Assembly: GCF_011057645.1 (NCBI RefSeq)
Contig: NZ_JAALGE010000018.1
Coordinates: 1-52,005 of the forward strand
From: Marisediminicola senii
Lineage (GTDB): Bacteria > Actinomycetota > Actinomycetes > Actinomycetales > Microbacteriaceae
Length of the DNA: 52,005 nucleotides
Direction of reading: 5' to 3'
Part shown: in pieces, positions 1 to 52,005 of the stretch
Layout: the number at the start of each line of letters is the position of its first letter
How positions within the stretch are numbered: the first letter of the stretch is position 1
The notes under the pieces: generated by a model
Told to the model about the DNA's origin: nothing
Database searches by the model: none
What the model saw: the letters and a program-made list of their open reading frames with translations, nothing else
Position numbers and translations under genes: made by a program

Positions 1-79
1 CGCCAGATCCCGCCTCACCCTCGTCCCCGACACCGGAACCGAGGTGACCACCGAACCCGCCCTCGGACTCAGCGCCTAA
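1..79 (+). CDS. C-terminal tail of an upstream gene, possibly polynucleotide phosphorylase (partial)
   Basis: The window opens inside a reading frame that ends with TAA at 77-79; the visible 25 residues include ARSRLTLVPD followed by an acidic/Thr-rich tail. This resembles the last strand of an S1 domain plus a short tail, as at the end of actinobacterial polynucleotide phosphorylase, and pnp commonly precedes the M16 peptidase gene in this group. The assignment is mainly by synteny; too little sequence is present to prove it. Confidence 0.35.
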   Translation, partial: ARSRLTLVPDTGTEVTTEPALGLSA

Positions 80-147
80 CCCCCAAACCGAAGGACACCG
101 CTACACCACCACCGGGGACTTGACCGGCACATGTCCCACCCCTGACG

Positions 148-153
148 TAGGCT
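148..153 (+). promoter_or_regulatory. -10 element, probable leaderless promoter of the M16 peptidase gene
   Basis: TAGGCT lies 7 nt upstream of the ATG at 161, so transcription would begin at or next to the start codon. No convincing -35 hexamer is seen at 17 nt. Confidence 0.5.
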
Positions 154-160
154 CGGCACA

Positions 161-1507
161 ATGAATGGCGCAGTGCAACTACCCCTCGACCTCGCCGAAC
201 TCACGTTCGCGGCATCCGGCGATTCCCTGGTGCGTCGCACCGTTCTGCCGAGCGGGGTGAGAATCCTGTCCGAGCGCGTGCCCGGTGCGCGCAGCGCCAC
301 GATCGGCTACTGGGTCGCCGTGGGTTCGCGCGACGAGTCGGCCGGAACCTTCGGGTCCACCCACTTTCTCGAGCACCTGCTGTTCAAGGGCACCACCACG
401 CGAACCGCCCTCGACATCGCGATCAGCTTCGACGCGGTCGGCGGCGAGCACAACGCGGCGACGGCCAAGGAGTACACCTGCTACTACGCCAAGGTGCAGG
501 ACCGCGACCTCCCGATGGCCGTCGAGGTGCTCGCCGACATGTTCACGTCGTCTCTGCTCGACGCCGAGGAGTTCGAGAACGAACGCGAGGTGATCCTCGA
601 AGAACTGGCCATGGCCGAAGACGACCCGGGCGACGTCGCCAGCGAGCGCCTGTTCGAAGCGGTCTTCGGCGATCACCCGCTGGCCAGGCCGATCGGTGGC
701 AGCCCGCAGACCATCGCCGACGCCACCCGGGAATCGGTGTGGAACCACTACGGGGCCAATTACCGGGCCCAAGACCTCGTGATCACCGTCGCGGGAGCCG
801 TCGACCACGACGAGCTCGTCAACGGCGTCGTGCGGTCACTCGAGGCAGCGGGATGGAACCTGGGCGCCGAGGCGGCACCGGTCGCGCGTCGCGACGGGTC
901 GGGAGTCGTCATCGACCGCGGATCCCCCCTGGTCGTCGTGCAGCGCCCCGTCGAGCAGGCGAACGTGCTCTTCGGCATGGCGGGGCTGCCGGCATCCGAT
1001 CCCCGCCGCTCCACCCTCGCGGTGCTCAACTCGATCTTCGGCGGCGGCATGTCGTCACGGCTGTTCCAAGAGGTCCGGGAGAAGCGCGGACTCGCTTACT
1101 CGGTCTACTCGTTCTCGCCCAGCTACTCCGATGCCGGCCTGTTCGGCATCTACGCCGGGTGCTCGCCGGCGAAACTCGAGCAGGTGTCGGAACTCGTGCT
1201 CGGCGAGTTCAGCCGGCTCGCTCGCGACGGGGTATCGGTCGAAGAACTCGACAGGGCAGTGGGGCAGTTGAGCGGGGCATCCGCCCTCGCCCTCGAAGAC
1301 TCCGACACCCGCATGTCGCGGCTCGGCCGGGCAGAACTGACGCTGGGCGAATTCGCCGACCTCGACGAAGCGCTCCGACGCCTCGCCCTGGTCACCCCGG
1401 ACGGCGTGCAGCAGCTGGCCGCCGACCTGTTGGCCCAGCCGCTCTCGGTCGCCGCCGTCGGCACCATCGACGAGGCGACCCTCACCGGGCTCACGGCGGC
1501 GGTGTAG
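161..1507 (+). CDS. M16 family zinc metallopeptidase (mitochondrial processing peptidase-like)
   Basis: 448 aa. The inverted zinc motif HFLEH is at residues 68-72, and the downstream third ligand is a Glu in VILEELAMAEDD near residue 148. This is the catalytic half of an M16B-type peptidase, with the second, inactive M16 lobe in the C-terminal half. The family degrades or processes peptides; the bacterial substrate is usually unknown. No signal peptide is seen, so it is probably cytoplasmic. Four nucleotides separate it from the following phosphatase gene, suggesting co-transcription. The ATG at 161 sits 7 nt after a -10 element and has no Shine-Dalgarno, consistent with a leaderless start. 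Confidence 0.93.
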   Translation: MNGAVQLPLDLAELTFAASGDSLVRRTVLPSGVRILSERVPGARSATIGYWVAVGSRDESAGTFGSTHFLEHLLFKGTTTRTALDIAISFDAVGGEHNAATAKEYTCYYAKVQDRDLPMAVEVLADMFTSSLLDAEEFENEREVILEELAMAEDDPGDVASERLFEAVFGDHPLARPIGGSPQTIADATRESVWNHYGANYRAQDLVITVAGAVDHDELVNGVVRSLEAAGWNLGAEAAPVARRDGSGVVIDRGSPLVVVQRPVEQANVLFGMAGLPASDPRRSTLAVLNSIFGGGMSSRLFQEVREKRGLAYSVYSFSPSYSDAGLFGIYAGCSPAKLEQVSELVLGEFSRLARDGVSVEELDRAVGQLSGASALALEDSDTRMSRLGRAELTLGEFADLDEALRRLALVTPDGVQQLAADLLAQPLSVAAVGTIDEATLTGLTAAV

Positions 1508-1511
1508 CGCG

Positions 1512-2114
1512 ATGTCGCACTTTCTCTACCTGGTCAGGCACGGCGAGCAGCAGGACGCCGAGCACGGCCTGCCGGACGGCCCGCTCTCCGAACGCGGAAA
1601 GCGCCAGGCCAAGGCCATCGCCGACCGGCTCAGCGGAGTGCCGTTCGACGGGGCGTGGCACTCACCGCTGCAGCGCGCGGAAGAGACCGCGCAGATCATG
1701 ACGGCGAGCATGCCGAGCCTCAAGCCCGTGCCGTCGGCGCTGCTGTTCGACTGCATCCCGTCCGGCCCGACCCCCGACATGCCGCAGGCGTTCCTGCCGT
1801 TCTTCGGATCGGTCACCGAGGCCGAGATCGACGCGGGGCGCGCCCAGATGACCGATGCCGGCGCGGAATGGCTCACCCCGTCGCGACAGGACCGCCACGA
1901 CCTGCTGATCACCCATAACTTCGTCATCGCGTGGTTCGTGCGGGAGGTTTTCGACGCCCCGGCCTGGCGCTGGATGGGCACCAACCAGGCGAACTGCGGG
2001 CTCACCATCATCCGGGTCCGCTCGGTCAAGTCGCCGGAGCTGATCGCGCACAACGACCTCGCGCACCTCCCGGTCGAGTTGCGCACCGGCCTGCCGGTCG
2101 CCCAGCCGCTGTAG
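1512..2114 (+). CDS. Histidine phosphatase family protein (phosphoglycerate mutase-like)
   Basis: 200 aa. The N-terminal LVRHGEQ (RHG at residues 9-11) is the phosphohistidine-forming motif of the histidine phosphatase superfamily. SPLQRAEETAQ supplies the conserved Arg/Glu pair, and a later TH in LLITHNF is the candidate second catalytic His. The substrate cannot be read from the sequence; family members act on sugar phosphates, phosphoproteins or cofactors. It starts 4 nt after the M16 peptidase stop and is probably translated from the same mRNA. Its length is normal for the small-phosphatase branch. Confidence 0.88.
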   Translation: MSHFLYLVRHGEQQDAEHGLPDGPLSERGKRQAKAIADRLSGVPFDGAWHSPLQRAEETAQIMTASMPSLKPVPSALLFDCIPSGPTPDMPQAFLPFFGSVTEAEIDAGRAQMTDAGAEWLTPSRQDRHDLLITHNFVIAWFVREVFDAPAWRWMGTNQANCGLTIIRVRSVKSPELIAHNDLAHLPVELRTGLPVAQPL

Positions 2115-2197
2115 CACCGCTCGCCGCGTGCCGAGCGCGGCTCGGCGAACGAGGCGGGTGCGCCTGTGTGGGGCGGGCAGCCGCCCGCTGACCTTCG

Positions 2198-2737
2198 CTA
2201 CTCGAGTTCGGTCGTCAGGTTCTTCGCGAACCAGTGCGTCGCGTTGGGGTTGTCGTTGTAGGCGGCGATCTCGACGTACCCGGCGTTGCGGTAGAGGCCG
2301 GCCGCAGCCTCCTGCGCGACATTGGTGTCGAGCACGACCTCGCTCGCGCCGAATGCTCGTGCGCGTGACTCGAGCTCCTCGAGCAGCAGTCGCCCGAACC
2401 CGCGTCCCCTGAGGTGTGGCTGCAGCCAGAGGTGCTTGACCTCGAAGCGCGTCACCCCGGCCGAGTGGTCGAGCAGTCGGATGCCGCCGCACCCGACATC
2501 GGCCGGAGCGCTCGCGGCGGCATCCACACCGTTCTCATCGCCGGCTCCGGGGCGGGGCGTGTCGTCCTGCACGATCAGGAAAACGCCGCGGGGCGGCACG
2601 AACTGGGTGGGGGAGGGGAACGCGGTGCGGTATTCGCCCATGCCGGCGGGAAAGGATTGCGCCCGACTGGCGAAGTACTCGGTGAGGAGGGTGACGGAGG
2701 AATCCTCCGTCACCGCCGCGGTGCGAAACGTGACCAT
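2198..2737 (-). CDS. GNAT family N-acetyltransferase
   Basis: 179 aa. The acetyl-CoA pyrophosphate loop is visible as LRGRGFGRLLLEELE, preceded by the beta-strand FEVKHLWLQPHL, and a typical C-terminal GNAT segment (LYRNAGYVEIAAYN) follows. It would transfer an acetyl group from acetyl-CoA to an amine; the acceptor is unknown. It is convergent with the phosphatase gene and divergent from dapB. Its ATG lies 6 nt downstream of a TAGGCT -10 on the minus strand, so this is another likely leaderless start. Confidence 0.88.
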   Translation of the reverse strand: MVTFRTAAVTEDSSVTLLTEYFASRAQSFPAGMGEYRTAFPSPTQFVPPRGVFLIVQDDTPRPGAGDENGVDAAASAPADVGCGGIRLLDHSAGVTRFEVKHLWLQPHLRGRGFGRLLLEELESRARAFGASEVVLDTNVAQEAAAGLYRNAGYVEIAAYNDNPNATHWFAKNLTTELE

Positions 2738-2743
2738 TCGCCC

Positions 2744-2749
2744 AGCCTA
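2744..2749 (-). promoter_or_regulatory. -10 element of the GNAT gene (leaderless)
   Basis: Read on the minus strand this is TAGGCT, ending 6 nt before the GNAT start codon. Together with the dapB -10 at 2813-2818 it forms a compact divergent promoter region. Confidence 0.5.
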
Positions 2750-2812
2750 GGACGCGGGGGACGGTGCCCGGCGCTGGGTGCTCCCGCACGTCTGGTGCCC
2801 GGCGTGCCCGGG

Positions 2813-2818
2813 TAGATT
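2813..2818 (+). promoter_or_regulatory. -10 element of dapB (leaderless)
   Basis: TAGATT ends 6 nt before the dapB ATG at 2825. There is no Shine-Dalgarno sequence, consistent with a leaderless transcript. Confidence 0.55.
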
Positions 2819-2824
2819 GGACGC

Positions 2825-3562
2825 ATGATCACCAAGGTCGCCGTCGTCGGCGCAACCGGCCGGCTGGGCTCCCTCGTCTGCGACATCGTCGAGCAGTCCA
2901 GCGACTACGACCTCGTCGCCCGGCTCGACTCGAAGGGCCCGCTCGAGGACATGCTCGGGGCGCAGATCGCCGTCGACGTGACCCTGCCCGGCGTGAGCCA
3001 GCGCGTCGTCGACTTCGCCGTGTCGCACGGCATCTCGGTCGTGGTCGGCACCAGCGGCTGGTCGGCCGACCGCATCACGTCGCTCGAGAACCACCTCGCC
3101 GGATCCGAGGTCGGCGTGCTCGTCATCCCGAACTTCTCCCTCGGGTCGGCCCTCGCCACGAGCTTCGCGACCATCGCCGCGCGCTACTTCGAATCCATCG
3201 AGATCGTCGAGACCCACGCCGCCACGAAGGTGGACTCCCCATCGGGTACCGCCGTGCGCACGGCCGAGCTGATGGGTGTCGCCAGGGCGACGCTCGGGCC
3301 GGTCATCGCCCCGCACACCGACCAGCGTGCCCGCGGGCAGCAGGTGGCCAGCATCCCGATCCACAGCCTCCGCCTCGACGGCGTGCTCGCGCGGCAGGAC
3401 GTCGTGTTCAGCGGGAACGGCGAGACGGTGACCGTCAGCCACCAGACGCTGTCGAACGAGTCGTATCGCGCCGGCATCCACCTCGCCCTCGACGCCGCCC
3501 GCACCGCGACCGGCGTCACCGTCGGGCTCGACAAGCTGATCGACCTCGGCGGCGCCGGATGA
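2825..3562 (+). CDS. dapB: 4-hydroxy-tetrahydrodipicolinate reductase DapB
   Basis: 245 aa. Reduces 4-hydroxy-tetrahydrodipicolinate with NAD(P)H in the lysine/diaminopimelate pathway, following DapA, whose gene lies 2.4 kb downstream. The N-terminal dinucleotide-binding loop is VAVVGATGRLGS. The catalytic segment reads EIVETHAATKVDSPSGTA, which keeps the first His, the Lys and the KVDSPSGTA substrate loop but lacks the second His of the usual HH-x-HK motif. Its stop overlaps the start of the following small membrane protein (ATGA), so the two are translationally coupled. Confidence 0.93.
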   Translation: MITKVAVVGATGRLGSLVCDIVEQSSDYDLVARLDSKGPLEDMLGAQIAVDVTLPGVSQRVVDFAVSHGISVVVGTSGWSADRITSLENHLAGSEVGVLVIPNFSLGSALATSFATIAARYFESIEIVETHAATKVDSPSGTAVRTAELMGVARATLGPVIAPHTDQRARGQQVASIPIHSLRLDGVLARQDVVFSGNGETVTVSHQTLSNESYRAGIHLALDAARTATGVTVGLDKLIDLGGAG

Positions 3563-4005
3563 CCACGCGCATCCTCGTCATCGTGATGACGGCGCTGCTC
3601 GCCCTGTACCTCGCGGTCGTCGGCGTTCTGGCCGTTCGGCTGCTCACCGTCGACGACACCGTCGTGCGCATCATGGGCGTGGCCCTGATCGTGCTGCCCT
3701 TGATCGGGCTGTGGGCCCTCGTCGCCGAGCTCCTGTTCGGGTTGCGCACGCAGAAGCTCGGTGCCATCGTGCAGGCGGACGGCGACCTGCCGGCCGACAC
3801 CCTGCCGCTCCGGCCGAGCGGCCGACCGGTGCGCAGTGCGGCAGACGCGGACTTTCCGCGCTACCGATCGGCCGTCGAGAGCGACCCAGGCAACTGGAAG
3901 GCGTGGTTCCGCCTCGGGCTCGCCTACGACGCGTGCGGAGACCGCCGTCGGGCGCGCTCGTCGGTGCGCAGGGCCATCGCGCTGCACCGCGACGCGGTCG
4001 CCTGA
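3559..4005 (+). CDS. Small membrane protein with a TPR-like C-terminal segment
   Basis: 148 aa, starting at the ATG that overlaps the dapB stop. Two hydrophobic segments (about residues 5-27 and 36-62) form an N-terminal hairpin, followed by a soluble tail. The tail has NWKAWFRLGLAYDACGDRRRARSSVRRAIAL, which resembles one tetratricopeptide repeat. I do not recognise a function. It is coupled to dapB in translation, but a link to lysine synthesis is not implied. Confidence 0.75.
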   Translation: MTTRILVIVMTALLALYLAVVGVLAVRLLTVDDTVVRIMGVALIVLPLIGLWALVAELLFGLRTQKLGAIVQADGDLPADTLPLRPSGRPVRSAADADFPRYRSAVESDPGNWKAWFRLGLAYDACGDRRRARSSVRRAIALHRDAVA

Positions 4006-4022
4006 GGCACGGCGCGGCCCCG

Positions 4023-4970
4023 CTACTTCTTCGCGGCGCCGTCGCCCTCGAACACGGCGTCGATCGCCTGCTCGACGGTCTCGTGGCGGAAGGTGAACCC
4101 GTCGGCGAGCAGCGTTGTCGGCACCATCTTCTGGCTCGACAGCAGAAGCTCGCGCCCGGCCTCACCCATCACGAGCGACACGATCCGCTCGGGGAACACG
4201 AAGTTGTACGGGCGGTGCAGCTTCTTCGCGAGGTAGGCGGTTGCCCGGTCGGATGTCGCGGGATCGGGTCCGGCGAGGTTCACGGGGCCCTCGACCCGGG
4301 AGGCCACGAGGTGGCGGATCGCGGCGGCCTCGTCGTGGAGGCTGATCCACGGCCAGTACTGCCCGCCCGTGCCCACCCGCACCGCGAGGCCGAGCTTGGT
4401 CGGCAGTATGAGCTGCTTCAGCGCCCCGCCGTTCGCGATCACCAATCCGGTGCGGAGGGTGACCAGGCGGGTCGCGGCCGGACGCTCGGCCGCGGCCGCC
4501 TCCCACTGCCGCACGACGTCGGCAAGAAAACCGGTGCCCTCCGGTGCGCCGTCCGCGAGGCGTGCCGACGGCTGGTCGCCGTAGATGCCCACCGCCGAGC
4601 CACTGAGGAACGCGGTGGGGGGCGTCGCGGCGCGGTTCATGGCACCGACCAGGGCACTGGTCACCTGCAGGCGCGAATCGAGGATGGTCTGCTTGTACTT
4701 CTTCGTCCAGGGGATGCGCGCGATGGACGCCCCGGAGAGGTTGATGACCGCGTCGACCCCATCCATCACCGACGGGTCGAGGGTGCCGCTCGCTGGATCC
4801 CACTGGCGCTCGTCTGCACCGCGCGGGGTTCGGCGCACGAGGCGGGTCACGGCGAAGCCGTTCGCGGTGAGCTGCTTCACCAGCTCGCCGCCGATGAGGC
4901 CGGACGCCCCGGCAATGAGAACCGAGGTCGGTGCCGCCCCGTTGGCTGATGAATCGCTGGTCACAGGCAT
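4023..4970 (-). CDS. TIGR01777-type NAD-dependent epimerase/dehydratase family protein
   Basis: 315 aa. An extended-SDR Rossmann fold begins VLIAGASGLIGGELVKQL. INLSGASIARIPWTKKYKQ and FLSGSAVGIYGD are characteristic of the TIGR01777/SDR39U1 group, and a C-terminal DUF1731-like segment is present (LLLSSQKMVPTTLLADGFTF). The group is linked to cell division or sugar-nucleotide chemistry without a settled reaction. I chose the ATG at 4970 because a GGAGGGG ribosome site lies just upstream of it; an ATG 33 nt earlier has none. Confidence 0.88.
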   Translation of the reverse strand: MPVTSDSSANGAAPTSVLIAGASGLIGGELVKQLTANGFAVTRLVRRTPRGADERQWDPASGTLDPSVMDGVDAVINLSGASIARIPWTKKYKQTILDSRLQVTSALVGAMNRAATPPTAFLSGSAVGIYGDQPSARLADGAPEGTGFLADVVRQWEAAAAERPAATRLVTLRTGLVIANGGALKQLILPTKLGLAVRVGTGGQYWPWISLHDEAAAIRHLVASRVEGPVNLAGPDPATSDRATAYLAKKLHRPYNFVFPERIVSLVMGEAGRELLLSSQKMVPTTLLADGFTFRHETVEQAIDAVFEGDGAAKK

Positions 4971-5030
4971 GATGGCCCCTCCGTTCCGCACAGCATATGG
5001 CACCTCGCCCGGCGCGCGCCTGAGCGCTCA

Positions 5031-5109
5031 CACTGCCGCCGCCGTGACCCGCGACACCGCGCGCCATGACCCGCCACTGCCGCCGCCGTGACCCGCAACA
5101 CCGCGCGCC
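5031..5109. repeat. Two 35-bp imperfect direct repeats, period 44 bp
   Basis: Two copies (5031-5065 and 5075-5109) of a unit beginning CACTGCCGCCGCCGTGACCC differ at a single base. A shorter degenerate third piece follows at about 5119-5131. They lie in the non-coding gap between the epimerase gene and thyX, which holds no other gene that I can support. Confidence 0.8.
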
Positions 5110-5167
5110 GCCATCCGCCACGCCGCGCGCCACGGGCCGGCACGCCGGGCGCCCAGCGCTTCCGGGC

Positions 5168-5173
5168 TATCGT
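5168..5173 (+). promoter_or_regulatory. -10 element of thyX (leaderless)
   Basis: TATCGT ends 7 nt before the GTG at 5181, matching the spacing at other leaderless starts in the window. An ATG at 5175 would be too close to this element. Confidence 0.4.
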
Positions 5174-5180
5174 GATGACC

Positions 5181-5939
5181 GTGCCAGAACAGACCGAGAA
5201 CGACGTTCCCCGTCACGCCGACGCCCAGTTCCGCTCCGATATCGCCGTCGAGCTCGTGCGCCACAGCGCCAGCGACTCCGACGTGCTGTTCGCCGCCCGG
5301 GTGTCGACCCAGGGGGAGCAGACCCTCGAGTCCGCGCAGAACGACGATGTCGACGCATCCCGCAGCAAGGGGCTCATCAACTACCTGATGCGCGACCGCC
5401 ACGGGTCGCCGTTCGAGCACAACTCGATGACGTTCTACGTGCAGGCGCCGATCTTCGTGTTCCGCGAGTTCATGCGGCACCGCATTGCCTCGTACAACGA
5501 GGAGTCTGGCCGCTATCGCGAGCTCAACCCGGTCTTCTACGTGCCAGGGCCCGACCGCAACCTCGTGCAGGTGGGCAAGCCTGGCGCATACGACTTTCTG
5601 CCAGGCACGCCAGAGCAGACCGACCTCGTGGCCGACGAGACGCGCCGCATCTCGACCGAGGCATTCGCCTCGTATCAACGGATGCTGGATGCCGGCGTCG
5701 CCCGCGAGGTGGCCCGCATCGTGCTGCCGCTCAACATCTACTCCTCGATGTACGTCACGATGAACGCGCGGTCGCTGATGAACTTCCTCTCGCTGCGCAC
5801 CAAGCGGGAGGGCACGCACTTTCCGTCGTTCCCGCAGCGCGAGATCGAGATGGCCGCCGAGAAGATGGAGGGCTTCTTCGAGGAGCTCATGCCGATCACC
5901 TACGAGACGTTCAACCAGAACGGGCGCGTCGCTCCATAG
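5181..5939 (+). CDS. thyX: FAD-dependent thymidylate synthase ThyX
   Basis: 252 aa from GTG 5181 (254 aa from ATG 5175). Methylates dUMP to dTMP using methylene-tetrahydrofolate, FAD and NADPH. The signature RHRIASYNEESGRYREL (RHRx7S type) is intact, and SSMYVTMNARSLMNFLSLR forms the C-terminal dUMP-binding region. I favour GTG 5181 because a TATCGT -10 sits 7 nt upstream, the same geometry as other leaderless genes here; neither candidate has a Shine-Dalgarno. dapA follows 25 nt downstream under its own promoter, an order common in actinobacteria. Confidence 0.95.
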   Translation: MPEQTENDVPRHADAQFRSDIAVELVRHSASDSDVLFAARVSTQGEQTLESAQNDDVDASRSKGLINYLMRDRHGSPFEHNSMTFYVQAPIFVFREFMRHRIASYNEESGRYRELNPVFYVPGPDRNLVQVGKPGAYDFLPGTPEQTDLVADETRRISTEAFASYQRMLDAGVAREVARIVLPLNIYSSMYVTMNARSLMNFLSLRTKREGTHFPSFPQREIEMAAEKMEGFFEELMPITYETFNQNGRVAP

Positions 5940-5951
5940 CCCGACCGACGT

Positions 5952-5957
5952 TAAGCT
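5952..5957 (+). promoter_or_regulatory. -10 element of dapA (leaderless)
   Basis: TAAGCT ends 7 nt before the dapA GTG at 5965, with no ribosome binding site between. Confidence 0.5.
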
Positions 5958-5964
5958 GGGGTAC

Positions 5965-6942
5965 GTGTCTACGACGTCGAACCCATTTGGCCAGGTGCTT
6001 GTCGCACTCGTCACCCCCTTCACCGCCGACGGCGAGGTCGACTGGGCGGGTGTCGAGAAGCACATCGACGACGTCATCACCGACGGGGCAGACGGCATCG
6101 TCGTCACCGGCACCACGGGCGAGACCAGCACCCTGACTGACCCGGAGAAGCTACGCCTCGTCGAGGTCGGCAAGTCCGTCGCGAACGGCCGCGCCAAGAT
6201 CATCACCGGGGGCGGATCCAACGAGACCGCGCACGCCATCGAGCTCTACAAGGCCAGCGAGAAGGCCGGCGCCGACGGCGTCATGATCGTCACCCCGTAC
6301 TACAACAAGCCCACCCAGGCCGGCATCCTCACGCACTTCCGCATGATCGCCGACGCCACCGACCTGCCGGTCATCCTCTATGACATCCCCGGCCGCACCG
6401 GCGTCCCGATCCGCTACGAGACCATCCTCCGGGCCGCGAAGCACCCCAACATCCTCGCGATCAAGGATGCAAAGGGCGACTTCAGCGAGGTCAGCCGCGT
6501 GCTGAACCAGACCGACCTGCTCTACTTCTCCGGTGACGACGCCAACGCGCTCCCACACCTCGCGATCGGCGCCTCCGGACTCATCGGCGTGACCGCCAAC
6601 ATCGCCGCCGCGCCCTACCGCGTGATCGTCGACGCGGTCAACGCCGGCGACCTCACCGCTGCCACCGCCGCCCACATGGCCCTCGAGCCCCTCGTGCGCG
6701 CCGTGATGACCCACGTGCCTGGCACCGTCGCGGCGAAGTACATCCTGCACGGCCTCGGCCGCATCGCGAGCCCCCGGGTTCGCCTGCCGCTCGTCGGCCC
6801 CGAGGACTTCGAAGCCGCCATGATCGAAGACGAGATTGCCCTGGTCGGCGAGATCCCCGGACTCGACCTGACGAACTTCCGTCCCGACCGCAACGCGGCC
6901 GCCGGTGGCGCCCTGCCCAAGGTGGCCGGCACCACCCGCTAG
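5965..6942 (+). CDS. dapA: 4-hydroxy-tetrahydrodipicolinate synthase DapA
   Basis: 325 aa. Condenses pyruvate with aspartate semialdehyde, the committed step to diaminopimelate and lysine. A TIM-barrel aldolase: GTTGETSTL binds the pyruvate carboxylate, VTPYYNKP carries the catalytic Tyr, and ILAIKDAKGDF contains the Schiff-base Lys. The C-terminal tail is slightly longer than in the enterobacterial enzyme, as usual in actinobacteria. In many relatives ribonuclease J follows dapA; here an ABC exporter occupies that position. Confidence 0.96.
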   Translation: MSTTSNPFGQVLVALVTPFTADGEVDWAGVEKHIDDVITDGADGIVVTGTTGETSTLTDPEKLRLVEVGKSVANGRAKIITGGGSNETAHAIELYKASEKAGADGVMIVTPYYNKPTQAGILTHFRMIADATDLPVILYDIPGRTGVPIRYETILRAAKHPNILAIKDAKGDFSEVSRVLNQTDLLYFSGDDANALPHLAIGASGLIGVTANIAAAPYRVIVDAVNAGDLTAATAAHMALEPLVRAVMTHVPGTVAAKYILHGLGRIASPRVRLPLVGPEDFEAAMIEDEIALVGEIPGLDLTNFRPDRNAAAGGALPKVAGTTR

Positions 6943-7002
6943 TACTCCTGAGGTTTTATAAAATTCATCCTGCGGGATGACCCCACGGCGCCCAACCGTC
7001 GG

Positions 7003-7008
7003 TAGGTT
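7003..7008 (+). promoter_or_regulatory. Putative -10 of the ABC exporter operon
   Basis: TAGGTT is followed by about 49 nt of leader before the chosen GTG at 7058. Its position downstream of the ATG at 6977 argues against that earlier start. An AT-rich palindrome (TTTTATAAAA) lies just upstream near 6955. Confidence 0.35.
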
Positions 7009-7057
7009 GAGCGAAGCGCAGCCTCCGGAGGGCAGTGCACCGTCTCCTGGAGTCATC

Positions 7058-8074
7058 GTGGGCATCGTTCGCACCTGGATCTTTCCGATCATCCGCCTCC
7101 TGATCTTCGCGGCCATCGCCGCGGCGCTCGTCAAGCTCGCCTTCTTCGGCGAGACCACCCAGGCGGCGTCGCCCGAGTTCCCGACCGCCGAGATCGTCGA
7201 GCCGGAGGTTCCGGTGGTCATCGGTACCATCCAGAACGACGTGACCGTCACCGGTTCGGTGGCGCAGGATGCCGCGGTGCCCGTCAAGGCGACCATGGCG
7301 GGTGACGTCGTCAGGGTGATCGCCGCCGTCGGCGCCACCGTCGCCGCGGACACCCCCGTCGCCACCATCCGGTCGACGACCCCCGGCGCCATCGCGGCCG
7401 ACGGCACCGTCGCTCCCGACGTGGTCAAGACCGTGACCGTGGTCGCCGGCTCGCCCGGCATCCTGTCGTCGGTGTCCGTCATCGCCGCACAGACGGTCAC
7501 GGTCGGCGAGGCCATCGCGCAGGTCGCCCCGACCACGTTCAGCGTCAGCGGCGCCCTCGCGCCCGAGCAGCAGTACCGCCTGATCACCCGCCCGTCCGAG
7601 GCCACCGTGAGCATCACGGGCGGCCCGGCGCCGTTCACCTGCACGGGACTCACCATCAGCAGCGCGCTGCCGGGGGCGACCTCGGTATCGGGCGCCGGCG
7701 ACGGCGCAGAACCGGCGCCCGCGACCGGGGCCACCGTGCGGTGCGCCGTGCCAGCCGAGGTCACCGTCTTCGCCGGGCTCGCGGCCGAACTCACGATGGC
7801 CGGGGGAGTCGCCGAGAACGTGCTCACCGTTCCGGTGACCGCCGTCGAGGGATCCGCCGGCACCGGCAACGTCTACGTGCTGGCCGACGACGGCTCGAGC
7901 GAACCCAAGCCGGTCACCCTCGGGCTCACCGACGGCACCTCGGTGGAGATCACCGGCGGGCTGGCTGAGAACGAGATGGTCATGCAGTACGTGCCGGGGG
8001 CGCCGCAACAGGGCGTCGACATGGGAGACGGCTGCATGTCGTTCCCCGACGGCAGCATCACCTGCGAGGGCTGA
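7058..8074 (+). CDS. MacA-like periplasmic adaptor (HlyD-type membrane fusion protein)
   Basis: 338 aa from GTG 7058. One N-terminal membrane segment (FPIIRLLIFAAIAAALVKLAFF) anchors an extracytoplasmic region with a biotinyl-lipoyl-like hairpin (VPVKATMAGDVVRVIAAVGATVAADTPVATI) and a C-terminal barrel-like part (ENVLTVPVTAVEGSAGTGNVYVL). It would link the ABC permease to a substrate outside the membrane. It is 3 nt from the ATPase gene. An ATG at 6977 is possible, but a -10-like element lies downstream of it. Cargo is unknown. Confidence 0.8.
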   Translation: MGIVRTWIFPIIRLLIFAAIAAALVKLAFFGETTQAASPEFPTAEIVEPEVPVVIGTIQNDVTVTGSVAQDAAVPVKATMAGDVVRVIAAVGATVAADTPVATIRSTTPGAIAADGTVAPDVVKTVTVVAGSPGILSSVSVIAAQTVTVGEAIAQVAPTTFSVSGALAPEQQYRLITRPSEATVSITGGPAPFTCTGLTISSALPGATSVSGAGDGAEPAPATGATVRCAVPAEVTVFAGLAAELTMAGGVAENVLTVPVTAVEGSAGTGNVYVLADDGSSEPKPVTLGLTDGTSVEITGGLAENEMVMQYVPGAPQQGVDMGDGCMSFPDGSITCEG

Positions 8075-8077
8075 TCC

Positions 8078-8800
8078 GTGGCACTGCTCGAGTTGCAGGG
8101 CGTCACCCGCTCCGTGCGGCTGCCCGATTCGTCGGTCCTCGACATCCTCCGCGGCGTCGACCTCGAGGTCGACGTGGGCGACCATGTCTCCGTGGTCGGC
8201 CGGTCCGGGTCGGGCAAGACCACGCTGCTCAACCTCCTCGGGCTGCTCGACGCCCCGTCATCCGGAACCATCCACTTCGACGGCAGGCTCGTCTCCCGCC
8301 TCAGGTCCGGGCAGCGCGACCGCGCCAGGGGAGCCGACATCGGCTTCATATTCCAGCAGTTCAACCTCCTGCCGGGGCGCACCGCGCTCGAGAACGTGCA
8401 GACCCCTCTGCTCTACGCCACGGGTCGCCAGTTCTGGCAGCGGCGCCGGCTGGCCGCCGAGATGCTCGACCGCGTCGGGCTCTCCGGGCGCATGCAGTCC
8501 ATGCCCGAGAAGCTCTCCGGCGGCGAACAGCAGCGCGTCGCCATCGCGAGGGCCCTGGTGCGCGGGCCGCGCCTGATCCTGGCCGACGAACCGACCGGCG
8601 CACTGGACATCGAGACGGGCACTACCGTGATGGCCCTGCTCGACGACGTCGCCGAAGCCTCGGGGGCCGCCCTCATCACCATCACCCATGACACCAACGT
8701 CGCCGCCCTCGCGCGACGGCACTACCGGCTCGACACCGGCGTGCTCACCCCGCTCGACATCACCCGCGCGCTCGCCGCAGCGCTGGACGTGCCACGGTGA
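8078..8800 (+). CDS. ABC transporter ATP-binding protein (MacB/LolD type)
   Basis: 240 aa. The nucleotide-binding domain has Walker A GRSGSGKTT, the Q-loop context FIFQQFNLLPGRTALENV, signature LSGGEQQR, Walker B LILADEPTGALD and switch His in ITHD. The sequence pattern is typical of the MacB/LolD export ATPases, which act by mechanotransmission on an extracytoplasmic substrate. Its stop overlaps the permease start (GTGA), so the two are coupled; the adaptor gene ends 3 nt upstream. Confidence 0.93.
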   Translation: MALLELQGVTRSVRLPDSSVLDILRGVDLEVDVGDHVSVVGRSGSGKTTLLNLLGLLDAPSSGTIHFDGRLVSRLRSGQRDRARGADIGFIFQQFNLLPGRTALENVQTPLLYATGRQFWQRRRLAAEMLDRVGLSGRMQSMPEKLSGGEQQRVAIARALVRGPRLILADEPTGALDIETGTTVMALLDDVAEASGAALITITHDTNVAALARRHYRLDTGVLTPLDITRALAAALDVPR

Positions 8801-10014
8801 GGCGCCTGGCCGCCAGTGTGGTCGGCGCGATGGTCGAGGCGGCAGCCGAGTTGCGCATCCACCGCACCCGCGTGCTGCTCAGCCTCATCGGTGTCGCCGT
8901 CGCCGTCGCCGCCCTGACCACGGTGGTCGGGCTCGGAACCGTCGCGCAGCAGTCGTCACTCGAGTCGTACGAGCGCAGCGGCGGTCGCGCCGCGACGATC
9001 GGCGCGTACTTCTACAGCCAGTCGGGTGAGCCGATGGATGCCGCGTCCCTCGCGTCATCGGTCGACACCGTGGTCGACAAGTACCGGATCTCGCACCACA
9101 CGTCGAACGGATACGCCAACCAGCGCGTGCAGCTGCCCGAGGGCGTCGCTGACATCCCGTTCCAGCTGGTCGACGTCGACTACGCCGTGATCCACCGCCT
9201 GACCGTGCTGCACGGGGACTGGTTCACCGACCGCGACGCCGGCCGCTTCGCACCGGCGATCATCATCAACGAGGGCTTCTGGAACCGCATCGGGTCGCCC
9301 GACCCGCGAACCCACCCGACGGTCGAGCTGACCGGTGCCGATGCCGCGACAGCCGTGGTCATCGGCGTCGTGGAGTCCTTCCCCGGCGACACCACGAGCT
9401 CTGGCATGATGCTCACCGACGCGTTCGCCGCGATCGTCGACCCCGCCGTACTCGCGCAGCAGCCGCCGAGCTACGAGTTCTGGGTGCCGGAAGAGACCTC
9501 GGACCAGCTGACCACCCTGCTGTCGCGCGACCTCGAGGCGATGGCCGGCGAGGGCGTGCAGGTCGACGTCAACCGGCAGGACTTCGGGGCGAGCGGAGAG
9601 GACCCCTTCGCCCCCATCCGCATGGTCGTGACCGGGGTCGCGGTGCTGATCCTCTTCCTCGGCGCCCTCAGCCTGGTGAACATCTCCCTCGTCACCGTGC
9701 GCCAGCGCATCCGCGAGATCGGCATCCGCCGCAGCTTCGGGGCGACCGCCCCGCGCATCTTCTTCGCGGTCATGATGGAGAGCGTCGTCGGCACCGTGGT
9801 GGCCGGGGTCATCGGGGTCGGGGTCGCCATCGCGATCGTGCAGAGCCCCATCGTGCAGGGCTACATCGCCCCCGGCGTCATCGACATCCCGCCGTTCCCC
9901 GTCGACGCGGCCCTGATCGGACTCGCCGCGTCGGTCGCGGTCGGTGCGCTCGCCGGGCTGCTCCCCGCGCTGGTCGCCGTGCGGGTCAGGGTCATCGACG
10001 CCATCCGCTACTGA
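8797..10014 (+). CDS. ABC transporter permease (MacB/FtsX family)
   Basis: 405 aa. One N-terminal membrane segment (VLLSLIGVAVAVAALTTVVGLG) is followed by a large extracytoplasmic MacB-like core domain. Three C-terminal membrane segments follow, the first with SLVNISLVTVRQRIREIGIRR, the coupling-helix signature of FtsX-like permeases. With the adaptor and ATPase it completes a tripartite MacAB-like exporter of unknown substrate. Candidates in actinobacteria include antimicrobial peptides and lipids, but nothing in the sequence decides. Confidence 0.92.
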   Translation: MRRLAASVVGAMVEAAAELRIHRTRVLLSLIGVAVAVAALTTVVGLGTVAQQSSLESYERSGGRAATIGAYFYSQSGEPMDAASLASSVDTVVDKYRISHHTSNGYANQRVQLPEGVADIPFQLVDVDYAVIHRLTVLHGDWFTDRDAGRFAPAIIINEGFWNRIGSPDPRTHPTVELTGADAATAVVIGVVESFPGDTTSSGMMLTDAFAAIVDPAVLAQQPPSYEFWVPEETSDQLTTLLSRDLEAMAGEGVQVDVNRQDFGASGEDPFAPIRMVVTGVAVLILFLGALSLVNISLVTVRQRIREIGIRRSFGATAPRIFFAVMMESVVGTVVAGVIGVGVAIAIVQSPIVQGYIAPGVIDIPPFPVDAALIGLAASVAVGALAGLLPALVAVRVRVIDAIRY

Positions 10015-10118
10015 TGCCTCCCGATTCGTCGGGAGTGACGGGCAGTCCCGTGCCGTCGAGGCGATGCATGGATGCCGCGTGGCGGGTGTCGCACCTGCCG
10101 CCCGGGCGCCCCCGCCGG

Positions 10119-10124
10119 TAGTTT
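10119..10124 (+). promoter_or_regulatory. -10 element of ftsK (leaderless)
   Basis: TAGTTT ends 6 nt before the ftsK ATG at 10131. Confidence 0.5.
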
Positions 10125-10130
10125 GGAACC

Positions 10131-12947
10131 ATGGCTACGACCACCCGCCCGTCACCGCGCGCCAAATCCACCTCCGGGCAGACCCGCGCAAAGAACGGCA
10201 CGACCGCAGCCAAGGGCTCGACGCGCAAGCTCCCCGTCACCCCCGTGCCCGACGAGGGCCCCGGACTGCTCGCCCGCGGCTGGATCGGCATGTCACACCT
10301 GGTCGGCGGTGCGGCCCGCGTGCTCGGCAAGGAGACGCTGGCCAAGGACGAGCGCCGCGACGGAGTACCGTTCTTCCTCTTCGTGCTCGCCGTGCTCGGC
10401 GCCGCGGTGGAGTGGTTCAACCCGTCCGACCCCGTCGCGATCGCCCTCGACGCGTACACCTTCGGTGGCCTGTTCGGTCGGGTCGCGTTCGCGCTGCCGG
10501 TGATCATGCTGCTCTTCGCGATCTGGCTGTTCCGGCATCCATCCTCGGTCCACGACAACGGACGCATCGGCATCGGCCTCGCCATCGGTTTGACGAGCAT
10601 CAGCGCGCTGTGCCACATCTTCCTCGGGCAACCGCTCCCCGCCGAGGGCATGCCCGGCCTCGCCGTCGCGGGCGGCGTCCTCGGGTGGGTGCTCGCCGCA
10701 CCCCTCATCGCCATCATCACCGACGCCGGCGCGACGGCGGTCGTCGTCGTGCTGCTCATCCTCTCGATCTTCATCATCACCAAGACCCCGCCGAACAAGA
10801 CCGTCCGGCGCCTCCACGAGCTCTACGCCTACCTGTTCGGGGCGACCATCCCCGACGAGGAGGCCGTGGCGGAGGCCAAGGCGGCCAAGCGCAACGCGGC
10901 CACCCTCGAGCGCGTCGACGCCGCCAGCGACGACGACGAGGTCGACCCGTCACAGCTGCCGTGGTGGCGTCGCAACAAGACCCAGCGCGAAGAGGACCCC
11001 GCGTTCGACAGCCCTGTACTCAGCCCGGCGCTCGCAACAAGCGAGACCGAGGTCATCGATCGCACGCTCCCCGCCGAGACCGCGTACTCCGACGACCTCA
11101 TCGACGAGCTCGACAATGCCGAGCGGGCCGTCGTGCGGTTCACCGGCGAGGTCGACCAGCACCCGACGGGCATCCGCGACGACTCGGGTCCGATCGGCCC
11201 CGTCGAGCTGCTCCCCGGCTTCTCCGACCGGGCATCGGTCAAGGGCCAGGCGGGCGAGTTCGACGACCCGGCGCAGGGTGCCCCCAGCACGCCGTACCGC
11301 CTGCCCGCCGTCTCGGCGCTGAGCCTCGGCACCCCGGCGAAGTCCCGCTCCGAGGCGAACGACGAGATCGTGCGCGCCATCACCGAGGTGCTCGACCAGT
11401 TCTCCGTCGACGCGAAGGTCACCGGCTTCAGCCGCGGGCCGACCGTGACCCGATACGAGATCGAACTCGGCCCGAGCGTCAAGGTCGAGAGGGTCACCGC
11501 CCTCAGCAAGAACCTCAGCTACGCGGTCAAGAGCAACGAGGTGCGCATCCTCTCGCCGATCCCCGGCAAGAGCGCTATCGGCGTCGAGATCCCCAACACC
11601 GACCGTGAGATCGTCTCGCTCGGCGACGTGCTGCGCTCCAAGGCGGCCACGAGCAACACGCACCCGCTCACCATGGGCCTCGGCAAGGACGTCGAGGGGG
11701 GATTCGTCGTCGCGAACCTCTCGAAGATGCCCCACCTCCTCGTCGCCGGCGCCACCGGCTCCGGCAAGTCGAGCTTCGTGAACTCGATGATCACCTCGAT
11801 CCTCATGCGGGCGACGCCGGCCGAGGTCCGCATGGTGCTGATCGACCCGAAGCGCGTCGAGCTCACGCCGTATGCCGGCATCCCGCACCTCATCACCCCG
11901 GTGATCACGAGCCCCAAGAAGGCCGCCGAGGCGCTGAGCTGGGTCGTCAAAGAGATGGACATGCGCTACGACGACCTCGAGAGCTTCGGGTTCCGTCACA
12001 TCGACGACTTCAACCGGGCGGTGCTCGCGAACGAGATCGTGCTGCCGGTGGGCAGCGAACGCCGTCTTAAGCCATACCCGTACCTGCTCATCGTCGTCGA
12101 CGAGCTCGCCGACCTGATGATGGTCGCGCCGCGCGACGTCGAGGACTCGATCGTGCGGATCACCCAGCTGGCCCGCGCATCCGGCATCCACCTCGTGCTC
12201 GCCACGCAGCGCCCGAGCGTCGACGTCGTGACCGGACTCATCAAGGCCAACGTGCCGTCGCGCCTCGCGTTCGCCGTGAGCAGCATGACCGACAGCCGCG
12301 TCATCCTCGACCAGCCGGGCGCCGACAAGCTGATCGGCCAGGGCGATGCGCTGTTCCTGCCGATGGGCACGTCGAAGTCGATCCGCGTGCAGGGCGCGTG
12401 GGTCAGTGAGAGCGAAGTCAACGCCGTCGTGCAGCACGTCACCCGGCAGGCGCAGCCCGAGTACCGCAACGACGTCGCCGTCACCGCCGAGAAGAAGGCC
12501 ATCGACGGAGACATCGGAGACGACCTCGAGGTGCTGCTCGCCGCGGCCGAGCTGGTCGTCAGCACCCAGTTCGGGTCGACGTCGATGCTGCAGCGCAAGC
12601 TGCGCGTCGGCTTCGCGAAGGCCGGCCGCCTGATGGACCTCCTCGAGTCCCGCGAGATCGTCGGGGCATCCGAGGGATCCAAGGCCCGCGACGTGCTCGT
12701 GGCGCCGGAGCAGCTGGCCGGGGTGCTCGCACGCCTGCGCGGCGACGACGCTCCGGACGAGCCGGCGGCACGGTCGTCGGTACCCGGTGCGACGGCCGCT
12801 GGGGCCGGTCCTGCCGGAGTCGGTGCTGCGGGGGTTGGGGCGACGGACCAGTACGGGGTCGACCCCGTGGGCGACATGACGCGAGGCTACGATGAGGTCG
12901 ATGACACCTCGGACGAGGATGCCTGGGGACTGACGGGCAGGGAGTAG
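10131..12947 (+). CDS. ftsK: DNA translocase FtsK/SpoIIIE
   Basis: 938 aa. A hexameric ATP-driven DNA pump at the division septum. Four membrane segments occupy about residues 80-230, followed by an acidic linker, then the RecA-like motor: Walker [10 protein letters not shown] near residue 542 and Walker [14 protein letters not shown] near 651. The C-terminal winged-helix gamma domain is seen in [23 protein letters not shown] and would read KOPS-like sequences. A Gly/Ala-rich linker and acidic tail end the protein. pgsA follows after 4 nt. Confidence 0.95.
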
Positions 12948-12951
12948 CGAC

Positions 12952-13632
12952 GTGGCCGCCGAGAGTGCAACGACACCGGGGCCCGGCGACCCGGGTCGCC
13001 GACCCAACCCCATGCGCGGCAGGGTCGCGAGTTTCGGGGACAGCCAGGCGAGCTCGGCGAACATCGCCAACATCATCACGGTGGTGCGCATCCTCATGGC
13101 GCCGGTGTTCGTGTGGCTGCTGCTCGCCGACGCGGGAGAGCTCGGCGCGTTGCGCTGGGTCGCCGCCATCGTGTTCATCGTCGCGATCGTCACCGACAGC
13201 GTCGACGGGTTCCTGGCCAGGAGGCTGAACCTGGTCACCGACCTCGGCAAGATCCTCGACCCGATCGCCGACAAGGTGCTCATCGGCGGGGCCCTGGTCT
13301 CGCTCTCGATCCTGGGCGAGCTGTGGTGGTGGGTCACAATCGTCGTGCTGGTGCGCGAGCTCGGCATCACGGTGTACCGGTTCGTCGCACTGCGCACACG
13401 CGTGATCCCGGCATCCAGCGGGGGGAAAATCAAGACCGTGCTGCAGTCGGTGGCGATCTCGCTGTACCTCGCTCCGATCCAGCTCATCGTCGGCGACTGG
13501 GTGCTCTGGGTATCCGCCGTGGTGATGGCGCTGGCCCTCATCGCGACCGTGGTCACCGGAATCGACTACCTCGTCAAGGACTACAAGCTCAACCGCCCGA
13601 ACGGTGCGGGCCGGCAGGGCACGGCAGCGTGA
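12952..13632 (+). CDS. pgsA: CDP-diacylglycerol-glycerol-3-phosphate 3-phosphatidyltransferase PgsA
   Basis: 226 aa, GTG start. A membrane enzyme that makes phosphatidylglycerol phosphate from CDP-diacylglycerol. The CDP-alcohol phosphotransferase signature D-x2-DG-x2-AR-x8-G-x3-D-x3-D is visible from DSVDGFLARR to LGKILDPIAD, between multiple membrane segments. A roughly 40-residue hydrophilic N-terminus precedes the first helix. Its stop overlaps the start of the cinA-type gene (GTGA). The placement after ftsK is standard for actinobacteria. Confidence 0.94.
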   Translation: MAAESATTPGPGDPGRRPNPMRGRVASFGDSQASSANIANIITVVRILMAPVFVWLLLADAGELGALRWVAAIVFIVAIVTDSVDGFLARRLNLVTDLGKILDPIADKVLIGGALVSLSILGELWWWVTIVVLVRELGITVYRFVALRTRVIPASSGGKIKTVLQSVAISLYLAPIQLIVGDWVLWVSAVVMALALIATVVTGIDYLVKDYKLNRPNGAGRQGTAA

Positions 13633-14129
13633 CCGGCACCGCGGGCCCCGATGCCCGCGCCGTCATCGAGCAGCTCGCCGAGGCGGGTTTCACCATCGCG
13701 GTTGCGGAGTCGCTCACCGGCGGGCTCGTGGCTGCCGCCCTGACGGCGGTGCCCGGCGCATCCGCCGTCGTCAGCGGGGGTGTCGTCTCCTACTCCACGG
13801 CGATCAAGCATTCAGTGCTCGGCGTATCCAGGGAGCTCCTCGACATCAGGGGACCGGTGGATCCGGATGTCGCGGCCCAGATGGCATCGGGAGTGCGGCG
13901 GGTGCTCGCGATCGACGGGACCCCCGCCGATGTGGGCGTCGCCACCACCGGCGTCGCGGGCCCCGGCGCGCACGACGGGCATCCGGCGGGCACCGCATTC
14001 GTCGCCGTCGACGTCAGGGGCGAGCTGAAAGTCATCCATCTCTCGCTCACCGGCGACCGGGATGCAATCCGCGCGGGCGTCGTCTCCGAATCACTGGCAG
14101 CCATCGTGAATGCGGTGGCTGCGGGCTGA
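13629..14129 (+). CDS. cinA: CinA family nicotinamide-nucleotide amidohydrolase (PncC-type, C-terminal domain only)
   Basis: 166 aa, starting at the GTG that overlaps the pgsA stop. Only the CinA C-terminal domain is present: AVAESLTGGLVAAALTAVPGAS, GGVVSYSTAIKHSVLGV and ATTGVAGPGAHDGHPAGTAF match the NMN deamidase family. The N-terminal molybdopterin-binding domain of full CinA is absent, as usual in this gene order. It would convert NMN to nicotinate mononucleotide in NAD salvage. A sigmaR/H-type promoter and clgR follow. Confidence 0.9.
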   Translation: MTGTAGPDARAVIEQLAEAGFTIAVAESLTGGLVAAALTAVPGASAVVSGGVVSYSTAIKHSVLGVSRELLDIRGPVDPDVAAQMASGVRRVLAIDGTPADVGVATTGVAGPGAHDGHPAGTAFVAVDVRGELKVIHLSLTGDRDAIRAGVVSESLAAIVNAVAAG

Positions 14130-14148
14130 CAGTACCGGCGAGGCCCCC

Positions 14149-14175
14149 GGGAATGTTTCCCGTTTCGATCTCGTT
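14149..14175 (+). promoter_or_regulatory. SigmaR/SigmaH-type promoter upstream of clgR (GGGAAT-N18-GTT)
   Basis: GGGAAT at 14149-14154 and GTT at 14173-14175 are separated by exactly 18 nt, the consensus of actinobacterial thiol/heat-stress ECF sigma factors (Streptomyces SigR, corynebacterial/mycobacterial SigH). It lies about 140 nt before the clgR start. In corynebacteria clgR is known to depend on SigH, which makes the match meaningful. Confidence 0.6.
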
Positions 14176-14316
14176 ACATGTCTGTGATTCACAACCGTCA
14201 TACAGTGGCCTCTGGCTAGAGTTCGACGAAACGGATGTGATCATAGACACCCGCTTCAGCATCCCGCACAGAAGCCGATTCACGTCGAGGGTACGTCACT
14301 AAGGAGGAGGGTCCAC

Positions 14317-14625
14317 ATGGTTCTGGTACGCCAAGAAATCGGAGATGTTCTCCGGGACTTCCGCCTGCAGAAGGGTCGCACCCTTCGTCAGGTAGCGAGC
14401 AAGGCGAGCGTTGCTCTCGGTTACCTGAGCGAGGTTGAGCGAGGCCAGAAAGAGGCCAGCTCAGAGATTCTCGCTTCGGTCGCGGATGCTCTCGAAACAC
14501 CCATTTCCGTCATCATGCGCGAGGTCGGTGACCGCATGGCAGTGATCGAGGGATTGAACCCGATCCCCGACACCGTTCCCGACGACCTCGTCGCCAACTT
14601 CGACGCGGACCTCGCCGTCCGCTGA
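14317..14625 (+). CDS. clgR: ClgR-like XRE-family transcriptional regulator of Clp protease genes
   Basis: 102 aa. A lambda-repressor-type HTH spans about residues 9-64, with TLRQVASKASVALGYLSEVERGQKEASSE matching the ClgR signature. ClgR activates clpP/clpC and proteostasis genes in actinobacteria and is itself degraded by ClpCP; its position between cinA and recA is the conserved one. A strong AGGAGG site precedes the ATG. A 187-nt upstream gap carries a sigmaR/H-type promoter, and a perfect 36-nt palindrome follows the gene. Confidence 0.92.
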   Translation: MVLVRQEIGDVLRDFRLQKGRTLRQVASKASVALGYLSEVERGQKEASSEILASVADALETPISVIMREVGDRMAVIEGLNPIPDTVPDDLVANFDADLAVR

Positions 14626-14630
14626 CTCCC

Positions 14631-14666
14631 CAGAACGCCCCGGTGCTCGAGCACCGGGGCGTTCTG
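14631..14666 (+). terminator. Perfect 36-nt palindrome, terminator-like hairpin after clgR
   Basis: An 18-bp perfect inverted repeat starting CAGAACGCCCCGGTGCTC with no spacer base begins 5 nt after the clgR stop. The transcript would form a very stable hairpin. It has no U-tract, which is common for actinobacterial terminators. Its symmetry would serve transcription from either side. Confidence 0.75.
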
Positions 14667-14741
14667 CATGCCCGGGCACCCGTGTGACGGTACGCCGTGC
14701 GTCACGATGTCGACGCGTCACGGCGACCACGCACAGGTTGC

Positions 14742-14747
14742 TACCGT
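14742..14747 (+). promoter_or_regulatory. -10 element of the DUF3046 gene (leaderless)
   Basis: TACCGT ends 7 nt before the GTG at 14755. Confidence 0.45.
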
Positions 14748-14754
14748 GGGAAGC

Positions 14755-14976
14755 GTGAGAGAGAGCGAGTTCTGGGTGGCCGTCGCCGCGGAGTTCGGCG
14801 ACACCTACGGCAATACCGTCACTCGCGACCTGGTGCTCATCGAGTTCGGCGACCTGACCGCCGTGCAGGCAATGGCCGCGGGCCACGGGCCCCGCGCGGT
14901 CTGGCTCGCCCTGTGCGCTGCGACCGACGTCCCGCCCAGCCGCCGGCACGGCGTCGGGCAATTGCCCAAGAACTAG
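14755..14976 (+). CDS. DUF3046 family protein
   Basis: 73 aa from GTG 14755. [37 protein letters not shown] and [21 protein letters not shown] match DUF3046, a small actinobacterial family found directly upstream of recA. The function is unknown; no catalytic motif or membrane segment is visible. Upstream in-frame ATGs would add a non-conserved extension reaching into the clgR terminator, so I use the GTG that is preceded by a -10 element at leaderless spacing. Confidence 0.85.
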
Positions 14977-14999
14977 CCCTCAACACGCCGCCCGCCTCT

Positions 15000-15013
15000 C
15001 GAACATCCGTTCG
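15000..15013 (+). promoter_or_regulatory. LexA (SOS) box of recA
   Basis: CGAACATCCGTTCG is a perfect GAAC-N4-GTTC site with flanking C/G, the consensus for actinobacterial LexA. It covers the expected -35 position of the TAGGCT -10 at 15022-15027. Confidence 0.9.
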
Positions 15014-15021
15014 GGTGTGGC

Positions 15022-15027
15022 TAGGCT
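15022..15027 (+). promoter_or_regulatory. -10 element of the recA promoter
   Basis: TAGGCT lies 17 nt downstream of a TCGAAC -35 position that overlaps the SOS box. Transcription from here gives a leader of about 250 nt before the recA ATG. The leader is rich in CACC/CAAC repeats, and I find no other gene in it. Confidence 0.5.
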
Positions 15028-15286
15028 CCTTCACAGGCGCAATCGAAGCGATTTGTGCACTGTAGGCCGTTTCCATCGAGCAATGTCGGTGCCCACGCGT
15101 ACAGTCGCAATCGTCGACACGGCGTCTCGTGACACCGAATCGACAGGCAACACCTGCACCACCAGCACTACCCGCACCACCTGCAACAACTGCCTTGTCG
15201 CGGACTACCGGGCCCTGCAACATCGGCTCGGTACCTCAGCGGCAGCCTATAGGCGCACCATCGACTACGAAGAAAGAGCCCTCACC

Positions 15287-16378
15287 ATGGCATCAGCAGC
15301 AGATCGCGAAAAGTCACTCGAAACCGCACTCGCCCAGATCGACCGCCAGTTCGGCAAGGGCTCCGTCATGCGCCTGGGCAGCGACGAACGCGCCCCCGTC
15401 GCCATTATCCCCACCGGGTCCATCGCGCTCGACGTCGCGCTGGGTATCGGGGGGCTCCCGCGCGGCCGCATCGTAGAGATCTACGGCCCCGAGTCGTCGG
15501 GTAAGACCACGCTCACCCTGCACGCGATCGCGAACGCGCAGCGCGCAGGCGGCATCGCCGCATTCATCGACGCCGAGCACGCGCTCGACCCCGAATACGC
15601 CAAGAAGCTCGGCGTCGACATCGACGCACTGCTCGTCTCCCAGCCCGACACCGGTGAGCAGGCCCTCGAGATCGCCGACATGCTGGTGCGCTCCGGCTCC
15701 ATCGACCTCATCGTCATCGACTCGGTCGCGGCCCTGGTGCCGCGTGCAGAGATCGAGGGCGAGATGGGCGATACCCACGTCGGCCTCCAGGCGCGACTCA
15801 TGTCACAGGCGCTCCGCAAGCTGACCGGTGGCCTGAGCCAGACCAACACCACCATGATCTTCATCAACCAGCTGCGCGAGAAGATCGGGGTGTTCTTCGG
15901 CAGCCCCGAGACCACCGCGGGAGGAAAGGCACTCAAGTTCTACGCCTCCGTGCGCCTCGACATCCGCCGCATCGAGACCCTGAAAGACGGCACCGATGCC
16001 GTCGGAAACCGCACTCGTGTCAAGGTCGTCAAGAACAAGATGGCACCGCCGTTCAAGCAGGCGGAGTTCGACATCCTCTACGGCGTCGGTATCTCGCGTG
16101 AGGGCAGCCTGATCGACTTCGGTGTCGAGCACGAGATCGTGCGCAAGTCCGGCGCCTGGTACACCTACGACGGTGACCAGCTCGGGCAGGGCAAGGAGAA
16201 CTCGCGCAACCACCTGCTGAAGAACCCGGAGATCGCGAACGAGATCGAGCACAAGATCAAGGTCAAGCTCGGCATCATCCCCGACCCCGACGCTGTCGCA
16301 GGGGCGCCCGTAGTTGAGGCGCCGCCCGTCGAGTCCATCCAGAAGAAGCTGGCCTCCCGCAAGGCTGTCGGCGCCTGA
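15287..16378 (+). CDS. recA: Recombinase RecA
   Basis: 363 aa. ATP-dependent strand exchange and LexA co-protease. Walker A GPESSGKT is at residues 67-74, Walker [13 protein letters not shown] follows, and [35 protein letters not shown] covers loop L2 and its flank. I chose ATG 15287 because [20 protein letters not shown] is the conserved RecA N-terminus and a GAAGAAAGAG ribosome site precedes it. The frame happens to stay open about 270 nt upstream. An SOS box controls it; recX follows after 3 nt. Confidence 0.98.
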
Positions 16379-16381
16379 TCC

Positions 16382-17251
16382 ATGGTGTTCCGACAGGGCC
16401 GGCCGCCGGGCAGCGACGACAGCTCATCCTCCGACGGGAATGACGGCCCGCTCGCGAGGGTGACCTACCTGCCCGGCGCCGAGCCCCCGACGAAGCCCGA
16501 ACCAGCCGCAGCACCGGCGGCACCCGCGGCAACTGGGCAGGCGGAGCAGTACACCACCGCCACCGCGTGGGCGCCGTCTCCGATGGGCGCTGACCGTTCC
16601 GCAACGGCAACGGCAACGGCAGCGGCCGCCGCCGCATGGGAGACCGGTCCCACCGAGGCGGAGCTCCTCGAGGCGGAACGCGTCGACGCCGAGCTCGCCG
16701 AGCAGGAGGCTGTGAATGCCCGTACCCGCAAAGAGGTGTTCACTGCGGCCCGTGACGCGGCCGAAGCCAAGAAGGCGCGGCGGGCGGAGAACGTGAGCAT
16801 GCATGCCCTCACCCGTCGCGGCATGTCCCGCTGGGAGCTGCACAAGACCCTCACCGCCCGCGAGTTCGACCCAGACGACATCGAGGCCGAGCTCGACCGC
16901 CTCGAAGGCGTCGGGCTCATCGACGACGCCGCCCTGGCCGAGACCATCGTGCGTACGCAGCACGATCGCAAGGGCCTCGGGCGCAGCGCGCTGACCGCCG
17001 AGCTGCGTCGTCGCCATATCGACCAGCAGCACATCGAGAAAGCGCTCGAGCAGATCGCCGACGACGACGAGATCGCCCGCGCGAGCGAGCTCGCCGAGCG
17101 ACGGGCGCCCCAGCTGCGCTCGTACGACCGCGAGACTGCGGCCAGGCGCCTGTCGGGATTCCTGATGCGCAAGGGCTATTCGGGGTCGGTCACGCGTGCC
17201 GCCGTCGACGCTGCACTCGAGCAGACCCACGGCGGCGTGCGGTTCCGCTGA
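16382..17251 (+). CDS. recX: Regulatory protein RecX with a long low-complexity N-terminus
   Basis: 289 aa. The RecX three-helix repeats occupy about residues 135-285: [66 protein letters not shown] and a third repeat. RecX binds and modulates RecA filaments, and the gene is in the usual recA-recX operon. The first 130 residues are Ala/Pro/Thr-rich then acidic-helical and have no RecX counterpart, making the protein longer than the usual 150-200 aa. The ATG at 16382 is 3 nt after the recA stop. Confidence 0.92.
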
Positions 17252-17261
17252 CACGCGTCGT

Positions 17262-17267
17262 TAGGCT
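17262..17267 (+). promoter_or_regulatory. Putative -10 element of miaB
   Basis: TAGGCT ends 10 nt before the miaB ATG, giving at most a few untranslated bases. Confidence 0.35.
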
Positions 17268-17277
17268 GGAACCCATC

Positions 17278-18861
17278 ATGACCCTCACTGCCCCCGCCCC
17301 GTCCAGCTCCGCACCCGACAGCGCCGGGTCGGCGGTGCGCACCTACGAGGTGCGCACTTTCGGCTGCCAGATGAACGTCCACGACTCCGAGCGGCTCAGC
17401 GGATCCCTGGAGGCGGCGGGCTACCGGCCGTCGGTGTCGGGCGAGCGGGCCGATGTCGTCGTCATCAACACCTGCGCCGTGCGTGAGAACGCCGACAACA
17501 AGCTCTATGGCAACCTCGGCATGCTCGCTGCGGTCAAGCGAGAGCATGACGGAATGCAGATCGCCGTCGGCGGATGCCTGGCCCAGAAAGACAAGAACGT
17601 CATCCTCGAGAAGGCGCCCTGGGTCGACGTCGTCTTCGGAACCCACAACATGGGATCGCTCCCGACGTTGCTCGAGCGCGCACGGCACAACGACGAGGCA
17701 CAGATCGAGATACTCGAGGCGCTCGAGGTCTTCCCGTCGACCCTGCCCACGAAGCGCGAATCGACGCACAGCGGGTGGGTCTCCATCTCGGTCGGCTGCA
17801 ACAACACCTGCACGTTCTGCATCGTCCCGTCGCTGCGCGGCAAGGAGAAAGACCGGGCCCCGGCCGACATCCTCGCCGAGGTGCAGGCCCTGGTCGACGA
17901 CGGCGCGATCGAGGTGACCCTGCTCGGGCAGAACGTCAACTCCTACGGCGTCGAGTTCGGCGACCGGCTCGCCTTCGGCAAGCTGCTGCGCGCGGCGGGC
18001 CAGATCGAAGGGCTCGAGCGCATCAGGTTCACCAGCCCGCACCCCGCGGCATTCACCGACGACGTGATCGACGCGATGGCCGAGACGCCCGCCGTCATGC
18101 CCCAGCTGCACATGCCGCTCCAGTCCGGCTCCGACAAGGTGCTTAAGGACATGCGGCGCAGCTACCGCTCGAAGAAGTTCCTCGGTATTCTCGACCGGGT
18201 TCGCGCCAAGATCCCGAACGCGTCCATCACCACCGACATCATCGTGGGCTTCCCCGGCGAGACCGAGGAGGACTTCCAGGAGACCCTCCGCGTCGTCGAG
18301 CTGGCCCGGTTCTCGTCGGCGTTCACCTTCCAGTACTCCATCCGCGCCGGCACCCCGGCGGCCACCATGCCCGACCAGGTGCCCAAGGCGGTCGTGCAGG
18401 AGCGATACGAACGCCTCACCGCCCTGCAGGATCGCATCTCGTGGGAGGAGAACCAGGCGCAGGTCGGGACCTGGGTCGCCGTCGTCGTGGGGGCGGAAGG
18501 CAAGAAGGATGCCGCGACCCATCGACTCTCGGGGCGGGCAGAAGACGGCCGCCTCGTGCACTTCGAGATCCCCCCGCACAGCGACGTACCGCGCCCCGGA
18601 GACGTCGTATCGGTGCGCATCACCGACGCCAAGCCATTCCACTTGATCGCCGACTCGGTCGACTCGAGCCCGCTCATCATCCGACGCACGTCGGCCGGGG
18701 ACGCCTGGGACCGCTCGGAGGCGGAGTCGTGCGGAGTACCCGCGCCTGCGGCATCCACCGAGAACGGACGCATCTCGCTCGGGTTGCCCACGCTGCGCCT
18801 CAGTGCCCGCACGCCAGGCCCCGCCGTGGCCGCATCCGAAACCCCGTCGCCGCGCGGCTAG
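17278..18861 (+). CDS. miaB: tRNA-2-methylthio-N6-dimethylallyladenosine synthase MiaB
   Basis: 527 aa. A radical-SAM methylthiotransferase modifying A37 of tRNAs after MiaA. The N-terminal MTTase domain carries the three auxiliary-cluster Cys in [14 protein letters not shown] and GGCLAQKD. The radical-SAM CxxxCxxC is C174, C178, C181 in [14 protein letters not shown], and a TRAM domain follows near residues 395-460. A variable Pro/Ser/Ala tail ends the protein. miaA starts 2 nt after its stop, so the two successive enzymes of the same modification are co-expressed. Confidence 0.96.
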
Positions 18862-18863
18862 CG

Positions 18864-19889
18864 GTGACCAGGCTCATCGCCATCGTCGGGGCGACCGGAA
18901 CGGGCAAGTCGTCCCTGGCCCTCGACCTGGCGGAGACCATTACGGCCTCCGGCGGCCATGCGGAGATCGTCAACGCCGACGCCATGCAGCAGTACCGCGG
19001 CATGGACATCGGCACCGCCAAGGTGCCCCAGGCCGAACGGCGGGGCATTCCGCATCACCTGTTCGATGAACTCGACGTCACGGAAGAGGCCAGCGTCGCG
19101 CGTTACCAGGCGGCGGCGCGAGCGGCCATCAGCGACATCTCCCGGCGGGGAGCGACGCCGATCCTCGTCGGCGGGTCCGGCCTGTATGTCTCGTCGGTCG
19201 TCTACGACTACGCATTCCCGGGAACCGACCCGGTCATCCGGCAGCGCCTTGAAGGTGAACTGACGGCGGAGGGCCCCGGCATGATGCACCGCAGGCTCGA
19301 TGCCGTCGACCCCGGCGCCGCCGCAGCAATCGGTCCGCACAACGGACGCCGACTGGTACGCGCCCTCGAGGTCGTCGAGATGACGGGGGAGTCGTTCGGA
19401 TCGGGCCTGCCCGACGAGTCCGACTACTGGATGCCCACCGTGACCGTCGGCCTCACCGCCGAACGGCCGACCCTCGTGGAGCGGCTCGACGAGCGGGTAG
19501 TCGGCATGTGGCGCGACGGACTGCTCGACGAGGTGGGGCAGCTGCTCGAGCGCGGGCTCGCCAGCGGGGTCACCGCGAGCCGGGCCATCGGCTACGCGCA
19601 GGCCGCGGCCGAACTGCGCGGCGAGCTGCGCCGCGACGAGGCCATCGCCGCCACCCAGGCGCTCACGCGCCGCTACGCGCGTCGCCAGGTCGGCTGGTTC
19701 CGGCGATACCCCGCCACGCGCTGGCTCGACCACGACCGCCCCGACCTCGCCGACACGGTCATGGCCATGCTGCGCCCTGACGATCACTCGCACGGGAGCC
19801 CAGACAAGCGTGCGGGTGGGCCCACGGGCACGCGCACGGGGGAGCCCACGGCTGGAGGATCTGCGGATGCCGCGGCCGACGGCCCGTAG
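18864..19889 (+). CDS. miaA: tRNA dimethylallyltransferase MiaA
   Basis: 341 aa from GTG 18864. Adds the dimethylallyl group to A37, the substrate for MiaB. The P-loop is GATGTGKSS at residues 9-17; [17 protein letters not shown] and HHLFDELDV follow, and the C-terminal [13 protein letters not shown] matches the tRNA-binding end. A low-complexity Gly/Thr tail extends about 35 residues beyond. The start lies just after the miaB TAG. Its own TAG stop is part of the dapF -10 element. Confidence 0.95.
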
Positions 19890-19892
19890 CAT
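19887..19892 (+). promoter_or_regulatory. -10 element of dapF (leaderless)
   Basis: TAGCAT, whose first three bases are the miaA stop codon, ends 6 nt before the dapF GTG. Confidence 0.5.
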
Positions 19893-19898
19893 TGACGG

Positions 19899-20780
19899 GT
19901 GACCACCACTCTGAACTTCACCAAGGGCCACGGCACCGGAAACGACTTCGTGCTGTACTCCGACCCCGACGGTGACCTCGACCTCAGCGCATCGCAGATC
20001 GCCTTCATCGCCGACCGGCACTTCGGCGTCGGTGCCGACGGGGTCATCAGGGCCGTTCGGTCACGCAACCTCCCCGCGGGAGAAGCCGCATTGGCCGAGG
20101 ATCCGGCCGCCGAGTGGTTCATGGACTACCACAACGCCGACGGTTCCCCGTCGGAGATGTGCGGCAACGGCATCCGCGTCTACGTGAAGTACCTGGTCGA
20201 GAACGGTCTCCTGCCGCTCGGCAGCGGCGAGACCGCCGTGATCGGCACGCGCGCCGGAGTGCGTGACGTGCTCTCGAGTGCGCGGGGCTACCAGGTCGAC
20301 CTCGGTCGCTGGGCGCTCGACGGAGGCGAGCCGCTGGTCAGCACGAGCAACGTCAAGGTGCCACGCCCCGGGCTCGGTATCAACGTCGGCAACCCGCACG
20401 TGGTCGTCGCACTGTCGAGCGACGACGAGCTCGACGGAGCAGACCTCGCCGTCGCGCCGGAGCTCGTCCCCCCGGCATCGGCCGGCGCCAACGTGGAATT
20501 CGTCGTCCCAGGCGACCCGCTGGTGATCGACGCCGTCGGCCACATCCGCATGCGCGTGCACGAGCGGGGGAGCGGCGAGACCCTGTCGTGCGGAACCGGC
20601 GCAGCGGCAGCGGCACTCGCGGTGCGGCACTGGGCGGGAGCCGGGGCGCCGAGCCAGTGGCGCGTGCAGGTGCCGGGAGGAATCCTGGGCGTACGCATGT
20701 TCCCCGCGGAAGACGGCGAGCACGTCGCCCTGAGCGGCCCCGCCGAACTCGTCTACGCGGGAGCGCTGACGATCGACTGA
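19899..20780 (+). CDS. dapF: Diaminopimelate epimerase DapF
   Basis: 293 aa, GTG start. Converts LL- to meso-diaminopimelate for lysine and peptidoglycan. The two catalytic cysteines are C88 in [15 protein letters not shown] and C231 in [25 protein letters not shown] is the conserved N-terminal strand. It converges with the methyltransferase gene, with a 28-bp overlap of the coding ends (20753-20780). Confidence 0.96.
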
Positions 20781-21394
20781 TCGGCGCCGCGGTTGCGGAC
20801 CCGCAACACGCGGTAGCCCTTGCTCGTCGCCGACCGCAGGACCGAGAACGTGGCGGGCAGCGCCTGGTCGAGCCATCTATGCAGCGAATCCGACCCGAGG
20901 TTGCGCTGCACGACGAGCCACGCGTCGGCCCCTGCGTCGAGACGACCGAGCCAGCGGTCGAGCAGCTGGTGCAGCTCGCTCTTTCCCACTCGGATCGGCG
21001 GGTTCGACCAGATGGTCATGAACCGGATGTCGTCGGGAACATCCTGGGGCAGGCAGGCGTTGAGGTTAGTAATGCCCATGACCTCTGCATTCCGCCTGAC
21101 CAGATCGAGCGCACGCTCGTTCACATCCACCGCCCACACCGTAGACCGCGGGGATTCTAGGGCGAGCGTGAGGGCGATCGGGCCCCAGCCGCATCCTAGG
21201 TCGAGGAGATGGCCACCGGGGGGCGGGGCCGGAGTGTTGCCGAGGAGTACGGCGGTGCCGGCATCCACCCGTTCCGGACTGAAGATGCCCCCTGCGGTGA
21301 AGAGTTCCCATTCCCGACCAGCCAGAGTCGCCGTGAACCGGCGGAGGTTGAGCTCACTCTCGGGCTTGGCGGAGAAGTAGTGCTCTTGCGTCAT
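20753..21394 (-). CDS. Class I SAM-dependent methyltransferase, RsmC-like
   Basis: 213 aa. The SAM-binding strand is [35 protein letters not shown] follows, and the catalytic SNPPIRVGK matches the NPPx motif of rRNA/N-methyltransferases of the RsmC/RlmG type. The length fits a single RsmC-like domain, so guanine-N2 methylation of 16S rRNA is likely but not proven. The ATG lies 6 nt from a TAGGTT -10 on the minus strand (leaderless), back to back with hflX. The 3-prime end overlaps dapF on the other strand. Confidence 0.88.
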
Positions 21395-21400
21395 CCAGAA

Positions 21401-21406
21401 AACCTA
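21401..21406 (-). promoter_or_regulatory. -10 element of the RsmC-like gene (leaderless)
   Basis: TAGGTT on the minus strand ends 6 nt before the start codon at 21394. Confidence 0.5.
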
Positions 21407-21422
21407 CCTAACAACGAGAAGC

Positions 21423-21428
21423 TAGGGT
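21423..21428 (+). promoter_or_regulatory. -10 element of hflX (leaderless)
   Basis: TAGGGT ends 7 nt before the hflX ATG at 21436. Only 16 nt separate it from the opposing -10 of the RsmC-like gene. Confidence 0.5.
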
Positions 21429-21435
21429 TAACCCA

Positions 21436-22980
21436 ATGACTGAAGTAAATGTGAACGTGAACGACGACGACGACGTCATCGCACGCGTGCTCGGCAAAGC
21501 GACGTCCGGAACCGCCGGATACACGCTGTTCGGAGCGGGGTCTGCGCAGGCGATCACGGTGTCGAACACCGGGGCGCCGCAGACTGACGAGCGCGATGGA
21601 TACGACGGCGACCAGTTCGATCGTGAAGACCGCCAGGCGCTGCGCCGCGTCGCCGGGCTCTCGACCGAGCTCGAAGACGTCACCGAGGTCGAGTACCGGC
21701 AGCTGCGCATCGAGCGCGTGGTGCTGATCGGCATCTACACGCAGGGCAACGTCGCCGAGGCCGAGAACTCGATGCGCGAGCTGTTCGCCCTCGCCGAGAC
21801 CGCCGGCGCGGTCGTGCTCGACGGGCTGCTGCAGCGCCGTGCGCACCCCGACCCCAGCACCTACTTCGGCAAGGGCAAGGCCCAGGAGCTGCGCGACGTC
21901 GTCGCCGCGACCGGCGCCGACACCGTGATCGTCGACGGCGAACTGGCCCCCAGCCAGCGTCGCTCACTCGAAGACGTGGTCAAGGTCAAGGTCATCGACC
22001 GCACCGCCGTCATCCTCGACATCTTCAGCCAGCACGCGAAGAGCCGCGAGGGCAAGGCGCAGGTCGAACTCGCCCAGCTCGAGTACCTCCTCCCGCGACT
22101 GCGTGGATGGGGTGAATCGATGTCGCGCCAGGCCGGTGGCCAGGTCGGCGCCGGAAACGGTATGGGCTCGCGCGGACCGGGTGAGACGAAGATCGAACTC
22201 GACCGTCGCCGCATCCACACCCGCATGTCACGGCTGCGCAAGCAGATCCTGGGCTTCGCGCCCTCGCGGGAGGCCAAGCGTGCCAACCGGGTACGCAACT
22301 CGGTACCCTCGGTCGCCATCACCGGGTACACCAACGCCGGAAAGTCGTCGCTGTTGAACCGCGTCACGCACGCCGGCGCACTGGTCGAGAACGCGCTGTT
22401 CGCGACCCTCGACACCGCAGTGCGCAAGAGCGAGACCGCCGACGGCCAGGAATACACCCTGGTCGACACGGTCGGGTTCGTGCGCAACCTGCCTCACCAG
22501 CTGGTCGAGGCATTCCGCTCGACCCTCGAAGAAGTGGCTGATGCCGACGTGATCGTGCACGTGGTCGACGGATCGCACCCCGACCCCGGCGGTCAGCTCG
22601 CCACCGTTCGCGACGTGATCGGCGAGATCGGCGCCCGCGACATCGCCGAGATCGTGGTCATCAACAAGGCCGACCTGCTCGACGACAGCCAGCGCCTGGT
22701 GCTGCGCGGTATCGAGCCGCGCGCCGTGTTCGCCTCGGCCAGGTCGGGGGAGGGCGTCGAAGAATTGCTCGCCCGCATCGCGGAGGAGCTCCCGGCTCCA
22801 TCGATCGAGCTCGACCTGCTCATCCCGTTCGACCGCGGAGACGTCGTCGCCCGGCTGCACGACCACGCCAGGGTGCTCGACACCTCGTACGACGAGCGCG
22901 GCACCCGGCTGCGAGTGATGGTCACCGAAGAGCTCGAGTCGGTTCTCGGCGAATTCGTGATGGAGCCCAGCGCGCCGTAG
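21436..22980 (+). CDS. hflX: Ribosome-associated GTPase HflX
   Basis: 514 aa. A GTPase that splits stalled or stressed ribosomes. The N-terminal HflX domain includes QRRAHPDPSTYFGKGKAQEL, and the glycine-rich GNGMGSRGPGETKIELDRRRI linker precedes the G domain. G1 is GYTNAGKSS near residue 298, G3 is DTVGF, and G4 is NKAD. An acidic N-terminal extension of about 80 residues is poorly conserved. It is divergent from the RsmC-like gene, so two ribosome-related genes share the 41-bp promoter region. Confidence 0.95.
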   Translation: MTEVNVNVNDDDDVIARVLGKATSGTAGYTLFGAGSAQAITVSNTGAPQTDERDGYDGDQFDREDRQALRRVAGLSTELEDVTEVEYRQLRIERVVLIGIYTQGNVAEAENSMRELFALAETAGAVVLDGLLQRRAHPDPSTYFGKGKAQELRDVVAATGADTVIVDGELAPSQRRSLEDVVKVKVIDRTAVILDIFSQHAKSREGKAQVELAQLEYLLPRLRGWGESMSRQAGGQVGAGNGMGSRGPGETKIELDRRRIHTRMSRLRKQILGFAPSREAKRANRVRNSVPSVAITGYTNAGKSSLLNRVTHAGALVENALFATLDTAVRKSETADGQEYTLVDTVGFVRNLPHQLVEAFRSTLEEVADADVIVHVVDGSHPDPGGQLATVRDVIGEIGARDIAEIVVINKADLLDDSQRLVLRGIEPRAVFASARSGEGVEELLARIAEELPAPSIELDLLIPFDRGDVVARLHDHARVLDTSYDERGTRLRVMVTEELESVLGEFVMEPSAP

Positions 22981-22996
22981 CGCGACGTAACAGGCC

Positions 22997-23025
22997 TTCG
23001 GCGTCGAACGCGACGTGGCTAGTCT
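22997..23025 (+). promoter_or_regulatory. Putative promoter of metF-metE
   Basis: TTCGGC (22997-23002), a 17-nt spacer and TAGTCT (23020-23025) give a leader of about 40 nt with a GGAGGG ribosome site. An 8-bp direct repeat CGCGACGT flanks the -35 region at 22981-22988 and 23010-23017. Confidence 0.4.
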
Positions 23026-23068
23026 GATCGGGTCGCCGGAGCACCGGCGCCCGATCGGAGGGCTGGCC

Positions 23069-24049
23069 ATGACATCGACGGAGCCCGCCTGTTCGACAGC
23101 GCCGCACGTGTCATTCGAGCTGTTCCCCCCGCGGTCGCCGCAGGCGGAAGACGACCTCCGCGTCACCATCCGTGAACTCGCAGCAGTCTGCCCGGACTTC
23201 ATCTCCGTCACCTATGGGGCGGGCGGGTCGTCGCGCGCCGCGTCGCTCGAGGTGCTGCGTTACATCCTGCACGAGACATCCATCAGTCCCATGGCGCACC
23301 TGACCTGCGTCGGATCGTCGCACGCGGAGTCGAGCCGGCTGGTGCGCGAGTTCCTCGACGCCGGCGTCTCGAGCTTCCTCGCGCTGCGTGGAGACCCGCC
23401 AGCGGGCGCCGTCGAGGGCGATGACTTCCTCGGCGACCTGCGCACCTCGTCCGAGCTCGTACAGCTCATCGATCGCGTGCAGGCGGAACGCTCGCAGTAC
23501 GCGACCGTGGCGTCGCCGTCATCCCCGGGCCTCGGGTACATCCCGCAGACCCGTGACCACGTGCGCGTCGCCGTCGCGACCTTTCCGAACGGCCACAGCA
23601 ACGACCGGCGCGACAATCAGGACATTGACGCCCTCGTCGCCAAGCAGACCGCGGGAGCAACCGTGGCCATCACCCAGCTGTTCTTCGACCAGGACGACTA
23701 CCTCGGCTTCGTCGAGCGGGCCACGGCAGGCGGCGTGACCATCCCGATCCTCCCCGGGATAATGCCCGTGGTCACACCGGAGCGCCTTCACCGCATGGTG
23801 ACGTTGACCCGCAACCGACAGCCCGATGAGCTCATGCGCCGCCTCGCGTCGTCCGACGACCCCGACGCGCGCTTCGCCGCCGGCGTGCAGTACGCGGCCG
23901 ACCTCGCGACCGCCGTGCTCGCCGGTGGCGCCCCGGGGCTCCACCTCTACACGTACAACCAGCACCGCCCCGTGCTGGCCATGCTCGAGCGGCTCGGCGT
24001 GACGGCAGGGCCACGCATCCATCCCACGCAAAGGACCCCGAATGACTGA
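23069..24049 (+). CDS. metF: Methylenetetrahydrofolate reductase MetF
   Basis: 326 aa from ATG 23069. Reduces methylene- to methyl-tetrahydrofolate, the methyl donor for MetE encoded next. A FAD TIM barrel: VSFELFPPRSPQAED, FISVTYGAGGSSR, HLTCVGSS, ALRGDPP, TQLFFDQDDY and LPGIMPV are the family blocks. GGAGGG lies 6 nt upstream of this ATG, while an in-frame ATG at 23015 has no site. Its end overlaps the metE start by 8 nt, coupling the two enzymes. Confidence 0.95.
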   Translation: MTSTEPACSTAPHVSFELFPPRSPQAEDDLRVTIRELAAVCPDFISVTYGAGGSSRAASLEVLRYILHETSISPMAHLTCVGSSHAESSRLVREFLDAGVSSFLALRGDPPAGAVEGDDFLGDLRTSSELVQLIDRVQAERSQYATVASPSSPGLGYIPQTRDHVRVAVATFPNGHSNDRRDNQDIDALVAKQTAGATVAITQLFFDQDDYLGFVERATAGGVTIPILPGIMPVVTPERLHRMVTLTRNRQPDELMRRLASSDDPDARFAAGVQYAADLATAVLAGGAPGLHLYTYNQHRPVLAMLERLGVTAGPRIHPTQRTPND

Positions 24050-26354
24050 CCCGCAGTTTCCCGTCGGCACCATCCTCGGCTACCCCCGCATCGGGCGACG
24101 ACGCGAATTGAAGCGCGCCGTCGAGGCATTCTGGGCTGGCACCATCACCGAAGGCGAGCTCGAGACGCGAGCCGCCGAACTGCGGGGCGAGATGCGTGCC
24201 CGGCTGGCCGCCCTGGGGTTGGATGCCACGAACTCGGCCATCCCCGAGGCATTCTCGTTCTACGACCAGGTGCTCGACGCCGCCGTCACCGTGGGCGCCG
24301 TCCCCGAGCGCTTCGCCGACCTCGTCGCCGCCGACGGCTCCCTCGACCTCGCCGGCTACTTCACCCTGGCCAGGGGCGACAGCGACCGCGCACCGCTCGA
24401 GATGACGAAGTGGTTCGACTCCAACTACCACTACCTCGTTCCCGAGATCGCCCCGGATACCCAGTTCGACCTCGCCAGTGTGCGGTTGCTGCGCGAGGTG
24501 GCAGAGGCCACGGTGTCGGGCTATCGCACGCGTCCGGTCATCGTCGGGCCCGTCACCCTGCTGCTGCTGAGCAAGGCCAGCGAATCCGCCCCCGACGGAT
24601 TCCGTCCCCTCGACCGGCTCGACGACCTGCTGCCCGTGTATGCGGAGCTCCTCGCCGCGCTCACGGCCGTCGGCGCCGAATGGGTGCAGCTCGACGAGCC
24701 CGCCCTCGTCAGCGAGAGCATCGACATCCCGCGCACCGACGTGCTCGGGGCCGTGGATCGCGCGTATTCCCTGCTCGCGGCATCCGAGGTGCGGCCCCGC
24801 ATCTTCGTCTCGGCGGCGTATGGAGACCTCGGCGACGCCCTCCCCGTGCTCGACGCCACCGGTGTCGACGCCATCGGCCTCGACCTCGCCAGGGGATCCC
24901 TGCCCGAGGGGTTCCGCACCGAGACCATCCTGGTCGGCGGGGTCGTCGACGGTCGCAACATCTGGCGCGGTGACCTTGCTGCCGCATTCGGCACACTCGA
25001 GGTGCTGCGCGAGCACAGCCCGTCGGTCGCCGTGAGCACCTCGACCTCACTTTTCCACGTTCCGCACGACGTCGATGACGAGCAGCAGTTGCCGCAGCGC
25101 ATGCGCGGGTGGCTGGCGTTCGCCGACCAGAAGGTCGCGCAGGTGGCCACCCTGGCCAGGGGCCTCGCCGAGGGCCGCGCGGCGATTACGACAGAGGTGG
25201 ATGCCGCGACCGCCGCGCTCGCGGACCGGGCGAGCGCCGACGGCGTCAGGGTCGACGCGGTACGCCAGCGCGCGGCGACCCTCGGCCCCGCCGACTTCGC
25301 CCGCGGCGACTACGCGGTGCGCGCCGACCTGCAGGCGGCCGCCCTCGGCCTTCCGCTGCTGCCGACGACGACGATCGGGTCGTTCCCCCAGACCGGCGAC
25401 ATCCGTCGTACCCGCGCCAGCTTCGCCCGCGGCGACCTCAGCGAGGCCGGGTACACCGAGGCCATGCGCGACGAGATCCGTCGCGTCGTCGCGCTGCAGG
25501 AGGAGCTCGGCCTCGACGTCATCGTGCACGGGGAGCCGGAACGCAACGACATGGTGCAGTACTTCGCCGAGAACCTCGACGGGTTCGCCGCGACGCAGCA
25601 CGGCTGGGTGCAGTCCTACGGGTCCAGGTGCACGCGACCGTCGATCCTCTGGGGCGACGTCTCCCGTCCGGCGCCGATCACCGTCGACTGGTCGACCTTC
25701 ACCCAAGGGCTCACCGACAAGCCCGTCAAGGGCATGCTCACGGGCCCCGTCACGATCCTCGCCTGGTCGTTCGTGCGCGACGACCAGCCACTGCGCGACA
25801 CTGCCAACCAGGTCGCCCTGGCACTGCGCGACGAGATCGCCGATCTGGAGGGTGCAGGCATCCGCATCATCCAGGTCGACGAACCGGCCCTGCGCGAACT
25901 GCTGCCGCTGAGAAGGCAGGACCAGCCCGACTACCTCGACTGGTCGGTGGGGGCGTTCCGCCTGGCGACAGCGGGCGTCGACGACCGCACCCAGATCCAT
26001 ACCCACCTCTGCTACTCGGAGTTCGGTGTGGTCCTCGACGCCATCGACCGCCTCGACGCCGACGTCACGTCGATCGAGGCGGCCCGCTCGCGCATGGAGG
26101 TGGTTCCGGATGTTGCGGCGGCAGGTTTCCCCCGGGGGATCGGGCCCGGCGTCTACGATATCCACTCCCCGCGGGTTCCCGGTGTCGACGAGGTCGTCTC
26201 CCTCATCGACATCGCCATCGGGGCGATCCCGGAGCGACAGGTGTGGGTCAACCCGGACTGCGGGCTCAAGACCCGCGGGTACGACGAGACCGTGCAGTCG
26301 CTGCGCAACATCGTCGCCGCGACGGCGGCCGTGCGGGAGCGCATCTCCGGCTGA
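24042..26354 (+). CDS. metE: Cobalamin-independent methionine synthase MetE
   Basis: 770 aa. Transfers the methyl group of methyl-tetrahydrofolate polyglutamate to homocysteine. The N-terminal barrel starts ILGYPRIGRRRELKRAVEAFW; the catalytic barrel includes TTTIGSFPQTGDIR, and zinc ligands are visible in IHTHLCYSEFG and VNPDCGLKTRG. Both domains are full length. It is the second gene of a metF-metE operon. No cobalamin or SAM riboswitch is recognisable upstream of metF. It converges with lexA. Confidence 0.97.
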   Translation: MTDPQFPVGTILGYPRIGRRRELKRAVEAFWAGTITEGELETRAAELRGEMRARLAALGLDATNSAIPEAFSFYDQVLDAAVTVGAVPERFADLVAADGSLDLAGYFTLARGDSDRAPLEMTKWFDSNYHYLVPEIAPDTQFDLASVRLLREVAEATVSGYRTRPVIVGPVTLLLLSKASESAPDGFRPLDRLDDLLPVYAELLAALTAVGAEWVQLDEPALVSESIDIPRTDVLGAVDRAYSLLAASEVRPRIFVSAAYGDLGDALPVLDATGVDAIGLDLARGSLPEGFRTETILVGGVVDGRNIWRGDLAAAFGTLEVLREHSPSVAVSTSTSLFHVPHDVDDEQQLPQRMRGWLAFADQKVAQVATLARGLAEGRAAITTEVDAATAALADRASADGVRVDAVRQRAATLGPADFARGDYAVRADLQAAALGLPLLPTTTIGSFPQTGDIRRTRASFARGDLSEAGYTEAMRDEIRRVVALQEELGLDVIVHGEPERNDMVQYFAENLDGFAATQHGWVQSYGSRCTRPSILWGDVSRPAPITVDWSTFTQGLTDKPVKGMLTGPVTILAWSFVRDDQPLRDTANQVALALRDEIADLEGAGIRIIQVDEPALRELLPLRRQDQPDYLDWSVGAFRLATAGVDDRTQIHTHLCYSEFGVVLDAIDRLDADVTSIEAARSRMEVVPDVAAAGFPRGIGPGVYDIHSPRVPGVDEVVSLIDIAIGAIPERQVWVNPDCGLKTRGYDETVQSLRNIVAATAAVRERISG

Positions 26355-26366
26355 GCGCACGGCCAC

Positions 26367-26434
26367 ACGGGATCAGCGCAGTGCCGGTTTGCCGGGCGCA
26401 ACGGGATCAGCGCAGCGCCGATTCGCCGGGCGCA
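26367..26434. repeat. 34-bp tandem duplication between metE and lexA
   Basis: Two abutting 34-bp copies (26367-26400, 26401-26434) that begin ACGGGATCAGCGCAG differ at three positions. They fill most of the 99-bp convergent gap. No T-tract hairpin is obvious. Confidence 0.85.
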
Positions 26435-26453
26435 CTGCCGGTCGAGGGTATCG

Positions 26454-27179
26454 CTAGACCGAGCGCATCACCGCGACGACCTTGCCGAGCAGCTCTGCGT
26501 GGTCGCCCATGATCGGGGCGAACGCGGAGTTGCGGGGGAGCAGCCAGGTGTGCCCGTCACGCTGCTGGAATACCTTGACGGTTGCTTCGTCGTCGATCAT
26601 CGCGGCGACGATGTCGCCGTTCTCGGCGGTCTTCTGCTGCCGTACGACGATCCAGTCCCCGTCGCAGATCGCGGCATCGATCATGGAGTCGCCGACGACG
26701 CCGAGCATGAACAGGTCGCCCTTCCCCACGAGCTGGCGAGGGATAGGAAAGACCTCGTCGATCTGCTCCTCCGCGGTGATGGGAATTCCCGCGGCGATGC
26801 GTCCGACCATCGGCACCATGGCGGCGTCACCGACCGGGGTGGGGTTGTCCGACGGCGTCGACATGCCCGCGAGGGGGAGGTCGATGAGCAGTTCGAGCGC
26901 CCGGGGACGGTTCGGATCACGCCGGAGGTAGCCGCTGAGCTCGAGCTGGTTCAGCTGGTGCGTCACGCTCGACAGTGAGGAGAGCCCGACTGCATCGCCG
27001 ATCTCACGCATGCTCGGCGGGTAGCCCCGGTTCAGCACGGACCGCTGGATCGCGTCGAGGATTGCCAGCTGCTTGTCGCTCAGGCTCTTGCGTCGCCGCG
27101 TTCCCGCCTTGTCCTGAGACGCTCCGGCGCCGCGCACCGCCGCCTGCCCCTGGCTCGCTGCCTCGCTACTGACGTCCAT
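26454..27179 (-). CDS. lexA: SOS repressor LexA
   Basis: 241 aa. The winged-helix DNA-binding domain is at about residues 32-100 ([17 protein letters not shown]...[23 protein letters not shown]). Self-cleavage site A130-G131 lies in GRIAAGIP, with catalytic Ser165 in GDSMIDAA and Lys202 in TVKVFQQ. I chose ATG 27179 because CAGGAG precedes it; the frame stays open upstream but crosses the promoter and operator. The promoter carries a LexA box, so it is autoregulated. It is divergent from a LysM protein gene, as in other actinobacteria. Confidence 0.97.
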
Positions 27180-27254
27180 TGGAGTCTCCTGCCCGCGTGC
27201 CCGCGAAAGTCGAATGTCGGTGGTGCCTGATGAAGTGGTCCTCAGACACTCGAA

Positions 27255-27283
27255 ACTGTATCCACCCGAGTCGCGCAATCCAA
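27255..27283 (-). promoter_or_regulatory. lexA promoter
   Basis: On the minus strand, TTGGAT (27278-27283), 17 nt, then TACAGT (27255-27260). The -35 overlaps the SOS box at 27281-27294, as expected for an autorepressed gene. It gives a leader of about 70 nt. Confidence 0.65.
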
Positions 27284-27294
27284 ACATTTGTTCT
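27281..27294. promoter_or_regulatory. LexA (SOS) box at the lexA promoter
   Basis: CAAACATTTGTTCT, or AGAACAAATGTTTG on the lexA strand, fits GAAC-N4-GTTY with one deviation and overlaps the lexA -35. Confidence 0.75.
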
Positions 27295-27335
27295 AGTGTG
27301 TCGCGATAAAAGTGGCTGCAATGTCGAAGATCCCC

Positions 27336-27364
27336 TTGGCGAAGCGACCTATCGAATGTATGTT
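27336..27364 (+). promoter_or_regulatory. Promoter of the LysM gene
   Basis: TTGGCG (27336-27341), 17 nt, TATGTT (27359-27364). The -10 sits inside the SOS box at 27353-27366, so LexA binding would block it. The start of transcription should be near 27371. Confidence 0.6.
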
Positions 27365-27366
27365 CG
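27353..27366. promoter_or_regulatory. LexA (SOS) box of the LysM gene
   Basis: CGAATGTATGTTCG matches CGAAC-N4-GTTCG with one substitution (T for C). Confidence 0.75.
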
Positions 27367-27374
27367 GAACACAG

Positions 27375-27428
27375 CTTCGCATTCGGCTCTCCCGGCCGAG
27401 AGTCGAATGCGAAGTCTTCCTCGCATTC
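27375..27428 (+). promoter_or_regulatory. Leader with competing hairpins upstream of the LysM gene
   Basis: Arm a CTTCGCATTCG (27375-27385) pairs with arm b CGAATGCGAAG (27404-27414). The inner bases extend this to a 17-bp stem with one G-U pair and a six-base loop CCGGCC. Arm b can instead pair 8 bp with arm c TCGCATTC (27421-27428). The two pairings exclude each other. The stem begins about 5 nt from the predicted transcript start. Confidence 0.6.
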
Positions 27429-27452
27429 CTTCGTCTGACGAAAGGCATGGCA

Positions 27453-28091
27453 ATGACCGCAGCAATGGTTTATCGCACCAGCTCTTCCCTCACCGCACTT
27501 TTCAACACCCCCCGCGTTTCCCGCCTGACCAACTCCAGCTTGGGCAACTCCGGCTTGGGCAACTCCCGCGTGCGCATGGACGACTACCGCCTGCCCACGA
27601 CGGCCGCCGCTTCGGTTACGCCCGCGCTGGTGAGGCCTGCTGCGTCACGCGCCGCGACGTCCGTGCGCCCCATGCCCACGCGCAGCGTGACCGCCCGAAC
27701 CCACGCGAGCCGGCCCACGGCGTCGACGCCGATCGCGGTCACCCGTCCCGTCGCCGTCGCCGCGCCCACCGCCGCACCGCTCCCGCGGCTGCACATCACG
27801 AAGCGCGGTCGCCGCGCCGTCCTCGTTGCCATCGCTCTGCCGCTGATCGTCGGGGCGAGCATGCTCACCGCCAACATGGGGTCGGCCACCGCGTCCATCC
27901 AGGTCAGCAACAGCTCCTTCGAGTACGTGCAGGTCAAGAGCGGCCAGTCGCTCTGGCAGCTCGCCGAGTCGATCGCCCCCGAGGCCGACCCGCGCGACGT
28001 CGTCGCCGACGTGGTGCACCTCAACGGGCTTGCGAGCGCCGACGTGCACCCGGGCCAGCGCCTCGCCCTTCCCGCTGCCTACGCGGACTGA
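27453..28091 (+). CDS. SOS-controlled LysM-domain membrane protein (ChiZ/YneA-like, probable cell-division inhibitor)
   Basis: 212 aa. About 115 basic, Thr/Ala-rich cytoplasmic residues are followed by one membrane segment ([21 protein letters not shown]) and an extracytoplasmic LysM domain ([17 protein letters not shown]...[19 protein letters not shown]). Divergent position from lexA and an SOS box match mycobacterial Rv2719c/ChiZ and, in topology, Bacillus YneA, which halt division during DNA damage; the role here is inferred. ATG 27453 is 7 nt after AAAGG; ATG 27447 would be too close. A 15-bp duplication near 27531-27560 gives the LGNSGLGNS stretch. Confidence 0.85.
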
Positions 28092-28206
28092 ACTAGCGCG
28101 GCAGGCAGAGGGCCGGTGCTGGTCGCTCTGTGCTTGCTGGTCAGCGCTGGCTGTGTGTGCTGCCCCGCAGACATCGCCGCCCGCCGTCACTCGCTCGCCA
28201 CTCGCC

Positions 28207-28212
28207 TAGCAT
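28207..28212 (+). promoter_or_regulatory. -10 element of hisC (leaderless)
   Basis: TAGCAT ends 6 nt before the hisC GTG at 28219. Confidence 0.5.
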
Positions 28213-28218
28213 TGATCG

Positions 28219-29298
28219 GTGACTTCACTCAGCGACCTGCCCATCCGCGATGACCTCCGCGGCCTGACGCCATATGGCGCACCCGAATCGCGGGTCCCCA
28301 TCGCGCTCAACGTCAACGAGAACACCCACGCCATCCCCGAGGCCGTTGCACACGACATCGTGACGTCCATCGCCCGGGCCATCCTCACGGTCAACCGGTA
28401 TCCCGAGCGCGAGTTCCCCGTGCTGCGAGACAGCCTCGCCGCTTACCTCGGCCATGGGCTCACCCGCGACAGCATCTGGGCCGCCAACGGCTCGAACGAG
28501 GTGCTCCAGCAGATCCTGCAGGCGTTCGGCGGCCAGGGGCGCTCCGTACTCGGCTTCCCGCCCACCTATTCGATGCACTCGATCATCGCGCGAGGCACCG
28601 GCACCCGGTGGATCTCCGCCGATCGGGACGACGACTTCCTCATCTCCCCGGCGACTGCCGTGCGCCAGGTCGAGGAGCACTCGCCCGACGTCGTGTTCCT
28701 GTGTTCACCCAACAACCCCACCGGCACGCCCCTCGACCCTGACACCATCGTGGCGGTCTACGACGCCACTGACGGGATCGTCGTCGTCGACGAGGCGTAC
28801 GCCGAGTTTGCGCCAGCGGGTGCACCGACCGCGCTCGACCTGCTCCCGGGCAGGGAGCGGCTCATCGTCAGTCGCACCATGAGCAAGGCGTTCGCATTCG
28901 CCGGCGCTCGCGTCGGCTACCTCGCCGCCGATCCCGCCATCACCGACGCACTCAGACTGGTACGCCTGCCGTACCACCTCTCGGCGCTCACCCAGGCGGC
29001 CGCTATCGCCGCCCTCGACCACGCGCCCGAGATGCTCGCCATGGTCGACGACATCCGCCAGCAGCGAGACCGTCTGCTCGTCGAGCTGCCCAAGCTCGGC
29101 TACCACGCGTGGGACAGCTGGGCGAACTTCGTACTGTTCGGAGGAGTCGACGACCCAGCGTCGGTGTTCGAGCAGCTGCTCGCAGAGGGCATCATCATTC
29201 GCGACGTCGGCATGCCGGGCCACCTGCGTGTCACGGCAGGCACCGAGGCAGAGACCACCGCGTTCCTCGACGCGCTGGCGCGCATCACCGCTCGGTAG
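28219..29298 (+). CDS. hisC: Histidinol-phosphate aminotransferase HisC
   Basis: 359 aa, GTG start. A PLP enzyme converting imidazole acetol phosphate to histidinol phosphate. LNVNENTHAIPEAVAHDI is the HisC N-terminal block; FLCSPNNPTGTPL, VVVDEAYAEF and SRTMSKAFAFAGARVGY (PLP-binding Lys) are all present. hisB follows 9 nt downstream. The usual upstream hisD is not here; the LysM gene precedes it instead. Confidence 0.96.
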   Translation: MTSLSDLPIRDDLRGLTPYGAPESRVPIALNVNENTHAIPEAVAHDIVTSIARAILTVNRYPEREFPVLRDSLAAYLGHGLTRDSIWAANGSNEVLQQILQAFGGQGRSVLGFPPTYSMHSIIARGTGTRWISADRDDDFLISPATAVRQVEEHSPDVVFLCSPNNPTGTPLDPDTIVAVYDATDGIVVVDEAYAEFAPAGAPTALDLLPGRERLIVSRTMSKAFAFAGARVGYLAADPAITDALRLVRLPYHLSALTQAAAIAALDHAPEMLAMVDDIRQQRDRLLVELPKLGYHAWDSWANFVLFGGVDDPASVFEQLLAEGIIIRDVGMPGHLRVTAGTEAETTAFLDALARITAR

Positions 29299-29301
29299 GA
29301 T
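29296..29301 (+). promoter_or_regulatory. -10 element of hisB (leaderless)
   Basis: TAGGAT, overlapping the hisC stop codon, ends 6 nt before the hisB ATG at 29308. It suggests an internal promoter within the his cluster. Confidence 0.45.
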
Positions 29302-29307
29302 TGACGG

Positions 29308-29913
29308 ATGACCAGTTCCCGCACCGCCCACCTGCAGCGCGAGACCAGCGAATCGACCATCGACCTCTCCCTCGACCTCGATGGCACGGGCATGACCGAC
29401 ATCCAGACCTCGGTGCCGTTCTTCGACCACATGCTCACCGCATTCGCCAAGCACTCCCTCATCGACCTCGCCGTGCGCGCGACGGGCGACACCCACATCG
29501 ACGTACACCACACTGTCGAAGACATCGGCATTGTGCTGGGCAAGGCGATCGGCCAGGCACTCGGCGACAAGTCGGGGATCGCCCGGTTCGGTGACGCCCT
29601 CGTGCCCCTCGACGACGCACTCGTGCAGGCCGTCGTCGACGTCTCGGGGCGCCCCTACCTCGTGCACACCGGCGAACCGGCCGGTTTCGAGATGCACCTC
29701 ATCGGCGGCCACTTCACCGGTTCCATGGTGCGCCACGTCTTCGAGGCGATCACCTTCCACGCGGCACTCACCGTACACATCACAGTTCTCGCCGGCCGCG
29801 ACCCGCACCACATCGCCGAAGCCGAGTTCAAGGCCTTCGCCCGCGCCATGCGCACCGCCGTGGCACCCGACCCGCGCGTCACCGGCATCCCGTCCACCAA
29901 GGGAGCGCTCTAG
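29308..29913 (+). CDS. hisB: Imidazoleglycerol-phosphate dehydratase HisB
   Basis: 201 aa, monofunctional. Dehydrates imidazole glycerol phosphate to imidazole acetol phosphate, the HisC substrate. The metal-binding His-rich motifs are [33 protein letters not shown] and [18 protein letters not shown]. No phosphatase domain is fused. hisH starts 1 nt after its stop. Confidence 0.96.
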
Positions 29914-29914
29914 C

Positions 29915-30556
29915 ATGGCGAAGCCAACCGTCGTTGTGCTCGACTACGGCTCGGGCAACGTCCACTCCGCCGTCAAGGCCCTCGAGGTGGCCGGGGCCGA
30001 CGTCGAACTCACCGCAGACCGCACCGCGGTGCTCGAAGCCGACGGGCTCCTCGTTCCGGGTGTCGGAGCGTTCGACGCGGTCATGACCGCGCTTCGCGAC
30101 GCCCGAGGCGGCGAGCTGATCGACCGCAGGCTCGCCGGCGGCCGCCCCGTGCTCGGTATCTGCGTCGGGATGCAGGTGCTGTTCGACTCCGGGGTCGAGC
30201 GCGACGCGCCCGCCGAGGGCCTGTCCGCATGGCCAGGTGCCGTGACCCAGCTGACCGCCGACGTACTCCCGCACATGGGCTGGAACACCGTCGAGGCCCC
30301 AGGGGACTCGGTGCTGTTCGACGGCATCGAAAACGAACGCTTCTATTTCGTGCACTCCTACGCCGCACAGGAGTGGACGCTCGACTCCCAGCCGCCGTAC
30401 CCCGACCCGAAGCTGACCTGGGCCAGGCACGGCACACGGTTCCTCGCGGCCGTCGAGAACGGTCCACTGTCTGCTACCCAGTTCCACCCGGAGAAGTCCG
30501 GCGCCGCCGGCATCCGACTCCTCGCCAACTGGATCGGCAGCCTCCGCGCGTCCTAG
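29915..30556 (+). CDS. hisH: Imidazole glycerol phosphate synthase, glutaminase subunit HisH
   Basis: 213 aa. A class I glutamine amidotransferase supplying ammonia to HisF. The nucleophile is C83 in GICVGMQ, and the remaining triad is H191 and E193 in [23 protein letters not shown] is the N-terminal HisH block. I chose ATG 29915 directly after the hisB stop. Its partner HisF is not encoded in this window. Confidence 0.96.
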
Positions 30557-30611
30557 GCTCCGCCACCCCGGACTTCCCGCCACCACTTCTCACGAGAGAC
30601 GAATCACGCCA

Positions 30612-31355
30612 GTGTTCACAGAGACCCCGCCCCTCATCCTGCTGCCCGCCGTCGACGTCGCCGACGGTAAGGCCGTTCGCCTCACCCGTGGCGAGGCCGG
30701 AAGCGAGACCAGCTACGGCGACCCCGTCGACGCCGCCCACGACTGGGCGGAACAGGGTGCGGAGTGGATCCACCTGGTCGACCTCGACGCCGCATTCGGG
30801 CGAGGCAACAACCACGACGTCATCAACGAGGTCATCCGCAAGGTCGGCCGCTCTGTTCAGGTCGAGCTGTCCGGCGGCATTCGCGACGACGCCAGCCTGG
30901 AATCCGCGCTCGCCACCGGCGCGAAGCGCATCAACCTCGGTACCGCAGCGCTGGAGCACCCCGAGTGGGCCGCCCGCGTGATCGCCGAGTACGGGGAGGC
31001 CATCGCGGTGGGGCTCGACGTGCGCGGTACCACCCTGGCCGCCCGTGGCTGGACCGAGGACGGCGGCGACCTCTGGGAGGTCTTCGAGCGACTCGAGGAG
31101 GCAGGCTGCGCTCGCTACGTCGTGACCGACGTCACCAAGGACGGCACCCTGCAGGGCCCCAACCTCGACCTGCTCCGCGAACTCGCGTCGCGCACCGACC
31201 AGCCGGTCATCGCCTCGGGCGGCATCTCCAACCTGCAGGACATCGCCGACCTGCGTGAACTCGTGCCGACCGGCGTCGAAGGTGCCATCGTGGGCAAGGC
31301 GCTCTACGCCAAGGCATTCACGCTGCGGGAGGCGCTGGACGTCGCAAGCGATTGA
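30612..31355 (+). CDS. priA: Phosphoribosyl isomerase A (PriA; HisA, probably also TrpF activity)
   Basis: 247 aa, GTG start. Isomerises ProFAR to PRFAR in histidine synthesis; the actinobacterial PriA form also performs the TrpF step of tryptophan synthesis. [21 protein letters not shown] carries the general base Asp15, and [15 protein letters not shown] carries the second catalytic Asp; [11 protein letters not shown] matches the PriA-specific loop. Dual function is inferred from the family. Its stop overlaps the start of the SseB-domain gene (TTGA). Confidence 0.92.
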
Positions 31356-32116
31356 GCGCCCACCACTCCCACCCCGGGGCAGACTCGGCCGGCACGCCGT
31401 GGGCCGGCCGCGCGTTCGAGCAGAACGCCTTCTCCGGCGACGATGGGTCCGCCTCCACGGAGCTCATTGCCGCGATCGCCCGATTTCACACCGGTGACGG
31501 GGGAGAGCGCGAGGTCGTCGACGCACTGCGCGGCGCGCGGCTGCTGATCCCGCTGGTCGCGTCGCTGGGGGAGTCCGCGATGGGCGAGCACGGCATCCAG
31601 GTCGACAAGAAGGCAGAACTCGCCATCGTCACCGTGTCGGGCCCCGACGGCCGCGCCGTCATGCCCGTGTTCAGCGACGTCGCGGCTATGGCGCGGTGGA
31701 ACCCGAAGGCCCGCCCCGTGCCCGCCGACGGCATCCGGGTGGCGCTGGCCGCGGCGAACGAGGGCACCGACCTCGTCGTGCTCGACCCGCTGTCGCCGAC
31801 GGAGTTCGCCGTGCGACGCCCCGCGCTATGGGCGATCGCGCAGTCGCAGCCGTGGGTGCCGAGCTACCGTAATCCGCGGGTGAACGCGGCGTTCGCGGCA
31901 TCCATCGACGCCATCGACGACATCGCCGACGTTTCCCTCGCGGCCGGCGACCCCCGTGCCAAGCTCACCGCACCAGAACTCGTCGTCGAACTGCGCCTAC
32001 GCCCCGGCCTCGACCGCGAGGCCCTCACCGGGCTGCTCGGGCGGGTGCAGGCGCTGTGGAGCACGAACGAGACCATCGCCACCCAGGTCGACAGCATGAC
32101 GGTGCGCCTGAGCTGA
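31352..32116 (+). CDS. SseB N-terminal-domain protein
   Basis: 254 aa, beginning at a TTG that overlaps the priA stop. [48 protein letters not shown] and [14 protein letters not shown] match the SseB family of actinobacteria. The molecular role is unknown. In this group it commonly follows priA and precedes the DUF1844 and infC genes. TTG is the only start near the conserved N-terminus; translational coupling to priA would help it. Confidence 0.82.
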
Positions 32117-32131
32117 TCGCAGGGCGAGACG

Positions 32132-32240
32132 GTGGATGCTGCGGCGGGACGCTAGCTGACCGCACCCGTCGGATTCACCGCTTCTCGGCTTCGATGCCGT
32201 CAAGTGGATGCTGCGGCGCTGGCTAGCTGACGGCGCCCGT
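32132..32240. repeat. Duplicated tail of the DUF1844 gene
   Basis: A 37-38 bp block beginning GTGGATGCTGCGGCG occurs at 32132-32169 and 32204-32240, 72 bp apart. The second copy contains the stop codon and last codons of the DUF1844 gene. The first also reads TGAVS plus stop on the minus strand, so it is a decayed duplicate of the gene end. Confidence 0.75.
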
Positions 32241-32615
32241 GTATTTCTCGCCCGCGCCCTTGCCCGGCGGGTCCTGGATGGGCGACGCCTCGCGGAACGC
32301 GAGCTGCACCGAGCGCAGTCCGTCGCGCAGGGCCCGCGCGTGCTGGTCGCCGAGATCCGGGGCGGACGCGGTCACGAGTCCCGCCAGCGCGTTGATCAAC
32401 TTGCGTGCCTCGTCGAGGTCGAGCTGCGACTCCGGGTCGTCGGCGAGGCCGCACTTCACGGCTGCCGCGCTGAGCAGGTGCACTGCCACGGTGTTGATGA
32501 CCTCGATGGCGGGAACGTCCGCGATGTCGCGAGCCGCGGCATCCGTCGTCGCGTCGTCGTGTTCCGCGTGCGTGTGGGTGCCGTCTTCGGCGTGGATGTG
32601 CTGGCTATCGCTCAC
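32223..32615 (-). CDS. DUF1844 domain protein
   Basis: 130 aa, GTG start. The N-terminal 35 residues are His/Asp-rich ([16 protein letters not shown]), a possible metal-binding stretch. [19 protein letters not shown] and [24 protein letters not shown] are the DUF1844 signatures. The function is unknown. It is divergent from infC, and the two transcripts would start within a few bases of each other near 32616-32643. AGAGGAA lies upstream of the GTG. Confidence 0.85.
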
Positions 32616-32630
32616 GAGTCGTTCCTCTGC

Positions 32631-32636
32631 TAGACT
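32631..32636 (+). promoter_or_regulatory. Putative -10 of the infC operon and start of a 270-nt leader
   Basis: TAGACT with an upstream TGC (extended -10). The leader from about 32643 to 32907 holds no supported gene. Its early part can form short hairpins such as CCCC-TTCT-GGGG near 32653. Such long leaders are common in infC operons and may carry autoregulation. Confidence 0.4.
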
Positions 32637-32907
32637 TCTGTCGGCTCCGCGCCCCTTCTGGGGTGTGGAACGAAAGTGGAGCTTCTCCCACCCGCGCTTA
32701 CCGCATCTTCAGGTTACCGGGTTGTTGGTACCCCGCCGTCGGCCGAGCAATCAGCCGAAGGTAGCCAGGGCGCCAAGCCATGTACGCACGGCAGGCAGTG
32801 ATCGAATGCTGCACTCGCGCGGAACGGCTGTGAAACTTCTCCTTCGGTCTGACGCCGGTACACACCGACACCAGCAGCCACAGACTCACATTCCCAAGGA
32901 GAAACAG

Positions 32908-33954
32908 ATCAGCGATCCCCGAACCAATGACCGAATCCGCGTACCGGAGGTCCGACTCGTAGGCCCAGCCGGCGAGCAGGTCGGCGTCGTGCGCATTGAA
33001 GACGCACTTCGTCTGGCCCAAGAGGCAGACCTGGATTTGGTCGAGGTAGCTCCCAATTCCAAGCCCCCCGTCGCCAAGATCATGGATTTCGGCAAGTTCA
33101 AGTACGAAACCGCGCAGAAGGCGAAAGAAGCCAAGCGCAACCAGTCGAACACGATCCTCAAAGAGGTGCGCTTTCGCCTCAAGATCGACGTGCACGACTA
33201 CGAGACCAAGCGCAAGCGCGCCGAGGGGTTCCTCAAGACCGGCGACAAGGTCAAGGCCATGATTCTGTTCCGCGGTCGCGAGCAGTCGCGCCCCGAGCAG
33301 GGAGTTCGCCTGCTGCAGCGCTTCGCCGAAGACGTGGCCGAGTTCGGCACCGTCGAGTCGACCCCGATGATCGATGGCCGCAACATGGTCATGGTCATCG
33401 GTCCGCTGAAGACCAAGGCCGAGGTCAAGGGCGAGGTCGACGCCAAGCGCGCCGCCTCGAAGCCGCCCCGCGCCGAGCGTCCGGCCCAGCCGGAACGCCA
33501 GGCCGACGACGAGGCGCCGGTGCGCCGCCAGGCCCCCGCGGCCGCAGCACCCGCCGCAGCCCCGGCCGCCGCAGCACCCGTCGCGGAGAAGAAGGCCGCC
33601 CCGGCCTCGAAGCCCGCCACTGCTGCACCCACCACTGCTGCACCCGCGACTACTGCGCCCGCAGCTTCCACGGCGAAGCCCGCCACGGCGACCAGGCCGG
33701 CAACGTCGGCCACGTCAGCGAGACCCGCGCCCACCAGCGCGACACCCGCCGCGAAGCCCGCGTCGGAGACACCCGCTGCGAAGCCCGCAACGGCGACGCC
33801 GGCTGCGAAGCCCGCAACGGCGACACCCGCCGCGAAGCCCGCAGCCGCAGCCAAGCCCGCGACGCCCAAGGCGCCCGCGGTACCGCGCGCACCGGGTACC
33901 CCGCAGCCCCCCAAGCCCACGAGTTCTGCACCGGCCAAGCCCGGCGCGAAGTAG
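32908..33954 (+). CDS. infC: Translation initiation factor IF-3, ATC start codon, long low-complexity C-terminal tail
   Basis: 348 aa from ATC 32908. IF-3 enforces start-codon fidelity on the 30S subunit. The conserved N-terminus [18 protein letters not shown] follows directly after an ATC that lies 6 nt downstream of AAGGAG; no ATG, GTG or TTG fits. Non-canonical infC starts allow IF-3 to repress itself. N-domain about 1-80, C-domain about 85-170 ([30 protein letters not shown]). Residues 180-348 are Ala/Pro/Thr/Lys repeats (KPATATPAA units), nearly doubling the usual length. An in-frame upstream GTG would add about 30 unconserved residues. Confidence 0.92.
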
Positions 33955-33976
33955 CACGACCACAACGAGGAGAGAC

Positions 33977-34171
33977 ATGCCCAAGCAGAAGACCCATTCG
34001 GGTACGAAGAAGCGCTTCAAGGTCACCGGAAGCGGAAAGATCATGAAGCAGCAGGCCGGAATGCGACACAACCTGGAAGTCAAGTCCAGCGTCGTCACCC
34101 GCCGCCTGAACCAGGACAAGGTGCTGGCCCCGGCCGACGCCAAGGTCGTCAAGCGTCTGCTCGGCAAGTAG
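33977..34171 (+). CDS. rpmI: 50S ribosomal protein L35
   Basis: 64 aa. [21 protein letters not shown] is the standard bL35 N-terminus, and the protein is short and very basic. GAGGAGAG precedes the ATG. Middle gene of the conserved infC-rpmI-rplT operon. Confidence 0.98.
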
Positions 34172-34202
34172 CCCTCACTTCTAACCTCAAGGAACTAAGC
34201 AC

Positions 34203-34589
34203 ATGGCAAGAGTAAAAAGGGCAGTAAACGCCCATAAGAAGCGTCGCGTCATCCTCGAGCGCGCCAAGGGTTACCGCGGACAGCGTTCACGCCTGTACCG
34301 CAAGGCCAAAGAGCAGCTCATCCACTCGTTCGTCTACTCGTACCGCGACCGTCGCACCCGCAAGGGGGACTTCCGCCGCCTGTGGATCCAGCGCATCAAC
34401 GCCGCGTCGCGCGCGAACGGCCTGACCTACAACCGCCTCATCCAGGGACTCAACCTGGCCGGCGTGCAGGTCGACCGTCGTATGCTCGCCGACCTCGCGG
34501 TCACCGAGCCCGCCACGTTCGCCGCCATCGTCGCAACCGCGAAGGCAGCACTCCCCGCCGACACAAGCGCGCCTCGGGTATCCGCCTGA
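34203..34589 (+). CDS. rplT: 50S ribosomal protein L20
   Basis: 128 aa. [39 protein letters not shown] and [20 protein letters not shown] are typical of bL20, an early 23S rRNA assembly protein and, in some bacteria, the repressor of this operon. AAGGA precedes the ATG. The last gene before trmH. Confidence 0.98.
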
Positions 34590-34599
34590 CCAACGCCCA

Positions 34600-34605
34600 T
34601 ACACT
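34600..34605 (+). promoter_or_regulatory. -10 element of trmH (leaderless)
   Basis: TACACT ends 6 nt before the ATG at 34612. Confidence 0.45.
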
Positions 34606-34611
34606 GTCAGC

Positions 34612-35433
34612 ATGATTGACAACCCACGTTCACCTCGAGTGCGCGCGGTGGCCAAACTGGCCAAGAGAGACGCCCGGTCTGAGACCGGGCTCTTTCTTTT
34701 GGAGGGGCCTCAGGCAGTAGCCGAGGCCCTCTCCTTCCGCCCCGAACTCGTCGTCGAACTCTTCGCCACCCCGACCGCCGCCGACCGCTACGGAGACATC
34801 ACCCGCGCCGCGGACGACGCCGGAATCGAGGTGGAATTCGTCACTGAGCAGGTGCTCGCGTCGATGGCCGACACCGTCACGCCGCAGGGCATCGCGGCGG
34901 TCTGCCGCCAGTTCCCGACGTCGATCAAGGACATCCTCCGCGACGGCACCGACGGCGAGGCGCCCCGGCTGATCGCGATCCTCGAGGAGGTGCGCGACCC
35001 CGGCAACGCCGGAACCATCGTGCGTGCCGCCGACGCCGCGGGTGCCGATGGAGTCATCTTCACCGGCCGCAGCGTCGACCTGTACAACCCGAAGGTGGTT
35101 CGGGCGTCGACGGGGTCGATCTTCCACGTGCCCGTCGCCGTCGGCATCGATCTCGAGGTCGCCCTGCAGCGCGCCCGCCTCGCGGGACTCCAGATCCTCG
35201 CCGCCGACGTGAAGGGCGACGACCTCCTGCAGGCGCGCGAAGACGGCACGCTCGCGAAGCCCACGGCCTGGCTCTTCGGCAATGAGGCCAGGGGCCTCCT
35301 CGACGAACAGCTCGACCAGGTAGACCGAGTGCTGACCGTTCCGATCTACGGGCGTGCGGAATCCATGAACCTCGCGACCGCGGCATCCGTCTGCCTGTAT
35401 GAGTCCGCGTTCTCCCAGAGGGCTCAGGGTTGA
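34612..35433 (+). CDS. TrmH/SpoU family RNA 2-prime-O-methyltransferase
   Basis: 273 aa. The N-terminal substrate-binding domain starts SPRVRAVAKLAKRDARSETGLFLLEGPQAV. The SPOUT knot motifs are ILEEVRDPGNAGTIVRAADAAG, WLFGNEARGL and ESMNLATAASVCLYE. It methylates ribose in rRNA or tRNA; the site is unknown. The gene conventionally follows rplT. An intrinsic terminator (34672-34700) lies inside codons 21-30, so most operon transcripts may end here. The stop codon is part of the TTGACA of the next promoter. Confidence 0.93.
   Translation: MIDNPRSPRVRAVAKLAKRDARSETGLFLLEGPQAVAEALSFRPELVVELFATPTAADRYGDITRAADDAGIEVEFVTEQVLASMADTVTPQGIAAVCRQFPTSIKDILRDGTDGEAPRLIAILEEVRDPGNAGTIVRAADAAGADGVIFTGRSVDLYNPKVVRASTGSIFHVPVAVGIDLEVALQRARLAGLQILAADVKGDDLLQAREDGTLAKPTAWLFGNEARGLLDEQLDQVDRVLTVPIYGRAESMNLATAASVCLYESAFSQRAQG
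34672..34700 (+). terminator. Intrinsic terminator inside the trmH coding sequence
   Basis: GCCCGGTC (34672-34679), loop TGA, GACCGGGC (34683-34690), followed directly by TCTTTCTTTT. The 8-bp perfect GC-rich stem with a T-rich tail is the best classical terminator in the window. It would end infC-rpmI-rplT transcripts about 100 nt after rplT. Confidence 0.75.
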
Positions 35434-35460
35434 CAATTCTGCAGTGATCAGGAGTTAAGA
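35430..35460 (+). promoter_or_regulatory. Putative promoter of the Glu-type ABC importer
   Basis: TTGACA (35430-35435) overlaps the trmH stop; the best -10 is TTAAGA (35455-35460) at 19 nt, a suboptimal spacing. The leader up to 35521 can form a GGGG-TTTG-CCCC hairpin (35480-35491). Confidence 0.45.
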
Positions 35461-35520
35461 CTGTGTTACGACTCCGCGTGGGGTTTGCCCCCGAATGAGG
35501 GCGTGTGGTTGGGTAATCAC

Positions 35521-36276
35521 ATGGCCCAAGCACACGGTAGTGATTCGTTGGTCGTCATCGACCATGTCAACAAGCACTACGGTGAGCTCCACGTTCTGAA
35601 GGACATCACCACCACCGTCGCCAGGGGCGAGGTAGTCGTGGTCATCGGGCCCAGTGGCTCGGGCAAATCCACCCTCTGCCGCGCCATCAACCGGCTCGAG
35701 ACCATCGACGACGGCACCATCACCATCGACGGTGTACAGCTGCCCGAAGAGGGACCTGGCCTCGCGAAGCTGCGTGCCGATGTCGGCATGGTGTTCCAGT
35801 CGTTCAACCTCTTCGCGCACAAGACCGTGCTCGAGAACGTGACGCTCGGGCCGATCAAGGTACGCGGACTCAGCAAGAAAGACGCCGACGCGCGCGGCAT
35901 GAAGCTGCTCAACCGCGTCGGCGTCGGCAACCAGGCGCAGAAGATGCCGTCCCAACTCTCCGGCGGACAGCAGCAGCGCGTCGCCATTGCTCGCACCCTC
36001 GCGATGGAACCCAAGCTCATCCTGCTCGACGAGCCGACGTCGGCACTCGACCCCGAGATGATCAACGAGGTCCTCGACGTCATGGTCGACCTCGCGAAAG
36101 ACGGCATGACCATGCTCGTCGTCACCCACGAGATGGGCTTCGCCCGCAAGGCGGCGAACCGCGTGCTCTTCATGGCCGAGGGCTCCATCGTCGAAGAGGC
36201 GGCCCCTGAGCAGTTCTTCACCAACCCGCAGACACCGAGAGCGAAGGACTTCCTCTCGAAGATACTTACCCACTAA
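35521..36276 (+). CDS. gluA: Amino-acid ABC importer ATP-binding protein (GluA-like)
   Basis: 251 aa. The nucleotide-binding domain has Walker A GPSGSGKST, Q-loop VFQSFNLFAHKTVLENV, signature LSGGQQQR, Walker B LILLDEPTSALDPEM and switch His VVTHEMGFARKAANRV. This pattern is specific to polar-amino-acid importers. It heads a gene set in the same order as corynebacterial gluABCD. I use the ATG at 35521; a TTG at 35485 is less likely. Glutamate specificity is by synteny, not proven. Confidence 0.92.
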   Translation: MAQAHGSDSLVVIDHVNKHYGELHVLKDITTTVARGEVVVVIGPSGSGKSTLCRAINRLETIDDGTITIDGVQLPEEGPGLAKLRADVGMVFQSFNLFAHKTVLENVTLGPIKVRGLSKKDADARGMKLLNRVGVGNQAQKMPSQLSGGQQQRVAIARTLAMEPKLILLDEPTSALDPEMINEVLDVMVDLAKDGMTMLVVTHEMGFARKAANRVLFMAEGSIVEEAAPEQFFTNPQTPRAKDFLSKILTH

Positions 36277-36317
36277 CCGGTGGATAGGCACACAGCACAC
36301 AGCAAGAGGAGGAAACC

Positions 36318-37193
36318 ATGAGGCTCAAAAAAGGTCTGATGATTTCAGCGATGGCATCGGTGGCGGTGCTCGGATTGAGCGCCTGCAGCGACTCGGAGGC
36401 AGCAGCACCAGAACCCGAGGTGCAGGAAGAGGTCGAGTTCGAAGCCGGCACCACGATGGCGGAACTCAACGAAGCGGGAAGCATCACCATCGGCACCAAG
36501 TTCGACCAGCCGCTGTTCGGCCTCGTCGGACCCGACGGTGACCCGGTCGGCTTCGACGTCGAAATCGGCAAGCTCATCGCGGCCGAGCTCGGTATCCCGG
36601 CCGACGGCATCCAATGGCGCGAAGCCATCTCCGCCAACCGCGAGCCCTTCATCGAGAGCGGCGAGGTCGACCTCGTCATCGCGACCTACACCATCAACGA
36701 CGCCCGCAAGGAGGTCATCTCCTTCGCGGGTCCCTACTACACCGCAGGACAGGACCTCCTGGTGAGCGCCAACAACGAGGAAATCGAAGGACCGGAGTAC
36801 TTCACGGAGAACCCCGACGCCGTCGTCTGCACCGTCAGCGGATCCACCTCGGAGGCAAACATCTCGGAGTACACCAGCAACGTGATCACCGCCGCCGGGT
36901 ACTCCGACTGCCTCGAGCCGCTGCGTACCGGAGCGGCCGTCGCCGTCACCACCGACAACGTCATCCTGGCCGGCCTCGCCGACCAGAGCGACGGCGAATT
37001 CGTCGTGGTCGGCAACCCGTTCACCGAGGAGCCCTACGGCATCGGCCTCGCGAAGGACGACACCGAGTTCCGTAACTTCATCAACGACACCCTCGAGGCG
37101 TCGTACGAAGACGGCACATGGGCCGAGGCCTGGGAAGCGACCGCTGGCGTCGTTCTCGAGACACCGGAACCCCCGGCCGTCGACCGTTACTAG
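36318..37193 (+). CDS. gluB: Amino-acid ABC importer substrate-binding lipoprotein (GluB-like)
   Basis: 291 aa. The signal peptide ends in lipobox LSAC with lipidated Cys23. The mature protein has a short acidic linker and then the SBP_bac_3 fold (ITIGTKFDQPLFGLVGPDGDPVGFDVEIGKLIAAEL, VDLVIATYTINDARKEVISFAGPYY). It binds glutamate or a related polar amino acid outside the membrane. GAGGAGG precedes the start. A strong hairpin separates it from the permeases, which would favour a higher level of this binding protein. Confidence 0.93.
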   Translation: MRLKKGLMISAMASVAVLGLSACSDSEAAAPEPEVQEEVEFEAGTTMAELNEAGSITIGTKFDQPLFGLVGPDGDPVGFDVEIGKLIAAELGIPADGIQWREAISANREPFIESGEVDLVIATYTINDARKEVISFAGPYYTAGQDLLVSANNEEIEGPEYFTENPDAVVCTVSGSTSEANISEYTSNVITAAGYSDCLEPLRTGAAVAVTTDNVILAGLADQSDGEFVVVGNPFTEEPYGIGLAKDDTEFRNFINDTLEASYEDGTWAEAWEATAGVVLETPEPPAVDRY

Positions 37194-37204
37194 CAGCGAA
37201 TGAC

Positions 37205-37237
37205 CGTCGGCCCGCCCGCCTCGCGGGCGGGCCGACG
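37205..37237 (+). terminator. Strong hairpin between gluB and gluC
   Basis: A 15-bp perfect stem (37205-37219 with 37223-37237) around a CTC loop, 12 nt after the gluB stop, without a U-tract. It probably acts as a partial terminator or mRNA stabiliser that sets the binding protein to permease ratio. Confidence 0.75.
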
Positions 37238-37307
37238 CCATGACACAGCGCCACCCGGTACCGCCGGCCACCGACTATGCACGAACTAACGAAAGGGAGG
37301 GAGAGCC

Positions 37308-37955
37308 GTGGATGCCGTCATAGAGAACTTCCCCACCTTCCTGGCGGGGTTCGGGCAGACCCTGAGCCTCTTCGCGATCGCCGGACTCGGAGCGTTCGTG
37401 CTCGGTGTGATCGTCGCAACGCTGCGCATCTCCCCGATCGCGTCGTTCCGCACCATTGCCACCATCTATACCGAGGTAGTACGCAACACCCCGCTGACCC
37501 TCGTGCTGTTCGGATGCGCCTTCATCCTTCCCTACCTCGACGTGCGGCTCGACTTCTTCGTGCTCGCGGCCATCGGGCTCACCGTCTACACCTCTCCCTT
37601 CGTCGCTGAAGCAATCCGCTCCGGTGTCAACGGGGTTCCGATCGGGCAGGCCGAAGCCGCCCGCAGCATCGGCCTCACCTTCGGCCAGTCGCTGAGCACC
37701 GTTGTGATGCCACAAGCGATCCGGATGGTCATCCCGCCGCTCATCAACGTGTTCATCGCCTTGGTCAAGAACACCTCCGTCGCCGGCGCATTCTTCGTCG
37801 TCGAACTGTTCGCCGCCGCCCGCATCGTCATCAACGTGCGCGGTGACCAGGTCATCGCCATCCTCCTCGCGGTTGCCGCGTTCTACCTCGTCGTCACCAT
37901 TCCGCTCGGCCAGCTCGCGGCGGCCCTCGAAAAGAGAGTGGCGGTACTCCGATGA
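37308..37955 (+). CDS. gluC: Amino-acid ABC importer permease (GluC-like)
   Basis: 215 aa, GTG start with GGGAGGGAG upstream. Several membrane helices and the EAA coupling loop (GVNGVPIGQAEAARSIGLTFGQSLSTVVMPQAIRMVIPPLIN) define a HisMQ-type permease. TEVVRNTPLTLVLF is the conserved preceding stretch. It forms a heterodimer with the next gene product, whose start overlaps its stop (ATGA). Confidence 0.93.
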   Translation: MDAVIENFPTFLAGFGQTLSLFAIAGLGAFVLGVIVATLRISPIASFRTIATIYTEVVRNTPLTLVLFGCAFILPYLDVRLDFFVLAAIGLTVYTSPFVAEAIRSGVNGVPIGQAEAARSIGLTFGQSLSTVVMPQAIRMVIPPLINVFIALVKNTSVAGAFFVVELFAAARIVINVRGDQVIAILLAVAAFYLVVTIPLGQLAAALEKRVAVLR

Positions 37956-38869
37956 GCCAGTCCGTTCTCTACGACGCCCCCGGCCCCAAGGCCCGCCGTC
38001 GCTCCAGGATTATCTCGATCGTTGCCGGCGTCCTCGTGATCGCCGGACTCGCCTGGCTCATCATCACGCTCGGTGCCGAGCGCGTGACCGCGGGCGGCGT
38101 CACCCAGCCCGGCCTGTGGGACGCGAGCCGGTGGGACATCTTCCTCGACCTCGCGGTCTGGCGTGCGATCGGCCGCGGAGTGCTCGCCACCCTGCAGATG
38201 GCCGCTGTCGCCGCGGTGCTCGCGATCGTCATCGGCATTCTGTTCTCCTTCGGCCGCACCGCGAAGGCACGCTGGATCCGCATCCCCACCGCCGTCGTGC
38301 TCGAATTCTTCCGTGGCATGCCTGTGCTGCTGATGATGCTCTTCGTGCTGCTGGTGTTCTCCACCGGGTCATATTGGGCTGGCGTCGCCGGGCTCGCCGT
38401 CTACAACGGGGCGATCATCGGTGAGATCCTTCGCGCCGGTATCGTCGCCCTGCCCAAGGGGCAGCGCGAAGCGGGGCTCTCGATCGGCCTCACCCCGATC
38501 GCGACCCGCTTCCTCATCGAGTTCCCGCAGGCATTCCGCCAGATGCTGCCGATCATCATCGCGCAGCTCGTCGTCCTGCTCAAGGACACCGCACTGGCCT
38601 ACATCGTCGGCTACACCGAACTGCTGCGCCAGGTGGTCAACCGGCTCTCCAACTTCTACGGCAACGAATACTTCTTCTCGCTGTTCTTCGTCGTGCTCCT
38701 CATCTACCTGGCGATCAACCTCACCCTGTCGTGGATCGCACGGTTCGTCGCCCGCAAGACCGGATCGCACGCCGGGGCTGCAGCCGCCAAGGTGCCGGGC
38801 GTCGAAGGAACCCAGGCCATCACGATGCAGCGCCCCGCCGACACCGGACTGGATCAAACGCCCCGCTAA
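37952..38869 (+). CDS. gluD: Amino-acid ABC importer permease (GluD-like)
   Basis: 305 aa. A HisMQ-type permease with extra N- and C-terminal sequence. [20 protein letters not shown] and [40 protein letters not shown] contain the conserved pre-loop and EAA loop. A substrate-independent first helix ([19 protein letters not shown]) precedes the permease core. The C-terminal 40 residues are hydrophilic. pheS follows 11 nt downstream on its own promoter. Confidence 0.93.
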
Positions 38870-38872
38870 ACT
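38867..38872 (+). promoter_or_regulatory. -10 element of pheST (near-leaderless)
   Basis: TAAACT, overlapping the gluD stop, ends 8 nt before the pheS GTG. No T-box or leader peptide precedes pheST. Confidence 0.45.
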
Positions 38873-38880
38873 CGTTGACT

Positions 38881-39921
38881 GTGCCAGAAACCCCAGCCAT
38901 CACCGAGACCAGCGTCGCAGGCGCCGTCGACGCCGCCCTGACCGCCATCGCGGCCGCCACCGACTCCGCCGAACTGAAGGTGGTGCGCGCGCGGCACACC
39001 GGTGAGAACTCCGCGCTGGCCGGCTTCAACGCGGCGATCAAGTCGCTGCCCGGTACCGAGAAAGCCGCCGCGGGCAAGCTCGTCGGCGCAGCGCGCGGGC
39101 GCCTCACCCAGGCGATTGCCGCCCGGGACGCGGAGCTCGTCGAGGCCGAAGAGTCCGCGCGGCTCGCTGCGGAGTCCGTGGATGTCACGGCCCTCGCTTC
39201 GCGCCAGGCCGCGGGGGCGCGGCATCCACTCTCACTGCTCATGGAGCAGATCGGCGACATCTTCACCGGCATGGGCTGGGAGGTCGCGGAGGGCCCGGAG
39301 CTCGAGAACGAGTGGTTCAACTTCGACTCGATGAACTTCGATGAAGACCACCCCGCGCGTGCCATGCAGGACACGTTCTTCGTCGACCCCGTCGAGTCGC
39401 ACCTCGTGCTGCGCACGCACACCAGCCCGGTGCAGACCCGCTCGATGCTCGACCGCACGCCGCCCATCTACGTCGTCGCGCCTGGCAAGACGTTCCGCAC
39501 CGACGAACTCGACGCCACCCACACGCCCGTGTTCCACCAGGTCGAGGGCCTAGCCGTCGACAAGGGCCTCACCATGGCGAACCTGCGCGGAACCCTCGAG
39601 CACTTCGCCCGCCTGGTCTTCGGAGAGGAAGCCAAGATCCGCCTGCGCCCCAACTACTTTCCGTTCACCGAGCCCAGCGCCGAGATGGACGTCTGGCAGC
39701 CCCACGCGAAGGGCGGCGCCCGCTGGGTGGAGTGGGGAGGCTGCGGCATGATCAACCCCAACGTGCTGCGTGCATCCGGCATCGACCCCGAGGAGTACCA
39801 GGGCTTCGCCTTCGGCATGGGCATCGAGCGCACCCTGCAGTTCCGCCACGACCTGAACGACATGCGCGACATGGTCGAAGGCGACGTGCGGTTCAGCCAG
39901 CAGTTCGGGATGGTCGTCTGA
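38881..39921 (+). CDS. pheS: Phenylalanine-tRNA ligase alpha subunit
   Basis: 346 aa, GTG start. An N-terminal tRNA-binding coiled coil (about 1-100) is followed by the class II catalytic core: [38 protein letters not shown], motif 2 ([16 protein letters not shown]) and motif 3 ([20 protein letters not shown]). Charges tRNA-Phe as an alpha2-beta2 enzyme. Its stop shares one base with the pheT start. Confidence 0.96.
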
Positions 39922-42425
39922 TGCGCGTTCCCCTGAGCTGGCTGGGCGAATTCGTCGAGCTCGAAACCGGCACCACCCCCGACGCCGTGCATGCCGCCCT
40001 GGTCAAGGTCGGCCTCGAAGAGGAGGGCGTGCACGAGTTCGAGCTCAGCGGCCCGATCGTCGTCGGGCAGGTGCTCGAGTACGTCGACGAGCCGCAGAAG
40101 AACGGCAAGACCATCCGCTGGTGCCAGGTCGAGGTCGGAGAAGCCGAACCCCGCGGCATCGTCTGCGGCGCCCACAACTTCGCCGTCGGCGACAAGGTCG
40201 TGGTGTCGCTCCCCGGGGCGGTGCTGCCCGGCCCGTTCCCCATCGCCGCCCGCACCACCTACGGCCACGTCTCCGACGGCATGATCGCGTCGGCGCGCGA
40301 ACTCGGCCTCGGCGAGGAGCACGACGGCATCCTGGTGCTGTCGACGCTCGGGCTCGACCCGGCGCCCGGCACCGACGCCGTGTCGCTGTTGTCACTCGAC
40401 GACTCCGCCGTCGAGGTCAACGTCACGCCCGACCGCGGCTACGCGTTCTCCATTCGCGGAATCGCCCGGGAGTACAGCCACGCCACCGGCGCGGTGTTCC
40501 ACGACCCCGCGGCATCCGTCCCCCTCCTCGAACGGGCACTGGACGCCCCGGAGTTCCCGGTCGCCATCGACGACCGCGACCCCGTGCGCGGTCGCGTCGG
40601 CGCCACCGTATTCATCACCCGCGCCGTGCGCGGCATCGACCCCACCCGGCCGACCCCGCCGTGGATGATCGCGCGCCTCACCCTCGCGGGGGTCCGCTCC
40701 ATCTCGCTCACCGTCGACATCACCAACTACGTGATGCTCGAGCTCGGCCAGCCGCTGCACGCCTACGACCTCCAGGCCCTCGACGGCGGCATCACCGTGC
40801 GCCGGGCGAAGAAGGGCGAGAAGATCACGACGCTCGACGGTCGCGATCGCACCCTCGACGCGCAGGACCTGCTCATCACCGACGGGTCGGGCCCGATCGG
40901 GATCGCCGGCGTCATGGGCGGTGCCCGCACCGAGGTGACGGATGCCACCACCGACGTTCTCGTCGAGGCCGCGAACTTCGACCCGGTCTCCATCGCGCGC
41001 AGCGCCCGCCGGCACAAGCTGCCCAGCGAGGCGTCCCGCCGGTTCGAACGCGGCGTCGACCCCGCTGTCGCGGTCGCCGCGGCATCCCGTGCCGTGCAGT
41101 TGCTCGAGCAGCTCGCCGGGGGAGTCGCCGACGCGGTCGGATCCGACCACAGCACCCACCGGGCGCCCAGCGCGATCGAGCTGCCGACCGGCTACGTCGC
41201 CGCGCTCGTCGGCGTCGAGTACACCGCAGACGAGATCGAGCGCGCGCTCGCCGAGATCGGCGCGCGCATCGAGATGGTGGATGCCGGCCTGCTCGTCACC
41301 CCGCCGAGCTGGCGTCCCGACCTGACCGACAAGTCCACCCTCGCCGAGGAGGTGGCGCGCATCGACGGGTACCACCGCATCCCGTCGATCCTCCCCACCG
41401 CTCCTCCCGGGCGGGGACTCACGCGCGCCCAGCGCCTCCGCCGCAGCGTCTCCGCCCAGCTCGCGGCCGGGGGAGCGACCGAGGTGCTGTCGTACCCGTT
41501 CCTGTCGCAGCGCTCCAACGACCTGTTCGGCGCCGCCGCACCTGGGCCGGTCACGGCCATGCGCCTGGCGAACCCGCTCGACAGCGAGGCGCCGCTCCTG
41601 CGCACCTCGGTGCTGCCCGGGCTCATCGACATCGCCCGCCGCAACCTGTCGCGCGGCCTCACCGACCTCCGTCTCTACGAGGTCGGCACGGTGTTCCGCC
41701 CGGAAGCCGGCACGTCGTACGGCAGTGGTCCGCTGCCCGTGGGCAACGCGCGTCCGAGTGCCGAGGTACTCGCGGAGTTGAACGCCGGCATCCCGCCACA
41801 GCCGCGCCACGTCGGCGGGGTGATCCTCGGCAACGCGGTCGCCCGCCAGGTCGGGCAGCCCGCCGTCGCGGCATCCATCGCCGACGCCATCGCCGCCGCG
41901 CGCCAGGTCGGCGCGGCCGTCGCGGTGCAGGTCGACGTTCGACAGGGCTCGCACCAGGCCATGCACCCCGGGCGCACCGCCGAGCTGCTCGTGAACGGCA
42001 CCCCCGTCGGCTACGCCGGCGAACTGCTGCCATCGCTCGCGCACGACCTCGACCTGCCGCGCGTCGTTGCCGTCTGGGAGGTCGACCTCGACCGGGTCAT
42101 CGCGCTGGCACCGCTCGAGCCGTCGCCCTCGCCCATCGCCAGCTACCCCGCGGCGACCCAGGACCTCTCGCTGGTGGTCCCGGTCGATGTCGCCGCGGGA
42201 GAGGTGCTCGCAGCCGTGGTCGACGGATCGGGCGCCCTGCTCGAAGACGCCAGGCTCGTCGACGACTACCGCGGTGCCGGCCTGCCGGAGAACAGTAAGT
42301 CGCTGACATTCGCGTTGCGGTTCCGGGCACCCGATCGCACCCTGACAGCGGGGGAGGCGTCCGACTCGAAGCTGGCCGGCGCCGCCGTCGCCGCTGAGCG
42401 GTTCGGCGCGACCATCCGCGAATAA
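39921..42425 (+). CDS. pheT: Phenylalanine-tRNA ligase beta subunit
   Basis: 834 aa. [14 protein letters not shown] is the standard N-terminus. A tRNA-binding OB fold lies at about 40-155 (GPIVVGQVLEYVDEPQ), then the B3/B4 editing domain, B5, the catalytic-like core, and a C-terminal FDX-ACB anticodon-binding domain (SYPAATQDLSLVVPVDVAAGEVL to GEASDSKLAGAAVAAERFGATIRE). I chose ATG 39921, overlapping the pheS stop. A 7-bp inverted repeat (42460-42466 with 42484-42490) lies shortly after. Confidence 0.96.
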   Translation: MRVPLSWLGEFVELETGTTPDAVHAALVKVGLEEEGVHEFELSGPIVVGQVLEYVDEPQKNGKTIRWCQVEVGEAEPRGIVCGAHNFAVGDKVVVSLPGAVLPGPFPIAARTTYGHVSDGMIASARELGLGEEHDGILVLSTLGLDPAPGTDAVSLLSLDDSAVEVNVTPDRGYAFSIRGIAREYSHATGAVFHDPAASVPLLERALDAPEFPVAIDDRDPVRGRVGATVFITRAVRGIDPTRPTPPWMIARLTLAGVRSISLTVDITNYVMLELGQPLHAYDLQALDGGITVRRAKKGEKITTLDGRDRTLDAQDLLITDGSGPIGIAGVMGGARTEVTDATTDVLVEAANFDPVSIARSARRHKLPSEASRRFERGVDPAVAVAAASRAVQLLEQLAGGVADAVGSDHSTHRAPSAIELPTGYVAALVGVEYTADEIERALAEIGARIEMVDAGLLVTPPSWRPDLTDKSTLAEEVARIDGYHRIPSILPTAPPGRGLTRAQRLRRSVSAQLAAGGATEVLSYPFLSQRSNDLFGAAAPGPVTAMRLANPLDSEAPLLRTSVLPGLIDIARRNLSRGLTDLRLYEVGTVFRPEAGTSYGSGPLPVGNARPSAEVLAELNAGIPPQPRHVGGVILGNAVARQVGQPAVAASIADAIAAARQVGAAVAVQVDVRQGSHQAMHPGRTAELLVNGTPVGYAGELLPSLAHDLDLPRVVAVWEVDLDRVIALAPLEPSPSPIASYPAATQDLSLVVPVDVAAGEVLAAVVDGSGALLEDARLVDDYRGAGLPENSKSLTFALRFRAPDRTLTAGEASDSKLAGAAVAAERFGATIRE

Positions 42426-42492
42426 CGGATATGCACGAAAAACAGAGATGAAATGGGTGGATGCCCGGCGCGACGCCCCACAAGGGCATCGA

Positions 42493-42522
42493 TTCGGCAT
42501 CCGCCCGATCACGCGCTACCCT
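42493..42522 (+). promoter_or_regulatory. Promoter of the arg operon leader (leaderless ORF)
   Basis: TTCGGC (42493-42498), 18 nt, TACCCT (42517-42522). The -10 ends 6 nt before the GTG at 42529, the spacing seen for leaderless genes throughout the window. Confidence 0.5.
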
Positions 42523-42528
42523 CATATC

Positions 42529-42630
42529 GTGGTCGACAACAACCGGTTCCCGCTGAGCTTCGTTCAGCAGAGCCCTGCCCTGCGACGTCGCATCGTCGGC
42601 GAGCGATTCCGGGCGCCACTCTTCCGCTGA
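42529..42630 (+). CDS. Candidate Arg-rich leader peptide of the arginine operon
   Basis: 33 aa from GTG 42529, encoding VVDNNRFPLSFVQQSPAL, then a run of three Arg (codons 19-21, CGA CGT CGC), and ending in four further Arg among twelve residues; seven Arg in total. It ends 65 nt before argC. A promoter -10 lies at leaderless distance. RNA stems overlap its second half (see the attenuator entry). I do not recognise it as a known protein; a role as a translation-sensing leader peptide is inferred from composition, position and structure. It could also be a chance ORF. Confidence 0.5.
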   Translation: MVDNNRFPLSFVQQSPALRRRIVGERFRAPLFR

Positions 42631-42678
42631 GCGCAGGCTCGCCATGGAGTGTCGCCGGATCCTTTCCTCGTCCACTCC
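42598..42678 (+). promoter_or_regulatory. Candidate arginine attenuator, competing RNA stems
   Basis: Stem A pairs GGCGAGC (42598-42604) with GCTCGCC (42637-42643). Stem B pairs GGCGCCACTC (42612-42621) with GAGTGTCGCC (42647-42656), nine of ten bases. Stem C pairs GGAGTG (42646-42651) with CACTCC (42673-42678). A and C can coexist; B excludes both. A ribosome stalled at the Arg codons (42583-42591) would cover the left arm of A and favour B. Stem C is weak and lacks a U-tract, so the off-state mechanism is unclear. Confidence 0.45.
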
Positions 42679-42695
42679 TCTCCGAAGGTTGAGCA

Positions 42696-43742
42696 ATGTC
42701 CCTCACAGTCGCCGTCGCAGGCGCAAGCGGGTACGCCGGTGGTGAGCTGCTGAGGCTCCTCGCAGCGCACCCCGAATTCGAGGTCACCACGGTGACCGCC
42801 CACAGCAACGCCGGTCAGAAGCTCGGCACCGTACAGCCCCACCTCCGGTCGATGGCCGACCTCACCCTGGTCGAGACCACGCCCGAGACCCTCGCCGGCC
42901 ACGACATCGTGTTCCTCGCCCTGCCGCACGGCGCGTCCGGCCCGGTCACCGCCGGCCTCGGCGACGACGCCCTCGTGGTCGACTGCGGAGCCGACCACCG
43001 GCTCGAGGACGAAGCCGACTGGGCCGCCTACTACGGGGGCGACTACGCCGGCGCGTGGACCTACGGCCTGCCGGAGCTCGTGCTCGACGGCGGTTCCACC
43101 CAGCGCGACAAGCTCGTCGGGGCTCGCCGCATCGCGGTTCCCGGCTGCAACGCGACCGCGGTCACGCTCGCGCTCGCCCCCGGGATCCGCGCGGGAGTGA
43201 TCGATGCCGACGACATCGTGGCCGTGCTCGCGGTCGGAACCTCCGGCGCGGGAAAGAGCCTGCGCGCCGACCTCCTCTACAGCGAGCAGACCGGCTCCGC
43301 CGTGCCGTACGCGGTCGGCGGCAGCCACCGGCACAACCCCGAGATCCGCCAGAACCTCGGCGCCGCGGGAGGAACCGACGTCACCATGTCGTTCACCCCG
43401 GTGCTCGTTCCCATGTCGCGGGGCATCCTCGCCACCGCGACGGCGAAGCTCGCCGGCGGCATCCGGCCCGCGGACGTCAGATCGGCTTGGGAGCTGGCCT
43501 ACGCCAACGAACCCTTCGTGCACCTGCTCCCCGAGGGGACCTCCCCGCGCTCTGGCGACACCACGGGCGCCAACACGGCCCTGATCGGCGTGGCAGTCGA
43601 CGAGGCATCCGGCCGGGTCGTCACCGTCACCGCGATTGACAACCTCGTCAAGGGCACCGCCGGCGCCGCCATCCAGTCGGCCAACATCGCCCTCGGCCTC
43701 CCCGAGGCCATGGGCCTCCCCGTCGACGGAGTCGCACCATGA
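42696..43742 (+). CDS. argC: N-acetyl-gamma-glutamyl-phosphate reductase ArgC
   Basis: 348 aa. An NADPH-dependent reductase of N-acetylglutamyl phosphate. The N-terminal Rossmann loop is [16 protein letters not shown]; the catalytic Cys is C151 in [17 protein letters not shown] carries the conserved His. CGAAGG lies 8 nt before the ATG. Its end overlaps argJ (ATGA). First structural gene of the arg operon. Confidence 0.96.
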
Positions 43743-44883
43743 GCGTCACGCAGCCGCGGGGTTTCACCGCCGCCGGGCTCGAGATCGGCCTCAAGGCCAG
43801 CGGCGGCAAGGACCTCGCCATCGTGCAGAACCTCGGCCCGCGCGACTCCGCGGCCGTGGTGTTCACCTCCAACCGCGCCAAGGCCAACCCGATCATCTGG
43901 TCGCAGCAGGTGATCGCCGACGGTCGCGTCTCCGCGATCGTGCTCAACTCCGGCGGCGCGAACTGTTACACCGGTTCGCAGGGATTCCAGGTCACGCACG
44001 CCACCGCCGAAGCAGTCGCCACGAAGCTCGATGTCTCCGCCGGCGACGTGCTCGTCTGCTCGACCGGCCTCATCGGTGACCAGCTGCCCGTCGACACCCT
44101 CCTCAGGGGTGTGGATGCCGCCCGCCTCAGCGACGACGGGGGAGCCGATGCCGCCCTCGCCATCATGACCACCGACAGCCGCCCCAAGACCGGTGTCGTG
44201 CAGCGCGACGGCTGGTCGCTCGGCGGTATGGCCAAGGGGGCAGGCATGCTCGCACCGGGGCTCGCCACGATGCTCGTCGTCATCACCACCGATGCCGACC
44301 TGTCGTCCGCCGACCTCGACAGCGCGCTTCGCGCTGCCACCCGGGTCAGCTTCGACCGGCTCGACTCCGACGGCTGCATGTCGACCAACGACCAGGTGTC
44401 CCTTCTCGCCAGCGGCGCGTCCGGCATCACCCCCGACACGGCCGAGTTCGCTGACGCCGTCACCGAGCTGTGCCTCGACCTCGCCCAGCAGCTGCAGGGT
44501 GACGCCGAGGGATCCAGCCACGACATCTCCATCGAGACCATCAACGCCGCCGCCGAAAGCGACGCGGTCGAGGTCGGTCGCTCGGTCGCCCGCAACAACC
44601 TGTTCAAGGCGGCGATGTTCGGCAACGACCCGAACTGGGGCCGCGTGCTCGCCGCGATCGGCACCACCGGCGCGGAGTTCGACCCGTATGACGTCGACGT
44701 GTCGATGAACGGCGTCATGGTCTGCCGGTCGGGCGAGCCAGGCGAATCGAGGGACGCCGTCGACCTCACGCCGCGCGCCGTGCACGTGCTCATCGACCTC
44801 AAGGTCGGCTCGGCCACCGCGACCATCCGCACCAACGACCTCACGCACGACTACGTGCACGAGAACAGCGCGTACTCCAGCTG

Positions 44884-44884
<1 letters not shown>
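43739..44884 (+). CDS. argJ: Bifunctional glutamate N-acetyltransferase / amino-acid acetyltransferase ArgJ
   Basis: 381 aa. Recycles the acetyl group from N-acetylornithine to glutamate. The autocleavage site is in [16 protein letters not shown], with nucleophile Thr177 after Ala176; [14 protein letters not shown] is the conserved C-terminal block. Having ArgJ and no argE here indicates the cyclic pathway. Whether it is also an acetyl-CoA-dependent synthase cannot be read. Its stop overlaps the argB ATG by one base. Confidence 0.95.
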
Positions 44885-47953
<3,069 letters not shown>

Positions 47954-48022
47954 CCGTCGCACTGGCGGAAGCACTGGCCGAAGCAATGACCCCCGCACGA
48001 ATCCGCGCCCCCCGGCGCACCA

Positions 48023-48028
48023 TACACT
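48023..48028 (+). promoter_or_regulatory. Putative -10 upstream of argG
   Basis: TACACT is followed by a leader of about 22 nt with AAGGAG before the argG ATG. No -35 is convincing. It may give argGH a promoter of their own. Confidence 0.35.
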
Positions 48029-48056
48029 GACTCACAACACCCAAGGAGAAACACAC

Positions 48057-50862
<2,806 letters not shown>

Positions 50863-50870
50863 CCGGCACC

Positions 50871-51467
50871 GTGCCGAGCGACGTGCGGGAGCTGCTGTCG
50901 AGGTCCGCCCTCGAGGTGGCGCCGCTGCTGCTCGGCGCGGTGATCCGGCACGGCGACGTCGCCGTGCGGCTCACCGAGGTGGAGGCCTACCTCGGTGAGG
51001 GAGACCCGGGCTCCCATGCCTACCGGGGCCGAACTCCCCGCACCGCCGTGATGTTCGGCGAGCCGGGTCACCTCTACACGTACTTCAGTTACGGCATGCA
51101 CGTGTGTGCGAACATCGTCTGCTCGCCCGAGGGAACGGCATCGGCCGTGCTGCTGCGCGGGGGCGAGGTCACCGAGGGTCTCGACATCGCCCGCGATCGC
51201 CGAACCACTTCGAAGTCCGATACCGACCTGGCCCGCGGGCCGGCGCGGCTCACCCTGGCCCTCGGCATCACCCTCGAGCACGGGGGAGTAGACCTGATGA
51301 CCGGGCCCGTTCGCCTCGAGTTGACGACGACCGGGGTGGATGCTGCCGCCAGCGCCCGCACCGGGGTGTCGGGTCTTGGCGGGGGAGACGACTACCCCTG
51401 GCGTTTCTACATCGCCGGCGACTCCACCGTTTCGCCGTATCGGCGTTCGGTGCCGCGGACGAAGTAG
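50871..51467 (+). CDS. DNA-3-methyladenine glycosylase (AAG/MPG family)
   Basis: 198 aa from GTG 50871. Excises alkylated and deaminated purines. VRLTEVEAYLGEGDPGSHAYRGRTPRTAVMF contains the catalytic Glu and the intercalating Tyr region, GHLYTYFSYGMHVCANIVC and VLLRGGEVTEG follow, and ARGPARLTLALGI is the conserved C-terminal block. A CTG at 50859 is an alternative start. It lies 8 nt after the small membrane ORF. The next 538 nt hold no protein gene. Confidence 0.9.
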   Translation: MPSDVRELLSRSALEVAPLLLGAVIRHGDVAVRLTEVEAYLGEGDPGSHAYRGRTPRTAVMFGEPGHLYTYFSYGMHVCANIVCSPEGTASAVLLRGGEVTEGLDIARDRRTTSKSDTDLARGPARLTLALGITLEHGGVDLMTGPVRLELTTTGVDAAASARTGVSGLGGGDDYPWRFYIAGDSTVSPYRRSVPRTK

Positions 51468-51760
51468 TGCCTTCCGCACCAGCGCAACCGTCCGCTGGGA
51501 ACTGGATGGGACCCTCGCGACACGCCCGGGATGTCCCAAAAAGGGCGGTGATTTGCACCGCTGCCAATCGCACCGTAATGTTCTTTCTTGTCACCCCAAA
51601 GGTGCGGGAAGCGGAAGAGCTTCCCGGCCTCACGCGGGACCGAACCCACGGCTTCGGCCTCCGGCAGTTGGCCACATCTCGTATGTGCGTCACACCGGAC
51701 TGGGAGTACGACCCACTTGTTGCCTCACCGCAGCGGAGTCGAGCAAAAGCTCGCCGAAGC
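51468..51760. other. Intergenic region before the rRNA operon
   Basis: No gene is supported. Small hairpins are present: GCGGTG/CACCGC (51545-51561), CACAT/ATGTG (51673-51687) and CGAGC-AAAA-GCTCG (51740-51753). TTGCAC-N17-TAATGT at 51553-51581 is a weak promoter candidate. Confidence 0.5.
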
Positions 51761-51789
51761 TGGAGAGTACGAGCAACACGTGATAATTT
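51761..51789 (+). promoter_or_regulatory. Candidate rRNA operon promoter
   Basis: TGGAGA (51761-51766), 17 nt, TAATTT (51784-51789) with an extended TG upstream. It would start the rRNA leader near 51796. Confidence is limited because rRNA promoters are often multiple. Confidence 0.35.
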
Positions 51790-51795
51790 GGAGCA

Positions 51796-52005
51796 GTTGC
51801 CCTAGTTGTGAAGTCACTTTTTTGGTGGTGGAGGCTGGGTGCGTCCGATCCTTGAGAACTCAACAGCGTGCACAATGCCAAATGCCAAATACCTCGTGCA
51901 GATGGTCCGTTTCTAGCGGGTTGTTTGTAGGAGATTCCTTTGGAAAACATTTAACACAAACAAAGCAAGTCAGTAATGATTTGTTCTGTCAGTTTCAAAC
52001 TTGTC
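51796..52005 (+). ncRNA. 5-prime leader of an rRNA operon (16S gene outside the window)
   Basis: TTGAGAACTCAACAGCGTGC at 51852-51871 is the conserved leader element found shortly before 16S rRNA in many actinobacteria, implicated in antitermination and processing. The sequence then becomes unusually AT-rich up to the edge, including a tandem ATGCCAA (51874-51889). The mature 16S 5-prime end is not reached. Confidence 0.75.

Follow-up and report, generated by a model that had tools for sequence, protein, structure and literature searches.

Organization of the region upstream of argC

The window (the whole stretch of 52,005 nt that was analyzed) contains a run of genes that was read from the translations as pheS-pheT-argCJBDFGH; by the same reading argR is absent between argF and argG in this run. 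In the gap between the end of pheT at 42425 and the start of argC at 42696 lies a short ORF, here called the leader ORF, in the company of a putative promoter element, a hairpin (P2) and the Shine-Dalgarno sequence of argC (Table 1). The leader product is VVDNNRFPLSFVQQSPALRRRIVGERFRAPLFR. Two of its seven arginine codons are CGA (42583-42585 and 42604-42606), and 65 nt separate its TGA from the ATG of argC. A preliminary description of this DNA had reported the geometry of the ORF with 33 codons, seven Arg, a run of three consecutive Arg, the spacing of 65 nt and a −10 hexamer TACCCT, and our re-reading of the sequence agrees with it. A search of the window against Rfam gave 0 matches above the gathering score.

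Table 1. Features of the leader region and of argC in the window, in order of position.
Feature	Position	Strand	Remark
Putative −10 hexamer TACCCT	42517..42522	+	6 nt before the leader GTG; leaderless promoter as judged by sequence
Leader ORF	42529..42630	+	GTG start, 33 codons, 7 Arg, TGA ends at 42630; probably leaderless
Arg triplet CGA CGT CGC	42583..42591	+	three consecutive codons of the leader
Candidate outer stem P1, 5' strand GGCGAG	42598..42603	+	pairs with 42667-42672
Invariant CGA Arg codon, likely stall codon	42604..42606	+	8 nt before the P2 5' arm
P2 5' arm GGCGCCACTC	42612..42621	+	conserved hairpin
P2 3' arm GAGTGTCGCC	42647..42656	+	conserved hairpin
Candidate outer stem P1, 3' strand CTCGTC	42667..42672	+	pairs with 42598-42603
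Shine-Dalgarno sequence of argC, AAGG	42685..42688	+	conservation of the AAGG columns is 90% or more over 73 loci
argC	42696..43742	+	first gene of the run read as argCJBDFGH; start codon ATG at 42696

Occurrence in the Microbacteriaceae

To describe the leader in relatives of the window we gathered 210 argC loci, 197 of them unique, argC being detected in 285 of 299 genomes of the family. A leader was scored by an ORF rule that asks for a short ORF with at least four Arg codons, starting 4-10 nt after a TANNNT motif and ending before argC; 89 of the 197 unique loci contain one. After near-identical leader loci were dropped, 73 non-redundant loci were left and served as the training set of a covariance model (R1), which begins 24 nt ahead of the P2 arm and runs as far as the argC start.

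R1 has exactly one match per genome in 149 of the 299 Microbacteriaceae genomes, covering 47 of 85 genera; the other 150 genomes gave no match under strict filters, which lose weak matches. Where the position of argC was known the match adjoins it in 106 of 107 cases (the exception is G120). Of the other 42 matches, for which no argC position was listed, all except G259 and G127 were fetched; 39 of these 40 continue into an ArgC-like N-terminus, L252 being the one that does not, and 36 of the 40 carry an Arg-rich ORF when the same minimum of four Arg is applied, while four do not.

How far these matches reach beyond the training set was judged by sequence identity. Of the 106 argC-linked matches 47 lie outside the training list, many of them close relatives of training loci. 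Among the 33 of these that were compared, 15 share at least 93% identity with a training locus (complete identity in three), six fall at 80-93% and 12 below 80%; the 14 outside this comparison include G117, whose coordinates are those of training locus L058. The corresponding numbers for the 40 later loci are three (one identical), nine and 28. The model thus found 40 loci whose identity to any training locus stays below 80% (12 of 33 and 28 of 40), with the reservation, valid for all counts over relatives, that the loci are not independent.

In a run on 80 named loci R1 matched 19, including loci from Salinibacterium, Rhodoglobus, Ruicaihuangia, Galbitalea, Schumannella, Curtobacterium and Frigoribacterium; one locus of the training set, L060, escaped detection here at E 0.01. 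The same run gave no match on the 29 loci L082-L110 from Bifidobacterium, Actinomyces, Corynebacterium and others, some of them MAGs. In a sample of genomes from the whole order 15 of 18 family members were matched, compared to four of 230 genomes outside the family, and these four matches are weak (E 0.005-0.05) and are taken as chance. A relaxed pattern of the element, applied to the window, gave three matches against 2.88 expected.

By sequence comparison the leader ORF is real and conserved, and the conservation of the leader element far exceeds chance. The preliminary description had named a lack of conservation in relatives as a reason to give its idea up; this was checked, and given the R1 matches the idea survived.

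A putative leaderless start

A TANNNT motif occurs 6 or 7 nt ahead of the in-frame start in 64 of the 73 training loci, and also in 35 of 38 loci found after the model was built, for which no Arg filter was applied. The background of this spacing is 7 in 2600 start-offset combinations. Judged from this promoter spacing the leader is probably leaderless.

The region before argC was inspected in the same manner. Our script flagged TAAGGT as a possible leaderless promoter of argC, a reading we set aside; it is simpler to regard the motif as the Shine-Dalgarno sequence, as the AAGG is conserved at the level given in Table 1 and the flanking T and A vary. We nevertheless report that in many leader loci this Shine-Dalgarno region reads as TANNNT 6-7 nt before the argC start, and that a second, leaderless argC transcript may arise there. 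Three loci without the leader element, L016 (Rathayibacter-type), L054 (Herbiconiux) and L072 (Gulosibacter), have TANNNT 6-7 nt before argC itself, and by their sequence these argC genes may be leaderless and under different control.

An invariant CGA codon and the choice of arginine codons

Arg clusters are frequent in other leaders of the family as well, among the loci selected by the ORF rule. The preliminary description had expected a ribosome to stall at the run of three Arg codons, which did not prove to be the codons at a fixed place; that place is occupied by the later CGA at 42604-42606. A CGA lies 8 nt ahead of the P2 arm in 100 of 100 full-length alignment rows (94 distinct, 40 of those from the training set), and all 100 rows share the column pattern C-G-A, five nucleotides, G-G-C-G. 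The CGA is in frame with the leader in 72 of the 73 training loci; in the single exception the arm was mis-called by the script pattern. The stop codon of the leader, in turn, lies across the first base of the arm (−1) in 41 of the 73 loci and 19 nt further on (−19) in 29, with three others. As the position of the stop varies and the spacing of the CGA is fixed, it is the distance from the Arg codon that is kept and not the distance from the stop.

We then counted the Arg codons of the leaders. The 1945 leader codons of the 73 loci include 559 for Arg (CGC 270, CGA 131, CGT 127, CGG 30, AGG 1), so that CGC, CGA and CGT make up 528 of 559. In argC stretches of the same loci the 545 Arg codons are distributed differently (CGC 261, CGG 175, CGT 44, AGG 29, CGA 27, AGA 9), CGG being common there with 175 of 545 and nearly absent from the leaders with 30 of 559. 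For the joint share of CGC, CGA and CGT in leader versus argC Fisher's test gives p = 2e-44, whereby the loci are not independent. The total of 559 compares to a shuffle mean of 397, a difference that is biased upward by the requirement of at least four Arg in the ORF rule.

The genome of the window has one tRNA-Arg each with the anticodons ACG, CCG, TCT and CCT, and none with TCG was found among its 47 tRNA matches (46 confirmed by ARAGORN). In the ACG anticodon A34 is converted to inosine, which reads CGA poorly. Codon choice and the tRNA set together are an argument that the leaders point at one isoacceptor, and CGA should be the slowest codon of that isoacceptor, at the critical place.

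One might ask whether DNA of high G+C content would yield Arg-rich ORFs and hairpins anyway. Arg codons are indeed common in all frames, with a share of 0.287 in frame and of 0.134 and 0.186 in the other two. Against this stand the single argC-linked match per genome across so many genera, the invariant CGA and the promoter spacing, and we give chance next to no weight as an explanation.

The coding signal of the leader is a further aspect. Among changed codons the synonymous ones make up 80 of 276 in frame; in the other two frames they make up 60 of 280 and 59 of 278. Substitutions at the three codon positions number 116, 124 and 143 (35 pairs). This weak peptide-coding signal fits a codon sensor, and is no proof of translation. 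It also bears on the suggestion that the leader product is itself a small basic protein with a function, for which the recurring Arg clusters would speak. Such a protein is barely credible in view of the weak synonymous signal, of leaders that vary in sequence, in length (18-42 codons) and in their C-terminus, and of 17 loci that have no separate peptide at all (see below).

Absence of ArgR

The two ArgR domains PF02863 and PF01316 were each found in 0 of the 299 family genomes, the genome of the window included. In the order as a whole PF02863 is present in 224 of 248 genomes; the 24 misses consist of 18 Microbacteriaceae and six genomes from two other families, so that outside the Microbacteriaceae 224 of 230 genomes have the domain. 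Control by the ArgR repressor would concern the same operon, and presumably the same signal, as the leader. The two differ in that no ArgR domains were detected in the Microbacteriaceae, and in that control by the leader would act in cis on the RNA.

The hairpin P2 and other stems

In each of the six loci of the genus P2 retains 8-9 of its 10 pairs, its predicted energy in the window is −24.1 kcal/mol (z −2.77), and counterparts were found across the family. The z-scores over loci have a mean of −3.59, with 96 of 111 below −2, a flattering value since the arms were chosen for pairing; the set comprises 111 of 113 loci, L240 and L245 being left out because the pattern fell on the wrong site. 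Sliding the partners of P2 against each other drops pairing from 89% to 18%-79%.

At the base of P2 GGCG pairs with CGCC, and as this part is nearly invariant covariation has to rest on the upper pairs. Pair 31-113 occurs as GC in 61, AU in six and GU in four loci. Cells changed on both sides number 24 compared to 12.2 in shuffles, while the number of pairs with two-sided changes, three, does not stand out, 289 of 500 shuffles having at least three. The bases of pair 29-115 do not pair in 32 of 73 loci, nor do those of pair 32-111 in 23 of 73. An analysis of covariation over all column pairs was set aside, as it was dominated by pairs that do not base-pair.

In the six loci of the genus (the window and its counterparts L002-L006) the leader stretch 42561-42568 (CGTTCAGC) is invariant. 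Its complementarity to the 5' side of the P2 loop would allow 5-8 of 8 pairs in these loci, and it is possibly an extra element specific to the genus.

The preliminary description had drawn P2 as the middle one of three mutually exclusive stems. Of this picture P2 stood, and the two other stems, which were compared within the genus only, turned out to be poorly kept. The stem 42598-42604/42637-42643 forms 7, 7, 6, 7, 5 and 4 of 7 pairs in the six loci, two of which, nearly identical, share a single replacement of C-G by U-A, and the stem 42646-42651/42673-42678 forms 6, 4, 4, 4, 5 and 2 of 6; we ruled both out as well-kept elements. Nor does a stable alternative structure appear downstream of P2, the fold of the stalled state having a mean z of −0.09. 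Pairing of the argC start region with the 3' arm (mean z 0.26) or with the Arg codons and the 5' arm (0.12) was likewise rejected, and pairing of the Arg codons with the P2 5' arm, as a competing antiterminator would require, has a mean z of −0.22.

An intrinsic terminator was rejected as well. T runs in the 15 nt that follow P2 are short, the longest measuring 1-2 nt in 101 of 111 loci and no more than four in any locus, so that a U-tract is missing, and a terminator scan gave 0. The linker 3' of P2 consists of 45% C and 20% G. These results have to be held against a classical attenuator of the trp type, in which the three stems would be antiterminator, terminator and pause hairpin and a ribosome at the stop codon would decide between them. 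Arg codons and a hairpin that overlaps the end of the leader would suit such a device, and the first stem is fully paired in three of six loci, two of them nearly identical. The missing U-tract, the lack of structure downstream of a stalled ribosome, the poorly kept third stem and a stop position that varies where the CGA spacing does not all speak against it, and we consider a trp-type attenuator very unlikely.

The candidate outer stem P1 would enclose P2. It has 5-6 of 6 pairs in all six loci of the genus, and the composite fold of P1 and P2 has a predicted energy of −36.5 kcal/mol (z −2.36). Over the family the signal of P1 is weak, with a mean z of −0.54 compared to −0.05 in the control.

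Proposed mechanism and output step

In relatives of the window, too, a short ORF enriched in Arg codons precedes an arginine operon, and the P2 arm is placed where a ribosome at the sensor codon would prevent the hairpin. Conservation, the invariant distance between CGA and hairpin, the codon choice and the absence of ArgR together lend strong support to arginine-dependent attenuation. We consider it likely, from the sequences, that a ribosome-mediated attenuator upstream of argC senses charged tRNA-Arg. The idea of arginine attenuation put forward in the preliminary description is therefore upheld by these four observations, its three-stem picture is not.

The mRNA would start at or beside the GTG, and a ribosome would translate the Arg-rich leader at once. 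If charged tRNA-Arg, namely the species with the ACG anticodon, is short, the ribosome would wait with the invariant CGA in its A site. A ribosome placed in this way reaches approximately 12-15 nt downstream. The leading edge of the waiting ribosome would hence cover the GGCG at the base of P2, P2 would be blocked and argC to argH would be on. With ample arginine the ribosome would read on and leave, P2, perhaps extended by P1, could fold, and expression would fall. The leaderless start, the stalling, the response to arginine and the output step are aspects that we infer.

For the output step our first choice, to which we give about an even chance, is premature termination or pausing of transcription without a U-tract, perhaps assisted by Rho in the C-rich linker. 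An effect on the translation of argC is possible and distinctly less probable; RNA decay as the output seems unlikely. Masking of the Shine-Dalgarno sequence by P2 was rejected, as the predicted opening energies show no consistent effect: for the argC start region the means are 6.51 kcal/mol in the full leader, 5.70 kcal/mol from the P2 arm onward and 6.30 kcal/mol in the stalled state, and subtracting the stalled from the full value gives more than 0.5 in 25 of 73 loci and less than −0.5 in 27.

The same values bear on a translational attenuator in the style of the mycobacterial poly-cysteine leaders, in which the closed P1+P2 structure would hinder initiation at argC and a stalled ribosome would open it. 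The layout is the same in both, a short ORF (probably leaderless in front of argC) with sensor codons followed by a gene with a Shine-Dalgarno sequence; the 3' strand of P1 ends 12 nt before that sequence, and the pairing of P1 in the genus and the composite fold would fit. While one must keep this in mind, the inconsistent sign of the opening energies and the weak signal of P1 over the family make this alternative rather doubtful.

A form embedded in pheT

In 17 loci without a separate leader ORF (L112, L118, L140, L162, L132, L145, L156, L168, L191, L161, L205, L056, L057, L229, L240, L245 and L253) the 5' half of the element is the 3' end of pheT itself, which encodes GERFGATLRD or a close variant; four of the 17 came to light among the 40 loci fetched later. 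The CGA codon and the 5' arm of P2 are here supplied by pheT, whose stop lies 19 nt from the start of the arm and 55-77 nt before argC.

We compared the PheT codons of the loci whose PheT end fit the script pattern (102 of the 197 unique loci). At the critical Arg pheT uses CGA in 13 of 13 embedded loci of this set, compared to six of 44 loci with a separate leader and one of 45 with neither (Fisher p = 8e-12, the loci coming from few genera, some nearly identical, and not being independent). GGG encodes the Gly ahead of GCG in 13 of 13 embedded loci, compared to seven of 44 with a separate leader and eight of 45 with neither.

Free-standing leaders also recall pheT. Leader tails such as RRFSATSHR and GERFGAPL resemble the C-terminus of PheT, ERFGATLRE, and in leaders of the 19-nt class the tail has the same length to the stop as the PheT C-terminus. 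From this likeness we infer a common origin of leader tail and PheT C-terminus, in either direction.

The resemblance and the equal distance to the stop in one class could also mean that the region is a relic without a regulatory role, left by a duplication of the pheT 3' end and preserved through similarity of coding. This is most improbable: the 3' arm, the linker and the Shine-Dalgarno sequence lie outside pheT and are yet part of the model, the leader peptides diverge but retain the CGA, the GGCG and the hairpin, and PheT uses CGA at this place in just six of the 44 examined loci with a separate leader. Returning to a regulatory origin, we would give somewhat less than even weight to the following course of events. 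The sensor began as the tail of pheT, whose last codons (GAG CGA TTC GGG GCG ACG, within ERFGATLRD) serve in some members as leader and half of the hairpin for argCJBDFGH; in most of the other members, after the family had parted with ArgR or while it did so, a copy of the tail gained a leaderless promoter of its own together with additional Arg codons, and so turned into a free-standing attenuator.

Relation to known systems

Leader-peptide attenuation, leaderless sensor ORFs of mycobacteria and Arg-codon leaders for other genes are already known. In the mycobacterial poly-cysteine type several operons of a genome share the device, and its mechanism is masking of the RBS. The argC leader differs in that it occurs at one locus per genome and shows no predicted RBS masking; it concerns arginine and not cysteine, has a single invariant CGA followed at 8 nt by a GC hairpin, belongs to a family without ArgR and has a version built from pheT. 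The likeness to the poly-cysteine attenuators (Canestrari et al. 2020, via PMC9031893; cited in PMC13236596; related: PMC4633059) lies in a short ORF that is leaderless, or probably so in the case of argC, in sensor codons, in genes for the sensed amino acid downstream, and in an elongation speed that would set downstream translation.

Arg codons that sense arginine have been described in two other leaders. The orf34 leader of Salmonella speF acts through Rho, RBS masking and RNA decay (PMC6386406); unlike the argC leader it controls ornithine decarboxylase and not arginine synthesis, has a Shine-Dalgarno sequence and belongs to another structure and phylum. In the rbfL leader of Staphylococcus aureus rare Arg codons of the leader peptide are the sensor (PMC13009471). 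There, pausing represses the downstream gene, a biofilm regulator, by blocking the RBS, which sets it apart from the argC leader.

For Actinobacteria, attenuation of trp, ilv, leu and cys operons was predicted in a survey of 2005, the cys leaders being without obvious terminators (PMC1262725). With these the argC leader shares a leader peptide with regulatory codons. RNA control of arginine operons was not seen in Actinobacteria in that survey (PMC1262725), and the argC leader element runs against this. A published argC leader peptide in Microbacteriaceae was not among the literature matches listed.

From the element one can predict how, in the absence of ArgR, a large actinobacterial family regulates its arginine synthesis. 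With one invariant CGA, and in the genome of the window only the tRNA with the ACG anticodon to read it, it would offer a clean case for identifying the Arg codon and the tRNA on which a ribosome sensor relies. The embedded loci further indicate that the end of an essential synthetase gene may act as the leader peptide for a neighboring operon.
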